From assembly GCF_002836595.1 (NCBI RefSeq), contig NZ_PJBB01000003.1, positions 186,001-250,000 on the forward strand: a stretch of 64,000 nt of DNA, in the 5' to 3' direction. Both the position numbers and the translations under genes were made by a program. The DNA comes from Tenacibaculum sp. Bg11-29. GTDB lineage: Bacteria; Bacteroidota; Bacteroidia; Flavobacteriales; Flavobacteriaceae. Every line of letters starts with the position of its first letter. Positions within the stretch are counted from its first letter, which is position 1. A model generated the notes under the pieces. The model worked only from the letters and a program-made list of their open reading frames with translations, had not been told where the DNA came from and searched no databases. Positions 1 to 64,000 of this stretch are shown one piece after another.

Positions 1-1
1 A

Positions 2-757
2 TTTTTAAAGAAAGAAGGTAATTTTACATATGCAGAAGCAGGGAAAGGAAGAGCATTAATCGTATTACACGGTTTAATGGGAGCCCTTAGTAATTTTGAT
101 GAAACTTTTAAATATTTCTCAAAAAAAGGGTATCATGTTTTAATTCCTGAACTACCTTTATACACGATGCCTTTGTTAAAAACAAATGTAAAAAACTTAG
201 CAGAGCATTTACACGATTTTATTGAATACAAAAACCTTAAAGACGTTGTTCTTTTAGGAAATTCTTTAGGTGGTCATATTGCTTTGTACTATACAAAACA
301 CTACCCCAACGATGTAGATGCACTCGTTTTAACTGGTAGTTCTGGCTTGTATGAAAAATCTATGGGAGATAGTTATCCTAAAAGAGGTAATTACGAATAT
401 ATCGAAACAAAAGCTCAAGAAGTTTTTTACGACCCAAAAGTAGCTACAAAAGAACTTGTTGATGACATTTATGAGATTGTAAATGACAGAATTAAGGCTT
501 TAAAAACATTATCTATTGCCAAAAGTGCGATTAGGCACAACATGGCAAATGATTTACCAAACATGCACCAACCAGCATGTCTTATTTGGGGAAAACAAGA
601 TGGTGTAACTCCTCCTGAAGTTGCTGAAGATTTCCATAAATTATTACCTGATTCAGATTTATTTTGGATTGATAAATGTGGGCATGCTGCAATGATGGAA
701 ACTCCTGAAGAATTTAACGCAATTTTAGAAAACTGGCTTTCTAAGCGAAATATATAA
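2..757 (+). CDS. alpha/beta hydrolase, 5' end outside the window
   Basis: The reading frame is open from base 2, so the gene starts upstream; the internal ATG at 77 lies inside the oxyanion-hole motif HGLMG and cannot be the true start. Visible alpha/beta-hydrolase elements in order are HGLMG, the nucleophile elbow GNSLGG (catalytic Ser), an acid in WGKQDGVTPP, and the catalytic His in CGHAAMMETPEEF near the C terminus. This is a small cytoplasmic serine-hydrolase-type enzyme; the substrate cannot be deduced. It ends 26 bases before engB in the same direction, an arrangement compatible with co-transcription. Confidence 0.85.
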   Translation, partial: FLKKEGNFTYAEAGKGRALIVLHGLMGALSNFDETFKYFSKKGYHVLIPELPLYTMPLLKTNVKNLAEHLHDFIEYKNLKDVVLLGNSLGGHIALYYTKHYPNDVDALVLTGSSGLYEKSMGDSYPKRGNYEYIETKAQEVFYDPKVATKELVDDIYEIVNDRIKALKTLSIAKSAIRHNMANDLPNMHQPACLIWGKQDGVTPPEVAEDFHKLLPDSDLFWIDKCGHAAMMETPEEFNAILENWLSKRNI

Positions 758-783
758 TAGCGCAAACAGCTTAACTTATTTTT

Positions 784-1395
784 ATGAAAATAAAATCTGC
801 AGATTTTGTGATGAGTAACAGCAATGTTATGAAAGCACCCAAAGACAGAATACCTGAGTATGCTTTTATAGGTCGTTCAAACGTTGGTAAATCTTCATTG
901 ATCAACATGTTAATGGCTCGTAAAGATTTAGCAAAAATATCTGGAAAACCTGGGAAAACACAACTTATTAACCATTTCAACATCAATAAAGAATGGTTTT
1001 TAGTCGATTTACCTGGTTATGGCTACGCACAAATATCAAAAAAGAAAAGAACTATTTTTCAATTTTTTATAGAAAACTACTTTAAAGAAAGAGAGCAATT
1101 AGTTTGTACTTTTGTACTAATAGATTCTCGTCATGATCCGCAAAAAATAGATTTAGAGTTCATGCAATTTTTAAGTAAAAATCAAATTCCGTTTTGTATT
1201 GTTTTCACCAAAGCAGACAAATTGGGTAGTTCTAAGATAAATACTCAAATTGTTGCTTATAAAAAGAAATTATTACAATACTGGGAAACATTACCTACAT
1301 CGTTTCTTACCTCTTCTGCTACAGGATTAGGTCGTGATGAATTCTTAAGTTTTATTGACGGAATAAATCAAGATGTTGCTAAAGATTTTAAATAA
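784..1395 (+). CDS. engB: ribosome-biogenesis GTP-binding protein EngB (YihA/YsxC)
   Basis: A 203-residue GTPase of the usual family length. The G motifs are all visible: G1 GRSNVGKS at residues 30-37, a Thr in GKTQLINHF (G2), G3 DLPGYG at 75-80, G4 TKAD at 142-145, and a G5-like SSATGLG near 177. EngB/YsxC proteins assist late assembly of the large ribosomal subunit in the cytoplasm. The ATG at 784 gives the standard start a few residues before the conserved core. It lies between the hydrolase and a pseudouridine synthase on the same strand, so a housekeeping translation cluster is likely. Confidence 0.95.
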   Translation: MKIKSADFVMSNSNVMKAPKDRIPEYAFIGRSNVGKSSLINMLMARKDLAKISGKPGKTQLINHFNINKEWFLVDLPGYGYAQISKKKRTIFQFFIENYFKEREQLVCTFVLIDSRHDPQKIDLEFMQFLSKNQIPFCIVFTKADKLGSSKINTQIVAYKKKLLQYWETLPTSFLTSSATGLGRDEFLSFIDGINQDVAKDFK

Positions 1396-1428
1396 TCTCT
1401 TTTACCGTGCTTAACGTTATATTTAAAA

Positions 1429-2115
1429 ATGCATTCTACTAAAAACAATTTACAAGTTTTACACGAAGACAATCATTTAATAATTGTTAACAAAAGAGCT
1501 GGAGACATTGTACAAGGCGACAAAACTGGTGACAAACCACTCTCTGACGTTTTAAAAGAATATATTAAAGATAAATATAATAAACCTGGTGCCGTTTATT
1601 TGGGTACTGTTCATCGCTTAGACAGACCAACTTCTGGCGTTGTTATATATGCTCGTACTTCAAAAGCATTAGAACGGTTAAATAAAATGCTACGTGAAAA
1701 GACCATCAAAAAAACGTATTGGGCTGTTGTAAAAAATCAACCTAAAAAATCAGCAGATACCCTGATTAACTTCCTAAAGAAAAATCCTAAAAATAATAAA
1801 TCTACCGCCTATTTAAAAGAAATTGACGGTAGCAAAAAAGCAATTCTTCATTACACTGTTCTTAAAAAACTAGAAAACTATTCATTAATTGAAGTTGATT
1901 TAGAAACTGGTCGCCATCATCAAATACGAGTACAGTTATCTAACATAGGCTCAAGTATTAAAGGTGATTTAAAATACGGTGCAAAAAGAAGCAATAAAGA
2001 TGGTAGTATTCATTTACATGCACGAAAAATTGAATTTATTCACCCAGTAAGTAAAGAACTTATTAAAGTTACCGCACCAACTCCAAAAGAACCTATCTGG
2101 GACGCTTGCTTGTAA
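1429..2115 (+). CDS. RluA-family RNA pseudouridine synthase
   Basis: A 228-residue single-domain pseudouridine synthase without an N-terminal S4 domain. The family signature HRLDRPTSG is at residues 62-70, with the catalytic Asp at 65. The GRHHQIRVQL motif, typical of RluA/RluC-type enzymes, occurs in the second half. Enzymes of this family isomerise specific uridines in rRNA or tRNA; which base this one modifies cannot be told from sequence. It starts 33 bases after engB and ends 60 bases before the aldehyde dehydrogenase gene. Confidence 0.92.
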   Translation: MHSTKNNLQVLHEDNHLIIVNKRAGDIVQGDKTGDKPLSDVLKEYIKDKYNKPGAVYLGTVHRLDRPTSGVVIYARTSKALERLNKMLREKTIKKTYWAVVKNQPKKSADTLINFLKKNPKNNKSTAYLKEIDGSKKAILHYTVLKKLENYSLIEVDLETGRHHQIRVQLSNIGSSIKGDLKYGAKRSNKDGSIHLHARKIEFIHPVSKELIKVTAPTPKEPIWDACL

Positions 2116-2145
2116 CACCTAAAAAACATCTTTAAAACAATCAGT

Positions 2146-2153
2146 TAAATTTG
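2146..2153 (+). promoter_or_regulatory. candidate Bacteroidota -7 box (TAAATTTG)
   Basis: TAAATTTG fits the TAnnTTTG -7 consensus of Bacteroidota promoters and ends 22 bases before the aldehyde dehydrogenase ATG. No clear TTTG -33 element lies at the right distance, so this is only a candidate. Confidence 0.35.
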
Positions 2154-2175
2154 TACCTTTAAACAAATTCTAACT

Positions 2176-3549
2176 ATGCGTATTCCTGAATTAGCTCAAG
2201 CACAAAAAAACTTTTTTTCGACACAACAAACTAAAGATATTTCCTTTAGAAAAAACGCTTTAAAAAAGCTTCAAAAAGAACTTATAAGGAGAGAAAGAGA
2301 TATTGTAAAAGCACTGTATGATGATTTTAAAAAATCAGAATACGAAGTTATAATGACTGAGACTTCTATCGTATTAGCTGAATTAAAAATGACTCTAAAG
2401 AATCTAGATTCTTGGTGCAAACCAAAACGAATCTTACCTTCTCTATTAAATTTTCCATCTTCAGCAAAAATATATAAGGAACCATACGGAACTGTATTAA
2501 TTATCGCTCCCTGGAACTACCCTTATCAGTTGGCTTTTGCACCTCTTTTAGGAGCAATAGCTGCAGGAAATACTGTAATTTTAAAACCTTCAGAATTAAC
2601 ACCACATGTAAGTAAAATTACCAAAGAAATTATTGAATCTGTTTTTGATAAAAACCATGTTTCAGTAATAGAAGGAGGTGTAGAAACGTCTCAAGAACTA
2701 CTTATGCAGCATTGGGATTATATTTTCTTTACAGGAAGTGTTCCCGTAGGAAAAATAGTAGCCAAAGCGGCTGCCGAACACCTTACACCCGTAACCTTAG
2801 AGCTAGGCGGAAAAAGCCCTTGTATTGTTGACGATACCGCCAATATTAAACTTACCGCTAAACGATTAGTTTGGGGTAAATTTATTAACGGAGGGCAAAC
2901 CTGTATTGCTCCTGATTACTTATTAATTCACTCAGATATAAAAGAAGCATTTGTAAAACATTTTAAAGAAGAGTTAATTAAAGCTTACGGTAAAAACCCT
3001 CAAAAATCAGAAGATTACCCAAGAATTGTAAATACTCGTAATTTTGATCGTTTAGCACTTATGTTAAAAGGCGAGAAATATTTAGTTGGCGGTAAAACAG
3101 ATAGAGATGATAATTATATTGCTCCTACCATTATAAACGAACCTAGTTTAGATAGCGAAGTAATGAAAGGAGAAATTTTTGGACCAATATTACCATTAAT
3201 TTCATATAAAAACGAAGAAGAATTTGATGCTATTATTACTAAATACGACAAACCTTTAGCATTGTATGTTTTTACAACTCGTAAAAGTTTTGCTAAAAAA
3301 ATAATTGAAAAATATTCTTTTGGTGGTGGAACAATTAACGACACGATGGTTCATTTTGCAAATCATCGATTGCCTTTTGGTGGTGTTGGAGAGAGTGGAA
3401 TTGGTAGCTATCACGGAAAAAAAACTTTTGATGTTTTTTCTCATAGCAAAGGCGTAGTTACCAGAGGTAACTGGCTAGATGTACCAACTCGTTACGCTCC
3501 TTACAAAGGAAAACTAAAACAATTAAGAACTTTACTAAAAATAGGATAA
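2176..3549 (+). CDS. aldehyde dehydrogenase (ALDH3-like)
   Basis: 457 residues, the short length typical of class-3/fatty-aldehyde type dehydrogenases. Visible motifs are PWNYPYQL near 112, the cofactor-binding FTGSVPVG at 185-192, the general-base Glu209 in LELGGKSP, and the catalytic Cys243 in NGGQTCIAPDY. It should oxidise an aldehyde to a carboxylate with NAD(P)+, substrate unknown. It is likely cytosolic or weakly membrane-associated through its basic C terminus. It is followed 34 bases later by a nitroreductase-family gene on the same strand, so the two may be co-transcribed. Confidence 0.92.
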   Translation: MRIPELAQAQKNFFSTQQTKDISFRKNALKKLQKELIRRERDIVKALYDDFKKSEYEVIMTETSIVLAELKMTLKNLDSWCKPKRILPSLLNFPSSAKIYKEPYGTVLIIAPWNYPYQLAFAPLLGAIAAGNTVILKPSELTPHVSKITKEIIESVFDKNHVSVIEGGVETSQELLMQHWDYIFFTGSVPVGKIVAKAAAEHLTPVTLELGGKSPCIVDDTANIKLTAKRLVWGKFINGGQTCIAPDYLLIHSDIKEAFVKHFKEELIKAYGKNPQKSEDYPRIVNTRNFDRLALMLKGEKYLVGGKTDRDDNYIAPTIINEPSLDSEVMKGEIFGPILPLISYKNEEEFDAIITKYDKPLALYVFTTRKSFAKKIIEKYSFGGGTINDTMVHFANHRLPFGGVGESGIGSYHGKKTFDVFSHSKGVVTRGNWLDVPTRYAPYKGKLKQLRTLLKIG

Positions 3550-3583
3550 GTAACCACCATCTCTATTCAAAAAAACATAAAGC

Positions 3584-4315
3584 ATGTCTAAAACTGTTTC
3601 AGAAGCTATTAATTACCGCCGTTCTGTTAGAATATACGATACAGAAAGAACCATTGATACTAATATTGTAAAGAAGTGTATTAAACAAGCAAGTTTAGCA
3701 CCTACAAGTAGTAACATGCAGTTATGGGAATTTTATCATATTACCTCTAAAGAAACGATTGTCAAAATTGCTCCTTTATGTTTTAATCAGAGTGCAGCGA
3801 AAACAGCGCAACAATTAGTTATTTTTGTTACGCGAAAAGATTTGTGGCGTAAGCGTGCTAAAGCTAATTTAGCTTTTATGGATACTACATTCGGAAAAAA
3901 CAATCTGGAAGCTAAACAAAGTAGTAGAGAAAAAGTAGCTCGTAATTATTATGGGAAAATTATTCCTTTTGTATACTCCGATTTATTTGGTATTTTAGGC
4001 TACCTAAAATACTTAATGGTTTTAATTGTTGGATTATTTAAACCAATGTATCGTGAAATTCGTAATAGCGATATGAGGATTGTTTCTCATAAAACTGCTG
4101 GCCTTGCAGCACAAACTTTCATGCTATCAATGGCTGCCGAAGGCTACGATACCTGCCCTATGGAAGGTTCTGATACTTGGCGAGTAAAACGCCTATTAAA
4201 TATTCCACGAGGTGCAGAAATAAACATGATTGTTAGCTGTGGTATCAGAACAGAGAAAGGTGTGTATGGTGAGCGTTTTAGAATTCCTTTCGAAGAAGTT
4301 TATAAGGAGATTTAA
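3584..4315 (+). CDS. nitroreductase family protein
   Basis: 243 residues. The N terminus NYRRSVRIYD and the following LAPTSSNMQLWEF are the FMN-phosphate and flavin-contacting motifs of the nitroreductase superfamily, and the C-terminal part (VSCGIRTEKG) matches the end of the fold. A central hydrophobic insertion around residues 130-150 is longer than in classical NfsB enzymes. Members reduce nitro groups, quinones or flavins with NAD(P)H; the physiological substrate is not evident. Convergent with the penicillin-acylase gene, with 112 bases between them. Confidence 0.88.
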   Translation: MSKTVSEAINYRRSVRIYDTERTIDTNIVKKCIKQASLAPTSSNMQLWEFYHITSKETIVKIAPLCFNQSAAKTAQQLVIFVTRKDLWRKRAKANLAFMDTTFGKNNLEAKQSSREKVARNYYGKIIPFVYSDLFGILGYLKYLMVLIVGLFKPMYREIRNSDMRIVSHKTAGLAAQTFMLSMAAEGYDTCPMEGSDTWRVKRLLNIPRGAEINMIVSCGIRTEKGVYGERFRIPFEEVYKEI

Positions 4316-4427
4316 AAACCTTATTCATTTATAGATACGAAACAATGTAAAAAGTTATTTTTCTATAAACTACAGATCACTTCGTATCTAGCAATGATAA
4401 ACATAATTTTCAGCAGAACAACAACAA

Positions 4428-6812
4428 TTACTTCTTCGGTAAAAGCACCAACATATTTTTACTTTTTTCTATTTCGGACTGATTAATTTTCATTTTCTCA
4501 AACTTACCGTCTACATATTTTTTAGCTTGATCTTTATAGTGCTCACTAAATACATTACCTGATTGACCTGTTGGTAAAATTGCCAAGCTGTTTTCTACAT
4601 CAGAAAAATCTACAATTCTTCGCGTTGAAGGGCCTGCTTTTACCTTATATATCCCCGTACTATCAATATCATAAATTTGGTTATTTATTACCTGATCACC
4701 TCCATTTGTTTTAAAAGGACCTACATTAAATAATTTTCTCAATACTCCCCCAGCTTTTCCTATTGGATGCTGATACTCTACAGAAGCAACTCTATTCCAT
4801 TTCCAATCATCAACATTTCCTCCCAATTGTTTTTGTAAAAAAGAGAATGTATTTTTAAACGATTTAGTAATAATATCTTTTCTCGTTTCTACTTTTTCTT
4901 TTGTTGAAATATCATCCCACCAAATAGATTTTATTCTTCCCGCTTGAACAGGGACTACTTTTTCTACGAAAGGGGTATTTACAAATTGTACATATGCCTC
5001 ACCCATTTCATCTTTAAAAGTATTCTTTTGAAATTCGTATAATAAACGATTATAAATTACAGGAGCAACCTCATCTTTACCATAGTAACCATTCCATTTC
5101 TTTAGTATTTCAATTGCTTTTTTATCACTTGCTGAAAATTCAGTAATAGTTAATGCTTCAATTAATTTCTTAGCTGTTTCAGGAGCTGTTGGTGAGGTTA
5201 CATCATAAATCATTTTTGTAACATCTTCTTTTGTCCAATCATTTTTAGGCGCTAACAACTCCACAATTCTTCTTGCTCTATCCTCTACTAAATAATACCC
5301 TGGGTATAAAATACCTGCAATAGAATCTGGTTGATTGTTTGCAGAATACACATAATTTAATTTAGGATTTATTGCTTGCGGATTCTCTTCAAAATCTAAC
5401 CATCTTTTTATTTCATCTTTACCTGAGGCTCCATCTAAAATTAACTTCGTATTTATACCATCTCTGTATTTATATAATTTACCTGAAGCAAACCATGCAA
5501 TATTATTTTTAGCATCTCCATACATTATATTTAAGCCTGGTGCATGTAATTTACTTGCTCCTTTTTTAAATTCAGATAATGATTTTGCATGTGACATCTC
5601 ATAACTTGTTTCTAATAATTGATTATTTAACTTAGTGTAAATCCATTGCATTGCAATAGGACGTTCATCTCTAATAAAATCAATTAAATTATTCATTATT
5701 GGACCATGTTTAGTTACCTTAATTTGAAAAGTAGTATCAACACTATTTTTTACTTTAATCGTTTTATCAATTAATTTATATTTTCTATAACCATCAATAG
5801 TTTTATATTCTTGCTTATTATCAGGATTATTCTGTTCGTAATAAAAATCAACATCATCATTCTCAAACATTGTTAATCCGTAGGCATAACTCCTATTATG
5901 ACCTAATAGCGGAAATGGCGTTAAAGCTAAATTAAATCCATAAATTTCATAGGTTGGTGTTTTAATATGTGATTGATACCAAACAGAGGGTTGTGAAAAA
6001 CCAATGTGTGGATCGTTTGCAAAAATAACTTTCCCATTTTTTGTTTTTTCAGGCCCTAAAACCCAAGAATTACTTCCAATAAATGGTGAAATTGGCAATT
6101 TATCAAGTAAAGTATTCATTGCTTTTGCAAACGCTCCTTTTATTTCTGAATTCTTTTCATTCTTAATAAGAGTTAAGTTCTTATAATTTGCTCCATTTAA
6201 TTCATCAAAATAAGCATCTCCTAATTTTTCTTTAACTTCTGTTAATAATGGATCTGTTTTGTGGGCGACAGCAAAACTAAATGCCATATAACCAAAAACA
6301 TTATATACATCTTTAATTGTATATTTCTCTTTTTTAATACCAGTCAAATAAAACTCTAATGGTGTTGCACCTTCATTTATAAACTGATTCACCCCATTTA
6401 AATAAGCTGCGGTCATTTTATAAGCTTCAGACGTTTTATCTAAATTTTCAATTGTTTTTTCAGCAGCTTCTTCAATCCCTAACCCTAGGAAAAATCTATC
6501 TGTACGTACTAGATCTTTTCCGAAAACCTCTGCTAATCTTCCTGCTGATATTCTTCTAACCAATTCCATTTGCCACAATCTATCTTGTGCATGCACATAC
6601 CCCAATGCTGTATAAGCATCTTGTTGATTTTGAGCATTAATATGCGGAACACCAACTTCATCATAGTGCACCGTAACTTTATCAGAAATATTAGCGAACT
6701 CTAATGTCCCATTATATGTTGGATGCAATGTCAAAGAAAACAACCAAACTCCAACAATTATTAAAACAAAGAGTAATAATACAATTTTAAAAAGTTTTTT
6801 AAATAACTTCAT
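4428..6812 (-). CDS. penicillin acylase family protein (Ntn hydrolase)
   Basis: 794 residues with an N-terminal hydrophobic segment (residues 9-27), so the protein is exported or anchored. The family features are GYVHAQDRLWQMELVRR near residue 71 and the autocleavage site GSNSW, where Ser247 should become the N-terminal nucleophile of the beta chain after cleavage behind Gly246. It is followed by the conserved FANDPHIG. Family members hydrolyse amide bonds, including N-acyl-homoserine lactones and beta-lactam side chains; the actual substrate here is unknown. Transcribed alone on the minus strand with a TAnnTTTG box upstream. Confidence 0.93.
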   Translation of the reverse strand: MKLFKKLFKIVLLLFVLIIVGVWLFSLTLHPTYNGTLEFANISDKVTVHYDEVGVPHINAQNQQDAYTALGYVHAQDRLWQMELVRRISAGRLAEVFGKDLVRTDRFFLGLGIEEAAEKTIENLDKTSEAYKMTAAYLNGVNQFINEGATPLEFYLTGIKKEKYTIKDVYNVFGYMAFSFAVAHKTDPLLTEVKEKLGDAYFDELNGANYKNLTLIKNEKNSEIKGAFAKAMNTLLDKLPISPFIGSNSWVLGPEKTKNGKVIFANDPHIGFSQPSVWYQSHIKTPTYEIYGFNLALTPFPLLGHNRSYAYGLTMFENDDVDFYYEQNNPDNKQEYKTIDGYRKYKLIDKTIKVKNSVDTTFQIKVTKHGPIMNNLIDFIRDERPIAMQWIYTKLNNQLLETSYEMSHAKSLSEFKKGASKLHAPGLNIMYGDAKNNIAWFASGKLYKYRDGINTKLILDGASGKDEIKRWLDFEENPQAINPKLNYVYSANNQPDSIAGILYPGYYLVEDRARRIVELLAPKNDWTKEDVTKMIYDVTSPTAPETAKKLIEALTITEFSASDKKAIEILKKWNGYYGKDEVAPVIYNRLLYEFQKNTFKDEMGEAYVQFVNTPFVEKVVPVQAGRIKSIWWDDISTKEKVETRKDIITKSFKNTFSFLQKQLGGNVDDWKWNRVASVEYQHPIGKAGGVLRKLFNVGPFKTNGGDQVINNQIYDIDSTGIYKVKAGPSTRRIVDFSDVENSLAILPTGQSGNVFSEHYKDQAKKYVDGKFEKMKINQSEIEKSKNMLVLLPKK

Positions 6813-6829
6813 TAACTAAGGGTTTTCTT

Positions 6830-6837
6830 CAAAGATA
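6830..6837 (-). promoter_or_regulatory. candidate -7 box for the penicillin acylase gene
   Basis: On the minus strand this reads TATCTTTG, matching TAnnTTTG, and it ends 17 bases before the start codon at 6812. No convincing -33 TTTG was located. Confidence 0.4.
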
Positions 6838-6980
6838 ATAGAAATATGGTTCGTCTATACAAATCAATAATATTCATTAATGGAGTAATAATTACACAAT
6901 ACACCTACTGGATTACACACTCTTTACACATAGTTACTTAAAAGAATAAACACCCGAAAAACCACAAACAACTAACAAGC

Positions 6981-6995
6981 AATGGAATAACCATT
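6981..6995. promoter_or_regulatory. short dyad, possible regulator-binding site
   Basis: AATGG-AATAA-CCATT is a perfect 5-bp inverted repeat 23 bases upstream of the -24 element of the sigma-54-like promoter. It could be an activator site, but one short dyad in A+T-rich DNA is weak evidence. Confidence 0.2.
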
Positions 6996-7018
6996 AAAAC
7001 ATATTTAAAAAAAACAAA

Positions 7019-7034
7019 TGGCACATTTATTTCT
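7019..7034 (+). promoter_or_regulatory. sigma-54-like -24/-12 promoter
   Basis: TGGCAC at 7019-7024 is a perfect -24 element and is followed after the correct spacing by TTTCT at 7030-7034, where the consensus -12 element is TTGCW (one mismatch, at the G). Transcription would start near 7045, about 20 bases before the ATG of the PepSY-like gene at 7066. A sigma-54-dependent activator is encoded immediately downstream, which supports the reading. The mismatch falls at an important base, so this remains a candidate. Confidence 0.42.
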
Positions 7035-7065
7035 ATATATAAACCGAACAATAAAAACTTAAATC

Positions 7066-7383
7066 ATGAGAAAATTATTTTTAGCAACAGCAATCTTAGC
7101 AAGTGGAGTTTCAACATATGCAACTTCTAACAACCTATTCCCTATCGAAATCACTTCTTCTATAGTAAACGACGACTTTAAAGAGGTTTCTATTAAAAAA
7201 ATACCTGCTGTAGTAGCAAAAACCATTAAAGAGTATTTTCCGAAAGCTACTATCAGTAAAGCTTTTGTAAACAGCAAGGAACAGTACAAGTTTGAACTTC
7301 TTTCAGGTAACAAACCAACAATTGTTTACACAAATAAAGAAGGTAACTTACTAGATGAAAAAGAATTGAAAAATAAAAAATAA
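7066..7383 (+). CDS. small exported PepSY-like protein
   Basis: 105 residues. It has a signal peptide (MRKLFLATAILASG, cleavage expected after about residue 20) and a single compact domain with the pattern VVAKTIKEYFPKATISKA followed by KFELLSG and VYTNKEGNLL. That pattern is typical of the PepSY-like / beta-lactamase-inhibitor-like small periplasmic proteins of Bacteroidota. The function is not established; PepSY-type domains are generally proposed to bind peptides or inhibit proteases. It has a sigma-54-like promoter upstream and a terminator downstream, and it sits directly before an NtrC-type regulator, so it is a good candidate target of that regulator. Confidence 0.75.
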   Translation: MRKLFLATAILASGVSTYATSNNLFPIEITSSIVNDDFKEVSIKKIPAVVAKTIKEYFPKATISKAFVNSKEQYKFELLSGNKPTIVYTNKEGNLLDEKELKNKK

Positions 7384-7412
7384 AAAACGTATTTTTATTT
7401 GAATTTTAATTG

Positions 7413-7447
7413 AAAAAGAACGTTCTTTTAAAAAGCGTTCTTTTTTA
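7413..7447 (+). terminator. rho-independent terminator after the PepSY-like gene
   Basis: Inverted repeat AAAAAGAACG / CGTTCTTTTT (7413-7422 with about 7435-7444) followed by a T run. Confidence 0.6.
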
Positions 7448-7485
7448 TTTTAATAAAGAGTTGCTTTAAAAATTAAACACTTTTT

Positions 7486-8823
7486 ATGAAAAAAATTTTA
7501 CTAGTAGAAGATGACATTACTTTTTCTAATATCTTAAAACGTTTCCTTGAGCGTCACGATTACATTATAGATGTTAGCTATACAATAAGCAGTGCTTCTT
7601 CCTTATTAAAAAAGGAAAACTACAATTTAGTGTTTACCGATTTACGTCTTCCTGACGGCGATGGCATCACCTTTTTAAAACAAATCAAAAAAAACAATAA
7701 TGATATCCCCGTAGTTTTAATGACTAGTTATGCTGAAATTTCAACAGCAGTTCAAGCAATAAAACAGGGTGCATTTGATTACATTTCAAAACCTTTTAAT
7801 CCTGATGAAGTTTTAGAGGTTATTAATAATGCTTTAGAAGAAAAACCTACTAATAACACCTCTTCTTTAACAAATAAAACAAAAGAACAAAACGCTAGTA
7901 TTAAATTTGTTTCAGGAATAAGCGCTACATCAAAAACACTGTATGAATATATTCATTTAGTAGCCCCTACCGATATGTCTGTTCTTATAACAGGAGAAAG
8001 TGGGACAGGAAAAGAAGTTGTTGCTCAAACAATTCATACAGAAAGCACACGAAACAACAAACCTTTTATTGCTGTAGATTGTGGAGCTATACCTAAAGAA
8101 ATTGCTTCAAGTGAATTTTTCGGACATAAAAAAGGTTCATTTACTGGTGCTACAAATGATAAAAAAGGACATTTTGAAGCTGCTAATGAAGGCACTTTAT
8201 TTTTAGATGAAGTAGGGAATTTAAACTACGAGAGCCAAGTACAATTATTACGCGCCTTACAAGAAAGGAAAATTAAACCTTTAGGAAGTAGTCAAGAAAT
8301 AAAAGTTGATATCCGTTTAATTACAGCTACAAATGAAGACCTATTACTCGCTGTTGAAGAAGGTAACTTTCGAGAAGATTTATATCATCGTTTAAATGAA
8401 TTTTCGATAAAAGTACCTAGTTTAAAAGACAGGAATGATGATTTAATTTTATATGCTGATTTTTTTTTAGATAAAGCAAATAAAGAACTCAATAAATCTA
8501 TTGTTGGTTTCTCTAAAGAAGTACTTGCCTTATTTCAAGGCTATCAATGGCCTGGTAACTTACGTGAGTTATCTAATATTATAAAAAGAGCAACCTTATT
8601 ATCACAAACTGAAATCATCGAAAAAAATGTACTTCCAGAAGGGTTATTTAACGTTAAAAATCAATCTAACGTTTCTAAAAAATTTTCTACCAAAGAAAAT
8701 GAGAAAAAACTTATTATAAGAGCTCTAGAAGAAGCAGATAATAATAAAACTCAAGCTGCAAAATTATTAAGCATTACAAGAAAAACACTTTATAATAAAA
8801 TAAAAGAATACGATCTTAACTAA
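7486..8823 (+). CDS. sigma-54-dependent response regulator (NtrC family)
   Basis: 445 residues in three domains. A receiver comes first, with phospho-acceptor Asp52 in TDLRLPDGDG and the Lys in SKPF near 102. An AAA+ sigma-54 activation domain follows, with Walker A GESGTGKE at 170-177, the sigma-54 loop GSFTGA at 217-222 (a variant of GAFTGA), Walker B TLFLDE at 237-242, and WPGNLREL near 360. A Fis-type helix-turn-helix ends the protein (NNKTQAAKLLSITRKTLYNKI). It should activate sigma-54 promoters when phosphorylated. Its 3' end overlaps the convergent hybrid kinase gene by 8 bases, and that kinase is the likely partner. Confidence 0.95.
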   Translation: MKKILLVEDDITFSNILKRFLERHDYIIDVSYTISSASSLLKKENYNLVFTDLRLPDGDGITFLKQIKKNNNDIPVVLMTSYAEISTAVQAIKQGAFDYISKPFNPDEVLEVINNALEEKPTNNTSSLTNKTKEQNASIKFVSGISATSKTLYEYIHLVAPTDMSVLITGESGTGKEVVAQTIHTESTRNNKPFIAVDCGAIPKEIASSEFFGHKKGSFTGATNDKKGHFEAANEGTLFLDEVGNLNYESQVQLLRALQERKIKPLGSSQEIKVDIRLITATNEDLLLAVEEGNFREDLYHRLNEFSIKVPSLKDRNDDLILYADFFLDKANKELNKSIVGFSKEVLALFQGYQWPGNLRELSNIIKRATLLSQTEIIEKNVLPEGLFNVKNQSNVSKKFSTKENEKKLIIRALEEADNNKTQAAKLLSITRKTLYNKIKEYDLN

Positions 8824-11242
8824 GGTAATTTTCTAGCTCTAAAATAAACTCATTAAATATTTTTTTAAAATCAGCAAAAAGAATACTATCAATTTTTTCA
8901 CCAGTTTCAAACACTTCTAAAAAAGGAACGAGTGTTACAGCATTTATTTGCCTAAACATACTTATCATTTTATGGCTAACGTCATTAAATATTTTTAAAT
9001 CATTATTTATTTGTGCTTTCTCTAATAGTAAAAAATCATTTTGAGTCTCTTTTAAAAAGAGGCTCAACGTACTCTGTATCAAAAGCGCATCATTATCTAG
9101 AAAAGCCCCTAAAGAAACAACATCAAAAAAACTTGTTTCTTTTACTTTATTCTCGATTTCACTAATACTATTGGGTTTTAAAATACAACTACTGAAATAT
9201 TTTTGTAAAATACTCTCTAATTTATTAAGATGAAATGGTTTTATTAACACATCAGAAAAACCTGCTTTAACATACTCCTTCATAGATAAACTAGTCCTAC
9301 CTGTCATCGCTATTATTGGTTGATTACTGTATGAATCATGATTTTTTAGAGTTTCCATGAAATGAAAACCATTCATTTTCGGAAGTTGAATGTCTGTTAA
9401 AACCAAGTCGTAATATATTTCACTAACACTTTTTAAAGCAGTTTGTGCATTATTAAAAAGATAAACTTTTACTCCTAATTGTTCCAGTTTCTCCTTTAAA
9501 AGCGTTCCCATAGCTACATCATCTTCAACAACAATAGCTTTTAAACTAAAAACGGCACCTTCATTTGATATCGAAGACTCATGTAATGATTCTTCTGAAA
9601 AAGCTACAGGAATCTTTAATGTAAATACACTTCCTTCCCCTAAATTACTACTTAAAGTTAACTTCCCTCCTAATAATTCAGCAAGCCGATTAGAAATAGT
9701 TAACCCCAAACCAAAACCATTTCGGTCATTACTTCCTGTTTCAATCTGAGTAAAAGCTTTAAAAACATTTTGTTGTTGATCTTTATCAATACCAACACCT
9801 GTATCACTCACTATTATTTTTAAATAAGTTTTAGCATTCTCTTTTTCAATACTACTGTTAATTGTAATAAACCCTTCTTCTGTAAATTTACTAGCGTTAG
9901 TTACTAAATTATATAAAATTTGCTTTATTCTAAACGGGTCACTAATAATAGGCGAAGCTATTGTTTCATCATGTTTTAAGATCACAGAAACAGGCTTATC
10001 TTTTACTAAATTTTCGGTATTATCTACAACTTCTGTCAAGTATTTTTTTAAATCAAAAGAAATAGACTCTACGCCAACTTCTCCACTTTCTAATTTAGAA
10101 AATTCTAAAAGATCGGCAACCAACTGCCTCATATATACAGATGCATTCTGAATATGCTCTATATAATTTTTCTCTTTAACATTTTGTGCTTCTTTTTGAA
10201 GTAACTCGCTATAACCAATAATGGTACTTAAAGGGGTTCTTAAATCATGACTCACCATAAACATCAATTGTTCTCTACTATTTAAAAGCGATGAAGCTAT
10301 CGAATTTGCCTGCTCTAATTCCTTTCTATAATGCTGGCTTTTCCAGAAATCGTCTAAAATAATAAATGAAAAAAGAAGTATAATAATAAAACCAATTGCC
10401 GCTGCAAATAGAATAATATTCTTACTTCGGTTAAGAGTTTCTTCTCGCTCTTTGTAAATATTTTTTGTATAAATGATAACATCTTTCTCTAAAACATTTA
10501 ACATTTCTCTTAATTTCCTCGAAATAATTAAATCATTTTTAATCAATACTCTCTCTTTTGCACGTAAAGATCTACGTTTGTTATTTGTTTCCCTCTGTGC
10601 CTTTTTAAGTATATTTTTAGAAATAGAAACTAGAGAATCTATTTGTTTTTGATCAACTTTATTAATATTAACATTGGCATCTTGTTGATTTATTGTATGA
10701 AGATATTCTTCTAAATTCTTAAGGGTTTTTTCATCTAAAAATGAAGAGTTCTCTACAATTTTTTTAACTGAACCACCACCTAATAATAAATCTATAGACC
10801 CTAATTTATCTAGAGCTTCATTAATAGATTCATCTGAATTCTTTTGTAATTTTAACCTCTTTAAACCCGTAATGTTTTTACGCTTTCTGGTTAAAACTAA
10901 CTTAATACTGTCTAGAATAAATTTTTGAGAGCCATTATTTACAATAAAATTAAGTGAATCAATTTTCAATAATAATTGTTTATTCTCATAAACATACTCC
11001 TTAAATCTTTTAGTTGAGTTTAACTGAATAGCTGCCCTACCTAAATTTTCATTTTCATAGACTTTAGCAATTAAACTTCCGGTTTGTATAATTTTCTTTC
11101 CGTCTAAAACCCCTTGTCTTTGTAATTTTGTAAAAGTTTTAATTTCGGAGAGTAATAACCCCCCTGAAATAGTAGCCAAAACACCAAGTATTAAATATCC
11201 TATTAAAACTTTAAAAGCAATTTTCTGTTTTGATGATTTCAT
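8816..11242 (-). CDS. hybrid sensor histidine kinase with receiver and Hpt-like tail
   Basis: 808 residues. Order: TM1 (10-32), a roughly 240-residue periplasmic sensor rich in charged helices, TM2 (275-297), a coiled linker, HisKA with His332 in VSHDLRTPLS, an ATPase domain with VTNASKF and GFGLGLTIS, a receiver with Asp617 in TDIQLPKMNG, and a C-terminal helical region with His757 in SHKMISMF resembling an Hpt domain. Such a protein can run a complete phosphorelay and pass phosphate to a separate regulator. The only nearby one is the NtrC-type protein encoded convergently, with an 8-base overlap of the two 3' ends. The signal sensed is unknown. Confidence 0.93.
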   Translation of the reverse strand: MKSSKQKIAFKVLIGYLILGVLATISGGLLLSEIKTFTKLQRQGVLDGKKIIQTGSLIAKVYENENLGRAAIQLNSTKRFKEYVYENKQLLLKIDSLNFIVNNGSQKFILDSIKLVLTRKRKNITGLKRLKLQKNSDESINEALDKLGSIDLLLGGGSVKKIVENSSFLDEKTLKNLEEYLHTINQQDANVNINKVDQKQIDSLVSISKNILKKAQRETNNKRRSLRAKERVLIKNDLIISRKLREMLNVLEKDVIIYTKNIYKEREETLNRSKNIILFAAAIGFIIILLFSFIILDDFWKSQHYRKELEQANSIASSLLNSREQLMFMVSHDLRTPLSTIIGYSELLQKEAQNVKEKNYIEHIQNASVYMRQLVADLLEFSKLESGEVGVESISFDLKKYLTEVVDNTENLVKDKPVSVILKHDETIASPIISDPFRIKQILYNLVTNASKFTEEGFITINSSIEKENAKTYLKIIVSDTGVGIDKDQQQNVFKAFTQIETGSNDRNGFGLGLTISNRLAELLGGKLTLSSNLGEGSVFTLKIPVAFSEESLHESSISNEGAVFSLKAIVVEDDVAMGTLLKEKLEQLGVKVYLFNNAQTALKSVSEIYYDLVLTDIQLPKMNGFHFMETLKNHDSYSNQPIIAMTGRTSLSMKEYVKAGFSDVLIKPFHLNKLESILQKYFSSCILKPNSISEIENKVKETSFFDVVSLGAFLDNDALLIQSTLSLFLKETQNDFLLLEKAQINNDLKIFNDVSHKMISMFRQINAVTLVPFLEVFETGEKIDSILFADFKKIFNEFILELENYLS

Positions 11243-11471
11243 AAAAATAAATACCTCTTTTTAATACTCATAATCTCTTTTACTAAATTTACAAAAACTC
11301 TTTTTTTAAAATTTTGCTGTTCCAGCCACACGACCATTTTTGAAAATTACTAAAAAATTCCAAAGGTAAAATTAACATTTAATTAAACTTAATTTGTGAC
11401 TCTTTATTTAAAAAAGTGTCTTAAAAGCGTAAGTAAAAAATAAATTACGTTTTATTGAATATTTTATTGCA

Positions 11472-11479
11472 TACTTTTG
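11472..11479 (+). promoter_or_regulatory. candidate -7 box for the Pel-like operon
   Basis: TACTTTTG fits TAnnTTTG exactly and sits 53 bases before the first gene of the operon. The context ATACTTTTGC is identical to the box before the TonB receptor at 60.5 kb. A TTG at 11455-11457 is somewhat too close for an ideal -33 element. Confidence 0.5.
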
Positions 11480-11532
11480 CAGCCAAAAAAAATTATCCCC
11501 TTAATTAATTGTATTGTATATAACATTAACTC

Positions 11533-13041
11533 ATGAACAAGAGGGTATTACTTATTACCGAGGGAACTTACCCTTATAATTACGGAGGTGTTTCTAATTG
11601 GGCACATACTTTATGTAATTTAGCCAAAAATATTGATTTTCATTTATATTCATTAAACTCCAATTTTGAAAATAAATCTAAATATCTGCTTAGTCCTAAT
11701 ATTAAAAGTATTACTCAACTTCCTCTTTGGACTACTGACCATCCTTTTGATCTTATTGATTATAATACTTCTTATACAAGAATTATAGAAAAAAAGTTTA
11801 AAACTACAGATATTATTATTAAAAATAATTTTATAAATCATTTTAGATCTTTTATAAAAAATTTAATTAGTAATAATTGTGATTTAGAGGTCTTAGAAAC
11901 TTCAATTTATAATTTATATGATTATTTTCAAGAGTATGACTTTGATAAAACCTTAAAAAGCTTAGATGTTTGGACTGAATTTAAAGTTATTTTAATAGAA
12001 GAAGAATCATTAGAAACCTTAGAAACAACAACATTAAATGATATTACATTTTCTCTAAATTGGATTAGTAAAATTTTAATGACACTATCTATACCAATTC
12101 CTAAAATAGATATCGCTCATATTACAATCACAGGTTCTCCTATTATTCCAGCTTTAATAGCTAAAAAAGAACATGGTAGCTCAATTTTAGCTACCGAACA
12201 TGGCGTATTTATTAGAGAACTCATGATTTACACAAATAGCTCTACTCATTCTTTTTTTCTTAAAAATCTTATGATTAGATCCTCCAAATCCATAACAAAA
12301 CTTGCTTTTGCTAAAGCAGATAAAGTTGTGTCTGTTAATAAGTTTAACACAAAATGGGAATTTAATTATGGCTTATCAAAAGAAAAATCGAAAATAATTT
12401 ACAATGGTGTAAATGAAAATGAGTTTACCTTTGGTGACAAACCTAAACACCTAAAAAACATACCTACTGTTGTCGCTATTGCTAGAATTTTTTCTTTAAA
12501 AGACATTTTCACAATGATTAGAACATGTGGTTATGTAAAAAAGACTATTCCAAATGTACAATTTTTGGTTTATGGAGATAAAAACGCAGATCCAGAATAT
12601 ACTCAAGGATGTAATGACTTAATTAAAGAGCTTAAACTTACAAAAAATTTCATTTTAGCTGGACATCACGGAGCTCCTCACAAAGCGTTTCTAGAAGGAG
12701 ACATTTCTATTCTTACTTCTATTTCAGAAGGTTTTCCATATACAGTAATAGAATCTATGAGTTGCGGAATACCAGTTGTAGCAACAGATGTTGGTGGTGT
12801 AAGTGAAGCTATTACAGAATCTACAGGATTTATATGTGAACCGAAAAAATTTGAAGATTTAGGTGACAAGGTAATTTACCTGTTACAAAATAAAGATATA
12901 AGACTTCAAATGGGACGAAATGCAAGAAAAAGAGTTCTTGAGAATTTTACTATAGATAAAATCATCAAATCATATGAAGACCTATATGAAGATCTAATGG
13001 TAAAAGAAAAAATTGAGGACTATGCCGAACAATTACATTAG
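11533..13041 (+). CDS. pelF: PelF-like GT4 glycosyltransferase
   Basis: 502 residues. The N terminus LLITEGTYPYNYGGVSNWAH is characteristic of PelF, the cytoplasmic glycosyltransferase that polymerises the Pel exopolysaccharide from UDP-amino sugars. The central ATEHGVFIRE and the C-terminal donor-site region SEGFPYTVIESMSCGIPVVA with the GT4 E-x7-E pair are present. The length agrees with PelF. It is the first gene of a five-gene operon and its end overlaps the flippase gene by 20 bases, which implies translational coupling. No PelD-type c-di-GMP receptor is found next to it, unlike the classical pel operon. Confidence 0.9.
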   Translation: MNKRVLLITEGTYPYNYGGVSNWAHTLCNLAKNIDFHLYSLNSNFENKSKYLLSPNIKSITQLPLWTTDHPFDLIDYNTSYTRIIEKKFKTTDIIIKNNFINHFRSFIKNLISNNCDLEVLETSIYNLYDYFQEYDFDKTLKSLDVWTEFKVILIEEESLETLETTTLNDITFSLNWISKILMTLSIPIPKIDIAHITITGSPIIPALIAKKEHGSSILATEHGVFIRELMIYTNSSTHSFFLKNLMIRSSKSITKLAFAKADKVVSVNKFNTKWEFNYGLSKEKSKIIYNGVNENEFTFGDKPKHLKNIPTVVAIARIFSLKDIFTMIRTCGYVKKTIPNVQFLVYGDKNADPEYTQGCNDLIKELKLTKNFILAGHHGAPHKAFLEGDISILTSISEGFPYTVIESMSCGIPVVATDVGGVSEAITESTGFICEPKKFEDLGDKVIYLLQNKDIRLQMGRNARKRVLENFTIDKIIKSYEDLYEDLMVKEKIEDYAEQLH

Positions 13042-14614
13042 AAACTACACAATAATACTTAAACAAGTTCAGCATAAAATAGGAAAACCTGTTTCTGTTG
13101 ATGTTGTTATTGCTATTATTGAATCTTTTGGTATAAAAGATAAAGACACTGCTGTTTACTATAATTTTAAAGACATTAAATCTTTAGCTATTGGCATTTT
13201 TAAAGAGCTTAGTTTAGATATATATAATGATCTTAAAAATGAGCAAGAAATTCAAGAAGAATTAAATATAAAAAAAGAAAAAGAAGGCTTTTTTTATGAA
13301 GCCTCTCTTTTTATTAAATCTTATTTATCAAATACTTCTTATTTATTAGCTTTTGTTATTCAACTAATAACCATCATCTTGTTTGGTTCTTCTCTTTATG
13401 CTTTTGTTGGATTTAATAAATTACAATCTACAACCGTTATTTTAGGTGTTATTTTAGGAATGGTATTAAGTGGTGGTACCATACAAGTAATTGGTAACGA
13501 AATATCTAAACACTATTATTTAAATGACTTTTCTATGGTTAGAAAAATGACTTTCTACCTAATCAAGCAAGGTCTTTTTATTTTAATAAGTGTACTCTTA
13601 TTTTTAAATATTTTAAACTATTTAATTCCTTTCTATCCCCATAAAATGGTTCTTTTTACATCAATTTATGCATTTTTAATTGGCTTTCTTTTTTTAGTGT
13701 TTGCTCCTCTTCATGTGTTAAAAAGCCGCATAATAATCTTTATATCCACAACTTTCCCAACCTTTTTAGGTATCTATTTAATTAAAGAGAGTAAATTAAA
13801 TATCTATCAAATACATTTTATAGGATTACTACTGGCTATAGCCATCGTTATAATTTTCATACTCATATATTTTAAATTTAAAAAAGCAAAAAAGAGTAAA
13901 AATAAAAAATATAGAATAGGAGTTCTTTTTTATAATAATTTTTATTTCTTTTTATATGGTCTTCTTATTAATCTATTCTTTTTTATAGATAGAATAATAG
14001 CATGGTCTAGCTATAAAATAAGTAACTTCTTTTTTCCTGTTTATTATGAAAAAGACTACGAGATAGGTATGGATTTAGCTATTATATTCTTCTTATTATT
14101 AGCTGGTTCTATAGAATATAACAGTACTTATTTTATTAGAAATTTAAACAAAAAACGTAAAAACACTAAGCTTACTGATATCATATCATATAAAAAAAAC
14201 GTACACGATTTATACTTAAAAAATGTATTGTTATTATGTAGTACTGCAATTCCAATTTTTATACTTGTACAATATATTATTTATGGTAAATGGGGGTATA
14301 ATTATTTTTTCTCAGAACCAATTAAGTACACAAACATAAAAGTAGCGCAAATAGGTATGCTTGCTTATTTTTTTATTTGTTGGGGTATATTAAACACCTC
14401 TTATTTAACCGTATTAAAACGACAAAAAAAAGCGCTCGAAATACTTTTCATGGCTTGCGTCTCCAATATCATATTTGGTTTTACATTAAGCAGGTTATTT
14501 TCTTATGAAGATAGTGTTTATGGATTATTAGCAGGCGCTATTTTATTTGCGGGGCTTACATTAAAAGAAAATATTAACATCTTAAAAAACATCGATTATC
14601 ATACACCTTATTAA
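13022..14614 (+). CDS. pelG: PelG-like polysaccharide flippase
   Basis: About 530 residues with roughly 12 membrane segments. I chose the ATG at 13022 rather than the in-frame TTG at 13013; both overlap the pelF end. The order after pelF, the polytopic MOP-flippase layout and segments such as FFFIDRIIAWSS and a later SIEYNSTYF match PelG, the inner-membrane partner of PelF. It differs from classical PelG by a soluble N-terminal extension of about 95 residues (charged, helical) before the first membrane segment. The stop TAA overlaps the proposed ATT start of the next gene. Assignment relies on both sequence layout and neighbourhood. Confidence 0.75.
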   Translation: MPNNYIRNYTIILKQVQHKIGKPVSVDVVIAIIESFGIKDKDTAVYYNFKDIKSLAIGIFKELSLDIYNDLKNEQEIQEELNIKKEKEGFFYEASLFIKSYLSNTSYLLAFVIQLITIILFGSSLYAFVGFNKLQSTTVILGVILGMVLSGGTIQVIGNEISKHYYLNDFSMVRKMTFYLIKQGLFILISVLLFLNILNYLIPFYPHKMVLFTSIYAFLIGFLFLVFAPLHVLKSRIIIFISTTFPTFLGIYLIKESKLNIYQIHFIGLLLAIAIVIIFILIYFKFKKAKKSKNKKYRIGVLFYNNFYFFLYGLLINLFFFIDRIIAWSSYKISNFFFPVYYEKDYEIGMDLAIIFFLLLAGSIEYNSTYFIRNLNKKRKNTKLTDIISYKKNVHDLYLKNVLLLCSTAIPIFILVQYIIYGKWGYNYFFSEPIKYTNIKVAQIGMLAYFFICWGILNTSYLTVLKRQKKALEILFMACVSNIIFGFTLSRLFSYEDSVYGLLAGAILFAGLTLKENINILKNIDYHTPY

Positions 14615-15407
14615 ATATTACATTCTACCTATAAGCCTTCTTTTTTCTACAAAAAGCTTCTGTAATTCAAACATTGATACTATTTTTCTATGTTATGGAA
14701 AAGTACCTGTACATCAAATCACCAATTTCAAGTATGTAATTCTTGAAGAGGTTCATTATACAAAAGAAGAAATAACACAACTAAAACAAAAAAACGAGAA
14801 AGTTTTATGCTATATCTCTCTAGGAGAAATCCATAAGTACGTTTCTTTTTTTAAAGAAGCCAAAAACTACACATTAGAAGGAAAAAACACTATTTGGGAC
14901 AGTTATTATCTTGATTTAAATCAAAAACCTCTTCAAGAAATTTTACTAAAAAACATTCAAGAAAAGCTAACTAAAGGCTTTGACGGCCTTTTTTTAGACA
15001 ATATTGACAATTACGGTCCTTATGGTAAACAAAAAAAACAAACAAAAAAATTAGTTGAATTTCTAACAACTATTAAAAGCCGTTTTCCTGAAATATACTT
15101 AATGCAAAATGCAGGGTTAGCTATTATAAAACAAACACATACTTTTATTAATTCAGTAGCTATAGAATCTGTTATAACTAATTATAATTTCGAGAAAAAA
15201 AAATATCTATTTCGAGAAAAAAAAGAAAGTAAAAAAATTATAGAGCGATTAAAAAAAATAGAAGAAGATTATAAATTACCCATCTTATTAATTGAATACA
15301 CCGAGAGTAAGAGAAAGTGCAATAAAATAAAAAGGAAATTAAATAAATACGATTGGCCTGTTTTCATAGGTCAAATTAATCTACAAAAAAAACCAACCTT
15401 CAACTAA
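14610..15407 (+). CDS. GH114-type polygalactosaminidase-like protein without a canonical start codon
   Basis: The frame is open from 14586 to the stop at 15405-15407, but it contains no ATG, GTG or TTG before the ATG at 15102, which is in mid-domain. From an ATT at 14610, overlapping the flippase stop, the product would begin KYYILPISLLFSTKSFC, a plausible signal peptide. The domain that follows shows GH114 (endo-alpha-1,4-polygalactosaminidase) features: YISLGE, GFDGLFLDNID with the likely catalytic Asp, and a late IESV with the likely acid. It corresponds to the hydrolase half of PelA. Either a rare ATT start is used or the start codon has mutated. Confidence 0.68.
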   Translation: MKYYILPISLLFSTKSFCNSNIDTIFLCYGKVPVHQITNFKYVILEEVHYTKEEITQLKQKNEKVLCYISLGEIHKYVSFFKEAKNYTLEGKNTIWDSYYLDLNQKPLQEILLKNIQEKLTKGFDGLFLDNIDNYGPYGKQKKQTKKLVEFLTTIKSRFPEIYLMQNAGLAIIKQTHTFINSVAIESVITNYNFEKKKYLFREKKESKKIIERLKKIEEDYKLPILLIEYTESKRKCNKIKRKLNKYDWPVFIGQINLQKKPTFN

Positions 15408-15408
15408 A

Positions 15409-15672
15409 ATGGAAACTTTTGAAATTGCTATATATTATAATTTGATAAGATTTCTTTCTATTGCTCTTTTATTCTATTTTTTTAAAAAAAAAATAGATTC
15501 AAAAAAAGAAATTTTATTTTCAGATTTTCTAATTATTAATACTAGTAAATATATTAGTATTAGTATAATTACAGTTTTCTTACTAGTACAATTTAATAAT
15601 TATAATCTTTTAATTATTTATTTCTTGTTTCTTTATTTTTTATTCTTGACTTCAGAAACTTTAAAAACCTAA
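15409..15672 (+). CDS. N-terminal part of a frameshifted membrane protein
   Basis: 87 residues with two strongly hydrophobic segments (about 9-24 and 50-83), starting 1 base after the GH114 gene. It ends in the heptamer T TTA AAA, one codon before the stop. A -1 shift there enters the frame of the large membrane protein that continues to 17378. I read this as the first exon-like portion of one ~656-residue polytopic protein, not as an independent gene. No family was recognised. Confidence 0.55.
   Translation: METFEIAIYYNLIRFLSIALLFYFFKKKIDSKKEILFSDFLIINTSKYISISIITVFLLVQFNNYNLLIIYFLFLYFLFLTSETLKT
15660..15666 (+). promoter_or_regulatory. slippery heptamer T TTA AAA, candidate -1 frameshift site
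   Basis: The zero frame is read T TTA AAA ACC TAA, which fits the X XXY YYZ slippery pattern directly before a stop. After a -1 slip, translation continues AAC CTA ACT AAA in a frame open to 17378. No obvious stimulatory hairpin follows, so a simple one-base deletion is an equal or likelier explanation. Confidence 0.35.
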
Positions 15673-15851
15673 CTAAAATTTATGGTTCAATAAAAATTGC
15701 GGTTAATAATTTACTAATTAAATCAATCTCTTTTATAGAAGAACCTGAAAAAATAAAATACCTTAAATCATATAATCAAAAAAAAAGGTTTTCAAGAAAA
15801 GAAATTTCAGATATATTCTCAATAGTACTAATAACTATTGCTACACCATTA

Positions 15852-17378
15852 TTGAGATTTTTTTTTTATAAGAACGATGTTTATCTTTTTTCTGAAAACT
15901 GGTTCGATAACTTTAAAAAAACAAATTCACTGCCTAGTAATCAATGGTTTAACAGCAACTACGTAGAAACTGGAGAATTTGTTCTTATTGATTTATTCAG
16001 TAAAATATCAAAAGTTAGTACAGGAATGTCTTTACAGTTTTTTGGAATTATTCAAACTATACTTTTATCTATAATTATATATTGGGTTGTAAAAAAATCT
16101 AGCCCTAAAAAAGAAAACTTAATTTCTCTCCTTTTTTCTTTTGTTTTCATAGGTGCAATTAATTTATCTCCTTTAGATGTTAACTACATTTTAAAACATC
16201 ATAATATTTTTTCCGCTTTATTTTTATTACTCCCTCTTTTAATTGTTTTAATTAAAACTCAAGATTTCCATTTTAATAATAAAACAAAATTAGTTTATAT
16301 ACACGCTATTTTAATAGCTTCTTTTTTAATCTCTTTTTCAGGAGTTATCATTGTATTCACTCTTTTCCTCTTACTTATTTTCTTATACGATTCTAATAAG
16401 CACATTAAACAAAAAGCACTATTATTATTTTATTTTATAACTTCTATGATATTCGTTTTATCTGCATACATGATATTTTATAATCATGGAGATTTTAATA
16501 TTTGGTTCTTTATTAAAAGTAGCTTTATTCAAATATCTGCCTTTTCAAAAACGGCTAACTTACTTTTTCCTTATATCAACCTTATAAAAATAACGATGCT
16601 TTTATGCTTTATAGGTATTGTAAGCACTCTTCTTATAAAGAAAAATAGTATTTTATTAATCACTTCTTTATTTTATCTCCTCTTAGCAATACTATATCAA
16701 GTAGACCATTATTTAATAGATCATAGTTTACTTTTTTTAATTTTTAGTGTTTTTACACCAATGGTAATTGGTATAAATGTAGTTAACATTATTAATCTAT
16801 TACCCTTAAAACTTATTAAAACAAGAAATATTGTTACGGCATCTTTTATCTCACTGTCTTTATTTTACTTAGTGTATACTCAAAAAGATCTTTTCTTAAG
16901 TTTAAAAATCTCGAATGAAACAAATAGAGAACTTTTAAATGCTTACAGCAAAATAACTAGCACACATTTACCATATACATATGCAATAATTAATCATGAC
17001 AAAGCAGCTTTATTTAGTGAAAACAGCCACTTTTTTACTACTTATACTGATTTTAGTATAAATTATTTAAAAAGAGATTCTATCTATTTTTCCCATATAA
17101 AAGATAAAAAATTTCTAAAAAAAAAGCCAGAAATAATTTTACCACACAGTGTATTTCTTTTTGAAATTCTTGGTGTTGACAAAAATGTTAATAGAATAGG
17201 AATTCTAACAGGTTTACCACAATTAAAAATAAATAAAACGATAATAAATACTTTAAAAAATAGAAAAAGAAATATTAAAGTATACATCGAAACAAACAGA
17301 CTTCGAGTCTATGAAATAGTTAATAAAAAAGGTAGTAGTAATATTAACGAAATATTATTTTACGATAAAAAATCATGA
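15852..17378 (+). CDS. polytopic membrane protein of the Pel-like operon, main part
   Basis: 508 residues from a TTG at 15852, but the same frame is open back to 15606 and encodes a credible continuation (LTKIYGSIKIAVNN and so on), so the TTG is probably not the natural start. About ten membrane segments occupy the first 350 residues; a soluble C-terminal domain of some 150 residues follows. The loop with FDNFKKTNSLPSNQWF and the overall layout recall GT-C-like membrane enzymes, but I do not recognise the family. It overlaps the next gene by ATGA (17375-17378), so the operon is translationally coupled. By position it could take the place of PelE/PelD; that is inference. Confidence 0.65.
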   Translation: MRFFFYKNDVYLFSENWFDNFKKTNSLPSNQWFNSNYVETGEFVLIDLFSKISKVSTGMSLQFFGIIQTILLSIIIYWVVKKSSPKKENLISLLFSFVFIGAINLSPLDVNYILKHHNIFSALFLLLPLLIVLIKTQDFHFNNKTKLVYIHAILIASFLISFSGVIIVFTLFLLLIFLYDSNKHIKQKALLLFYFITSMIFVLSAYMIFYNHGDFNIWFFIKSSFIQISAFSKTANLLFPYINLIKITMLLCFIGIVSTLLIKKNSILLITSLFYLLLAILYQVDHYLIDHSLLFLIFSVFTPMVIGINVVNIINLLPLKLIKTRNIVTASFISLSLFYLVYTQKDLFLSLKISNETNRELLNAYSKITSTHLPYTYAIINHDKAALFSENSHFFTTYTDFSINYLKRDSIYFSHIKDKKFLKKKPEIILPHSVFLFEILGVDKNVNRIGILTGLPQLKINKTIINTLKNRKRNIKVYIETNRLRVYEIVNKKGSSNINEILFYDKKS

Positions 17379-20300
17379 AAAAAATATTTTTATTCATACA
17401 AGTCACAGCCACATTATCATTTGTATTTTTAATACTAAACAATTACTTTATTGTAGATAAGGGTTCAATCGAAAATATAAATAATTCTTCAAAAAAAGAA
17501 TTCTCTTCAAGTAATTTCTATAATGAAACATCTCAACCTATAATTAGTTATCTTATAAAAGAAGAAGACTTAAATACAAATATTACTTATAAAAACACAA
17601 AAAAACTATGTGATTATACAAAATTTCCATTTGGTATTATTACACCCAAAAAAATTAATAAAGACAATTATGAAATTGCTCCATCTATCAAAACAATTTG
17701 CATTAATAAAACAACCGATTTATCTAATAATGCTATTCAGAAAATATTAAGTTTTGTTAATAATGGAGGTTCTATTATAATAACTAATACAATTAATGAC
17801 AAAAGGTTTAATTATTTAATAGGTCTTAAGAAAAATAGAAATCAACACGTTTATAATAACACTGCAAAAGGCTTTTTTTTTAAGAATGATTTTTTACCTA
17901 ACCTTAATACATCTACACTATATGAAGATGTAATACATTATGGTTTTAGTAAAAAAAGTTTTACTAAAAACATAAACGTAATTATTCCATCTGTTAATGA
18001 AAAAACATATCCTGTGATTCTTGAAAACAGTATAGGTTTGGGGAAAGTTATTTTTTATAACTCTAGTTTAGAAATATCAAAATTCGAACGAGGAATTTTA
18101 TTTTCTTCATTACTCTCTACATTAGAAGAAGTTCCTTACCCTATAGCCAATGTAAACACAATTTTTCTAGATGATTTTCCAAGTCCAACTTATCCTTTTA
18201 AAAGAGAACCTGTCGTAAGTGAATTTAATGTATCAAATCAAGAATTCGTGAATAAAATTTGGTGGCCAGATATGCTAAAATTAGCAAAAAAACATACGCT
18301 GAAATATACTGCAACTATTATTTTTGATTACGAAGAAAACACCGTTCCACCTTTTTCACTCAAAGAATGGAATAGCTCAAAGCTAAATAACATACCAATT
18401 CCCCATTTACTAACAAATGCATTATTAGACAATAATCACGAATTAGGTTTTCATGGATACAATCATGTTTCACTGCTCAAAAAAAACTGGACCCCTAAAA
18501 ACACAGAAATTGCGCTTCAAACTGTAAAAAAAATATGGACCCTAAACGACTATAAAAAACTACCTACCTCATATATTCCTCCATCAAATTACATTGATAA
18601 ATTTGGAATAGCGTCTTTAAACAGACACCTATCATCAATAAAATACATGTGTAGTCTTTACACTGGTGAATTTATTAAAGGTGGAGGTAGAGAATACGAT
18701 CCTGAACCTTATTCAAGAAATTTGTTTGATTTCCCTAGAGTAACATCAGGTTTCTATTTAAATAACTCAAAAAAATATTTAAAAGAATCTGTTTATTTAT
18801 TCACAGGTATTTGGTCACACTTCGTTCACCCTGATGATATTTACCAAATCCCGAGTGAAGATAATGCTAAAACGAGGGGTAAATTTAGCTATAGAAATAG
18901 TTTAAATCTTAATTGGAAAGAAAAGAATAAAAAAGGGATTGAAGGAATGTATCAACAATTCGATAATCTAATAAAAACACATAAGAAGAATTATCCTCTC
19001 ACAACATTTCCGGATGTAAGAACTGCTGGAAAAACAGTTACAAACATAAGAAGCAATAGTTATAAACATACAATAGAAAAACATTTTTATACTGTTAGTA
19101 ATTTAAAAAAAGAAAAACATAAACAAGATTGGTTTTTATATATTTCCAATAAAAAGAAAGGAGCTTTAATAACTTATTTAAAGGAAAAAAATATTCTTTT
19201 TTCATCTTTACCAATTCATAAAGGAGTGTTACTAAATATTAAAACAGATACACAAGAAATTAAAATACCTCTTTATAAAAACAAACTACAAAAAGATAGA
19301 ATAGGATTCTATAAAACACTACAAGACTACAATACCTACATTAATTTTAAAGAAAAGGAGGCTTCTTTTATTACCGTAAGTCAAAAAATGAAACTGCTTC
19401 GTAAAGAATTGCTTTCAAGTAAAAAAATTGACAAAGAAAAATGGAAAACATATGCTAAATATTGTAGCTGGGAAAAGAAAGAACATCAATTTTGGTCTGA
19501 TTTAGAACAATACTATTACATAAATAAAAATTATGAAACGGCGATGCTTTCTGAAGAATTAGCTAAGGTAATATGGTATTTCTCTAAAGGAGATAGAGAA
19601 AAATGGTTAGGCAGACAAATTTTAACAGCCACTACTTCTAAAATAAAACTAGCACTCATAAATATTTATATTAAAAATTTTAATACCAAAGATAATTTAA
19701 AAGCTATTATTGATAAATTTAAAATAAGAGCAACATTAAACCCTACTTCTAAAAACAAAGTAGCATATATATCATTGCTTTTATGGAACAAACAACCAGA
19801 AACCATAGCCGTTTTAAATGAACTCCCCCCTTCAAATGATTATAAAGAAATAGCGAAGGATATTGCTTGGCACTTTCATAAAAAAGGAAATATAAAAAAA
19901 GCTTTAGCATGGGCACATTTAACAAATGAAATACCAATAAACACTAAACTATATTGGCTTTTTAATTCAAAAAAATATGCTGAGTTAGAGAACTATTACA
20001 ATACTTATATTCAACACAATAAAAATGATGATTTAGCAAAAATAACAATGAGTTATTTTTACTTATCTAGAAAAAAAATTAAAGAATCATGGATAATAGC
20101 CTCCACAATAAACAGTGATTATTCTGATTATAATAGTATTCAAAAAGAGCTTAATGGTATACTAAAATATCAAGACATTAATTTACAAGAAGATATAATA
20201 AACAATTATGACACCTCTTTTCTTTTAGATAAAGTAAAAGAAAACATAAAACGTTTAATTGTTTTACAGACAAACAATTCAATAAGTTTTACATCTTCTT

Positions 20301-21124
20301 TAGATACTTATAGAAATGATATAGCTTATTTTGATAAATCAATTACATATAGTAAGGTTTCTAAAAAATTACATGTACATAGTTTATCAGCAACGAATAC
20401 CTTAATAGCGTCAAACAATAAAGTAAGTAGAGGTAAAGAATTATATGGTCTTCAATATAAGTTTGAAAACTCAAGAATGCTAAATAATAAGCTAAATTAT
20501 TATACTAAATTAAGAGTTGAAACTGATAAAGGAAAGTATTATTACAAATTTGGTATGGGAGGTAGTTACAATTTAAAAAAGAATTTTATTTCTTTAAGTT
20601 ATAATGTTTTTCCTGTAAAAAATAGTGTTGCCTATAATGAAAATCTTTATAAAAATCAATTTGGTATATATGCCGAAAGAGTTTTTAAAAACAGGGCTAA
20701 TTTACTTATGTATATAGAGTCAAATTATTATTCTAATCATCAAAAAAACATTTCATATAATGTAGCCGCTAATCAGCCGATTTATAAATTTGGTTCTCAA
20801 CAAATAAGAGCAACAATAGAAGGATCTTATGCTTTAGGCTCTACCAATTTCACAAGTGGTTTGCCTTTTTTTATGCTTAAAAAAAGACTTTTTGGTGGTG
20901 GTGGTTTTCAATATCTATTTAATACAGATGTAGATAAGACTAATGTTTTTATAGATGCTTTAACTTTTTCTGACAGTCATGCAGGTCTTTTTACAAGGTT
21001 TAGATCTCAGGTTAATTTTCAACTTAAAAAATATTTTATTGTAAACTTTAAAGGAGAATTGTTTTTAAATAAACAATACTACTCAAACTCTTTTAATGTT
21101 GGTTTAACTTACTATATCAAATAG
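17375..21124 (+). CDS. fusion: PelA-like deacetylase (DUF2194) + TPR-like region + PelB-like outer-membrane barrel
   Basis: 1249 residues. An N-terminal hydrophobic export segment (4-26) is followed by a Rossmann-like domain with NGGSIIITN near 130. A DUF2194/polysaccharide-deacetylase domain comes next: FLDDFPSP with Asp266-Asp267, metal-binding HGYNH at 360-364, PPSNY near 402, and IWSHFVHPDD near 487. Residues of about 690-960 are helical, TPR-like repeats. The last ~290 residues are alternating aromatic strands ending in YYIK, like an outer-membrane barrel. In Pseudomonas, PelA deacetylates Pel and PelB supplies the TPR scaffold and export barrel; here both appear in one chain. The GH114 half of PelA is encoded separately upstream. 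Confidence 0.75.
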   Translation: MKKIFLFIQVTATLSFVFLILNNYFIVDKGSIENINNSSKKEFSSSNFYNETSQPIISYLIKEEDLNTNITYKNTKKLCDYTKFPFGIITPKKINKDNYEIAPSIKTICINKTTDLSNNAIQKILSFVNNGGSIIITNTINDKRFNYLIGLKKNRNQHVYNNTAKGFFFKNDFLPNLNTSTLYEDVIHYGFSKKSFTKNINVIIPSVNEKTYPVILENSIGLGKVIFYNSSLEISKFERGILFSSLLSTLEEVPYPIANVNTIFLDDFPSPTYPFKREPVVSEFNVSNQEFVNKIWWPDMLKLAKKHTLKYTATIIFDYEENTVPPFSLKEWNSSKLNNIPIPHLLTNALLDNNHELGFHGYNHVSLLKKNWTPKNTEIALQTVKKIWTLNDYKKLPTSYIPPSNYIDKFGIASLNRHLSSIKYMCSLYTGEFIKGGGREYDPEPYSRNLFDFPRVTSGFYLNNSKKYLKESVYLFTGIWSHFVHPDDIYQIPSEDNAKTRGKFSYRNSLNLNWKEKNKKGIEGMYQQFDNLIKTHKKNYPLTTFPDVRTAGKTVTNIRSNSYKHTIEKHFYTVSNLKKEKHKQDWFLYISNKKKGALITYLKEKNILFSSLPIHKGVLLNIKTDTQEIKIPLYKNKLQKDRIGFYKTLQDYNTYINFKEKEASFITVSQKMKLLRKELLSSKKIDKEKWKTYAKYCSWEKKEHQFWSDLEQYYYINKNYETAMLSEELAKVIWYFSKGDREKWLGRQILTATTSKIKLALINIYIKNFNTKDNLKAIIDKFKIRATLNPTSKNKVAYISLLLWNKQPETIAVLNELPPSNDYKEIAKDIAWHFHKKGNIKKALAWAHLTNEIPINTKLYWLFNSKKYAELENYYNTYIQHNKNDDLAKITMSYFYLSRKKIKESWIIASTINSDYSDYNSIQKELNGILKYQDINLQEDIINNYDTSFLLDKVKENIKRLIVLQTNNSISFTSSLDTYRNDIAYFDKSITYSKVSKKLHVHSLSATNTLIASNNKVSRGKELYGLQYKFENSRMLNNKLNYYTKLRVETDKGKYYYKFGMGGSYNLKKNFISLSYNVFPVKNSVAYNENLYKNQFGIYAERVFKNRANLLMYIESNYYSNHQKNISYNVAANQPIYKFGSQQIRATIEGSYALGSTNFTSGLPFFMLKKRLFGGGGFQYLFNTDVDKTNVFIDALTFSDSHAGLFTRFRSQVNFQLKKYFIVNFKGELFLNKQYYSNSFNVGLTYYIK

Positions 21125-21147
21125 TAAAAATTATACTAAGAATATCG

Positions 21148-21155
21148 TATTTTTG
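21148..21155 (+). promoter_or_regulatory. candidate -7 box for the aminotransferase gene
   Basis: TATTTTTG fits TAnnTTTG and ends 19 bases before the ATG at 21175. It suggests that the aminotransferase is transcribed separately from the Pel-like operon. Confidence 0.45.
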
Positions 21156-21174
21156 AACTCTAAATTTTCGTTTT

Positions 21175-22302
21175 ATGAAAAAAATTCAAATGGTTGACCT
21201 ACAAGGTCAGTACGCAAAAATAAAACCACAAGTAAATAAAGCTTTTGATAGTGTCTTAGACACAGCCTATTATATTGGTGGCCCCGAAGTTAAAGGGTTT
21301 GGAAGTGATTTAGAAAAATATTTAGATGTAAAACATGTAATTCCGTGCGCTAACGGAACCGATGCTTTACAAATTGCAATGATGGGATTAGGCTTAGAAC
21401 AAGGTGACGAAGTTATTACTGCCGATTTTACTTTTGCTGCAACCGTAGAGGTTATTGCTTTATTAAAGTTAACTCCTGTTTTAGTTGATGTTGAACCAGA
21501 TACTTTTAATATTGATATTGAAGCATTAAAAAAAGCAATTACACCAAAAACAAAAGCAATTGTACCTGTTCATTTATTTGGGCAATGTGCTAATATGGAA
21601 GCGGTAATGCAAATTGCTAAAGAGCATAACTTATTTGTTATTGAAGATAACGCGCAAGCAATTGGAGCTGATTATACATTCTCTGACGGAACAAAAAAGA
21701 AATCTGGAACTATTGGACATATAGGAACAACTTCATTTTTCCCTTCTAAAAACTTAGGTTGTTATGGTGATGGTGGTGCTATTTTTACAAATGATGATGA
21801 TTTAGCTCATACAATAAGAGGTATTGTAAATCACGGAATGTACAAACGTTATTACCACGATGTAGTTGGGGTAAATTCTCGTTTAGATAGTTTACAAGCT
21901 GCTGTTTTACAAATAAAATTACCTTTATTAGATAATTTTTGTGATGCGCGTAGAAAAGCTGCAATGTATTATTCTGAAGCTTTTTCTACTAACTCGAATA
22001 TCATTACGCCTGCTATTAGCGTTTTTACCACTCATGTTTTTCATCAATATACTTTAAGAATAACAAATGGTAAACGAGATGAATTACATCAATACTTATT
22101 AGATAATAATATTCCGAATGCAATTTATTACCCAGTACCTTTACATGCACAGAAAGCATATAAAGATGAGCGCTATAATGAAAACAATTTCGCTATTACC
22201 AATCAATTAATTGACGAAGTAATTTCTTTACCTATGCATACTGAATTAGATGAAGAGCAATTAATGTTTATTACAAAAACAATTAATGATTTTGTTTCTT
22301 AA
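21175..22302 (+). CDS. DegT/DnrJ/EryC1/StrS-family sugar aminotransferase
   Basis: 375 residues, the usual family length. PLP-enzyme features seen: the N-terminal VDLQGQY, CANGTDALQIAM (phosphate binding), IEDNAQAIGADY (Asp contacting the pyridine N), and the Schiff-base Lys in FFPSKNLGCYGDGGA. Such enzymes transfer an amino group from glutamate to a keto group of a nucleotide-activated sugar. It lies 50 bases behind the Pel-like operon, so it could feed amino sugars to it, but it has its own promoter box and the same type of gene is common in other surface-glycan pathways. Confidence 0.9.
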   Translation: MKKIQMVDLQGQYAKIKPQVNKAFDSVLDTAYYIGGPEVKGFGSDLEKYLDVKHVIPCANGTDALQIAMMGLGLEQGDEVITADFTFAATVEVIALLKLTPVLVDVEPDTFNIDIEALKKAITPKTKAIVPVHLFGQCANMEAVMQIAKEHNLFVIEDNAQAIGADYTFSDGTKKKSGTIGHIGTTSFFPSKNLGCYGDGGAIFTNDDDLAHTIRGIVNHGMYKRYYHDVVGVNSRLDSLQAAVLQIKLPLLDNFCDARRKAAMYYSEAFSTNSNIITPAISVFTTHVFHQYTLRITNGKRDELHQYLLDNNIPNAIYYPVPLHAQKAYKDERYNENNFAITNQLIDEVISLPMHTELDEEQLMFITKTINDFVS

Positions 22303-22310
22303 AAATAGCT

Positions 22311-22712
22311 ATGAATCAAAAAATAAAAACACTTAAAATAATTCACCTTGCATTAGTTGCGGGAGTAACTTTAGCCTATTTTTTAATAGGTGATTTTAAA
22401 AATATTTTAAATTTAGAAATAGATGATTCTTCTTTAATATATTCTTTTATTCCTGCAGTTGCTTACGTACTAAGTAATTTTATATTTAAAAAAGTTTTAA
22501 AAAATATAAAGAAGGATACTAGTGATGATGAAAAATTCATGATCTACCAAAATGCTTCTATTTATAAATGGGCAGTATTAGAAGTCGCTTGTTTCTCTAT
22601 TCTTTTTTTAAAGCCTGATTTTATTCTTTTTGGTGTAATTCTTTTATTTTATATGATTCTTTTAGCTCCTAAAGAAGAGAAAATATTTCCTCTTTTAGAA
22701 ATTAGGAAATAA
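22311..22712 (+). CDS. small membrane protein, unknown
   Basis: 133 residues with four hydrophobic segments (about 8-27, 43-60, 87-103, 104-120) and a short charged loop after the second. It starts 8 bases after the aminotransferase stop and is probably co-transcribed. No catalytic motif was seen; the product is likely an inner-membrane protein of unknown function. Confidence 0.7.
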   Translation: MNQKIKTLKIIHLALVAGVTLAYFLIGDFKNILNLEIDDSSLIYSFIPAVAYVLSNFIFKKVLKNIKKDTSDDEKFMIYQNASIYKWAVLEVACFSILFLKPDFILFGVILLFYMILLAPKEEKIFPLLEIRK

Positions 22713-22742
22713 CTAAACTAGCATTATATTAAAAATTGAACT

Positions 22743-23342
22743 ATGAAATTAATAAAAATTATTTATTCACTTTTCTTTGCAACTTGTCTTTGTTCTTGTA
22801 ATATTCTGGAATTCCCTCCTACTAAGGACTCACATAGCTGCGAAGAATTATTAGATTTTAAATTAAATGAAACTATTAAGTTTAAGAGTAATCAAAATAT
22901 TCTGGAATTCAAAGTTATCGATTTGTATGTAAAAAAAGTTGAAGGAAAAGATGGAAAAACATCAGAATTTTGTCAAATATCACAAGGATATGAAACAAAT
23001 ATAAATCAAGGTTATAAAATAAAAGAAAGAACTAGTCAAGGGAGTAATTATATAGATGAGGAAGATGCATATATAGAAATTTCACTGCTAGAAGCTCCTT
23101 TAGAAGAAGATTTTTTTAAAGTAAAACAAATAAGTGATGTTAATTATCATACAAATGATTTAAATGTAGATTATTACTTTAAATATGAATTAAATAATAA
23201 AACTTATGACAAAGTTATAGTTATATCTAAAGATACTATTAATGCTAACCCAAAAATTGGGTTTATAAAACGAGCAATACCAGGAGGAATTATTGAGTTT
23301 TATGACTTTCAAAGTAAACAAACCTGGAAATTAGTAGAATAG
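22743..23342 (+). CDS. lipoprotein, unknown
   Basis: 199 residues. The N terminus ends in a lipobox-like TCLCSCNI, so the mature protein should be lipid-anchored at Cys19. The rest is mainly beta-strand-like with acidic stretches, including EEDAYIEISLLEAP. I recognise no family. It is followed by a strong terminator, so it ends the transcription unit that starts with the aminotransferase. Confidence 0.65.
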   Translation: MKLIKIIYSLFFATCLCSCNILEFPPTKDSHSCEELLDFKLNETIKFKSNQNILEFKVIDLYVKKVEGKDGKTSEFCQISQGYETNINQGYKIKERTSQGSNYIDEEDAYIEISLLEAPLEEDFFKVKQISDVNYHTNDLNVDYYFKYELNNKTYDKVIVISKDTINANPKIGFIKRAIPGGIIEFYDFQSKQTWKLVE

Positions 23343-23434
23343 AAATAATTCTAAAACTTTGGAATATTTTTATTTAATTCTTTTAGTTCCGTAAAGAGAT
23401 AAAATAAATCAACTTTTAAAATTGAAAATAACTT

Positions 23435-23466
23435 AAAAAGCGAACTTAATTAAGTTCGCTTTTTAA
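23435..23466. terminator. perfect palindromic terminator
   Basis: A 15-bp-per-arm perfect palindrome centred on TTAATTAA with flanking A and T runs (23435-23464), so it can end transcription from either side. A second inverted repeat (TATATATCTC / GAGATATATA, 23471-23495) follows. It separates the + lipoprotein gene from the - DJ-1-like gene. Confidence 0.8.
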
Positions 23467-23519
23467 GTTTTATATATCTCTTATTGAGATATATAAAATA
23501 ACAATCTAAAGTTTTATCA

Positions 23520-24242
23520 TTACTCTTTACCAACTATTAAATGTGGCACTTTATTAACGTCCCAATCTATCACCAAACCACCTGCTAAAGATTTTGTTAT
23601 TTCTTTACCATATAAATATTCACATAAATATAAAGCAGCTTCAAAAGACTTTGCTCCTCCTGCTGACGTAATATATTTACCATCATGAACAAAAAGCACT
23701 TCTTTTTTAATATTTAAATCAGGAAACATCTTGCGCATTTTATCAATATCTGAAGGAAATGTTGTAGATATCTTTCCTTTTAAAACACCAGCTTTTGCAA
23801 GTACAAAAGCGCCGTCACAATGAGAAGTTACAAACTCAGCTTCCTTATCAACTCTTTGCACAAAACTAATCAGATCCTTATTCTCTAAATCAGAATCTAA
23901 ATGATGTTCTGCACTTGGTACTACCAAAATATCAATCTTAGGTAAACTATCTTTTAAATAATTAAAGTCAGGAAGAATTCTCATTCCTTCAAAAGTTGTA
24001 ACAGGGGCGTTTGTATTTGCAACAGTAAACACATTCATTTGTTTAATTCCTTTTCTAAATATAGTGTGCTGAAAAATATCGAAAGGAGCTGTTAGCTCTG
24101 TATTAAAAGTTCCATCCATAATTAAAAAAGCAACATTATACCTACCTTCTTTTATATCTGGGAATACTTTTTCTTCTTTACTCTCTTTAGTTACACAGCT
24201 AAAAGTAACAACTAATACACATAAATATAATATACGTTTCAT
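23520..24242 (-). CDS. DJ-1/PfpI-family lipoprotein
   Basis: 240 residues. The N terminus MKRILYLCVLVVTFSCVTK carries a lipobox (TFSC), which is unusual for this normally cytosolic fold. The DJ-1/PfpI (GATase1-like) core shows ILVVPSAEHH and the nucleophile elbow SHCDGAFVLAKAG with the conserved Cys, then a GGAKSFEAALYL helix. It resembles the sensor halves of GATase1-like AraC regulators, but no DNA-binding domain is present. Enzymatic role unknown. Divergent from the metalloprotease gene. Confidence 0.85.
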   Translation of the reverse strand: MKRILYLCVLVVTFSCVTKESKEEKVFPDIKEGRYNVAFLIMDGTFNTELTAPFDIFQHTIFRKGIKQMNVFTVANTNAPVTTFEGMRILPDFNYLKDSLPKIDILVVPSAEHHLDSDLENKDLISFVQRVDKEAEFVTSHCDGAFVLAKAGVLKGKISTTFPSDIDKMRKMFPDLNIKKEVLFVHDGKYITSAGGAKSFEAALYLCEYLYGKEITKSLAGGLVIDWDVNKVPHLIVGKE

Positions 24243-24386
24243 ATCGTTTATTTAATAATGTTTAAAAATACATATAAAATGTATGTTGTGTCAATATTAA
24301 GAGTCCCCTTTACCCCTTTAACATTTAATTATGATTTTACGGGTAGTAATTCAATAAATTCGACAAAATTTTTTAAAAACATATTC

Positions 24387-26885
24387 ATGACTAAAAGATT
24401 ACTTTCTAAAGTACTTCTTACTGTGTTTCTTATAATTTTTTCGTTAAACTTAAATGCACAACGTAAAAAAAAGAAAAAAAACAGTAAAGAAGTAACTCAA
24501 ACAAAGCCTAAAAGCAAACCAGATAAAAATGCTATTAAGCCATATGCTAAAGTTGTTACTAAAAAGCATAAAACTGACGAAGGATTATTTAAAGTACATT
24601 CTAAAGACCAACAGTTTTTATTCGAAATACCAAATTCTCTATTAAATAGAGAAATGTTAATGGTGACTCGTATTGCTAAAACAGCTAACGGCATTGGTTT
24701 TGGAGGTGGTAAACAAAACACTCAAGTCTTGCGTTGGCAAAAAAAACAAAAAAAAATATTATTAAAAGTCGTTTCTTATAACGTTGTAGCCGATACATTA
24801 CTTCCTGTTCATAAAGCGGTTGTAAATTCTAATTTCGAACCTATATTATATTCTTTTCCTATAAAAGCTTTTAGTAAAGATTCTACTGCTACGGTAATTG
24901 ACGTTTCTTCTTTATTCAACTCAGACGTAAAAGCTATTGGCTTTCCTCAAAATAAGAGAAAACAATATAAAATTTCTAAAATGGATAAAAACCGTTCTTA
25001 TATAGAACGTATTAGTAGTTATCCTAAAAACATTGAAGTTAGAAATGTGAAAACATACATATCTAGCGCTGCCCCTTCAAACAGAAGTGTTGGTGCCGTT
25101 TCTATGGAATTAAGTAATTCTATGATTTTGCTTCCAAAAACACCAATGAAGCGTCGTTATTTCGACCAACGAGTAGGATGGTTTGCTAGATCTCAAACAG
25201 ATTATGGATTAGATGCTCAAAAAAGCAAATCTGTTAAATACCTTGACAGATGGCGTTTAGAAGTTAAAGATGAAGATCTTGAAAAGTTTAAAAAAGGTGA
25301 ATTAGTTGAACCTAAAAAACAAATAGTATATTATATAGATAACGCTACTCCTAAAGAATGGCGTAAATATATAAAACAAGGTATAGAAGACTGGCAAGTT
25401 GCATTTGAAGCTGCTGGTTTTAAAAATGCAATAATTGCAAAAGATGCTCCTACTAAAGAAGAAGATCCTGAATGGAGCCCTGAAGATGTTCGTTACTCTG
25501 TAGTTCGCTATTTAGCTTCGCCTATTCCAAATGCAAACGGACCTCATGTTAGTGATCCTAGATCTGGTGAAATTCTTGAATCTGACATTAACTGGTATCA
25601 TAATGTAATGTCTTTATTACATAACTGGTTTTTTATTCAAACAGCAGCAATAAACCCAGATGCTAGAAGTAATAAATTTAAAGAAGAAGTAATGGGACGT
25701 TTAATTCGTTTTGTTTCTTCTCATGAAGTTGGTCATACAATCGGATTACCACATAATATGGGAAGTTCTGTTGCATACCCTGTAGATTCTTTACGTTCTG
25801 CGTCTTTTACTAAAAAGAACGGTACTGCTCCTTCAATAATGGACTATGCTCGTTTTAATTACGTAGCACAACCTGAAGACAAAGGCGTGGCATTAATGCC
25901 AAACATTGGGCCTTATGATAAATACGCTATTAGCTGGGGATACCGTCCTATATTCAACACCACTGCTAAAGAGGAAAAAGAAACTTTAAATAAATGGATT
26001 CTTGACAAAGCAGGAAACCCTATATACCGATTTGGTCATCAACAAGTACGCAATGTTATAGACCCTAGTTCTCAAACTGAAGATTTAGGTGACGATGCTA
26101 TAAAAGCAAGTAAATATGGTATTAAAAACTTACAAAGAATTTTACCTCGTTTAGAAGAATGGACAACTAAAGATGGAGAAACGTACGATGAGTTAAAAAC
26201 AATGTACGGACAATTGTTAGGTCAATTTAATCGCTATATGGGACATGTAAGTTCTAATATTGGTGGTGTTTACGAAAACTATAAAGCGGCAGGACAAAAT
26301 GGAGCAGTATATACACATGTAGATAAAAATCATCAAAAAAATGCAGTTCGTTTTGTTAATGATGAATTATTTAAAACTCCAACTTGGTTGTTAAACAAAA
26401 CAATTTTCAGTAAAACTGAATTTTCTGGTTCTGAAGAACGAATTAGGTCGCTACAAGTAAGAACCTTAAATCGTATTTTAAAAACGGGTAGATTGGCTCG
26501 TATGATTGAAAACGAAACATTAAACGGAGCTAGCGCATATACTCTTTTAAGTATGATGACCGATTTACGTAAAGGTGTTTGGAGTGAATTATATAATAAC
26601 AAAGCTATTGATACGTATCGTAGAAATTTACAACGTGCGCATTTAGACCGTTTAAATTTCTTATTAAACAAAGCTAAAAGTCAAAAAGGATCAAATAACG
26701 GTGGTTATTTTAAGCAAACTGCTGTTAACATTAACCAATCTGATATTAAGCCTGTGGTAAGAGGTGAATTAAAACGTTTAAAACGTGATATAAAACGTGG
26801 TCTTACAACTACAAAAAACACGCTAAATCGTTATCACTTACAAGATGCTATTGATAGAATTGACAGCATTTTAGATCCTAAATAA
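24387..26885 (+). CDS. secreted zinc-dependent metalloprotease (DUF5117/DUF4953 type)
   Basis: I use the ATG at 24387 because it starts a clear signal peptide (MTKRLLSKVLLTVFLIIFSL ending NLNAQ); the upstream in-frame ATG at 24258 adds an unconvincing leader. The mature protein (832 residues in all) has a basic linker, a DUF5117-like N-terminal region, and the zinc site HEVGHTIGLPH (HExxHxxxxxH, metzincin-like) near residue 446, followed by a Met-containing SIMDYARFNY. The family is common in Bacteroidota and is thought to be extracellular or periplasmic; the substrate is unknown. Confidence 0.88.
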   Translation: MTKRLLSKVLLTVFLIIFSLNLNAQRKKKKKNSKEVTQTKPKSKPDKNAIKPYAKVVTKKHKTDEGLFKVHSKDQQFLFEIPNSLLNREMLMVTRIAKTANGIGFGGGKQNTQVLRWQKKQKKILLKVVSYNVVADTLLPVHKAVVNSNFEPILYSFPIKAFSKDSTATVIDVSSLFNSDVKAIGFPQNKRKQYKISKMDKNRSYIERISSYPKNIEVRNVKTYISSAAPSNRSVGAVSMELSNSMILLPKTPMKRRYFDQRVGWFARSQTDYGLDAQKSKSVKYLDRWRLEVKDEDLEKFKKGELVEPKKQIVYYIDNATPKEWRKYIKQGIEDWQVAFEAAGFKNAIIAKDAPTKEEDPEWSPEDVRYSVVRYLASPIPNANGPHVSDPRSGEILESDINWYHNVMSLLHNWFFIQTAAINPDARSNKFKEEVMGRLIRFVSSHEVGHTIGLPHNMGSSVAYPVDSLRSASFTKKNGTAPSIMDYARFNYVAQPEDKGVALMPNIGPYDKYAISWGYRPIFNTTAKEEKETLNKWILDKAGNPIYRFGHQQVRNVIDPSSQTEDLGDDAIKASKYGIKNLQRILPRLEEWTTKDGETYDELKTMYGQLLGQFNRYMGHVSSNIGGVYENYKAAGQNGAVYTHVDKNHQKNAVRFVNDELFKTPTWLLNKTIFSKTEFSGSEERIRSLQVRTLNRILKTGRLARMIENETLNGASAYTLLSMMTDLRKGVWSELYNNKAIDTYRRNLQRAHLDRLNFLLNKAKSQKGSNNGGYFKQTAVNINQSDIKPVVRGELKRLKRDIKRGLTTTKNTLNRYHLQDAIDRIDSILDPK

Positions 26886-26930
26886 AGAATATGCTTTTTT
26901 AACAAAAACAATCCTTTTAAAAAACTTCTT

Positions 26931-26988
26931 TGAAGTTGTATTATCTCCGATTTTTTAAATCTGCTTTAATACAACTTCATTTTTTTTA
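26931..26988 (+). terminator. terminator after the metalloprotease gene
   Basis: TGAAGTTGTATT (26931-26942) pairs perfectly with AATACAACTTCA (26968-26979) and is followed by eight T. It lies between the metalloprotease stop and the true start of the next gene at 27017, and so argues against the upstream start at 26930. Confidence 0.7.
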
Positions 26989-27016
26989 TATTTACCTTTT
27001 CAAACAACAAAATTCT

Positions 27017-28957
27017 ATGAAATACCTTTTTAAACTATCAATAATTCTTTTACTTTTTATTAGTAGTTGCACTCCAAAAACAGCAACTGAAAAAGAAGCA
27101 AAAGCAACTATAAAAGATACTTACGTTAAAGATAATTATAATAAAAAAGAAGTAAATATTCCCATGAGAGATGGTAATAAATTACATACAACTATTTATT
27201 CACCTAAAGACACTAGTAAAGTATATCCTATTTTACTACAACGTACCCCTTATAGTTGTAGACCTTATGGTGACGATAAATTTAGAACCAAAATTGGTCC
27301 GAATTTAAACTTAATGAAAGAAGGAAATATTGTAGTATATCAAGATGTTCGTGGTCGTTGGATGAGCGAAGGCGTGTATGATAATATGCGTGCTTATATT
27401 CCGAATAAAACAGCTAAACAAACTGATGAGACTAGTGATACTTATGACACAATTGACTGGTTAGTAAAAAATATAACAAACAATAACGGTAAAGTAGGTA
27501 CTTGGGGAATTTCATATCCTGGGCATTACGCTACTATTTCAACGATTGATGCACATCCTGCTTTAAAAGCAGCCTCACCACAAGCATGTATTGGAGATTT
27601 CTTTTTTGATGATTTTCATCATAATGGTGCTTTTTTACTAAGCTATTTTAATGCGATTCCTTTATTTGGTACTTACAAAGACCAACCAACAGATTCTGCT
27701 TGGTATTCTTTTCCAGAAATGAAAACCCAAGATCAATATCAATTTTTCTTAGATAAAGGTCCTTTAAAAAACTTAAACGAATATTTTCAATATGATAAAT
27801 TAGATGTTGCTACTGCTGAAAATAAAGACAGAATTGATGATTTTTTCTGGAAAGAAATGGTAGAACACCCTAATTACGATTCAATTTGGCAAAGCAAAGG
27901 TATTATTCAACATTTAAATAAAGTACCATCTACAGTAGCAACAATGATTGTTGCAGGAGAATTTGATGCAGAAGATTTATACGGACCTTTAGAAACCTAT
28001 AAAAATATTGAAAAACATCAACCAAACAATTACAATACCTTAGTTTTTGGTCCTTGGGATCATGGCGGATGGGCTAGAAACAAAGTGCAAAACAAAGTAG
28101 GAAATTATTATTTTGGAGATTCAATTTCTTTAAAATTTCAAAAAGAAATAGAAACGAAATTCTTTAATCATTTCTTAAAAGGAGATGGTTCTAAAAATAG
28201 TGGGTTACCAGAAGCTTATGTTTTTGATACTGGTAAAAAAGAATGGAAATCGTATGATGTTTGGCCTCCAGAAAACACTAAAAAAGAAGTGTTCTTTTTA
28301 TCAGAAAATCAAAAATTAATAATTGTTCCTCCTGTTCATAAAAAATATATTAAACCAATCAACTTCGTTAGTGACATTAAACATCCTGTTCCGTATTCTG
28401 AAGATATTAAAACAATTTTTACACCTCGTAAATACATGACCGATGATCAGCGTTTTGCAGCAAGAAGACCTGATGTTTTAGTTTTTCAAACTGAAGAGTT
28501 AACCGAAGATTTTACACTTTCTGGAGATATTTTAGCAAAACTGAATGTAGCAACTACAGGTTCTGCTGCTGATTGGATTGTAAAAGTAATTGATGTACAT
28601 CCTGCTGATTTAAAAAATGACAATAAAGAAATGCAATCGCATTTAAAACTAAGTAATTATCACATGATGGTTCGTAGTGAAGTAATGCGTGGTCGTTTTA
28701 GAAATAGTTTTGCAAAACCAGAACCGTTTACTCCTAATAAGAAAACTGCTGTAAATATAAAATTACAAGATGTCTTTCACACGTTTAAAAAAGGTCATAA
28801 ATTACAAATACAGGTACAAAGCACATGGTTTCCGTTAATTGATTTGAATCCGCAAACTTATGTTCACAATATTTACAAGGCCACTGAAAAAGATTTTAAA
28901 ACGCAAACACATACTGTGTTTTCAGACTCTAGTATTGAATTTTCTGTTTTAAAATAA
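27017..28957 (+). CDS. CocE/NonD-family hydrolase, lipoprotein
   Basis: 646 residues from the ATG at 27017, which begins a lipoprotein signal (LSIILLLFISSCTPK). The earlier in-frame start at 26930 would run through the preceding gene's terminator. An X-Pro dipeptidyl-peptidase/CocE-type alpha/beta-hydrolase domain follows: VYQDVRGRW, the nucleophile elbow GTWGISYPG, the acid region AGEFDAEDLYG, and GPWDHGGW with the catalytic His. The C-terminal jelly-roll domain (from about 470) completes the family layout. Known members hydrolyse acyl or proline-containing amide bonds; here the product is likely a periplasmic or outer-membrane enzyme. Confidence 0.92.
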   Translation: MKYLFKLSIILLLFISSCTPKTATEKEAKATIKDTYVKDNYNKKEVNIPMRDGNKLHTTIYSPKDTSKVYPILLQRTPYSCRPYGDDKFRTKIGPNLNLMKEGNIVVYQDVRGRWMSEGVYDNMRAYIPNKTAKQTDETSDTYDTIDWLVKNITNNNGKVGTWGISYPGHYATISTIDAHPALKAASPQACIGDFFFDDFHHNGAFLLSYFNAIPLFGTYKDQPTDSAWYSFPEMKTQDQYQFFLDKGPLKNLNEYFQYDKLDVATAENKDRIDDFFWKEMVEHPNYDSIWQSKGIIQHLNKVPSTVATMIVAGEFDAEDLYGPLETYKNIEKHQPNNYNTLVFGPWDHGGWARNKVQNKVGNYYFGDSISLKFQKEIETKFFNHFLKGDGSKNSGLPEAYVFDTGKKEWKSYDVWPPENTKKEVFFLSENQKLIIVPPVHKKYIKPINFVSDIKHPVPYSEDIKTIFTPRKYMTDDQRFAARRPDVLVFQTEELTEDFTLSGDILAKLNVATTGSAADWIVKVIDVHPADLKNDNKEMQSHLKLSNYHMMVRSEVMRGRFRNSFAKPEPFTPNKKTAVNIKLQDVFHTFKKGHKLQIQVQSTWFPLIDLNPQTYVHNIYKATEKDFKTQTHTVFSDSSIEFSVLK

Positions 28958-28962
28958 AAATA

Positions 28963-29823
28963 ATGAATTGTAAAAACTGTAATGAAATAATAGAAAATAA
29001 TGCTCTTTTTTGTGACAATTGTGGAGCGAAGATTATTAAAAGCCGAATTACTTTTAAGTTTTTAATGGTCGAACTTTTTTCTATGTTAGGCTTTAATAGC
29101 ATGTTTTTTAACACCTTAAAAAAAATGTTTTTAGCACCGAATGAGGTCCTAAATGAATATTTAAACGGGATAAGAAAACGTTATGTAAATCCATTTGCAT
29201 ATCTAGCTGTTGGTGCGGCATTGTCGTTAATTATTTTTAATTTCTTTTCTAAAGATTATTTAAAAATGCAAGCAACAGTAAACCAATCTCAAACTAAAGA
29301 GATTAAAGAACTAGCTAATAAAGATTTATCTACAATTAAAAACTTATCTACAGAAGAATTTAATAAACTTAAGGTCAAACAACAGTTTGCAAAAAAACAA
29401 TTACATTATCTGGATAGCTGGGCTGGTTTTATACTACGAAATTTTAATATTATTACATTCCTGTTCCTTCCCTTTTATGCATTATTAAGTAAGTTTACTT
29501 ATACTAAACCTCACAATTTCGGAGAGCATATTGTAATAAATTCCTATATTCTAGGAACAACAATGTTTCTAACTTTACTTTCTTTTATTTTAGGTATGCT
29601 TATTCACCCTAGTCTTTTAACCTATAGTATTCTAGCTACATTAGTATATTACCTTTACTGTTTTAGCAAATTATATAAACTTGGTTTTGGAAAATCCATA
29701 TTAAAACTATTACGTTTTATAGGCGTGTTAATTCTAATGACTATTATTATTTTAATACTAGGAAGTATTATCGGGGTTATAATTGGTAAATTTTTCCCTA
29801 ACCTAATTAATCTAAAATCTTAA
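28963..29823 (+). CDS. DUF3667-family membrane protein with zinc ribbon
   Basis: 286 residues. The first 25 residues are a zinc ribbon (CKNC and CDNC pairs), followed by FNSMFFNTLKKMFLAPNEVL and a YVNPFAYLAVG segment typical of DUF3667. There are about five membrane segments (78-95, 155-175, 190-215, 215-235, 245-270). The function of the family is unknown. It starts 5 bases after the CocE-like gene, so the two form a transcription unit. Repeat copy A follows directly. Confidence 0.8.
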   Translation: MNCKNCNEIIENNALFCDNCGAKIIKSRITFKFLMVELFSMLGFNSMFFNTLKKMFLAPNEVLNEYLNGIRKRYVNPFAYLAVGAALSLIIFNFFSKDYLKMQATVNQSQTKEIKELANKDLSTIKNLSTEEFNKLKVKQQFAKKQLHYLDSWAGFILRNFNIITFLFLPFYALLSKFTYTKPHNFGEHIVINSYILGTTMFLTLLSFILGMLIHPSLLTYSILATLVYYLYCFSKLYKLGFGKSILKLLRFIGVLILMTIIILILGSIIGVIIGKFFPNLINLKS

Positions 29824-29841
29824 AACACATACTTTTTTTCT

Positions 29842-30021
29842 AAGATTCTAACATCAAATTTTATGTTCTAAAATAACCGTATTATAATCACTCTTATTCA
29901 TAACAAACCTCATAATTTAATTATGAGGTTTTGCTTTTAATTATCCTTTGATTCTTGACCTAAAAACGACTAAATTCGTTATCGTACGATACCATCATTA
30001 AAACAACGGATATCTTAATCA
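29842..30021. repeat. interspersed ~180-bp repeat, copy A
   Basis: The first of three related intergenic copies. Shared landmarks in order are GATTCTA, CCGTATTATA, the palindrome CCTCATAATTTAATTATGAGG (perfect in this copy, about 29907-29929), TTCGTTATCGT, and ACAACGGATATCTTAATCA at the end. It lies between the DUF3667 gene and an alpha/beta-hydrolase gene. The palindrome could also act as a terminator. Confidence 0.75.
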
Positions 30022-30054
30022 CTAACTGTGACTCCAAAAAAATTAAAGCCTAAT

Positions 30055-30972
30055 ATGAAAAAACACATATTCCTTTTATTGTTAGTAGTTATTTCAATTC
30101 TGATTTACAACTACTATAACGAAGATACAAACGAACTGAAAATAGCTCAAGACAGTTCAGGTGACGAATATTTAAATTTGGAATTAGGAAAAATGCGTTA
30201 CAAGGTTTATGGTAGCGAGAACCAGAATACTTTAATTTTAATACACGGATTCAATGGTTATATGGAATGTTGGAATCCGAATATAGATTCGCTTGTGCAT
30301 GCAGGTTATAAAGTTGTTTTATATGATTTATGGGGAAGAGGACTCTCTGATAGACCTAGAGTTGATTTAAAAATTGAAATTTTTAGAAATCAATTAAACG
30401 ACCTAATTGAATTTATTGATTCAAAAAAAGTTAGTTTAATTGGCTCATCTTTTGGTTGCGTAATTGCATCTGATTATACACTTAAGTATCCAAATAGAGT
30501 TGAAAAATTAGTCTTTGTTGGACCAGCTGGTTGGCCATCTGACGAAAACAAGCCTTCAAGCTTGATTAAAGTTCCTATTTTATCGCAAGCAGTTTTTTAC
30601 TTTTTTGGACAAAACATTCTAAAACCAAAAGTTGAGAATTACCTCTATGATAAAAAGAATTATAATTGGGCTGTTGACTATTGGGAAAAGTATGCAAATT
30701 ACGATGGTTATACTCGTTCTGCTTTATCAGCGTTAAAATACTCACCTGTTATAGATAATTTAGAAGGTTGGAAGAAAATTGGAAAAGAAGGAAAGCCAAT
30801 TTTATTTATTTGGGGTGAAGATGATGTTAGTTTTCCTTTTTCAAATGCAAAAAAGGCTAAAAAATTAATTCCTGGCTCTAAAGTTATCGGAATTAAAAAT
30901 TCTGCACATTGGGTAAATATCGAAAAACCTGAATTGGTTAATAAAGCAATTATATCATATCTAAACGAATAA
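30055..30972 (+). CDS. alpha/beta hydrolase with N-terminal membrane anchor
   Basis: 305 residues from the ATG at 30055, which starts a signal-anchor MKKHIFLLLLVVISILIYNY; an in-frame GTG at 30028 is just behind the repeat and less likely. Catalytic elements: HGFNG (oxyanion hole), GSSFGC (Ser nucleophile), WGEDDVSFPF (Asp) and NSAHWVNIEKPEL (His). It is probably an exported hydrolase or lipase-like enzyme of unknown substrate. Repeat copies A and B bracket it as in a cassette, which suggests it was gained as a unit. Confidence 0.88.
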   Translation: MKKHIFLLLLVVISILIYNYYNEDTNELKIAQDSSGDEYLNLELGKMRYKVYGSENQNTLILIHGFNGYMECWNPNIDSLVHAGYKVVLYDLWGRGLSDRPRVDLKIEIFRNQLNDLIEFIDSKKVSLIGSSFGCVIASDYTLKYPNRVEKLVFVGPAGWPSDENKPSSLIKVPILSQAVFYFFGQNILKPKVENYLYDKKNYNWAVDYWEKYANYDGYTRSALSALKYSPVIDNLEGWKKIGKEGKPILFIWGEDDVSFPFSNAKKAKKLIPGSKVIGIKNSAHWVNIEKPELVNKAIISYLNE

Positions 30973-31067
30973 AAACCACACCATCTATAAATTAATTACT
31001 TTGACAAGTACTTAACTGATTGCCTCTATTGATTATGATGATAATTAAAACACATGCCATACTTATG

Positions 31068-31247
31068 GATTCTAGCATCCAATTTTATGTTTTAAAACAA
31101 CCGTATTATAGACACTAATATTCATAACAAACTTCATAATTTAATTACGAGGTTTTACTTTTTAGGTTAGTTTGATTATTGATTCAAAAACAGCTAACTT
31201 CGTTATCGTATGATGTTCATTATTAAAATGATGGACATCTTTATAGT
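31068..31247. repeat. interspersed ~180-bp repeat, copy B
   Basis: The second copy, between the alpha/beta hydrolase and the HNH-like gene. It keeps GATTCTAGCATCC, CCGTATTATA, the central palindrome with two changes (CTTCATAATTTAATTACGAGG), and GCTAACTTCGTTATCGT. The last 40 bases are more divergent than in copies A and C. Confidence 0.7.
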
Positions 31248-31267
31248 GATTTATCAAATTAAAAATT

Positions 31268-32047
31268 ATGCAAAAATGCAAATTATGTTTAACGAAAAAT
31301 GCTGATAAAAAAAACTCTCATATTATTCCAAAATTCATGGGTAAAAGATTGTTTGAATCTACAAATCCTAGATATGGGGTTAAAATAGATGTTAATGGTA
31401 AATCGAAAAAAATACAAGACTCCCCTAAAGAAGATTATATTTTCTGCTCAGACTGTGAAGAAAGATTTGCTAAACTTGAACATTATTTTTCGTTGAAATT
31501 AAAAAGCATACATAATTACAGTAATGAAAAAGATAAATTTAAAATTCATACCATTCAAAAAAACACTATTCTAGAGTGTTTTAAAGTCCCATTTAATGCA
31601 ATAAAACTTTTTAACTATTCTTTAGTCTGGAGAGCGAGTATCTCTAACAGACATGAATTTTCAAACTTTAAACTCCCTAAACTTAATGAAGAAATTTTAA
31701 GAACTTTCTTAAATTCTAATTTAACATTATCACATAAAAAACTAACTGAAACATTAAAGAATATTCAGGATGAAACCAATTTTGATTCGTATTTCTTCAA
31801 ATGTATTGTGAAAAACGAATATTCAAGAGGTATTTTTACAGCTTACGAATTTTCAAAGCATTCTTTTGGACTCTTTTTAGTCGATATTATCATTTTTTTA
31901 TATATTGATAAATCAAAAATCCCAAATGAATTTCAAATAATTTCAAACACGCAAAAAAACAACGCATTAATAGCTATGGCCGATATTCCTAATTGGAAAA
32001 AATTAAATTCGGGACCATTGAAAAGTATAAGTAATGTAATCAACTAA
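31268..32047 (+). CDS. HNH-endonuclease-like protein with two CxxC pairs
   Basis: 259 residues. The N-terminal third shows a zinc-binding module: CKLC at residues 3-6, SHIIPKF near 19, and FCSDCEERFAKLE near 63. The spacing CxxC...H...CxxC recalls HNH-type nucleases and related zinc-finger proteins often found in accessory DNA. The remainder has no motif I recognise. No partner nuclease or methylase is adjacent. It stands alone between repeat copies B and C. The nuclease assignment is tentative because the catalytic HNH residues are not all identifiable. Confidence 0.6.
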   Translation: MQKCKLCLTKNADKKNSHIIPKFMGKRLFESTNPRYGVKIDVNGKSKKIQDSPKEDYIFCSDCEERFAKLEHYFSLKLKSIHNYSNEKDKFKIHTIQKNTILECFKVPFNAIKLFNYSLVWRASISNRHEFSNFKLPKLNEEILRTFLNSNLTLSHKKLTETLKNIQDETNFDSYFFKCIVKNEYSRGIFTAYEFSKHSFGLFLVDIIIFLYIDKSKIPNEFQIISNTQKNNALIAMADIPNWKKLNSGPLKSISNVIN

Positions 32048-32096
32048 CTTAAATGTTTCTATTAAAATCTTAGTAATTATATCATACTGTATTTTC

Positions 32097-32272
32097 GGAT
32101 TCTAGTAATGAGTTTTCTATTCTAGAAAAATCGTATTATAAATACTCTTACTTATAACCAACCTCATAATTTAATTACGAGGTTCAGCTTTTAGTTTGAT
32201 TCTTAGCTCAAAAACTGCTAACTTCGTTATCGTGCCATATCCATCATTAAGACAACGGATATCTTAATCATT
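32097..32272. repeat. interspersed ~180-bp repeat, copy C
   Basis: The third copy, between the HNH-like gene and the frameshifted lipoprotein. Landmarks are GATTCTAGTAATGAG, TCGTATTATAAA, AACCTCATAATTTAATTACG, GCTAACTTCGTTATCGT and ACAACGGATATCTTAATCA. Confidence 0.75.
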
Positions 32273-32287
32273 GTAAAACATTATAAA

Positions 32288-32886
32288 TTGAGATACTTTA
32301 TAAAAATAATTTTTACATCGTTAATTCTAATTTCTTGTAAAAACAATGAAAAATTAATTTCACAAGAATTTTATTATCCTAATAAACCTAAATTTTCTAA
32401 AAATAAAAATCATCAATTTATAGACATAAAAACATTTGAAAATTTTAATCAATTAGTTGATAATCTTGAAATTTTAAATTATCATGGGAAAAAGGCTTAT
32501 TTAAAAATTGAAAGTAAAAATATAATTATTTAATTTCAACAACTTTTGGCCAATGTTTCCCTGTACTTTTGAAATTTAAAAACATTTTAAGTATATCAAA
32601 AGATAGTATAAAAAAAGAAAAAGACTATCCTATTCTCGAGTTAAAAACTGTAATGAAAAAAGATTTACTCAATTCTGGAGAAAATGATAGATATTCTGAC
32701 TCATCTGAAAAACTTGTAATTTCATTAACAAGTGAAATAAATGAATTGGAAAATTTAATTTTGAAAGTAACCAAAGTATTTAATGAAACTCAAGAAGTAA
32801 CTTCTGACTCTTTAAACCTGAACATATATATTAATAGGAGAATGGAAATATATCCACCAACACCGAGAACAGAATATATTGAGTAA
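32288..32886 (+). pseudogene. frameshifted small lipoprotein gene, unknown family
   Basis: Two open frames run head to tail. The first (32288-32533, TTG start) begins with a lipoprotein signal (IIFTSLILISCKN) and ends YLKIESKNIII. The second is open from 32518 in the neighbouring frame and reads through STTFGQCFPVLLKFKN into KDSIKKEKDYPILE, ending at 32886. Its only start codon is a TTG at 32569. The natural reading is one ~195-residue lipoprotein broken by a one-base loss in the A-rich stretch near 32518-32530. No family was recognised. Confidence 0.55.
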
Positions 32887-32921
32887 AACCTTTTTACAAC
32901 ACTATATATAATTTTTTATTA

Positions 32922-32951
32922 GTGTTCTAGCCTAGCGAATTTTCTATTCGG
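32922..32951. repeat. possible truncated fourth repeat copy
   Basis: About 30 bases (GTTCTAG...GAATTTTCTATTC) resemble the left end of copy C (ATTCTAG...GAGTTTTCTATTC). No central palindrome follows. Weak, but it lies exactly where a fourth copy would be expected after the third gene. Confidence 0.3.
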
Positions 32952-33018
32952 TTTGTATTTGCTAATTTAATTACTGAAATACACAATTAAATCTTACTCA
33001 AATACAATAACTAAACAT

Positions 33019-33642
33019 CTACAACCATTTCAAAAACTCACTTCTATCAATCTCACCAGCGCCCAAACTTTCTAGATGTTCATTGTGTACTTGGCAATCT
33101 ATCAATTTATAACCGCAATTTTTCACTAAATATATAAAAGCAACTTTACTCATATTACTTGCTTTGCTAAACATACTTTCGCCACAAAAAACACCGTTGT
33201 TTAAATCAACACCGTATAAACCAGCAACTAATGTATCATTCATCCAAACTTCAATAGATTTTGTAATTCCTTTTTCGTGTAAATTAATATAAGCATGCTC
33301 CATATCGTCAGTAATCCAAGTACCTAATTGATCATTTCTATCAATATGGCGGCAATTAAAAATCACCTCTTTAAAAGCCTTGTTTTCTGTTATCGTAAAA
33401 TTATTTTTTCGCAATACCTGACGCATCGATTTTGATACTCTTAACTCATCAGGAAATAACACCATACGTTCTGGTGGCGAATACCAAACAATAGGTTCCC
33501 CTTCGTTAAACCAAGGGAAAATTCCATTTTTATAAGCATAAATCAAACGTTCAGCAGATAAATCTCCGCCAAAAGCTAAAACACCATCTTCGTTTGCAAA
33601 TTCGTGGGGTGGAAATACTATTTCTTCAGGTAACCAAATCAT
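33019..33642 (-). CDS. aat: leucyl/phenylalanyl-tRNA--protein transferase
   Basis: 207 residues, typical Aat length. Signatures: the N-terminal FPPHEFANEDGVLAFGGDLS, WYSPPERMVLFP, the AYINLHEKG segment, GLYGVDLNNGVFCGESMFS, and DCQVHNEHLESLGAGEI near the C terminus. The enzyme adds Leu or Phe from aminoacyl-tRNA to proteins with N-terminal Lys or Arg and so marks them for ClpS/ClpAP degradation (bacterial N-degron pathway) in the cytoplasm. Monocistronic on the minus strand and divergent from the COG2509 gene. Confidence 0.96.
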   Translation of the reverse strand: MIWLPEEIVFPPHEFANEDGVLAFGGDLSAERLIYAYKNGIFPWFNEGEPIVWYSPPERMVLFPDELRVSKSMRQVLRKNNFTITENKAFKEVIFNCRHIDRNDQLGTWITDDMEHAYINLHEKGITKSIEVWMNDTLVAGLYGVDLNNGVFCGESMFSKASNMSKVAFIYLVKNCGYKLIDCQVHNEHLESLGAGEIDRSEFLKWL

Positions 33643-33664
33643 ATAAATACAATAATAAAGCCTA

Positions 33665-33672
33665 CAAATATA
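33665..33672 (-). promoter_or_regulatory. candidate -7 box for aat
   Basis: On the minus strand this reads TATATTTG, an exact TAnnTTTG match, and it lies 22 bases before the aat start codon. Confidence 0.45.
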
Positions 33673-33766
33673 GCATAGTTCTTATCACTATAACTGATAA
33701 AACGACAACGTTCATTTCATTTTTATAATTCTTAACAAAATGAAAACGTATCAATTCAAATTTCCA

Positions 33767-33774
33767 TAATTTTG
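33767..33774 (+). promoter_or_regulatory. candidate -7 box almost touching the start codon
   Basis: TAATTTTG ends 4 bases before the ATG at 33779. If it is used, transcription would begin at or next to the start codon and give a leaderless mRNA. Confidence 0.4.
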
Positions 33775-33778
33775 CAAC

Positions 33779-35335
33779 ATGGTAAAAGAACTTCAACTAC
33801 GTGTTAATTTAATAGAAGAAAAGAAAGAAGATATTCTAAAAAAGAAAGCTTCTAGAAAATTAGACATCGCTCTTTCTACGATAACAGCTGTAAAGGTGTT
33901 GCGTAAATCTATTGATGCTCGTAAAAAAGATGTTATTTTTAACTATAAAATAGCTGTATATATTAACGAACCTTTGCCTGATACACCAGATTATGTTTTC
34001 GAATATAAAGATGTTTCGAAAGCAAAAGAGGTTCACATTATTGGTTTTGGTCCCGCAGGTATGTATGCTGCGCTGCGCTGTATAGAACTAGGTTACAAAC
34101 CTATTGTTTTAGAACGTGGTAAAAATGTACAAGATCGTCGTAGAGATTTACGTGCTATTAATCAAGAACACTTTGTAAACGAAGATTCTAATTATTGCTT
34201 TGGCGAAGGTGGTGCAGGAACGTATTCTGACGGAAAACTATATACGCGTAGTTTAAAACGTGGTGATGTTCGTCGAATCTTTGAAAACTTAGTACATCAT
34301 GGTGCTGCTGATGATATTTTAATTGATGCACATCCTCACATTGGAACAAACAAACTGCCTAAAATTATTCAAAACATTCGTGAGAATATTATAAAATATG
34401 GTGGTGAAGTTCATTTTAACACACGTGTTACAGATTTCGTAGTTAAAAACAATAAAATACAAGCCATACAATTACTAAACGGAAATGAAATGACAGTAAA
34501 TGCTGTTATTTTAGCAACAGGGCATTCCGCTAGAGATATTTATGAGCTACTGAATAAAAAAGACATTTTATTAAAAGCGAAGTCATTTGCAATGGGAGTT
34601 CGTGTAGAGCACCCTCAAGAAATTATTGATCAGATTCAATACAGTTGTTCTGGACAAAGAGATGAGTTACTGCCTGCAGCTGCTTATAGTTTAGTACAAC
34701 AAGTAAACAACAGAGGTGTATATTCATTTTGCATGTGTCCTGGTGGATTTATTGTACCTGCTGCAACCGCAAATGGTGAAGTTGTTGTAAACGGAATGTC
34801 TCCTTCTCGTAGAAATAACAAGTTTGCGAATTCAGGAATTGTAGTAGAATTAAATATTGATAAAGATTTTAAGAAATACGAACATTTCGGAGCTTTAAAA
34901 GGATTAGAGTTTCAAAAAGATTTAGAAAAAATAGCTTTTAATGCTGGTGGAAAAAGTCAGGTTGCACCTGCACAACGTTTAACCGATTTTGTTGAAGGTA
35001 ATTTATCTTCATCTTTAAATGAAACTTCATATCAACCAGGATTAAAATCTTCTCCGTTACATTCATTACTTCCAAAAATAATTGGAGGTAGGTTACGTAA
35101 AGGTTTTGATGCGTTCGGAAAAAAAATGCACGGATATTATACTGCTGAAGCGAATATTATTGGTGTAGAATCTCGTACTTCATCGCCCGTAAACATTCCT
35201 AGAAAAGAAAATTTAGAACATCCTGAAATTGAAGGTTTGTTTCCTTGTGGTGAAGGTGGTGGTTATGCTGGAGGAATTATATCAGCAGCAATGGATGGTG
35301 AACGTTGTGCTGAAGCGGCAATTGCTAACTTATAA
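33779..35335 (+). CDS. FAD-dependent oxidoreductase, COG2509 type
   Basis: 518 residues. An N-terminal domain of ~90 residues precedes the dinucleotide fold IIGFGPAGMYAALRC with the FAD-binding ELGYKPIVLERG. Further marks are CFGEGGAGTYSDGKLYTR, ATGHSARDIYELL, FCMCPGGFIVPAA, and the C-terminal CGEGGGYAGGIISAAMDG. These define the uncharacterised COG2509 flavoproteins, widespread and probably cytosolic. The reaction is unknown. The gene appears monocistronic. Confidence 0.9.
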   Translation: MVKELQLRVNLIEEKKEDILKKKASRKLDIALSTITAVKVLRKSIDARKKDVIFNYKIAVYINEPLPDTPDYVFEYKDVSKAKEVHIIGFGPAGMYAALRCIELGYKPIVLERGKNVQDRRRDLRAINQEHFVNEDSNYCFGEGGAGTYSDGKLYTRSLKRGDVRRIFENLVHHGAADDILIDAHPHIGTNKLPKIIQNIRENIIKYGGEVHFNTRVTDFVVKNNKIQAIQLLNGNEMTVNAVILATGHSARDIYELLNKKDILLKAKSFAMGVRVEHPQEIIDQIQYSCSGQRDELLPAAAYSLVQQVNNRGVYSFCMCPGGFIVPAATANGEVVVNGMSPSRRNNKFANSGIVVELNIDKDFKKYEHFGALKGLEFQKDLEKIAFNAGGKSQVAPAQRLTDFVEGNLSSSLNETSYQPGLKSSPLHSLLPKIIGGRLRKGFDAFGKKMHGYYTAEANIIGVESRTSSPVNIPRKENLEHPEIEGLFPCGEGGGYAGGIISAAMDGERCAEAAIANL

Positions 35336-35348
35336 TTAACGATATTTC

Positions 35349-35380
35349 TTTGATTTATCTCTAATTACCTTGTATTTTTG
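35349..35380 (+). promoter_or_regulatory. Bacteroidota-type promoter with both -33 and -7 boxes
   Basis: TTTG at 35349-35352 and TATTTTTG at 35373-35380 are separated by 20 bases, close to the known TTTG-N19-TAnnTTTG arrangement. It is the best two-part match in the window. It should drive the membrane-protein gene starting at 35420. Confidence 0.55.
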
Positions 35381-35419
35381 TCTTCTCTAAAAGATGTTTG
35401 GAGAATCAAGTAAATAAAA

Positions 35420-36043
35420 GTGGAGAAAAAAAGAAACAAAAAAAAGAAAAACCCGCACGTAAAACGTTTACACAATTACTATCAACGTACTGGTTTTTAT
35501 ATGTTTATTTGGGAAAGTTTAAAAAAAGCTTTTTTACCAATATTAATAGCGGTTACAGTTGTATTTTTATTCAACAGATACGTGTACAACCTCAACGATG
35601 CTTTACAAGTAGTTACCGAAACTTTTTCTATACTTGGTATATTAATTACTTTTTTTGTTTCTGAAACTATATTAGGCTTAATACCTCCAGAGATTTTTAT
35701 TGCTTGGGCAAAAAAAACGGCAAATCCAGTTTTAAATTTATCAATTTTAGCAACCTTATCTTATTTAGGTGGCTTAACAGCTTATTTTATAGGAAGGGCT
35801 TCTTTAAAAATTAAGTCAATAAAAAACTATTTAGAAGTTAAAATGGCTAAAAACCTCAAAAACACGAGTAAGTGGGGAGGTATTTTAATTTTGGTTGGTG
35901 CATTACTGCCCTTACCTTTTGCAATCAGTTGTTTAACAGCAGGTATGATTAAGTATCCGTTTAAAAATGTAGTTATTTTTGGGCTATTCCGTTTTTTACG
36001 TTTTGCCATCTATGCTTTGGCTATTTTCAGCATCGTTAATTAA
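35420..36043 (+). CDS. small-family membrane protein resembling VTT/YqaA-type proteins
   Basis: 207 residues from a GTG at 35420. The frame has a stop just upstream and the next ATG (35501) would remove the conserved-looking HNYYQRTGFY. About five hydrophobic segments (39-58, 71-90, 105-125, 150-172, 182-203). The pattern of a reentrant loop with LVGALLPLPFAISCLTAGM is compatible with VTT-domain/YqaA proteins, which are membrane transport or lipid-related proteins of uncertain role. A competing frame from 35398 is open for 88 codons but encodes no recognisable protein. Confidence 0.7.
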   Translation: MEKKRNKKKKNPHVKRLHNYYQRTGFYMFIWESLKKAFLPILIAVTVVFLFNRYVYNLNDALQVVTETFSILGILITFFVSETILGLIPPEIFIAWAKKTANPVLNLSILATLSYLGGLTAYFIGRASLKIKSIKNYLEVKMAKNLKNTSKWGGILILVGALLPLPFAISCLTAGMIKYPFKNVVIFGLFRFLRFAIYALAIFSIVN

Positions 36044-36067
36044 ATTAATAATATTAAACACAAATTT

Positions 36068-36322
36068 ATGGGAGGCTTATCAAATAACGATATTTTTAAA
36101 AAATTAAGAGTAGCACACAAGTTACGTGATACAGATATTGTTGAAATTTGTGCTTTAGTAGACTTTAAAGTTTCTAAAGGAGAATTAGGTGCGCTTTTCA
36201 GAAATGAAGAACATCCTAAATACATGGAGTGTGGAGATCAAATTCTTAGAAATTTCTTAAATGGTTTGGTCATTCATTTGAGGGGGCCAATGCCTAAAAA
36301 AGAAAAACCAAAAACTACTTAA
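36068..36322 (+). CDS. DUF1456 family protein
   Basis: 84 residues, starting 24 bases after the membrane-protein gene. One DUF1456 repeat is visible (NNDIFKKLRVAHKLRDTDIVEICALVDF with the later LGALFRNEEHPKY), whereas YehS-like proteins carry two. The family is a small cytosolic helical protein of unknown function. Terminated by a clear hairpin. Confidence 0.85.
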   Translation: MGGLSNNDIFKKLRVAHKLRDTDIVEICALVDFKVSKGELGALFRNEEHPKYMECGDQILRNFLNGLVIHLRGPMPKKEKPKTT

Positions 36323-36327
36323 TAACA

Positions 36328-36361
36328 AAAACCTTCTGATTTAAAATCAGAAGGTTTTATT
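36328..36361 (+). terminator. terminator after the DUF1456 gene
   Basis: AAAACCTTCTGAT (36328-36340) pairs with ATCAGAAGGTTTT (36346-36358), with T residues on the 3' side. Confidence 0.75.
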
Positions 36362-36480
36362 TTCTACATAAAACCTTCATTCAACATGATAAACCTGAAT
36401 GATAATTTTACAAATATATGCGTAAGCGTTACATTAAAAAACGTAATTTCCGTAAGAATAAATACAGATTTCTGCAAAAT

Positions 36481-36510
36481 AAAAAAGAGAGCTAAAAGCT
36501 CTCTTTTTTA
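36481..36510 (-). terminator. terminator downstream of the DUF3127 gene
   Basis: AAAAAAGAGAGCT / AGCTCTCTTTTTT hairpin with 3-base loop, 19 bases beyond the stop of the minus-strand DUF3127 gene. A and T runs on both sides make it potentially bidirectional. Confidence 0.75.
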
Positions 36511-36528
36511 TTTTTATATCCTTTTTTA

Positions 36529-36894
36529 TTAAAAAGGTAAATCGTCTGGTTCGTTAGCTGATAAATCTGGAGCTGGTTGAAACTGATCTACAGGTGGTGT
36601 ATTTTGAGCAGCAGCTTGTGCTAAGCTTTCAATTCTCCATCCTTGAACAGAGTTAAAGTATTTTGCAACTCCTTCTGGGTTAATCCATTCTCTACCTCTT
36701 AAATTAATAGAAACTTTTACATCTTGACCAACAGCATAAGTATTTAAAATATCACATTTATCCTGTACAAACTCAATCATGATCATTTGTGGATATTGCT
36801 CATCAGTAGTTACAACTAATTCACGTTTTCTAAATCCGCTAGCTCCAAATGTTTGTGCTTCGTTAATTAATTTAATCTTCCCTATAACTTCCAT
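36529..36894 (-). CDS. DUF3127 protein with an SSB-like C-terminal tip
   Basis: 121 residues. The N-terminal ~90 residues form the DUF3127 domain (EVIGKIKLINEAQTFGASGFRKRELVV), a small OB-like fold found mainly in Bacteroidota and phages. A Pro/Gln-rich linker follows, and the chain ends in DDLPF, very like the acidic DDDIPF tip with which single-stranded-DNA-binding proteins recruit repair and replication partners. A nucleic-acid-binding role is therefore plausible but unproven. It lies 8 bases downstream of the flavin-reductase gene and may be co-transcribed with it. Confidence 0.85.
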   Translation of the reverse strand: MEVIGKIKLINEAQTFGASGFRKRELVVTTDEQYPQMIMIEFVQDKCDILNTYAVGQDVKVSINLRGREWINPEGVAKYFNSVQGWRIESLAQAAAQNTPPVDQFQPAPDLSANEPDDLPF

Positions 36895-36902
36895 TTTCTT
36901 AT

Positions 36903-37763
36903 CTATTTAATTAAAAGTACTTTCCAAGCACTCTCTACATCATTACTCTTTAAATAATCTTGTGCAAATGTATGTTTTTTTTCAGTTGAAAGCGAAACAT
37001 ATTTTGGGTGTTCTACGGCAAAGTTATTAACACTTTCTTCACTTGGCAATTGCTCTACATTACCTAGCATACCTAAATTATTACCTGTTAAAACAGCACT
37101 ATCTCTAATTTCTGTTGGAATTTGATCTACTCCAATACCTAGTGTAGAAATTGGTTTAGGTATCTCAAAAAAACCATCTCTAGCACGCGTATAATAACTA
37201 CCTCCTGCCCTAGCGACTAAATCTATTTTGTGTTGATCTATACTTCCGTCTTCTGCTAAAACAGCTTCATTAACATGTAATTTAACTACTTCACAAACTA
37301 TTAAATTACCAGCTCCACCTTCGGTTCCTGTATAAATAATATCTGTTACTTTACATTCAAACTGCACTGGCGATTCTGCTACTCTAAAAGGTTTTACCTC
37401 TTCAGATGGTAACATTGTAAATCCTGCCTTTTCAAACTCATTTACTCCTTTAGGGTACATTGTACTACTTAACGACATTTGCTGTACAATATCATAGTTA
37501 ACAACATTAATCACAACCTCTTTAGTATCTTCAGCATTATCTAAAGTATGTTTTGTTTTATTACCTCTTACACTTCGTGCTGGAGAAAAAATTAACATTG
37601 GTGGGTTTGCTCCAAAAACATTAAAAAAACTAAAAGGTGATAAATTCGGGTTTCCATCTTTATCAATTGTACTTGCAAAAGCAATTGGTCTAGGCGCAAT
37701 AGCTCCTAACAAATAAGCATGTAATTTACCTACTGGTAACTCTTTTGGATCGAGTGTTAACAT
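36903..37763 (-). CDS. flavin reductase family protein (FMN-binding split barrel)
   Basis: 286 residues. GAIAPRPIAFASTIDKDGN, SFFNVFGANPPMLIFSP and the later FECKVTDIIYTGTEGGAGNL define the flavin-reductase-like FMN-binding split barrel. Members bind FMN and reduce it or use it for small-molecule chemistry with NAD(P)H; the exact role is unknown. First gene of a probable two-gene unit with the DUF3127 protein. Confidence 0.9.
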   Translation of the reverse strand: MLTLDPKELPVGKLHAYLLGAIAPRPIAFASTIDKDGNPNLSPFSFFNVFGANPPMLIFSPARSVRGNKTKHTLDNAEDTKEVVINVVNYDIVQQMSLSSTMYPKGVNEFEKAGFTMLPSEEVKPFRVAESPVQFECKVTDIIYTGTEGGAGNLIVCEVVKLHVNEAVLAEDGSIDQHKIDLVARAGGSYYTRARDGFFEIPKPISTLGIGVDQIPTEIRDSAVLTGNNLGMLGNVEQLPSEESVNNFAVEHPKYVSLSTEKKHTFAQDYLKSNDVESAWKVLLIK

Positions 37764-37826
37764 ATTGTTTTTTTTTAGTGTAAATATACTACGCTTTTAC
37801 AAATTAAGTTATTCTACATAATAGTT

Positions 37827-37834
37827 TATATTTG
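37827..37834 (+). promoter_or_regulatory. candidate -7 box almost touching the kinase start codon
   Basis: TATATTTG matches TAnnTTTG and ends 4 bases before the ATG at 37839, as in the 33.8-kb case, so a leaderless transcript is possible. Confidence 0.4.
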
Positions 37835-37838
37835 GCTA

Positions 37839-38987
37839 ATGACATTTTTCAATAATACTTACTGGATAAAACGAATTATTGTTTTTACTTCTTTAATAAT
37901 TGTTTCATTTATTTTATGGAACACCTACGTATTTTTTCAAAAATTTAAAGAAGAAGAAAGAGGCAAAATAAAAATTTTCGCAGCTGCTTTTAAAGAATTA
38001 GCTTCAAACCCTGATTTAAATGAAAACACCAATTTAATTAATAAGGTTTACCAAACGATTGAAAATGTACCTACAATTCTTGTTAATAAAGATGGAACTA
38101 TAGATATACATAGAAATTTAGATTCTATAAAATCTAAAAAAACAATATATTTACAAGAGCAGTTAACAGTAATGAAAGGACAGAACGATCCTATTATTAT
38201 TGAATACTTTGGAATTACTCAATACTTATATTACAGAAACTCTGATTTACTATACAAGCTAAAATATTACCCTTTAGCATTACTGTTAATTTTAGGGCTC
38301 TTTTTAACCATTGTATATATGGTTTATAAATCTAGTAAAGTAGCTGAACACAATAAGCTTTGGACAGGTATGGCTAAAGAAACAGCACATCAAATTGGTA
38401 CTCCTTTATCTTCTTTATTAGGTTGGATCGAAATTTTAAGATCTGAAAATGTTAATGAAGAATATATTATTGAAATTGAAAAAGATGTTGATCGATTAAG
38501 TACTATTGCCAATCGCTTTTCTAAAATTGGCTCTTTACCCAAACTAAAAAAATACAATATCGTTTCTGAAACAGAATTAGCTTTTAATTATTTAAAATCA
38601 AGAAGTTCTAAACAAATTAAATTCTCTTTCTCTTCGGATAAAATAGAACTTTCAACACTGCTAAATATTGAACTGTATGGTTGGGTTATAGAAAATTTAA
38701 TTAAAAATGCTATTGATGCTATGCAAGGAAAAGGTAGCATTAGTTTGACTATTAAAGAAACAAATAAACTTGTAAAAATTACTGTTACCGATTCTGGTAA
38801 AGGAATTAACAAATCGCAATTTAAACAAATATTCAAACCTGGGTTTACTACAAAAAAACGTGGTTGGGGATTAGGTTTATCACTTTCTAAACGTATTATT
38901 GAAGATTATCACAGTGGAAAAATATTCGTACAAAAATCAGATTTAGGAAAAGGAACTTCTTTTGAAATTCAATTGAATAAAATATAA
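37839..38987 (+). CDS. membrane sensor histidine kinase
   Basis: 382 residues. TM1 (11-31), a periplasmic region of ~110 residues, TM2 (143-163), then HisKA with His184 in AKETAHQIGTPLSSLLGWIEIL and the ATPase domain with ENLIKNAIDAM (N box), DSGKGI (G1) and GWGLGLSLSKR (G2). There is no PAS, HAMP or receiver domain. The HQIGTPL variant of the H box is common in Bacteroidota kinases. No response-regulator gene is adjacent, so it is an orphan kinase in this window. Signal unknown. Confidence 0.92.
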   Translation: MTFFNNTYWIKRIIVFTSLIIVSFILWNTYVFFQKFKEEERGKIKIFAAAFKELASNPDLNENTNLINKVYQTIENVPTILVNKDGTIDIHRNLDSIKSKKTIYLQEQLTVMKGQNDPIIIEYFGITQYLYYRNSDLLYKLKYYPLALLLILGLFLTIVYMVYKSSKVAEHNKLWTGMAKETAHQIGTPLSSLLGWIEILRSENVNEEYIIEIEKDVDRLSTIANRFSKIGSLPKLKKYNIVSETELAFNYLKSRSSKQIKFSFSSDKIELSTLLNIELYGWVIENLIKNAIDAMQGKGSISLTIKETNKLVKITVTDSGKGINKSQFKQIFKPGFTTKKRGWGLGLSLSKRIIEDYHSGKIFVQKSDLGKGTSFEIQLNKI

Positions 38988-39015
38988 ATAACTTATTTTT
39001 TAATCATTTATACCT

Positions 39016-39429
39016 TTATTTAATTGTAGTAATAGGAGTACCTTTAATACCTGCATAAAAAACAATTATTTCAGCAGACTCATTTTCATTATTTTCTCCA
39101 TAATGCCATTTATCTACTAACTCAACAATTGGATCACCAGCATTTAAATATAATGTATCCTTACTTTCACTAATAACCTTTAGCTTCCCTTTTAATAAAA
39201 CACCTGCATTAATCTCAGAATGTTTATGTAATTCTAATTTTGTTTTAGCTGGAATTGTTATCTTTAAAATAGTAATTTCTGGTTTACCTTCAAGGTATTT
39301 CGGAAGTGTATCTCCATTCCAACTATTAGATGTCTTAACTAATGTTACTACTTCTATTTTCGTTGATTTTGTTTTACACCCTAATAAATAGATTGCTGTA
39401 AAACATAATAGTATAATTTTAGTATTCAT
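39016..39429 (-). CDS. cupin-domain lipoprotein
   Basis: 137 residues with a lipobox-like N terminus (CFTAIYLLGCKTK, Cys18). A single cupin domain follows: ELHKHSEINAGVLLKGKLKVI is cupin motif 1 and DPIVELVDKWHYGENN resembles motif 2. It is a small outer-membrane or periplasmic cupin, perhaps metal-binding through the His residues; no enzymatic role can be assigned. It faces the kinase gene convergently. Confidence 0.8.
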   Translation of the reverse strand: MNTKIILLCFTAIYLLGCKTKSTKIEVVTLVKTSNSWNGDTLPKYLEGKPEITILKITIPAKTKLELHKHSEINAGVLLKGKLKVISESKDTLYLNAGDPIVELVDKWHYGENNENESAEIIVFYAGIKGTPITTIK

Positions 39430-39495
39430 TTCTTGTTTTTAAATAAATTTACCTTACCTATTTATTAAACTTCACATCAAAAAGGGCTTAATACA

Positions 39496-39888
39496 TTATT
39501 CAAAATTACTAGAAATTGCTTTAGTTACTTCAATAAATTCTTCATTAGATAATTTTACTTTTTCTATAAACTGAATATCTGCCATTGTATTTAAAGGAAT
39601 TAAATGCACATGTACATGCGGCACTTCTAATCCTATTACACTCATACCAACACGCTTGCATGGAATTGTTTTTTCGATAGCTTTTGCTACTCGGTAAGAA
39701 AAAGACATCAACTTACTATATTCTTCTTTCGATAAATCAAAGATTTTGTTTTCTTCTCTTTTAGGAACAACCAACGTATGCCCTTTTGCATTCGGATTAA
39801 TATCTAAAAAAGCAATAAAATTATCGTTTTCTGCTATTTTATATGAAGGAATTTCTCCTGAAATTATTTTAGTAAAAATACTTGCCAT
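39496..39888 (-). CDS. HIT family hydrolase
   Basis: 130 residues from the ATG at 39888, which gives the standard N terminus MASIFTKIISGEIP; the longer frame to 39963 would pass through the greA terminator. The histidine triad is VPHVHVHLIPL, and NPNAKGHTLVVPKR is also typical. HINT-type enzymes hydrolyse nucleoside phosphoramidates and adenylates in the cytosol. It sits behind greA on the minus strand, separated by a terminator. Confidence 0.93.
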   Translation of the reverse strand: MASIFTKIISGEIPSYKIAENDNFIAFLDINPNAKGHTLVVPKREENKIFDLSKEEYSKLMSFSYRVAKAIEKTIPCKRVGMSVIGLEVPHVHVHLIPLNTMADIQFIEKVKLSNEEFIEVTKAISSNFE

Positions 39889-39917
39889 GTTTCTTGTTTT
39901 ATCGTTTAGTAAAAATA

Positions 39918-39947
39918 AAAAAAGCGTTGCAAATGCAACGCTTTTAT
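39918..39947 (-). terminator. terminator between greA and the HIT gene
   Basis: AAAAGCGTTGC / GCAACGCTTTT hairpin (about 39920-39945) with a T run on the minus strand, just past the greA stop at 39969. Confidence 0.75.
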
Positions 39948-39968
39948 CTAAAAATATTTTCAAAAATA

Positions 39969-40442
39969 TTAGCGAGAAATATTCATAACTTCAAACTTCA
40001 TAACTCCGTTTGGCACTTTAATTTCTGTAATATCACCTAAACTCTTTCCTAATAAACCTTTTCCTATTGGAGAATTTACTGACAGTTTTCCATTTTTAAT
40101 ATCAGTCTCAGAATCTGCAACTAAAGTATATGTAAACTCCATCCCATTAGTTGTATTTTTTAATTTCACAATAGAGTGGATTAATATTTTAGAGGTATCT
40201 AACTGACTCTCATCAATAATACGTGCACTCGCAACTACATTTTTAAGTTTAGCTATTTTAGTTTCTAATAAAGACTGCTCTTCTTTTGCTGCATGATACT
40301 CTGCATTTTCACTTAAATCTCCTTTATCTATAGCATCACCTATCTCTTGAGATACCCTTGGTCTTTCAGTATGCTCTAAATGTGATAATTCATCTTTTAA
40401 TTTTTTTAATCCTTCTACACTATAATATGATACTTCACTCAT
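39969..40442 (-). CDS. greA: transcription elongation factor GreA
   Basis: 157 residues, the normal GreA size. The N-terminal coiled coil contains the conserved IGDAIDKGDLSENAEYHAAKEEQ tip region with the acidic Asp and Glu residues that enter the RNA-polymerase secondary channel. The C-terminal FKBP-like domain shows SPIGKGLLGKSLGD. GreA rescues backtracked RNA polymerase by stimulating transcript cleavage. The leader before it carries a hairpin and a TAnnTTTG box. Confidence 0.96.
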   Translation of the reverse strand: MSEVSYYSVEGLKKLKDELSHLEHTERPRVSQEIGDAIDKGDLSENAEYHAAKEEQSLLETKIAKLKNVVASARIIDESQLDTSKILIHSIVKLKNTTNGMEFTYTLVADSETDIKNGKLSVNSPIGKGLLGKSLGDITEIKVPNGVMKFEVMNISR

Positions 40443-40460
40443 AATTTTTTAACTTTAAAA

Positions 40461-40484
40461 ATCTCATACCGATAGGAATGAGAT
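40461..40484 (-). promoter_or_regulatory. hairpin at the 5' end of the greA leader
   Basis: ATCTCAT pairs with ATGAGAT, with CC/GG pairs inside an A-A mismatch and a GATA loop. It starts 19 bases upstream of the greA ATG and, if the box at 40492-40499 is the promoter, it occupies the very start of the mRNA. Confidence 0.35.
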
Positions 40485-40491
40485 TGCTTTA

Positions 40492-40499
40492 CAAATATA
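40492..40499 (-). promoter_or_regulatory. candidate -7 box for greA
   Basis: Minus-strand TATATTTG, an exact TAnnTTTG match, about 50 bases before the greA start codon. Confidence 0.45.
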
Positions 40500-40550
40500 C
40501 AAAATATTTGTAAATTCGTAGCGTTAGAGATATAACTCTATTTTAAAACA

Positions 40551-40976
40551 ATGAGAAAAATACTTTATTTATTAAGTTTAGTTACAGCTTTAAGCTGTAG
40601 TGACAACACAACTGTTAACGACTGTTTTAGAGGAATAGAAATGAATGCTATTGTAGATTTAACACTACCTGAATTTCAAGGGTTATTAGTTCCTAACGGA
40701 AGTTCTAAAAACACAATTCAAGGAAGAAATGTTTATCTTTTTAGAACAGGTAATAATAGCTACAAAGCTTTTGACAGACAATGTCCTGAAGCTAATTGTA
40801 GCGGTTTAATGATTTTTGACGGTATTTATATTACAACACCTTGCGATAGTGAACCATGTGATAATAAAAAGTATAATTATTTAGCCAATGGTGCACCAAT
40901 TGACAATAAAGGTTGTGCTGCCCTAATGTACTTTGTTACTAAAATTAGTAATTCACAATTAAGAATATCTCGTTAA
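40551..40976 (+). CDS. Rieske-like small lipoprotein lacking the His ligands
   Basis: 141 residues with lipobox (VTALSCSDN, Cys16). The strand pattern GRNVYLFRTGNNSYKAFDRQCPEANCSGL followed by a Cys-rich turn resembles the Rieske-fold lipoproteins of Flavobacteria, but the two CxH / CxxH ligand motifs are replaced by CPEANC and CDSEPC, so an ordinary 2Fe-2S Rieske cluster is unlikely. Function unknown. Divergent from greA. Confidence 0.6.
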   Translation: MRKILYLLSLVTALSCSDNTTVNDCFRGIEMNAIVDLTLPEFQGLLVPNGSSKNTIQGRNVYLFRTGNNSYKAFDRQCPEANCSGLMIFDGIYITTPCDSEPCDNKKYNYLANGAPIDNKGCAALMYFVTKISNSQLRISR

Positions 40977-41003
40977 TTGTATTTATACTATACTTTAGAT
41001 TCT

Positions 41004-41011
41004 TATTTTTG
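41004..41011 (+). promoter_or_regulatory. candidate -7 box for the pur operon
   Basis: TATTTTTG fits TAnnTTTG and ends 30 bases before the TTG start of purK. Confidence 0.45.
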
Positions 41012-41041
41012 CGGTAACAACAACACATTAAAATATTTATC

Positions 41042-42199
41042 TTGAAAAATTATTTTTCTTCTGACTTTAAATTGGGCGTTCTTGGTGGCGGGCAATTAGG
41101 TAGAATGCTACTTACTGAAACACAAAAATTTGATATTTATACTGTTATTCTAGACAGTAACGCTGAAGCTCCTTGCGCACAAATTTGTAATGAATTTCAT
41201 CAAGGAGATTTATTTGATTTTGATACTGTTTACAACTTCGGAAAAAAAGTAGATGTATTAACTATCGAAATAGAAAATGTAAATATTGATGCGCTGGACA
41301 AGCTAGAAGCTGAGGGTTTAACTATTTACCCAAAACCTTCTAACTTAAGAGTAATTCAAAACAAAGCACTTCAGAAAAAATTTTATAGCAGCAACAATAT
41401 TCCTACTGCTGATTTTTCTCATTATGCTTTCCTAGAAGAATTAAAACATTCATACGAGAATAATAGTATCGAGTTCCCTTTTGTTTGGAAAGCGGCACGA
41501 TTTGGTTATGATGGTACAGGTGTAAAAATTGTTAGAAACATAAACGATTTAAATAGTTTACCAGCTGTAGAGTGTATTACTGAAAAGCTAATTCCTTTTA
41601 AAAATGAACTTGCAGTAATTGTTGCTAGAAATCCTAGCGGAGAAATTAAAACATACCCTGTTGTTGAAATGGAGTTTCATCCAGAAGCAAACCAAGTTGA
41701 ATATGTAATTTGTCCTGCAAGAATTAATGATTCGGTAGCTAAAAAAGCACAAGAAGTGGCTTTAAAAGTAGCTGACACTTTAGACTTCGTCGGATTATTA
41801 GCTGTAGAAATGTTTCAAACTTCAACTGATGAAATTTTAGTTAACGAAGTAGCTCCTAGAACACATAATTCTGGCCATTACTCTATTGAAGCTAGTTATA
41901 CTAGCCAATTCGAACAACATTTACGAAGCATCTTAGATCTTCCTTTAGGAAATACCGAAAGTAAGGTTGCAGGTATTATGGTAAATTTAGTTGGAGAAGA
42001 AGGTTACACAGGAGATGTTGTTTACCAGAACATGAACGAAGTTTTAAAAATTAATGGAGTTACACCACATATTTACGGAAAAAAGACAACCAAACCTTTT
42101 CGTAAAATGGGACATGTAACAATCGTTAATCAAGATATAAACGAGGCTCGAAAAATAGCACAACAAGTTAAAGAAACATTAAAAGTTATTTCTAAGTAA
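41042..42199 (+). CDS. purK: 5-(carboxyamino)imidazole ribonucleotide synthase PurK
   Basis: 385 residues with a TTG start; no ATG precedes the conserved KLGVLGGGQLGRML. ATP-grasp features include KAARFGYDGTGVKIV, FVGLLAVEMFQT and the metal-site NEVAPRTHNSGHY. PurK makes N5-CAIR from AIR, bicarbonate and ATP in de novo purine synthesis, and PurE then rearranges it. Normally purK and purE are adjacent; here one extra gene lies between them in the same direction, and all three probably share a transcript. Confidence 0.95.
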   Translation: MKNYFSSDFKLGVLGGGQLGRMLLTETQKFDIYTVILDSNAEAPCAQICNEFHQGDLFDFDTVYNFGKKVDVLTIEIENVNIDALDKLEAEGLTIYPKPSNLRVIQNKALQKKFYSSNNIPTADFSHYAFLEELKHSYENNSIEFPFVWKAARFGYDGTGVKIVRNINDLNSLPAVECITEKLIPFKNELAVIVARNPSGEIKTYPVVEMEFHPEANQVEYVICPARINDSVAKKAQEVALKVADTLDFVGLLAVEMFQTSTDEILVNEVAPRTHNSGHYSIEASYTSQFEQHLRSILDLPLGNTESKVAGIMVNLVGEEGYTGDVVYQNMNEVLKINGVTPHIYGKKTTKPFRKMGHVTIVNQDINEARKIAQQVKETLKVISK

Positions 42200-42212
42200 A
42201 ATCCTTAAGAAA

Positions 42213-42833
42213 TTGATCACAATTGCATTTTTACATACTTCGAATGTTCATATTGAAAGATTTGAAAATTTAGTGAAAAAGTTTGATAAAAACATTCAAA
42301 CAAAGCATTATGTAAATGAAAAATTACTTAATTATGCTTTAAAAAATAGTCAATTAGATTCTGAAGGTTTTAAAAAAGAATTACAAAATATAAAAAAAAT
42401 AAATCCAAATCTTATTATTTGCACATGTTCTACTTACGGTGAAGAATGTGATAACAGTAATGATATTAAGAGAATAGATTTCCCTATTACAAATTACTTA
42501 GTTTCAAAATATAAAAAAATAGCACTCGTTTATACTGCTAGTTCTACCGAGAGAGTAAGCAGCAATTTAATACAACGTATTGCTAATGATAAAAACAAAG
42601 AAATAGAAATACTAATTTGCGATTGTTCTGAATCTTGGATTCATTTTGAGAATAATAATTTTGAAAAATACGAAAAGACGATTGCTTCTAAAATAAAAAA
42701 AGTAGCAACAAAAGCGGATGTTGTATTTTTAGCGCAAGCGTCAATGGAAGGAGTAAAAAAGCATCTTTTAAATTTAGGTATAGAAATTTTTTCAAGCCCT
42801 GAATTTGGTATTAAAAATTATTTAAATAAATAA
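42213..42833 (+). CDS. Asp/Glu-racemase-fold protein inserted between purK and purE
   Basis: 206 residues with a TTG start 13 bases after purK. The fold is suggested by IAFLHTSNVHIERFE at the N terminus and by the first catalytic-type motif NLIICTCSTYGEECD, with a Cys. The position where Asp/Glu racemases carry their second Cys reads VFLAQASMEG, so a classical two-Cys racemase mechanism is unlikely; a decarboxylase- or isomerase-like one-Cys reaction, or a non-catalytic role, is possible. Its place in the purine operon is unexplained. Confidence 0.7.
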   Translation: MITIAFLHTSNVHIERFENLVKKFDKNIQTKHYVNEKLLNYALKNSQLDSEGFKKELQNIKKINPNLIICTCSTYGEECDNSNDIKRIDFPITNYLVSKYKKIALVYTASSTERVSSNLIQRIANDKNKEIEILICDCSESWIHFENNNFEKYEKTIASKIKKVATKADVVFLAQASMEGVKKHLLNLGIEIFSSPEFGIKNYLNK

Positions 42834-42858
42834 AAAACATACACAACAACACATAATT

Positions 42859-43338
42859 ATGGTAGGAATTATAATGGGAAGCGATTCAGATCTTCCAATC
42901 ATGCAAGAAGCAATTGATATTTTAGAAAGTTTTGATATTCAAATTGAAGTAGATATTGTTTCTGCACACAGAACACCTGAAAAATTAGTTGAGTATTCTA
43001 AAAACGCACATACTCGTGGTTTAAAAGTAATTATCGCGGGTGCTGGTGGAGCTGCTCACTTACCAGGAATGGTAGCAAGTATGAGTCCATTACCTATAAT
43101 TGGAGTACCAGTAAAAAGTAGAAATTCTATTGATGGGTGGGATTCTGTTTTATCAATATTACAAATGCCAGGAGGTGTTCCAGTAGCTACAGTTGCTTTA
43201 GATGGCGCAAAAAATGCAGGTATTTTAGCTGCTCAAATTATTGGAGCTTCTAATAAATCTGTATTAGATAAAATCATTGCATACAAGGAAGGTTTAAAAC
43301 TAAAGGTTGAAAAAGCTTCAGAAAGAGTTCGTAAATAA
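42859..43338 (+). CDS. purE: N5-CAIR mutase PurE
   Basis: 159 residues, class I PurE. GIIMGSDSDLPIM, SAHRTPEK (active-site His) and AGAGGAAHLPGMVAS are present, as is the later DSVLSILQMPGGVPVATVA. It converts N5-CAIR to CAIR and works together with PurK upstream. It is the last gene of the operon and is followed by a terminator. Confidence 0.96.
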   Translation: MVGIIMGSDSDLPIMQEAIDILESFDIQIEVDIVSAHRTPEKLVEYSKNAHTRGLKVIIAGAGGAAHLPGMVASMSPLPIIGVPVKSRNSIDGWDSVLSILQMPGGVPVATVALDGAKNAGILAAQIIGASNKSVLDKIIAYKEGLKLKVEKASERVRK

Positions 43339-43360
43339 AACCGAACACTAAAAAATCATC

Positions 43361-43398
43361 AAACCTCATCAATTTTAATATTGACGAGGTTTTTTTAA
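43361..43398 (+). terminator. terminator after purE
   Basis: AAACCTC-TCAAT pairs with ATTGA-GAGGTTT (one internal mismatch), followed by seven T. Confidence 0.7.
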
Positions 43399-43513
43399 TC
43401 CGATTAACCACTTCGCTATCTGTTTTTATGTAAAACTGAAATAAATTCAGCTTTATATTGCTAAATTTTTCATTATTTTTACTTTTTTATTCATTTTAAA
43501 ACGCACCTATTTA

Positions 43514-45532
43514 ATGAATCCATTACTACAAGATTTTAATACGCCTCCTTTTTCTAAAATTACAAATGCTGATTTTAAACCAGCGATTGAAGAAGGAATA
43601 AAAATAGCAAAATCAGAAATTGATGCAATTGTAAACAATTCTGAAGATTCAACTTTTAAAAATACCACTGTTGCTTTAGACTTTACAGGTGAAAAATTAA
43701 ATAAAATTACATCAATTTTCTTCAATTTAAACTCAGCAGAAACTAATGATGAAATTCAAGAAATAGCAAAAGAAGTTTCTCCTTGGCTAAGTGAATTTAG
43801 TAATGATATGATTTTAAATGAAGCATTGTTTAAAAGAGTAAAAACAGTTTACAATACTAAAAACAGCTTAAATTTATCACCAGAGCAAACGATGTTGTTA
43901 GAAAAGCAATATAAAAGTTTTGCTAGAAATGGTGCTAATTTAAATGATACTGATAAAATTGAATTACGTAAAATAGATGCAGCCTTATCTAAACTTTCTT
44001 TACAATTTGGTGAAAATGTATTGGCAGAAACCAATGCTTTTGAAATGCACTTAACTAACGAAAATGATTTATCAGGATTACCAGAAAGCGTAAAAGAAGC
44101 GGCAAAAGAAGTAGCAAAATCAAAAGAAAAAGAAGGCTGGGTATTTACTTTAGATTACCCAAGTTATATTCCTTTTATGACCTATGCTGATAATAGAGAA
44201 TTACGTAAGAGCTTCGCTATATCGGCTGGTAAAAAAGCCTTTCAAGATAACAAATACAATAATGAACAAATTGTTTTAGATATTGTAAAGCTTCGTTATA
44301 AAAGAGCTAATTTATTAGGGTATAAAACGCATGCTCATTTTGTTTTAGAAGAACGAATGGCTGAAACACCCGATAAAGTTTTATCGTTTTCTAATGATTT
44401 ATTAGCAAAAGCCAAACCAGCTGCACAACGTGAGTTTACTAATTTAGAAACTTACGCTAAGAAGTTAGATGGAATAGATCAACTTCAAAAATGGGATGGC
44501 GCTTACTATTCAGAAAAACTAAAGAAAGAACTTTTTTCTTTAGACCAAGAACTACTAAAGCCTTATTTTAAATTAGAAAACGTAATTGACGGTGTTTTTG
44601 AAATAGCAAGTAGATTGTTTGACCTACAGTTTGAAGAAATTACTTCTATAGATAAATACCATGAAGATGTAAAAACATACTCAGTTACTGATGTGAAAGG
44701 AAATTTCATTTCTCATTTTTATGCAGATTTTCATCCAAGACCAGGAAAAAGAAACGGTGCCTGGATGACCTCTTACAAATCACAACAAATTAAAAACGAA
44801 ATTAATGAGCGACCACAAGTTTCAATCGTTTGTAACTTCACAAAACCGACAGAAACTAAACCATCTTTATTAACATTTAACGAGGTTACTACGTTATTTC
44901 ATGAGTTTGGACATGCACTTCACGGAATGCTAGCTAACACAACTTACAATAGTTTATCAGGAACTTCAGTTTCTTGGGATTTTGTTGAATTACCAAGTCA
45001 GGTTTTAGAAAACTGGTGTTACGAAAAAGAAGCATTAGAGTTGTTTGCTAAACATTACGAAACAGGTGAAACCATTCCGATGGAATATGTAAAAAAAATA
45101 AAAGAATCTGCTAGTTTTCATGAAGGAATGCAAACTTTACGTCAGTTAAGTTTTGGTTTACTAGATATGCAATGGCATGGTGGTGAATCACCTGAAAAAA
45201 TCACTTCAGTTAAAGAATTTGAATCAAAAGCTTTTGCTGATACTCAATTATATCCTGATGTTGCCGAAAACTGTATGAGCACAGCTTTCTCTCATATTTT
45301 TCAAGGAGGATATTCTGCAGGATACTATTCATATAAATGGGCTGAAGTTTTAGATGCCGATGCTTTTGAGTATTTCTTAGAAGAAGGAATCTTTAACAAA
45401 GAAGTTGCCGATAAATTTAAAGACAACGTTTTATCTAAAGGTGGTACAGAAAAGCCAATGGAATTATACAAACGTTTTAGAGGAAAAGAACCTAAACCAG
45501 ATGCGTTATTAAAACGTGCTGGATTATTATAA
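43514..45532 (+). CDS. M3-family metallopeptidase (Dcp/oligopeptidase A type)
   Basis: 672 residues, normal for the family. The zinc site FHEFGHALHGML lies near residue 463, and SVSWDFVELPSQVLENWCYE is the third-ligand region of M3 peptidases. There is no signal peptide, so it is expected in the cytoplasm, degrading short peptides. The C-terminal SHIFQGGYSAGYYSYKWAEV is typical of Dcp-like members. Monocistronic and followed by a strong terminator. Confidence 0.95.
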   Translation: MNPLLQDFNTPPFSKITNADFKPAIEEGIKIAKSEIDAIVNNSEDSTFKNTTVALDFTGEKLNKITSIFFNLNSAETNDEIQEIAKEVSPWLSEFSNDMILNEALFKRVKTVYNTKNSLNLSPEQTMLLEKQYKSFARNGANLNDTDKIELRKIDAALSKLSLQFGENVLAETNAFEMHLTNENDLSGLPESVKEAAKEVAKSKEKEGWVFTLDYPSYIPFMTYADNRELRKSFAISAGKKAFQDNKYNNEQIVLDIVKLRYKRANLLGYKTHAHFVLEERMAETPDKVLSFSNDLLAKAKPAAQREFTNLETYAKKLDGIDQLQKWDGAYYSEKLKKELFSLDQELLKPYFKLENVIDGVFEIASRLFDLQFEEITSIDKYHEDVKTYSVTDVKGNFISHFYADFHPRPGKRNGAWMTSYKSQQIKNEINERPQVSIVCNFTKPTETKPSLLTFNEVTTLFHEFGHALHGMLANTTYNSLSGTSVSWDFVELPSQVLENWCYEKEALELFAKHYETGETIPMEYVKKIKESASFHEGMQTLRQLSFGLLDMQWHGGESPEKITSVKEFESKAFADTQLYPDVAENCMSTAFSHIFQGGYSAGYYSYKWAEVLDADAFEYFLEEGIFNKEVADKFKDNVLSKGGTEKPMELYKRFRGKEPKPDALLKRAGLL

Positions 45533-45539
45533 TAATTAC

Positions 45540-45575
45540 AAAAGCCTTTCGAAATTCGAAAGGCTTTTCTTTTAT
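45540..45575 (+). terminator. terminator after the M3 peptidase gene
   Basis: AAAAGCCTTTCGAA / TTCGAAAGGCTTTT hairpin with a T-rich tail, starting 7 bases after the stop. Confidence 0.8.
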
Positions 45576-45689
45576 AACTAATCTAGCAAGCATAAAAAAT
45601 AAAACTTTATTTTTTAACGTACTAAGGTTCTATATTTTTTTTTGGAAAAATTTAACAAACATTCACAACTTAAAAAAGCAATTATAAAT

Positions 45690-45697
45690 TACTTTTG
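45690..45697 (+). promoter_or_regulatory. candidate -7 box for the His/Cys-rich protein gene
   Basis: TACTTTTG, an exact TAnnTTTG match, 23 bases before the ATG at 45721. Confidence 0.45.
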
Positions 45698-45720
45698 CTT
45701 TTCGTTTACATAAAAGATAA

Positions 45721-46056
45721 ATGATTTCAAAAAACAATAATATACTAAGTAAAATAACATCACTCTTTTTGGTGTTTTTACTTATGCTTCCTATTATTGT
45801 TAAAGCTAGTCATGAGCATAAAGATGAAGGCCATCAAAATTGTAAAGAAAAATTAACTCATTTACACGAGTATGAAAATGAACATTGTGATGTTTGTTAC
45901 TTTTCTTTTGCTTCATTTAACTTATCGCCTAAAACTTTTATACAAGTACTCGTTCTTACCACTAACAAAACGATTATTGATAATTACAAATCGATTTCTT
46001 TATCTTTTTGTTATTCTTCAATTAAAAGACTAAGAGCACCTCCAGTAATTTCTTAA
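45721..46056 (+). CDS. small exported His/Cys-rich protein
   Basis: 111 residues. A signal-like hydrophobic segment (12-29) is followed by a metal-ligand-rich stretch: SHEHKDEGHQNC, THLHEYENEHCDVCYF. The rest is short and ends LRAPPVIS. Small proteins of this type often stand directly before metal-related TonB receptors in Flavobacteria, and here a TonB receptor remnant follows. It may bind Cu or Zn in the periplasm; that is inference from composition and position. Confidence 0.65.
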   Translation: MISKNNNILSKITSLFLVFLLMLPIIVKASHEHKDEGHQNCKEKLTHLHEYENEHCDVCYFSFASFNLSPKTFIQVLVLTTNKTIIDNYKSISLSFCYSSIKRLRAPPVIS

Positions 46057-46228
46057 GTATTTTTTTCTTTATTTCTATACAAACCATATAGAACACATAT
46101 GTCTTATAATTAATTTTATAAGAGCATTTAATAGATATATTTTAAAACTTACCTCATTCAATAAACCTGTAATTAAATACTAAGTTATTTCATTACAAAC
46201 CTGAACCATCCATTTATTTATTACAACA

Positions 46229-46981
46229 ATGACAAGACTAAGCCTAAGTGCTTTATTTTGTGTATTGTTTCATACACTACTTTTTAGTCAACACACACAT
46301 AGTGTTACCATAAAGGTAATTGATGAAACAACACAGAAAGAGCTACCCAATGCCCACGTAAATATTGGCTTAAAATATGCATATACAAACTTAAAAGGTA
46401 CTACTACTTTTTACAAAATATCGACTAAAAATAAACAGCTAAGCATTACTCATGTAGGATACATCTCTTATAAGAAGCTATTTAATTTCGCTTCAAACAC
46501 ACCTGTTATATCAATCGTTCTGAAACAAGAGAACTCGGTCTTAAATGAAGTGATTATTGCACAAAAGCATAAACAAACTTCTGTAAAACTCTCTAAAAAC
46601 AAACAAAAGGTAAGTAAATTATTTTTAGCAAAAAACAGAGATAACAGCTTAATGCAAACGCTAAAAAACATACCTGGAGCTAGTGCTATAACAATTGGTT
46701 CTGGGCAATCTAAACCAACAATAAGAGGATTAGGTTTTAATAGAATTGTTGTAGTTGAAAACGGAATAAAACATGAGGCTCAACAATGGGGAGCTGATCA
46801 TGGTTTAGAAATAGACCAATACAATATAGATAACATTGAAATTACCAAAAGAGCAACATCTTTAATGTATGGATCTGATGCTATAGCTAGAGTAATTAGT
46901 TTAAAAAACAACTTATTACCTAATGTAAACTCTTTTTCTAGAGAACTTAATCTTACCAATAGAAGCAAGAATAACACATGA
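46229..46981 (+). pseudogene. TonB-dependent receptor truncated after the plug domain
   Basis: 250 residues of an ~800-residue family. Present: a signal peptide (to about residue 20), a CarboxypepD_reg-like domain, and a plug with NIPGASAITIGSGQSKPTIRGLGFNRIVVVENG and TSLMYGSDAIARVISL. The frame then runs through a short segment that still resembles the plug/barrel junction and stops at 46979. No 22-strand barrel is encoded, so the product cannot form a transporter. It is the upstream half of a deletion scar. Confidence 0.8.
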
Positions 46982-47066
46982 AGATTATGGTGATTACCAT
47001 TGTCAAATTTCAGTAATAGATATTACTGGATGGCAAAGCAGAACTTCTGTTGATCTTAAAATTTAA
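46950..47066 (+). pseudogene. 3' remnant of a DUF4625-like lipoprotein gene
   Basis: In the frame next to the TonB remnant the sequence reads LPIEARITHEDYGDYHCQIS, then VIDITGWQSRTSVDLKI, and stops at 47064-47066. The GDYH...VxDxxG pattern matches the C terminus of DUF4625-type lipoproteins often found with TonB receptors in Bacteroidota. No start codon or N-terminal half remains. Confidence 0.5.
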
Positions 47067-47091
47067 TAATTGAAACTCAAAACATGACCCA

Positions 47092-47808
47092 ATGATAAAA
47101 ACGAACAATCTAACCAAAAAATATGGCGATTTTACGGCATTACATAATTTAAATATAGAAATAAAAGAAGGTGAAATTTTTTGCTTACTCGGAGCAAATG
47201 GAGCCGGAAAATCAACAACTATAAATTTATTATTAAATTTTATTACACCTTCTTCTGGAGAAGCTTCTATTAATGGATTAAATGTTGCTAATAATGCAAA
47301 AAAAACAAAATCTTTTTTAACCTATATACCAGAAAATCTAATGCTCTACCCTACACTAACAGCATTAGAAAATTTAGATTATTTTTTAGGAATTGGAGGT
47401 AACAAATTTTCTAAAATAGAATTAGAATTCTTTTTAGAAGAAGCAGGTTTACAGCAAGAAGCTTTTCATAAGCGAATCCAATATTTCTCTAAAGGAATGA
47501 GACAAAAAGTAGGTATTGCCTTGGCTATTGCAAAAGATGCTAAAGTATTATTATTAGACGAACCTACATCTGGTTTAGATCCAAAATCAAGTAATGAATT
47601 TGGAAAACTCCTAAAAAAAATGAGAGCAGACGGAGTAGCTATACTAATGGCAACACACGATATTTTTAGAGCAAAAGATATAGGTACACATATTGGCATC
47701 ATGAAACAAGGAGCCTTAAAACATTCTTTTTCTAACAGCGCTGTATCGCTTCATGAGTTAGAAAATTTATATCTAGAAACCATGAATTTAAATGAAGAAG
47801 TAAAATGA
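47092..47808 (+). CDS. ABC transporter ATP-binding protein
   Basis: 238 residues. Walker A GANGAGKST near 35-43, signature FSKGMRQKVG near 130, Walker B VLLLDEPTSGLDP, and the switch His in MATHD. The type matches ABC-2 systems such as NosF. It overlaps the following permease gene by ATGA (47805-47808), and the two permease genes complete the transporter. The substrate is unknown. Confidence 0.95.
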   Translation: MIKTNNLTKKYGDFTALHNLNIEIKEGEIFCLLGANGAGKSTTINLLLNFITPSSGEASINGLNVANNAKKTKSFLTYIPENLMLYPTLTALENLDYFLGIGGNKFSKIELEFFLEEAGLQQEAFHKRIQYFSKGMRQKVGIALAIAKDAKVLLLDEPTSGLDPKSSNEFGKLLKKMRADGVAILMATHDIFRAKDIGTHIGIMKQGALKHSFSNSAVSLHELENLYLETMNLNEEVK

Positions 47809-49208
47809 TTTTATATATAATAAAAAAAGAATTTAGAGAAATATCTAGAGACGGACGTTTTAAAATATCAATAGGTATTGTTTTAGCTTTATTGGTTACT
47901 GCTATTTTGGTTACTACTAATCAATATAAAACTACCATCAATCAATATAACAAAGCAAAAAATAGTGAACGAACCGTTTGGGAATCTCAAGGAAAAAAAA
48001 ATCCACATTCTGCCGCTCATTATGGAAATTATGTGTTTAAACCCAAATCGCCATTATCCCTAATAGACCAAGGTGTAGATAAATATACTGGAGTTTCAAT
48101 ATTTTTAGAAGCCCATAGCAGAAACGAAGCATTGTTTAGTGATGCCACAGATCAAACTACCTTATCTCGTTTTGGAGAACTAACCCCCAACTTTATTTTA
48201 CTATATATACTCCCTCTAATTATTATTTTAATAGGGTATAATACTTTTACTAAAGAAATAGAAGGAAATACGTTCTACATTTTAAAAAGTCAAGGAATAA
48301 CTGGATGGAAATTACTATTAGGTAAATGGGTTGCTACATTAATCCCCGCAATAGTTATTACAACATTATTATTTATTTTTGGAGGTATTATATTTTCTAA
48401 TATTAAAGATTATGGAGTTCTTAATTGGAAAGCATTTGGCATGCTTTACCTTATTTACCTTGTTTACTATTTAGTTTTTACTAATATAGTTTTACTAATA
48501 TCTTCTTTAGTTAAAAAATCAGGAGTAGCTTTAGTTACTAGCTTATTCTTTTGGATTTTAGCCTGTTTTATTGCCCCTAAACTAGCTAGTAATATAGCCG
48601 ATACTAAATACCCATACCCAACCCTTCAAGAATTTTCTGAAAAAGTACATCAAGAATACAAAAAAGGATTAGATGGACATAGCCCATCGAGTAAACAAGC
48701 AAAAAAATTAGAAAAAGAAATTCTTAAAAAATATAATGTAGATAGCGTACACAAGCTTCCCTTTAATTTTAGTGCCTATAGAATGCAAAAAGGAGAAGAA
48801 CAACAAGCAGAAATATACGCTAAACATTATGGTTTATTAAAAAAAATAGCTATAAAACAAAATAATGTTTATAAAACATTAGCCATAATTTCTCCTTTCT
48901 TGCCTACACGATTTTTATCAATGTCAATAGCAAAAACCGATTATCAATACCATTGGAATTTTTCAGAAGCTGCAGAAAAGTATAGAATTGAAACACAACG
49001 ATTTTTAAATGGAACTACCGAAAAAAACTCTAAATATAGAGAACGCTATATCGCTCCTGCTGATACTTGGGCCAAACTACCAAAATTTAAATACGAAGCA
49101 CCTTCCTTTTCAGAAACTTTTAAGGAGAATTTACCTTTACTCTTAATACTATCACTTTGGTTTGCAATTACAGCTGCTATATTAATATTCACTAACAAAA
49201 CTTATTAA
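47805..49208 (+). CDS. ABC-2-type permease (DUF3526-like), first subunit
   Basis: 467 residues. One membrane segment near the N terminus (24-41), a periplasmic domain of about 90 residues, five more segments (around 133-152, 175-200, 213-235, 245-265, and one at the end, 443-463), and a large soluble loop between 265 and 440. The layout fits the NosY/DUF3526 permeases of ABC-2 exporters. Start codon overlaps the ATPase stop; 2 bases separate it from the second permease. Confidence 0.85.
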   Translation: MILYIIKKEFREISRDGRFKISIGIVLALLVTAILVTTNQYKTTINQYNKAKNSERTVWESQGKKNPHSAAHYGNYVFKPKSPLSLIDQGVDKYTGVSIFLEAHSRNEALFSDATDQTTLSRFGELTPNFILLYILPLIIILIGYNTFTKEIEGNTFYILKSQGITGWKLLLGKWVATLIPAIVITTLLFIFGGIIFSNIKDYGVLNWKAFGMLYLIYLVYYLVFTNIVLLISSLVKKSGVALVTSLFFWILACFIAPKLASNIADTKYPYPTLQEFSEKVHQEYKKGLDGHSPSSKQAKKLEKEILKKYNVDSVHKLPFNFSAYRMQKGEEQQAEIYAKHYGLLKKIAIKQNNVYKTLAIISPFLPTRFLSMSIAKTDYQYHWNFSEAAEKYRIETQRFLNGTTEKNSKYRERYIAPADTWAKLPKFKYEAPSFSETFKENLPLLLILSLWFAITAAILIFTNKTY

Positions 49209-49210
49209 AC

Positions 49211-50638
49211 ATGTTTACACATAATTTTAAACACGAACTAAAAATTCTGTTACGTAGTAAATGGCTCTTAATATTATTTTTCACCATTTTAGTTACATTT
49301 TTATATGCTGGTTATAATGGAAAGCAAAAGACCAATAAACGAATTTCTAATATTGAAAAAATAAATAGTATTGTTAAAAAGAAGGATACAAAAATGCTAC
49401 AGGCATTAGATTCTATAGAAAAAGGCTTTAAAAAAAATGACGGTAACCCATGGAGAGCACCTACACGACCTATGACAATTGGGCAATCACACCCAAGGGT
49501 AGCTTCAATGCCACCGCAAGCACTGTCGTTTCTTTCTACAGGTCAAAGCGATTTGTACACAAACTACATACAGCCTAAAGCTTATGGAGATAGTTTTTTA
49601 TTAAGCTACACCGAATTATCTAATCCAGTTCAATTACTTTTTGGAAGTTTTGATCTTGCTTTTGTAATTATATATATACTACCACTTATCGTTATTGCTT
49701 TTAGTTATAATATATTTTCTGCAGAAAAAGAGTACGGCTCATTAAAGTTATTAGCTTCACAACCTGTATCTGTATTCATATGGTTTTTTCAAAAAATTAG
49801 TTTCCGTTTTTTTTGGTTAACTATAATTACTTTAACTGTTTTAACGATATCATTTGTAATTAATAATTTCGATTTTAGCACAAACTTTTCTATATATATA
49901 AATACTATTTTACTAGTTATAGCCTATCTACTTTTTTGGTTTTCTATTGTTTTTTTAGTAAACATACTCTTAAATAATTCTGCAAAAAATGCCGTAAGTT
50001 TATTAGCTATTTGGGTATTTATCATTTTAATAATCCCTGCCTTAATAGGGCAATTAGGAAATACCTTTTACCCAATTCCTTCTAGAACAAAATTAATTAG
50101 TGAAGTGAGAGAATTGAAAGATGAAGTATCTAAAAAGCAAGATAAAATTTTAGATAATTATTTAAGAGACCATCCAGAGTATGCAACAAACACAGCTACA
50201 AATTATTCTTTTTGGCATAAATACATGGCGTCGCAAGATTTGGTAGAAGATGAACTTAAACCTCTAATAGATACATATGAACTACAATTAAAAAACCAGC
50301 AAAAATGGATTCAAAAATGGCAATACATTTCACCTGCTATTGTTTTGCAACAAACATTTAACGCTATAGCTGGTACTTCTACGCAACATTATCAAAACTA
50401 TAAAGAGCAAGTAAGTAGTTTTTCTAAAGAATGGCGAAATTTTTTCACACCTCTTTTATATAAAAACGAGTTATTTAGTACTAGTTTATACAACAAGTTA
50501 CCTACGTTTAAGTACCAACAACCAAAACCTTTTTCTATTGTTAAAAAATTAATCATACTACTAACTTTTTCATTCTTTTTATTAATCACAGGGTGGTGGT
50601 TTTTTAAAAGAAAAATAAAAAAAGGAGTTCTAATTTAA
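49211..50638 (+). CDS. ABC-2-type permease (DUF3526-like), second subunit
   Basis: 475 residues with the same overall arrangement as the preceding permease: a segment at 18-36, a soluble domain with PTRPMTIGQSHPRVASMPPQ, membrane segments at about 150-170, 195-215, 230-252 and 262-282, a long loop, and a last segment at 448-467. It ends with basic residues. The two permeases and the ATPase make a complete heteromeric transporter. Followed by a strong terminator. Confidence 0.85.
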   Translation: MFTHNFKHELKILLRSKWLLILFFTILVTFLYAGYNGKQKTNKRISNIEKINSIVKKKDTKMLQALDSIEKGFKKNDGNPWRAPTRPMTIGQSHPRVASMPPQALSFLSTGQSDLYTNYIQPKAYGDSFLLSYTELSNPVQLLFGSFDLAFVIIYILPLIVIAFSYNIFSAEKEYGSLKLLASQPVSVFIWFFQKISFRFFWLTIITLTVLTISFVINNFDFSTNFSIYINTILLVIAYLLFWFSIVFLVNILLNNSAKNAVSLLAIWVFIILIIPALIGQLGNTFYPIPSRTKLISEVRELKDEVSKKQDKILDNYLRDHPEYATNTATNYSFWHKYMASQDLVEDELKPLIDTYELQLKNQQKWIQKWQYISPAIVLQQTFNAIAGTSTQHYQNYKEQVSSFSKEWRNFFTPLLYKNELFSTSLYNKLPTFKYQQPKPFSIVKKLIILLTFSFFLLITGWWFFKRKIKKGVLI

Positions 50639-50640
50639 CT

Positions 50641-50686
50641 AAAAAAAAGCCCCAATTATTAAGCTAATGATTGGGGCTTTTTTTTA
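50641..50686 (+). terminator. strong terminator after the ABC transporter operon
   Basis: AAAAAAGCCCCAAT / ATTGGGGCTTTTTT hairpin with a 13-base loop and T run, directly after the permease stop. Confidence 0.85.
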
Positions 50687-50868
50687 ATGAAATAATTCAG
50701 AACTTTAAAAAGTCTATTTTCTAAAAAAACGAATAGTTTTTACTTAATTTTCTTGCCTGTATAATTTGTAATATTTTATACTAAAAATCACAAAAAAAGC
50801 ATATTATTAAAAAGTAGTGTTAATTTATTATTTTTGGCGTTAATTTATTAACTCTTTATTTTTTAAAT

Positions 50869-51624
50869 ATGAAAAAACTATTACTTATTCTTCTTACAAT
50901 TTGTTTAGTTGGATGTTCTTCAAATGAACCTCTAACTCCTTTAAAAGGTTTTTTAAAACTTGAGATTGACAAAATTCCAAGCGAATATGAAAACAACTAC
51001 AACTTTACAGATTTAAACATTGATGTTTACTTAAATAAACAAGATTACCTAGATGAAGTAAATAAAATATATTCAGGGAATTTTAATTCTGAAGGAAAAA
51101 TTACTATTTCTGAAAACTTAGAATATACCCAAGTTTACTTCGTTGATATTTATACAAATGACAACCATTTAAGTAACTGGACATACACTGATTTAAATCT
51201 AAAAAACGGTAGCGATGGTAATATTTTAATTACTGCTGGTAATGGTGATTATTCTGGTACTATTTTATTACAAAAAGAATCTAGAATTTTAATTGGAGAA
51301 TGGAATTTTACTGGCTATGATGGGCATAATCACGCTGATCATGATAGAACAGAAAAAACTAAACTTATTATTAATAAAGATTTTTCAATGAGTACTTCTG
51401 AAAATTACAAAACTATAAATTATACTGTAAAGTACGAATACCAAGGAAATAGCGTAAAATACATATCTACAACACCTTCTGACGATCAGTATCCTTACTC
51501 GGGTGCTAGTGCTAGTTCTGGAGGATTAAAAAACCCTAATGGATTAAGTATAGGCTATGACCCAGAATTGAAATTTATTCATTTTCATGATTATGCTGAT
51601 GAATTTCTTCTATTCTCTAAATAA
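50869..51624 (+). CDS. lipoprotein, unknown
   Basis: 251 residues with a lipobox (LTICLVGCSSN, Cys16). Residues of about 20-130 form one beta-rich domain and 140-250 another with GEWNFTGYDGHNHADHDR, which has the start pattern of lipocalin-like domains and a His/Asp-rich loop. The protein is probably surface- or periplasm-anchored. No specific function can be assigned. Confidence 0.7.
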   Translation: MKKLLLILLTICLVGCSSNEPLTPLKGFLKLEIDKIPSEYENNYNFTDLNIDVYLNKQDYLDEVNKIYSGNFNSEGKITISENLEYTQVYFVDIYTNDNHLSNWTYTDLNLKNGSDGNILITAGNGDYSGTILLQKESRILIGEWNFTGYDGHNHADHDRTEKTKLIINKDFSMSTSENYKTINYTVKYEYQGNSVKYISTTPSDDQYPYSGASASSGGLKNPNGLSIGYDPELKFIHFHDYADEFLLFSK

Positions 51625-51640
51625 ATATTAATTTTTTACT

Positions 51641-51815
51641 CTTTGCCTCAATCTACTTGCTCATATACTTTGTAGCTTGTAGCGTTTGACGCTTTAATAA
51701 ACATCCAAGAAAATTTTGCTAACGATGTTTAGCTAGGTTTTCTTGGTTTTTTTTTACTTGAATCATAAAAGGCTGTTCTATTTTATCTTTATCATAGACA
51801 ACTTCAATTACTTGG
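51641..51815 (-). pseudogene. dead copy of the 3' end of the glycosyltransferase at 53.3-54.6 kb
   Basis: Read on the minus strand it encodes VYDKDKIEQPFMIQVKK, then ENLAKHR-stop-QNFLG, then QTLQATKYMSK-stop-IEAK. The intact gene has IYDKNKIEQPFMNQIKK, ENLAKHRQQNFFG and QTLQATKYMSKWIEAK. Two in-frame TAG stops and the absence of the rest of the gene show that it is a relic. It is the only content I can identify in the 51625-52168 gap, the remainder of which is A+T-rich without a recognised element. Confidence 0.85.
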
Positions 51816-52168
51816 ACTCATTTTTCTGAACATTATCCTACATATTTATTCTCTATTAAAACAGTACGAAATAAATAATTACACATATTATTCTGCAACA
51901 ACACTTGTAATATAAATTGGTATTCTCAACTTCCTAGAAAGGTTTTCAGAAACACGTTAATCACTTTAACTATATATTTCAAAATTATTTTTTTTTTAAA
52001 TAAACAATCTTTATTCAAAGAAAGCGTTCAATACTCTAAACACATTAAATGAATTATTTGTAAATTTTTAGTTAAATTTTCATCAAAAAAACACTATTCT
52101 TTTTCAATCAATAAATTTAACTGTTTTAAAAAAAAAATAATTAATAACAAAAATTTAATCATTCTATT

Positions 52169-53188
52169 ATGAAAACCCTTCAAATTTATTTAATCGCATT
52201 TATTACTTCGCTAATGTTCTTTTATTCATGTCAAGAAGAAACAACGGCTAATATAGATGACACTGTCCTTACAAATTCTAAAAAAAATAACCCTGAAGAA
52301 GCTTACCCAGGATTAACTGGTGATTTACATTCTTTATATTATGGAAGTCAAAATGTTAAAGTACAGAAAATCGAAAATACTTATGTTTTAGATGGAGACA
52401 TTCTTTTTTCTATTGACGAATTAAAAGAAACTCCAAGTGCCATTGGTGAACCTTCTATTTCCAAACTATCTAACAGATCTGTTGGTAGAACTGGAGGAAG
52501 ATGGCCTAACAATACAGTTTATTATTCTGTAGAATCATCTTTAGCAAATAAAAATCGTGTAACTACTGCTATTGCTCACTGGGAAAGAAATACTGCCCTA
52601 CGATTTGTACAAAGAACAAATCAATCTGATTATATTTATTTTAAAACTAGTACAGGATGTTCTTCTTCTGTTGGTAGAGTTGGCGGACGTCAATCTATTA
52701 ATCTAGCACCTGGATGTTCTACAGGTAATACAATACATGAAATAGGGCACGCTGTTGGACTTTGGCATGAACAAAGCAGAAGAGATAGAGACGACTATAT
52801 AACAATTAACACTCAAAATATTAAAACAGGTAAAAAAGGTAATTTTTTAACTTACGCGCAACAAGGGAGGGATGGTGATGAATATACCTCTACATTAGAC
52901 CTTGGTTCAATAATGATGTACGGATCATTTTTCTTTTCTAAAAACGATCAACCGACTATTGTAAGAAATAATGGTACTACGTTTAATGTTCAAAGAGATG
53001 GTCTTTCTGCTCAAGATATAACTGGAATAAACCAAATGTACCCTGCTTCGACAGGAGGTAATATTTGCGATGGTGTTCAAGCATATGTAAGAGGAAGAAG
53101 TTATTCAGTTGGCTCACGCGTAACATACCAAGGTTCTTTGTACGAAAGAAAAACAAGCTCGTGGGATAAAATTGGGCAATGTAACTAA
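52169..53188 (+). CDS. astacin-like (M12) metallopeptidase lipoprotein with C-terminal carbohydrate-binding-like module
   Basis: 339 residues. The N-terminal signal ends in a lipobox-like FFYSCQEE. A pro-segment (to about 105) precedes the catalytic domain GGRWPNNTVYYSVES. The zinc site is TIHEIGHAVGLWHEQSRRDR (HExxHxxGxxH) and the Met-turn is SIMMYGSF, both diagnostic of astacins. The last ~40 residues (QAYVRGRSYSVGSRVTYQGS and on) resemble a CBM5/12 chitin-binding module. The enzyme is probably secreted or surface-bound and degrades proteins, perhaps on chitin-rich material. Confidence 0.9.
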   Translation: MKTLQIYLIAFITSLMFFYSCQEETTANIDDTVLTNSKKNNPEEAYPGLTGDLHSLYYGSQNVKVQKIENTYVLDGDILFSIDELKETPSAIGEPSISKLSNRSVGRTGGRWPNNTVYYSVESSLANKNRVTTAIAHWERNTALRFVQRTNQSDYIYFKTSTGCSSSVGRVGGRQSINLAPGCSTGNTIHEIGHAVGLWHEQSRRDRDDYITINTQNIKTGKKGNFLTYAQQGRDGDEYTSTLDLGSIMMYGSFFFSKNDQPTIVRNNGTTFNVQRDGLSAQDITGINQMYPASTGGNICDGVQAYVRGRSYSVGSRVTYQGSLYERKTSSWDKIGQCN

Positions 53189-53222
53189 CAAACATTGATC
53201 ATAGTTAAACCAAATTAATATA

Positions 53223-53262
53223 AAAAATAGATATTACCATAAAAGGTAATATCTATTTTTCA
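53223..53262 (+). terminator. terminator after the astacin-like gene
   Basis: AAAAATAGATATTACC / GGTAATATCTATTTTT hairpin with a 6-base loop and T run. Confidence 0.8.
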
Positions 53263-53322
53263 TTACAGGTATCTTTTCAACTTTCTTAAACATGAAAATA
53301 TTATCTCCCTAATTTATACAAA

Positions 53323-54558
53323 TTAAATACTATTCTTAGCCTCAATCCACTTACTCATATATTTTGTCGCTTGTAGTGTTTGATGTTGTAATAAACTTCC
53401 AAAAAAATTCTGCTGACGATGTTTAGCTAAGTTTTCTTTGAGTTTTTTTATCTGATTCATAAAAGGCTGTTCTATTTTATTTTTATCATAAATAGTATTG
53501 ATAATTTCTATTCCATTAAATTGAGATTGCTTCCAGAATTCTTCATTAGAATATAATTCAACACTACGTTCTGAAAACTCTTTAAAATTATCTTCAATAA
53601 AACCATTCCAAGATAAATCACCACACATTCCCTCTGCCCCAATAGTTGTTGTAACACTTGGTGTTCCACAAATCATTGCTTCCGTAAGTTTCCCTTTAAT
53701 TCCTGCTCCAAAACGAATAGGAGCTAACACTACTTTTGCGTTTCTCACAACCTCCATTGCATCTTCTGCAAACCCCTTTACAATAAAACCTTCTTTTTTA
53801 TTATGTAGTTGATTTATTTGCTGGGTTGCATAAGCTCCGTAAATATGAATTTCTGCTTTTGGTAGTAGCTTTCTTATTTCTTTCCACAAATAATTTTTAA
53901 GTTGCAAAACAGCATCTACATTTGGTGCATGAAAAAAGTTTCCTATAAATACAAAATGCTTTCTTTCATTAAAAGACTTCCACTCATTAATTACCTCATC
54001 ATTAACCTTATCTAGTAAAAAAGGAAGATGACACAATAGGTTCGCATCTATTTTAAAAACTTCTTTCAATAATTTTATCTCATAAAATGAAATAATTAGA
54101 CTTATATCACAACGCAAAATTGAAGCTATTTCTCGTTTAGCATCACTTGAGTCTAATAATACCTCATCAGAAAAATTTTCTCCTTTTTTTAGTTGCTGAT
54201 GACGTGTTTTTCTTAAAAAATGTAAATCTTCAGTATCTAAAATACGTAATGCTTCTGGACAATTCTCAGCAACTCTCCATCCAAATTGCTCTTCCATCAT
54301 AAAACGATCGAATACTACAATTGACGGATTTAATTCTGTAATAAAATCATCAAAAGAAGCCGAGTTTAATTGAATTGAAGCCTCATTCACTTCTATTTCT
54401 GTTAAATCTACTGCTTTTTCACTCTTTTGTGCTGGTGAAGCAAACGTTACTTTATAATTATTCTTTAAAAACAATTCAATTAATTGTAACATTCTACTTC
54501 CTGCAGCAGAAGAATTTGGCTCTACCCAAACATACCCGATAATTAATAGTTGTTTCAT
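53323..54558 (-). CDS. GT4-like glycosyltransferase
   Basis: 411 residues. N-terminal Rossmann start LLIIGYVWVEPNSSAAGSRMLQLIELF, an acceptor half with LRILDTEDLHFLRKTR, and a donor half with FVFIGNFFHAPNVDAV, GFAEDAMEVV and VLAPIRFGAGIKGKLTEAMICGTPSV, which is the typical GT4 donor-sugar region. It likely acts at the cytoplasmic face in surface-glycan synthesis; substrate unknown. It has a relic paralogue at 51.6 kb on the same strand. Confidence 0.85.
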   Translation of the reverse strand: MKQLLIIGYVWVEPNSSAAGSRMLQLIELFLKNNYKVTFASPAQKSEKAVDLTEIEVNEASIQLNSASFDDFITELNPSIVVFDRFMMEEQFGWRVAENCPEALRILDTEDLHFLRKTRHQQLKKGENFSDEVLLDSSDAKREIASILRCDISLIISFYEIKLLKEVFKIDANLLCHLPFLLDKVNDEVINEWKSFNERKHFVFIGNFFHAPNVDAVLQLKNYLWKEIRKLLPKAEIHIYGAYATQQINQLHNKKEGFIVKGFAEDAMEVVRNAKVVLAPIRFGAGIKGKLTEAMICGTPSVTTTIGAEGMCGDLSWNGFIEDNFKEFSERSVELYSNEEFWKQSQFNGIEIINTIYDKNKIEQPFMNQIKKLKENLAKHRQQNFFGSLLQHQTLQATKYMSKWIEAKNSI

Positions 54559-54565
54559 ATGGTTT

Positions 54566-54573
54566 CAAAGTTA
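54566..54573 (-). promoter_or_regulatory. candidate -7 box for the glycosyltransferase gene
   Basis: Minus-strand TAACTTTG, matching TAnnTTTG, only 7 bases before the start codon at 54558. Confidence 0.35.
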
Positions 54574-54641
54574 AAATAATTAATGCTATTTATTCATATA
54601 AAGTAATCGAAAACATACTTCAGCAAATCAACTTTTATGTG

Positions 54642-54649
54642 TAATTTTG
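54642..54649 (+). promoter_or_regulatory. candidate -7 box for lpdA
   Basis: TAATTTTG, an exact TAnnTTTG match, 83 bases before the lpdA start codon. Confidence 0.4.
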
Positions 54650-54732
54650 CACTTATTATTCTGAAAAACAAAATATAAACTGATAGAAACATAAATTTTA
54701 TCAGATATACATAAATAATAAAAACACGACTT

Positions 54733-56133
54733 ATGAAATACGATTTAATCGTTATTGGTTCTGGTCCAGGTGGATATATTGCTGCCATTAGAGCCGCTCA
54801 ATTAGGATCTAAAGTAGCAATCATCGAAAAATATTCAACTTTAGGTGGTACTTGTTTAAATGTAGGATGTATTCCTTCAAAAGCATTACTAGACTCTTCT
54901 CATCACTATTACGACGCTGTGCATCATTTTGAAGAGCATGGAATTTCTGTAGAAAAACCATCTTTCGATTTTGAAAAAATGGTAGCTCGTAAAGCTAAAG
55001 TTGTAGAAACTACAACTGGTGGAATTAAATATTTAATGGACAAAAACGCAATTACTGTTCATGAGGGTTTAGGTTCTTTTGAAGATGCTACACATGTAAA
55101 GGTTGCTAAAAATGATGGAACTTCAGAAATAATTGAAGGAACAAATATCATTATAGCTACAGGTTCTAAACCATCTACTTTACCTTTTATTTCTTTAGAT
55201 AAAGAACGCGTTATTACTTCTACTGAAGCATTAAAACTAAAAGAAGTTCCTAAACACCTACTAGTAATTGGTGGTGGAGTTATCGGATTAGAATTAGGTT
55301 CTGTTTACAAGCGTTTAGGTGCAGATGTAACAGTTATTGAATATGCTCCGAAAATCACTCCTACCATGGATGCTGATATTTCTAAAGAACTTCAAAAAGT
55401 TTTAAAGAAACAAGGTATGAAGTTTAACACTAGTCATGGTGTAACTTCTGTAGAAAGAAATGGAGACGAAGTAATCGTAAAAGCAACCAACAAAAAAGGT
55501 GTTGAAGTTGAGTTTAAAGGAGATTATTGTTTAGTTGCTGTTGGTCGTAAAGCTTTCACACAAGGTTTAGGTTTAGAAAAAGCAGGTGTAAAACTTACCG
55601 ATAGAGGTATGGTTGATGTAAATGATCATTTACAAACAAGCATTTCTAATATTTATGCAATTGGTGATGTTGTTCGCGGAGCAATGTTAGCACATAAAGC
55701 AGAAGAAGAAGGTGTTGTTGTTGCTGAATTTTTAGCAGGACAAAAACCTCATATTGATTATAACTTAATTCCTGGTATTGTTTACACATGGCCAGAAGTT
55801 GCAGCTGTTGGTAAAACAGAACAAGAGTTAAAAGATGCTGGAATTGAATATAAAGCTGGTAAATTTTCAATGCGTGCTTTAGGTCGTTCTAGAGCAAGTG
55901 GAGATACTGACGGGTTTGTTAAAGTATTAGCTGATAAAAATACTGATGAAGTATTAGGTGTTCATATGGTTGGTGCACGTGTTGCAGATTTAATTATGGA
56001 AGCTGCCGTAGCAATGGAGTTTAGAGCTTCTGCAGAAGATTTAGCAAGAATTTGTCATGGTCACCCAACATATTCTGAAGCTATTAAAGAAGCTGCTAAA
56101 GCTGCTTGGGATGGTAAACCTTTAAATGCTTAA
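54733..56133 (+). CDS. lpdA: dihydrolipoyl dehydrogenase
   Basis: 466 residues. FAD-binding GSGPGGYIAAIRAAQLG, the redox-active pair GGTCLNVGCIPSK (Cys41 and Cys46), NAD-binding VIGGGVIGLELGSVYKRLG, AIGDVVRGAMLAHKAEEEG, and the active-site base in CHGHPTYSEA near the C terminus. This is the E3 component of pyruvate, 2-oxoglutarate and branched-chain dehydrogenase complexes, oxidising dihydrolipoamide with NAD+. It is not next to other complex subunits here and appears monocistronic. Confidence 0.97.
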   Translation: MKYDLIVIGSGPGGYIAAIRAAQLGSKVAIIEKYSTLGGTCLNVGCIPSKALLDSSHHYYDAVHHFEEHGISVEKPSFDFEKMVARKAKVVETTTGGIKYLMDKNAITVHEGLGSFEDATHVKVAKNDGTSEIIEGTNIIIATGSKPSTLPFISLDKERVITSTEALKLKEVPKHLLVIGGGVIGLELGSVYKRLGADVTVIEYAPKITPTMDADISKELQKVLKKQGMKFNTSHGVTSVERNGDEVIVKATNKKGVEVEFKGDYCLVAVGRKAFTQGLGLEKAGVKLTDRGMVDVNDHLQTSISNIYAIGDVVRGAMLAHKAEEEGVVVAEFLAGQKPHIDYNLIPGIVYTWPEVAAVGKTEQELKDAGIEYKAGKFSMRALGRSRASGDTDGFVKVLADKNTDEVLGVHMVGARVADLIMEAAVAMEFRASAEDLARICHGHPTYSEAIKEAAKAAWDGKPLNA

Positions 56134-56155
56134 TACAAAATATTAAATATACTTT

Positions 56156-56190
56156 AAAAAGCAATCTCGTCTGAGATTGCTTTTTTTTGT
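56156..56190 (+). terminator. terminator after lpdA
   Basis: AAAAGCAATCTC / GAGATTGCTTTT hairpin with a 4-base loop and eight T. Confidence 0.85.
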
Positions 56191-56233
56191 TACCCCTAAT
56201 TTTCTTTAGAAAATCTCGTTAAGTATAAAAACA

Positions 56234-56268
56234 AAAAAGCCTTGAAGAAACTCAAGGCTTTTTTTATA
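56234..56268 (-). terminator. terminator after fabD
   Basis: AAAAAAGCCTTGA / TCAAGGCTTTTTT hairpin, 13 bases beyond the fabD stop on the minus strand. It forms a back-to-back pair with the lpdA terminator. Confidence 0.85.
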
Positions 56269-56280
56269 TAATTAAATATA

Positions 56281-57168
56281 CTATTCAGTTAACGTTGCTC
56301 CGCTTGCAGTAACGCTTCTATCAATTTTACGCATTAATCCTTGTAATACTTTACCAGGACCAACTTCAATAAATTCAGTACCCCCATCAGCAATCATCGC
56401 CTGAACACATTGCGTCCATTTTACTGGTGCTGTTAATTGTAGCATTAAATTTTCTTTAATCTCGGCAGGATTCGTTACAGCTTTTGCTACTACATTTTGA
56501 TACACAGGACAAGTTGGCTCATTAAATGTAGTTTCTTCAATAGCTTTTGCTAATTCTTCACGAGCAGGTTCCATCATTGGTGAATGAAATGCTCCACCAA
56601 CAGGTAAAACTAAGGCTCTTCTTGCTCCTTTTTCAGTTAAAACTTCACAAGCCTTTTCTATCGCTTCAACTTCTCCTGAAATTACTAACTGACCAGGACA
56701 ATTATAATTTGCAGCAACTACAACCCCATCAATTTCAGCACAAACATCTTCAACTACCTTATCATCTAAACCTAAAACAGCCGCCATTGTTGAAGGCTTA
56801 ATTTCACATGCTTTTTGCATAGCCAACGCTCTTTTCGAAACCAAGGTTAATCCGTCTTCAAAAGATAATACTCCGTTTACAACCAAAGCTGATAATTCTC
56901 CTAACGAGTGCCCCGCAACCATTTCTGGTTTAAAATCATCTCCTAACACTTTTGCTAAAATTACTGAATGTAAAAATATTGCTGGCTGTGTTACTTTTGT
57001 TTGTTTTAACTCTTCAGGAGTACCCTCGAACATAACATCAGTAATACTAAAACCTAATATATCGTTAGCTTTTTCAAAAAGTTCTTGAGCTAATGGAGAG
57101 TTTTCATATAAATCTAATCCCATACCTGTAAATTGCGCTCCTTGACCTGGAAAAATATATGCTTTCAT
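56281..57168 (-). CDS. fabD: malonyl-CoA:ACP transacylase FabD
   Basis: 295 residues from the ATG at 57168, which gives the standard start MKAYIFPGQGAQFTGMG; the frame to 57225 adds an atypical leader. The nucleophile is Ser88 in GHSLGELSAL, the catalytic His is in GGAFHSPMMEPA, and GPGKVLQGLMRKI closes the domain. It loads malonyl groups on acyl carrier protein for fatty-acid synthesis in the cytosol. It is not clustered with other fab genes here. Confidence 0.96.
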   Translation of the reverse strand: MKAYIFPGQGAQFTGMGLDLYENSPLAQELFEKANDILGFSITDVMFEGTPEELKQTKVTQPAIFLHSVILAKVLGDDFKPEMVAGHSLGELSALVVNGVLSFEDGLTLVSKRALAMQKACEIKPSTMAAVLGLDDKVVEDVCAEIDGVVVAANYNCPGQLVISGEVEAIEKACEVLTEKGARRALVLPVGGAFHSPMMEPAREELAKAIEETTFNEPTCPVYQNVVAKAVTNPAEIKENLMLQLTAPVKWTQCVQAMIADGGTEFIEVGPGKVLQGLMRKIDRSVTASGATLTE

Positions 57169-57196
57169 TTTGTTTCGTTGTTTGTTTATTATAGTG

Positions 57197-57204
57197 CAAA
57201 AATA
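57197..57204 (-). promoter_or_regulatory. candidate -7 box for fabD
   Basis: Minus-strand TATTTTTG, an exact TAnnTTTG match, 28 bases before the ATG at 57168. It also supports the shorter fabD start. Confidence 0.45.
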
Positions 57205-57324
57205 ATCATTTTTATTTGTAGCCATTTCTTTCTTTTAATTATAAATTATTTAGGTGTTTTTTAGTGTCATTTTTATTAGTGAAAAACTATTTTATTAAGA
57301 AAAAAAAAACACTATTTTCGTTTC

Positions 57325-58020
57325 ATGACAGCACAACAAAATTCACAAGCACAACTTATTTATTTAATTTTAGCTGCTTTATTTATTGCCTCTTTGGTAA
57401 CTTCTAATTTAATATTTCAGAAGTTTTTTTACTGGGAACCTTTTAACTTATATCGTTTTGAAATTTCAGTTGGTATTTTACCATATCCTATTACTTTTTT
57501 AATTACGGATATTTTATCTGAGGTTTACGGAAAAAAGAAAGCAAATCAAGTCGTTATTGCAGGAATTTTTGCATCTTTTTTTTCGATGTTAATTATTATT
57601 GTTGCTGACTATGCTCCTGCTTTAAACAATTCACCAATAGATAACACTACTTTTTCTAAAGTATTTGGGTTATCTCCGTTGGCAGTTTTAGCATCTATGC
57701 TAGCTTATTTATTTGCACAATTTATTGATATTCGTATTTTCCATTTTTGGAAACACTTAACTAAAGGGAAACACTTATGGCTACGTAATAATTTTTCTAC
57801 TTTTTTCTCTCAATTTATAGATACTTTTACTGTCTTATTTTTATTGTGTTCTTTTAAAATACTTCCTTGGAATATTTTTACGGGTTTATTAATTAGTGGT
57901 TTTTTATTCAAAATAATAGTAGCCGCTTTTGATACCCCTATTCTATATCTTATTGTATTTTTGTTTAGAAAAAAATTCAACTTAAAAGTTGGTGAAGAAA
58001 TACCAACTTTTAATTCTTAA
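57325..58020 (+). CDS. yhhQ: queuosine precursor transporter (YhhQ/VUT family)
   Basis: 231 residues, six membrane segments. LYRFEISVGILPYPITFLITDILSEVYGKKKAN and the later LRNNFSTFFSQFIDTF are hallmarks of YhhQ/VUT proteins, which import queuosine precursors such as preQ0 or preQ1. The gene is followed 8 bases later by the MscS-type channel gene, which may share its transcript. No queuosine-synthesis gene is in the window. Confidence 0.92.
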   Translation: MTAQQNSQAQLIYLILAALFIASLVTSNLIFQKFFYWEPFNLYRFEISVGILPYPITFLITDILSEVYGKKKANQVVIAGIFASFFSMLIIIVADYAPALNNSPIDNTTFSKVFGLSPLAVLASMLAYLFAQFIDIRIFHFWKHLTKGKHLWLRNNFSTFFSQFIDTFTVLFLLCSFKILPWNIFTGLLISGFLFKIIVAAFDTPILYLIVFLFRKKFNLKVGEEIPTFNS

Positions 58021-58028
58021 ATAAAATT

Positions 58029-59279
58029 ATGTCAAGTAAGTTTTTCTATCATATATTCAAAAATCAATTTTCTGCTTCAGAGCAAGTCGCAATTTATTTT
58101 AATTTAATTGTAAACTTATTTATCCTTGCTATTTTAGGGTATGTATTTTTTAAAATATTTCGTTATTTTGGAAGTCAGTTTGTAAAAAAAGTAGCTGCAA
58201 AAACAAAAACAAATTTTGATGACTTATTAATTAAAAATCGTGTGTTTTTAAATATTTCAAGAATTCTTCTTTTTGTTATTCTTTACGGGCTTTTATCATT
58301 TCTTTTAACAGATTTCCCTGAACTATTAAAATATGCTGAACGTGTTATTAATGTTGCTATTGTATATTCTATAATCTGGTTTATTAGAAGTATTTTATTA
58401 ACAGTAAAAGATTCTTTAAGAAACTTAACTGCTTTTAAAGACAAACCTCTTGAAAGCTACGTTCAAACTTTTATGATGATCTTATGGATTATTAGCTTCA
58501 TAATATCTTTTTCTATTATTACAGGAAAACCACTTATTCGTTTTTTAACAGCTTTAGGTGCTTTTTCTGCCGTATTACTACTTATTTTTAAAGACACAAT
58601 TTTGGGTTTTGTAGCCAGTATACAAATCTCTGTAAACGATACAGTACGTTTGAATGATTGGATTACGATGGATAAATACAATGCTGACGGAAATGTAACT
58701 GCAATTAATTTAGCATCAGTAATCGTAAAAAACTTTGACAATACAGTAACTAGCATACCTACATATTCATTAATTTCTGATTCTTTTAAAAATTGGAGAG
58801 CTATGGATAATTCTGGTGGTCGTAGAATAAAACGATCTATCTTAATTAAAATAAATAGTATTGATTTTTTAACGGATAAAGATGTTGAGCATTACAAAAA
58901 AATAGCATTACTAACGGACTATGTTACGAATGCATACAACGATGTTACAAAATATAATACAGCACACAATATTGACAAATCTTTATTAATAAATGGTAGA
59001 AACCTAACCAATTTTGGTATGTTTAGAAAATATTTAGATGAATATTTAAAACAACATCCAAAAATAAATCAGGAGTTACTTTTTATGTCTCGTCAACTAC
59101 AACCAACAGCAAACGGAATTCCATTAGAAGTGTATGCTTTTTGCAAAAACAAATCTTGGGCTGTATACGAGAGAGACATGGCTGATATTTTTGACCATAT
59201 TTTAGCTAGTATAAAATACTTTAACTTAGAGGTATTCGAAAATCCATCGGGAACTGATATTTTAACTATTAAAAAGTAA
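58029..59279 (+). CDS. mechanosensitive channel, YbdG/MscM-like
   Basis: 416 residues. About five membrane segments (19-42, 70-92, 100-122, 143-165, 172-192), then the MscS pore and cytoplasmic beta domain with DTVRLNDWITMDKYNADGNV and VTSIPTYSLISDSFKNWRAM, and SGGRRIKRSILIKINSIDFL. This last motif is typical of the YbdG miniconductance branch of the MscS superfamily. It should release solutes on membrane stretch or osmotic down-shock. Confidence 0.92.
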   Translation: MSSKFFYHIFKNQFSASEQVAIYFNLIVNLFILAILGYVFFKIFRYFGSQFVKKVAAKTKTNFDDLLIKNRVFLNISRILLFVILYGLLSFLLTDFPELLKYAERVINVAIVYSIIWFIRSILLTVKDSLRNLTAFKDKPLESYVQTFMMILWIISFIISFSIITGKPLIRFLTALGAFSAVLLLIFKDTILGFVASIQISVNDTVRLNDWITMDKYNADGNVTAINLASVIVKNFDNTVTSIPTYSLISDSFKNWRAMDNSGGRRIKRSILIKINSIDFLTDKDVEHYKKIALLTDYVTNAYNDVTKYNTAHNIDKSLLINGRNLTNFGMFRKYLDEYLKQHPKINQELLFMSRQLQPTANGIPLEVYAFCKNKSWAVYERDMADIFDHILASIKYFNLEVFENPSGTDILTIKK

Positions 59280-59282
59280 GCG

Positions 59283-60365
59283 TTGATAACTAAAAGATCT
59301 ACTTCGTTATGGCAATTAGCTATTCAGAAATTTAAGCAAAGTAAAACAGGAATGCTTAGTTTTTTGTTTATCGTTTCTTGTGGATTAATTGCTGTTTTTT
59401 GTTATACAATTGCTCCTGACAATAGTAATTCTGCCAATCAAATGCATTTAGAAATACACTCTAAATCTCCAGGTTTTTCTGTAATGATGCTCAGTATTCC
59501 TTCTATATCTAAAAAAGAACAATCTTGGTTTTCAGTTTTTATGGATGGGAAACAAAATTCACCAACCGAAATTCCAATAAAATCTTATAAGTTAACTGAT
59601 AGTCAATTAGAAGTTTTAAAGTATTCAGACGGATTAGCTAAAACCTATCCGCTGTCATTATTTAAAAATCAACCTAAAGAATATATTCAACAAAAAACAT
59701 TTTGGTTTGGAACCGATAAATATGGACGTGATTTATTAAGTAGACTATTAATAGGTGCAAGAATTTCATTTTTTATCGGGTTTATTGCTGTTTTCATTTC
59801 TCTTCTAGTCGGAATTCCTATCGGAGCAATTGCAGGTTATTTTGGCGGAAAAATTGATAATTTTATTATGTGGATTATCAATATCACATGGTCTATTCCT
59901 ACTCTATTATTAGTAATCGCCATCACTTTAGCTTTAGGAAAAGGTTTTTGGCAAGTATTTATTGCCGTTGGATTAACGATGTGGGTTGAAGTTGCGCGTG
60001 TAGTACGCGGGCAAGTAATTACAACCAAACAACAACAATATGTTGAAGCTGCAAAAGCTTTAGGTTTTTCTGATTTTAGAATAATTTTTAAACATATACT
60101 ACCAAACATTTTAGCACCAATAATTGTAATATCAGCAGCAAATTTTGCCGCAGCAATTTTAATTGAAAGTGGTTTAAGCTTTTTAGGTATTGGTGCACAA
60201 CCTCCCACTCCGTCATGGGGCGCAATGATTAAAAACCATTATAACTACATCATTTTAGGCAAACCCTTTTTAGCATTAATTCCTGGGCTAGCAATTATGA
60301 GTTTAGTAATGGCCTTTATGCTTATTGGAAATACACTTAGAGATGCTCTAGATGTAAAATCCTAG
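59283..60365 (+). CDS. ABC transporter permease, OppC/DppC type
   Basis: 360 residues with a TTG start 3 bases after the channel gene. TM1 at 22-44 is followed by a large periplasmic insert (45-140) longer than usual, then FGTDKYGRDLLSRLLIGARISF, five further membrane segments and the EAA loop VEAAKALGFSDFRIIFKHILPN, all typical of DppC/OppC. In most loci it pairs with OppB, two ATPases and a binding protein; none is in the window, so its partners must be encoded elsewhere. Confidence 0.9.
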   Translation: MITKRSTSLWQLAIQKFKQSKTGMLSFLFIVSCGLIAVFCYTIAPDNSNSANQMHLEIHSKSPGFSVMMLSIPSISKKEQSWFSVFMDGKQNSPTEIPIKSYKLTDSQLEVLKYSDGLAKTYPLSLFKNQPKEYIQQKTFWFGTDKYGRDLLSRLLIGARISFFIGFIAVFISLLVGIPIGAIAGYFGGKIDNFIMWIINITWSIPTLLLVIAITLALGKGFWQVFIAVGLTMWVEVARVVRGQVITTKQQQYVEAAKALGFSDFRIIFKHILPNILAPIIVISAANFAAAILIESGLSFLGIGAQPPTPSWGAMIKNHYNYIILGKPFLALIPGLAIMSLVMAFMLIGNTLRDALDVKS

Positions 60366-60521
60366 AGAACAATATTTTTAATTAATTAAAAAACACAGAT
60401 AATTCTTGAGAAATTTAAAATATTATCAACTGCTTTTCTCCATTTCTTAGCTATTTCAAAAGACACTTTGAAAACTTTTAAATATAAGTTATTTTTATTA
60501 ACTCTAAATAAAAATAATACA

Positions 60522-60529
60522 TACTTTTG
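60522..60529 (+). promoter_or_regulatory. candidate -7 box for the TonB receptor gene
   Basis: TACTTTTG matches TAnnTTTG and ends 17 bases before the ATG at 60547. The context ATACTTTTGC also occurs at the Pel-like operon promoter. No Fur-box-like dyad was convincing nearby. Confidence 0.5.
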
Positions 60530-60546
60530 CGCCCAAAATAATCTAA

Positions 60547-62937
60547 ATGAAACTATATAAAATTATATTTTTGGCACTTTTCACAGTATTCAGTGCTTAT
60601 TCACAAAATGTCTTAACAGGAACAATTAAAGATACACATGGAGACGCAATTGTAGGTAGCTCTATCTTTATAAAAAAAGACGCTAAAGGAACAACTACAG
60701 GTCTTGATGGAAAATACGAACTTAAAAATTTAAAAAAAGACAGCTATTTAATTACTTTCCAATCTCTAGGGTATAAAACACAAGTTAAAGAACTAAATAT
60801 CACTACTAATATTACTACTTTAAACATAGTTTTAGAAGAAGATAAAAGTATCTTAGATGAAATCGTTGTTTCAGCAGGAAGAACTTCAGAAAAAATTTCA
60901 GAAATACCTGCTTCTATAACAATTGTAGGAACAAGAGAATTAGAAAAACTAGGAACAACAACTACGAATATTAATGATATTTTAGAATTTTCTGTTCCTG
61001 GTTTGGCTTCTAGCACAGGAACTTATTCTAACTGGGGACAAACACTTCGTGGTAGACAATTATTAGTAATGGTAGACGGTATACCGCAATCTACTCCTCT
61101 ACGAAATGCTAAAGTGGGTTTAAAATCTTTAAATCCAAATGATATTTCTAGAATTGAAGTTATAAAAGGAGCTACTGCTATTTATGGTAATGGTGGAGAT
61201 GGTGGTATTGTAAACTACATTACTAAAAAACCAAATAAATATAAAAAAATAAGTGGTAGAACTAACTTATGGCAAACAGCAAACTTAAAAAGAGTTAAAG
61301 ATGCTTTAGGCTGGGGAGTATACCAATCTTTCTCAGGTGTTCTTAATGATTTTTCATACTATGCTTCTGGAAGTTTTGAACAAACCGGTAATAAATATGA
61401 TGCAAATGGCGAAGTACTACTTCCAACATATGGCTTAGATAACACAAAAATATTTAGTGGTTTATTAAAGTTAGGATACCAACTTAATGTCGATCAAAAA
61501 TTAAGTTTAATGGTGAATCGTTATCAAACTCGTCAAAGTTCTCCTTTTGTTCCTACATTAGGTTCAATATCTGTAACAAATGAAGCAGGAGATTACGAAA
61601 TCACACCAGGAACAGGTATATCACCAACTGCAGCAAACCCTTTATTAGGAAGTGCTACTGGAGTAACTACTACAAATGCTCAATTAAAATACGAATTATC
61701 TGATATTTTTAATGGTACAACAAGTTTAGATACTGATTTATTTTATCAGAAAAGTAAAAATATATTTTTCTATTCTGATAAATTTGTTGAAGGTGGACAA
61801 TCTGTCGTAAATTCAGAAAAAATGGGACTTAGACCAAATTTCCATACTGTTTTAAACATCAATTCTCCAGTAAACATGTCTTTTACTTATGGTATTGATA
61901 TTTTAAAAGATAAAACTAACCAAGGGTTATTAGATGGACGTTTATGGGTTCCTAATTTAGATTTATTTAGCTATGCGCCATATTTACAAGCTAAATTTAA
62001 ATACAACCAAGATTGGGTTTTTAAAGCAGGCGTACGTTACGATGCTATGAACCTTAAAATTGAAGATTTTACTACATTACCTTACTCATCTAAGTCTGAC
62101 AATAATTTTACAGACCCTATAAATGTTATTGGTGGTAGTTTAGATTTTAAAAATACATCAATAAACTTAGGACTTAGATATATTAAAAATGATGAATTTA
62201 TACCTTATGTAAGTTATTCTCAAGGGTTTTCTTTACCTGACTTAGGTAGAACACTAAGAACAGCAAAAGCTGATAATGTAAATCATTTAGATATTAACGC
62301 TATTAAAACAAACAATTACGAATTTGGATTTTTATCAAAATTTAAACATGTACGTTTCGAAGCTGTTGGTTTTTACAGTACTTCAAACTTCGGCTTAGGA
62401 CTTGTTTTTAACGATGATATTAATAGGTTTGAACAATCTAAAAATCCACAAAAAATATATGGAGCTGAAGTATCTACTGATTTCACTTTTTTAGAAGATA
62501 AATTACAGTTTGGTGGTTCGTATTCTTTTGTTGAAGGATTAAAACATACTCCTGGAAATCCAAATGACTTAAGCTACATTGGTGGAGATGTTGTTTCTCC
62601 CCCTAAAACGACAGCCTATATTAATATTCAACCAATAAAAAACTTAACATCATCACTACGCTTAATCTATACAGGTAATCGTAATCGATTTAACCCAAAA
62701 GAAAAAGCTGGAGTATATTCTTATAGCTATAGAGAAGTACCTGTAAAAGGATACACAATGCTTAATTTTTCAAGTACATATGCTATAAAACCTAATGTAA
62801 AATTATCAGTTGCGGTAAACAACTTATTAAATGAATTCTTTTTACCTGCAAGAGCTCAATGGGCAGCCCCATTAAGAAGTCAAACTACCGCAGGTGAAGG
62901 AATAAATGCTAAATTAGGAGTGGTTTATGAATTTTAA
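60547..62937 (+). CDS. TonB-dependent siderophore-type receptor
   Basis: 796 residues. Signal peptide (to about 19, FSAYSQ), a CarboxypepD_reg-like domain (20-105, GTIKDTHGDAIVGSSIFIKK), a plug domain (about 118-230: VVSAGRTSEKISEIPASITI, TLRGRQLLVMVDGIP, VIKGATAIYGNGGDGGIVN), and a 22-strand barrel ending in the outer-membrane sorting pattern VVYEF. It should import an iron chelate or similar ligand through the outer membrane with TonB energy. A PepSY-type membrane protein follows, as in siderophore-reduction loci. A terminator separates the two. Confidence 0.92.
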   Translation: MKLYKIIFLALFTVFSAYSQNVLTGTIKDTHGDAIVGSSIFIKKDAKGTTTGLDGKYELKNLKKDSYLITFQSLGYKTQVKELNITTNITTLNIVLEEDKSILDEIVVSAGRTSEKISEIPASITIVGTRELEKLGTTTTNINDILEFSVPGLASSTGTYSNWGQTLRGRQLLVMVDGIPQSTPLRNAKVGLKSLNPNDISRIEVIKGATAIYGNGGDGGIVNYITKKPNKYKKISGRTNLWQTANLKRVKDALGWGVYQSFSGVLNDFSYYASGSFEQTGNKYDANGEVLLPTYGLDNTKIFSGLLKLGYQLNVDQKLSLMVNRYQTRQSSPFVPTLGSISVTNEAGDYEITPGTGISPTAANPLLGSATGVTTTNAQLKYELSDIFNGTTSLDTDLFYQKSKNIFFYSDKFVEGGQSVVNSEKMGLRPNFHTVLNINSPVNMSFTYGIDILKDKTNQGLLDGRLWVPNLDLFSYAPYLQAKFKYNQDWVFKAGVRYDAMNLKIEDFTTLPYSSKSDNNFTDPINVIGGSLDFKNTSINLGLRYIKNDEFIPYVSYSQGFSLPDLGRTLRTAKADNVNHLDINAIKTNNYEFGFLSKFKHVRFEAVGFYSTSNFGLGLVFNDDINRFEQSKNPQKIYGAEVSTDFTFLEDKLQFGGSYSFVEGLKHTPGNPNDLSYIGGDVVSPPKTTAYINIQPIKNLTSSLRLIYTGNRNRFNPKEKAGVYSYSYREVPVKGYTMLNFSSTYAIKPNVKLSVAVNNLLNEFFLPARAQWAAPLRSQTTAGEGINAKLGVVYEF

Positions 62938-62973
62938 AACCTATCTATTCAAATAAATAATAAATTTATCACA

Positions 62974-63007
62974 AAAAAAAGCGAATGACAATCATTCGCT
63001 TTTTTTA
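62974..63007 (+). terminator. terminator after the TonB receptor gene
   Basis: AAAAAAAGCGAATGA / TCATTCGCTTTTTTT hairpin with a 3-base loop and T run, between the receptor stop (62937) and the next ATG (63024). Confidence 0.85.
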
Positions 63008-63023
63008 ACGAGTAACGTAGCAA

Positions 63024-64000
63024 ATGAAACCTTATAAAATAATTAAAACACTTCATTTATGGCTTGGTTTAACAGTTGGAGCCATTGTTTCTTTCTCAGG
63101 GATTACAGGTTCTTTATATGTTTGGCAACCTGAAATTTCTGCTTACTTAACAAATAGAGAATTAAACATACATAACTCTAGTAAAACCTCCTATGCAAAA
63201 AGTGTTCATACTACTATAAAGTTAAAAGAAGTACATGGTGATTCTATAAAAAAACTTCAGCTTCCTTATCGAAAAAGCAATTACATTCTGTTAACTTTTT
63301 TAAATGGAACCACATATTATTACCATCCTAAAAATGGCGCTTATTTAGGATCTAATTTAAAAACAGATTCTTTTTTTAAAACTCTTTTACAACTTCATCG
63401 AAACTTATGTATAAAACCTTACGGTAGCTATATAATGGGAATTTCTTCTCTTTTATTTTGTTTTTCTATACTAATTTCAGGTTTTTTATTATGGCGTAGA
63501 AGCTATAAGAAAAGATGGAAAAAAGGCTTTACAATAACCTGGTCTTCTTCTAAGAAAAAATTTAATTACAACTTACATAAAGTAGCTGGAATCTACTTTA
63601 TAATTCCATTAATAATCATGTCTTTTTCAGGAGCATATTTCACTTTTTACAAAGAGTATAGAACACTATTTTCGGTATTACCAGACTTTAAAATAGAAGA
63701 TACTTCTTCATTAACAAAAATTAAGATAGGCACCTATTTTTCTATTGAAAAACACACCAAAAAACTACTTCCAAAGTATAAACTTTGGTCAATTCATTTT
63801 CCTTCAAAAAAAGATAGAGACTATAGGTTTAGATTCATAAATACTCTTGAAATTGAAAGTGGACTTAGAAAAACCGCAGATATTTTTACCGATAAGGATT
63901 TAATTACAACAAAGATAAACTCTTTTAATACCGACCCATTATCTTTAAGAGCCACAGCACAAATGTATCCAATTCATATTGGGGAATCATTTGGCTTTGT
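63024..64000 (+). CDS. PepSY-associated membrane protein, 3' end outside the window
   Basis: The ATG at 63024 opens a frame that continues to the window edge (325 residues visible). It starts MKPYKIIKTLHLWLGLTVGA with a first membrane segment (13-35), then a periplasmic region, LLQLHRNLCIKPYG, a segment with LISGFLLWRRSYKKR at about 143-165, then NYNLHKVAGIYFIIPLIIMSFSGAYF (190-211). This is the PepSY-associated TM / PiuB-FoxB-like layout, often linked to siderophore reduction in the inner membrane. The last residues are YPIHIGESFGF; the His residues could bind haem. Confidence 0.88.
   Translation, partial: MKPYKIIKTLHLWLGLTVGAIVSFSGITGSLYVWQPEISAYLTNRELNIHNSSKTSYAKSVHTTIKLKEVHGDSIKKLQLPYRKSNYILLTFLNGTTYYYHPKNGAYLGSNLKTDSFFKTLLQLHRNLCIKPYGSYIMGISSLLFCFSILISGFLLWRRSYKKRWKKGFTITWSSSKKKFNYNLHKVAGIYFIIPLIIMSFSGAYFTFYKEYRTLFSVLPDFKIEDTSSLTKIKIGTYFSIEKHTKKLLPKYKLWSIHFPSKKDRDYRFRFINTLEIESGLRKTADIFTDKDLITTKINSFNTDPLSLRATAQMYPIHIGESFGF

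Follow-up and report, generated by a model that had tools for sequence, protein, structure and literature searches.

Does the five-gene cluster found in the flavobacterium Tenacibaculum sp. Bg11-29 encode a Pel exopolysaccharide machine, even if several components of the known pel operons are not recognised in it? The question is raised by positions 11533-21124 of the window, the 64,000-nucleotide stretch analysed here from this 4.54 Mb genome (G000). The list of reading frames places five genes there on the forward strand, each of them overlapping or abutting the next. An earlier note, made from the sequence alone, had described this layout and the families encoded; both stand, except that gene 3 has no ATG, GTG or TTG at its start and that gene 4 is frameshifted. 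The gene order is, from 5' to 3', a PelF, a PelG-like flippase, a hydrolase, a polytopic protein with a predicted GT-C fold, and a protein fusing a deacetylase to a TPR-like region and a barrel (Table 1). The five genes probably encode a Pel exopolysaccharide machine in the form it takes in Bacteroidota. The cluster is best read as a distinct Pel variant that occurs across the phylum and entrusts modification and export to one protein, and not as a canonical pel operon. Among the literature matches listed (titles and beginnings of abstracts, with subscription papers mostly outside), none reported this cassette, a fusion of PelADA with PelB, or a pel operon that includes a GT-C protein.

Table 1. 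Features of the cassette, in window positions.
Feature	Positions	Strand	Basis
pelF-like GT4 glycosyltransferase, 502 aa (gene 1)	11533..13041	+	NF038011, PF11997, EX7E
Divergent pelG-like flippase, 533 aa (gene 2)	13013..14614	+	PF16933 matches of the family, hydropathy
PelA-type hydrolase, GH114/GH166-like TIM barrel (gene 3)	14601..15407	+	PF03537, 5TCB, start-site comparison
Polytopic protein, predicted GT-C fold, two frames here (gene 4)	15409..17378 (15409-15672 and 15606-17378)	+	AlphaFold model of the L044 relative
Fusion protein, 1249 aa: deacetylase, TPR-like helices, outer-membrane barrel (gene 5)	17375..21124	+	
DUF2194, PelADA-type carbohydrate-binding and deacetylase (CE26-like) region of the fusion	17522..19159	+	PF09960, 9ZAU
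TPR-like region of the fusion, about 20 helices	19298..20272	+	Structure model m500931f636ea, helices 94-418
Beta-barrel of the fusion with 16 strands; strands 7 and 8 are separated by a short helix	20279..21115	+	

Conservation and distribution of the cassette

An alignment scan with the fusion protein, covering one genome per species, found 396 loci, and the best 80 were examined. All five families occur in the same order and on the same strand in 71 of these best 80, with median intergenic gaps of -14 to +4 bases in cassette loci. Seven of the other nine lie at contig ends and two (L069 and L089) have broken or missing genes. The five-gene cassette is real, beyond chance. The closest named loci of the scan belong to Tenacibaculum (48% and 47%).

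The loci collected from samples of the family, the genus and the phylum overlap with one another and with those of the scan. A large DUF2194 protein is present in 13 of 299 Flavobacteriaceae genomes (G000 included; one copy is cut by a contig end), and three more genomes pass the DUF2194 cut-off only through other, shorter matches. Besides G000, ten of the twelve carriers have the cassette and two (L042 and L043) a solitary copy. Six of 166 genomes of the genus gave a match, five with a full copy and one with a remnant; the cassette is therefore dispensable there. At the level of the phylum, DUF2194 was detected at E<=1e-10 in 27 of 395 genomes, in a frame of 1251-1349 aa in 27/27, so that fusion-sized frames are the rule among these carriers. 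All five core families were found in 11 of the 12 carriers inspected; the hydrolase is in two pieces in L178 and missing from L173. Carriers of the system exist beyond the Flavobacteriaceae, scattered across Bacteroidota.

In 10/12 of these deeper relatives, an additional gene of 526-547 aa separates the PelG-like gene from the hydrolase gene; a Pfam HD domain was found in both of the two tested, the others have HD and HHEW/HQEW motifs in common, and GYP occurs in 0/10. The L173 cluster has GAF-HD (with GYP) and GAF-SpoIIE genes at other places, and L176 consists of the five genes only. The flavobacterial form may have been streamlined by loss of an HD-domain regulator. A second DUF3492 glycosyltransferase is also present in deep relatives. 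Downstream of the cassette, a DUF4832/DUF4874 gene on the opposite strand accompanies 18 of 72 loci (Pfam assignment on one). A small neighbouring gene of 144 aa, also in 18/72, had no Pfam match. According to the available text of one report (PMC7112168), pel of streptococci and clostridia is found together with DUF4832 genes, and the DUF4832-bearing protein of S. intermedius is described as a hydrolase disrupting Pel aggregates (PMC12345266, part of the text).

Glycosyltransferase, flippase and hydrolase

The first gene product scored 144.1 bits against the curated NCBIfam PelF model NF038011, above its cut-off of 100, and 149 bits against PF11997 (DUF3492), which bears out its earlier description as a PelF-type glycosyltransferase. 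Its EX7E motif is formed by E399-E407, and it is 43-51% identical to ten relatives. It is predicted to be a PelF of the GT4 family, polymerising a glycan on the cytosolic side of the membrane.

The hydropathy profile of the second product contains 12 hydrophobic segments after a soluble N-terminal extension of about 100 aa (about 13013-13324). The window protein reached the cut-off of no Pfam family, PF16933 (PelG) included, to which it had no match, and a PDB sequence search with its family returned no PelG. Within the family, PF16933 recognises 20 of 47 members at E<=0.01, with a best value of 3.1e-13. Across 296 genomes of the phylum, the PelG model gave an above-cut-off match spanning most of its length in five; in G429, G561 and G530 the matching genes are the PelG-like ones of clusters L180, L181 and L173. 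All five hits lie in frames of 541-582 aa, and no canonical PelG of about 450 aa passed the cut-off in these 296 genomes. Gene 2 can thus be assigned, by sequence comparison, as a divergent PelG; the assignment holds for the family and not for the window copy alone, and it is at this level that the proposed PelG-like flippase with an N-terminal extension is sustained.

The hydrolase was correctly noted as a separate gene of GH114 type. Its product scored 72.5 bits against PF03537, and the profile of its family matched the hydrolase of P. aeruginosa PelA (5TCB) at E 7.7e-30 with the Glu of a VES motif aligned. Other GH114-type structures were far weaker (1e-6 to 1e-5), and a designed barrel fell between (6.5e-15). 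The catalytic base of P. aeruginosa PelA is E218 according to the available part of PMC9894940; counted by hand from an assumed start of the construct, the VES Glu is this residue. The profile match and the aligned catalytic Glu point to a separate hydrolase of PelA type.

A deacetylase fused to a predicted exporter

The product of the fifth gene scored 215.8 bits against PF09960 (DUF2194), and its motifs HGYNH and LDDFP are kept in 78/78 and 73/78 aligned sequences, respectively. In the window protein, which was modelled, the deacetylase is followed by a predicted PelB-like TPR region and 16-strand barrel. The five best-listed structure matches of the barrel are three entries of BcsC, PelBC (9h80) and 4y25, listed as a polysaccharide outer membrane secretin, which we take to be PgaA. 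This exporter match came from structure; a sequence search with the TPR-barrel profile gave weak repeat matches only. The alignment has a gap in the TPR-like region, whose length here and in the other Tenacibaculum copies falls below that of many relatives. Among deeper relatives, the HMM match frequently covers the deacetylase and some of the helices and goes no further. We know of no deacetylase on the same chain as the cellulose and PNAG exporters BcsC and PgaA, whose partner enzymes belong to other families than those of the cassette.

The profile of the deacetylase family matched B. cereus PelADA (9ZAU) at E 4e-71, a protein described as a GalNAc-oligomer deacetylase in the accessible text of PMC13254593. 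By this comparison the fused enzyme would be a Pel deacetylase of the Gram-positive PelADA type (CE26) and not of the CE21 type. The earlier suggestion that PelA is split, with its deacetylase half joined to a PelB-like part, is therefore right as to the separate hydrolase and the fusion to a TPR-barrel, but not as to the origin of the deacetylase, which is not the CE21 half of PelA. In P. aeruginosa, the deacetylase domain of PelA contacts TPRs 9-15 of PelB in a model (PMC12022489, part of the text); the fusion mirrors this modelled contact.

Could the cluster be an unrelated flippase-polymerase cluster for O-antigen or capsule that merely resembles Pel? The window flippase and polytopic protein do fall below every Pfam cut-off, but the matches to PelF, the PelG family, the PelA hydrolase and PelADA are specific, and the five genes travel together. 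Disfavoured by these family profiles, such a cluster is highly improbable.

A polytopic protein with a predicted GT-C fold

The fourth product had been called an unrecognised polytopic protein. This holds for family models, as Pfam yielded single weak matches and NCBIfam scattered weak ones, none of them convincing, and PDB sequences did not identify it; it no longer holds for the fold. The AlphaFold model of an intact Tenacibaculum relative (L044; pLDDT 84, pTM 0.86) matches structures of GT-C glycosyltransferases, and the gene 4 product is accordingly modelled as having this fold. A protein search in which the 8000 best candidates were scored led to 10 close relatives; wider ones may exist. 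Compared with the GT-C enzymes STT3/PglB, ArnT and DPY19, the modelled protein has about 10% identity, no family model match and another genomic setting.

The acidic residue of the first outer loop has a catalytic role in GT-C enzymes. In the gene 4 family, an Asp of this loop (D157 in L044 numbering) is present in 71/71 flavobacterial-type sequences and in L176, and is replaced by N or H in 15/16 rows of the deeper set, where the same core is kept. Two further residues, D438 and D558, are each found in 86/87 rows, two pairs of which come from the same contig.

Two alternatives concern the role of the GT-C protein. The first is that the cassette makes a non-Pel polysaccharide, with Pel-derived parts reused and the GT-C protein acting as the main polymerising or branching enzyme on a lipid-linked sugar. 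The predicted fold and the invariant flavobacterial Asp would suit such a role, as would the absence of a GT-C protein from published pel descriptions, in the portions available, and the second DUF3492 enzyme of deep relatives. We nevertheless consider it unlikely, as PelF exceeds its curated cut-off, the nearest matches of the hydrolase and the deacetylase are enzymes whose substrates are alpha-1,4-GalNAc polymers, and the deeper rows keep the same core with N or H in place of the Asp. That same replacement speaks for the second alternative, a catalytically idle protein serving as an inner-membrane scaffold in place of PelD and PelE; these are not recognised, and the protein is, besides the PelG-like one, the sole polytopic product of the five-gene cassette. 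Against it stand the invariance of the Asp in flavobacterial-type sequences and the conservation of D438 and D558, which suggests a chemical or binding role. An idle scaffold is, in our estimation, rather improbable as well. A Pel variant remains the preferred reading, even if the GT-C protein, which has no counterpart in described Pel systems, argues against it and the polymer could differ.

State of the Bg11-29 copy

A single gene 4 frame of 619-688 aa is found in 75 of the best 80 of 396 loci. Here the gene is split over two frames, out of frame with respect to L044, L146, L147 and L149, and because of this frameshift the Tenacibaculum sp. Bg11-29 copy may be inactive. In gene 3, the frame 14586-15407 contains no ATG, GTG or TTG before 15102, and the codon at 14601 is ATA, in contrast to an ATG at the equivalent site of 66 of 72 loci. 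No ATG stands at this conserved start in the nearest relative, L146, either, which has a TTG upstream; the idea that the missing ATG is a fresh lesion is weakened by this likeness. The frameshift and the ATA can each be either real lesions or errors of sequencing or assembly. A frameshift that is shared or programmed is conceivable; the N-terminus is likewise short in two other Tenacibaculum gene 4 proteins, P0009 (570 aa) and P0010 (507 aa).

That the operon of this genome is a decaying relic is conceivable, but we incline against it. The two defects together favour decay, and a fusion-gene remnant of 66-68 aa exists in another genome of the genus. On the other side, genes 1, 2 and 5 have their full length and retain their motifs, the cassette of L146 is otherwise intact, a base-calling error is possible in an A/T-rich stretch, and the short TPR region is common to intact Tenacibaculum copies (1243-1254 aa).

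Regulation and missing Pel components

PelC, PelD and PelE had been noted as not recognisable, and indeed none was recognised in the five-gene cassette, which contains no candidate gene for PelD or PelE. The PelD_GGDEF model matched 0/15 carriers and was silent in the controls too. In the available parts of the literature, pelD and pelE are each required in B. cereus, and all seven pel genes in P. aeruginosa (PMC9894940).

A GGDEF domain was found in 0/15 flavobacterial carriers (one genome 68% complete) versus 8/14 control genomes, and in 3/12 wider relatives. Since none of the 15 carriers has one, control by c-di-GMP is unlikely as judged from these genomes, and the independence from this messenger proposed beforehand gains support. 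Such control is not universal for Pel, being reported absent in streptococci (PMC12345266, text available in part). An NtrC-type regulator adjoins the operon and prompted a search for a sigma-54 site before pelF; one loose pattern gave no match within 11243-11532.

Comparison with known systems and proposed mechanism

The cassette has in common with P. aeruginosa pelABCDEFG a PelF, a PelG, a PelA-type hydrolase, a deacetylase and an exporter made of TPRs and a 16-strand barrel. It differs by having hydrolase and deacetylase on separate proteins, a deacetylase of CE26 instead of CE21 type that is fused to the exporter, no recognised PelC, PelD or PelE, an extra GT-C protein, and no GGDEF found in 15 carriers. 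With the pelDEADAFG operons of B. cereus and streptococci it shares PelADA (CE26/CBM114, 9ZAU), a separate hydrolase, PelF, PelG and, in some loci, a nearby DUF4832 gene; the streptococcal system resembles it also in its reported freedom from c-di-GMP. Unlike these operons, it resides in a Gram-negative host, fuses an outer-membrane exporter to PelADA, follows the order F-G-hydrolase-GT-C-fusion and has no recognised PelD or PelE. A distinct type of Pel-like export, as first proposed, is thus supported by PelF, the PelG family, the separate hydrolase, the deacetylase-TPR-barrel protein and the lack of recognised PelC, PelD and PelE.

Starting from what was computed, namely gene content, conservation, domain identities, two predicted folds and no GGDEF in 15 carriers, we infer the substrate, the direction of transport and all activities of the following scheme. 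PelF would polymerise a chain of amino sugars (GalNAc in Pel) in the cytosol, and the PelG-like flippase would move it across the inner membrane. In the periplasm, the deacetylase end of the fusion would remove part of the acetyl groups, and the chain would then pass along the TPR-like region of the same protein and be exported through its 16-strand barrel; what is a contact between PelA and PelB in P. aeruginosa would here be a single polypeptide. The separate PelA-type hydrolase would trim chains. The GT-C protein, probably at the periplasmic face, might add a lipid-linked sugar or act as a membrane scaffold like PelD and PelE, and c-di-GMP input would not be used. More speculatively, the cassette might be a third, c-di-GMP-free Pel lineage in which the GT-C protein adds a polyprenyl-carried sugar in the periplasm before one protein deacetylates and exports the chain, the product being a decorated and chemically new polymer; this extension is tentative and we think it doubtful.

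If the Pel reading is true, Pel would be extended to the Bacteroidota, and the minimal Pel set may dispense with c-di-GMP, PelC, PelD and PelE. The GT-C protein predicts either a polymer carrying something beyond the Pel of P. aeruginosa or an idle scaffold. The cassette would offer targets of few proteins for reconstitution, and its fusion bears on an open mechanistic question, the possible physical coupling of deacetylation to export through the outer membrane.

Flanking GH114-like protein

A GH114-like protein of 313-388 aa is encoded in the flank of the Pel-like cassette in 31 of 71 loci. It was compared in alignment A6 (8 genes, L032-L041) together with the GHup rows of L044-L123. In this protein, the QNG motif comes first, followed by the invariant Glu and then by the SIGE and FDG/D motifs, whereas this order is reversed in the hydrolase of the cassette. 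Because of this reversal, the flanking protein looks circularly permuted relative to the cassette hydrolase, as judged from sequence. In PF03537, the Pfam family matched by the cassette hydrolase, positions 17-119 are matched by the C-terminal half of the L032 copy, and positions 129-227 by one of five N-terminal halves (E 0.0048).

Genes surrounding the cassette

The immediate neighbors of the cassette can be followed in the window and in related loci (see table). Upstream, a minus-strand gene of 794-796 aa directly adjoins pelF in L146, the nearest relative, and in L149. In 14 of 72 loci, the cassette is directly preceded by genes for a metal-dependent repressor and a ZIP metal transporter, identities that were assigned with Pfam from one of these 14, L066. 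Downstream, L146 and L149 carry a gene of equal length (375 aa) at the position of the aminotransferase gene of the window, and a GalE-like sequence start, read by eye, comes after it. The 317-aa flippase-like protein of L112, for which no Pfam match was obtained, is the same one as seen in L041.

Features of the cassette, its surroundings and its isolated relatives
Locus	Coordinates	Feature
Window	7486-11242	Sigma-54-type response regulator and convergent hybrid histidine kinase, flanked by a penicillin-amidase gene and pelF
Window	15409-17378	Gene 4, in two reading frames
Window	21175-22302	DegT-type aminotransferase gene, after the cassette
L042	13714-17643	Solitary DUF2194 paralogue of fusion length
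L043	(reverse strand)	Solitary DUF2194 paralogue of fusion length
L066	1235-2715	Metal-dependent repressor and ZIP metal transporter genes
L112	1881-2834	317-aa protein with similarity to the C-terminal region of the PelG-like protein, two genes before pelF
L148	8046-8246	Remnant of the fusion gene, 66 aa from its barrel end

Variation within the cassette

The relatives of gene 4 are unbroken in L044, L146, L147 and L149 by locus comparison. Like gene 4 of the window, the publicly available Tenacibaculum proteins P0009 (570 aa) and P0010 (507 aa) are short at the N-terminus. In ten deeper relatives across the phylum (L174, L175, L177-L184), a gene for an HD-domain protein stands between the PelG-like and hydrolase genes. 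Its product lacks the GYP motif in these ten cassettes, and no GGDEF match was found in eight of the ten genomes.

Fusion gene copies outside the cassette

The L148 remnant belongs to a genome of the same genus, and the remaining cassette genes were not found around it in the 18 kb of this locus. None of the other four cassette genes lies near the DUF2194 paralogues of L042 and L043. In both paralogues, the deacetylase motif HGYNH is replaced by RGYND, and these proteins are therefore probably not deacetylases.
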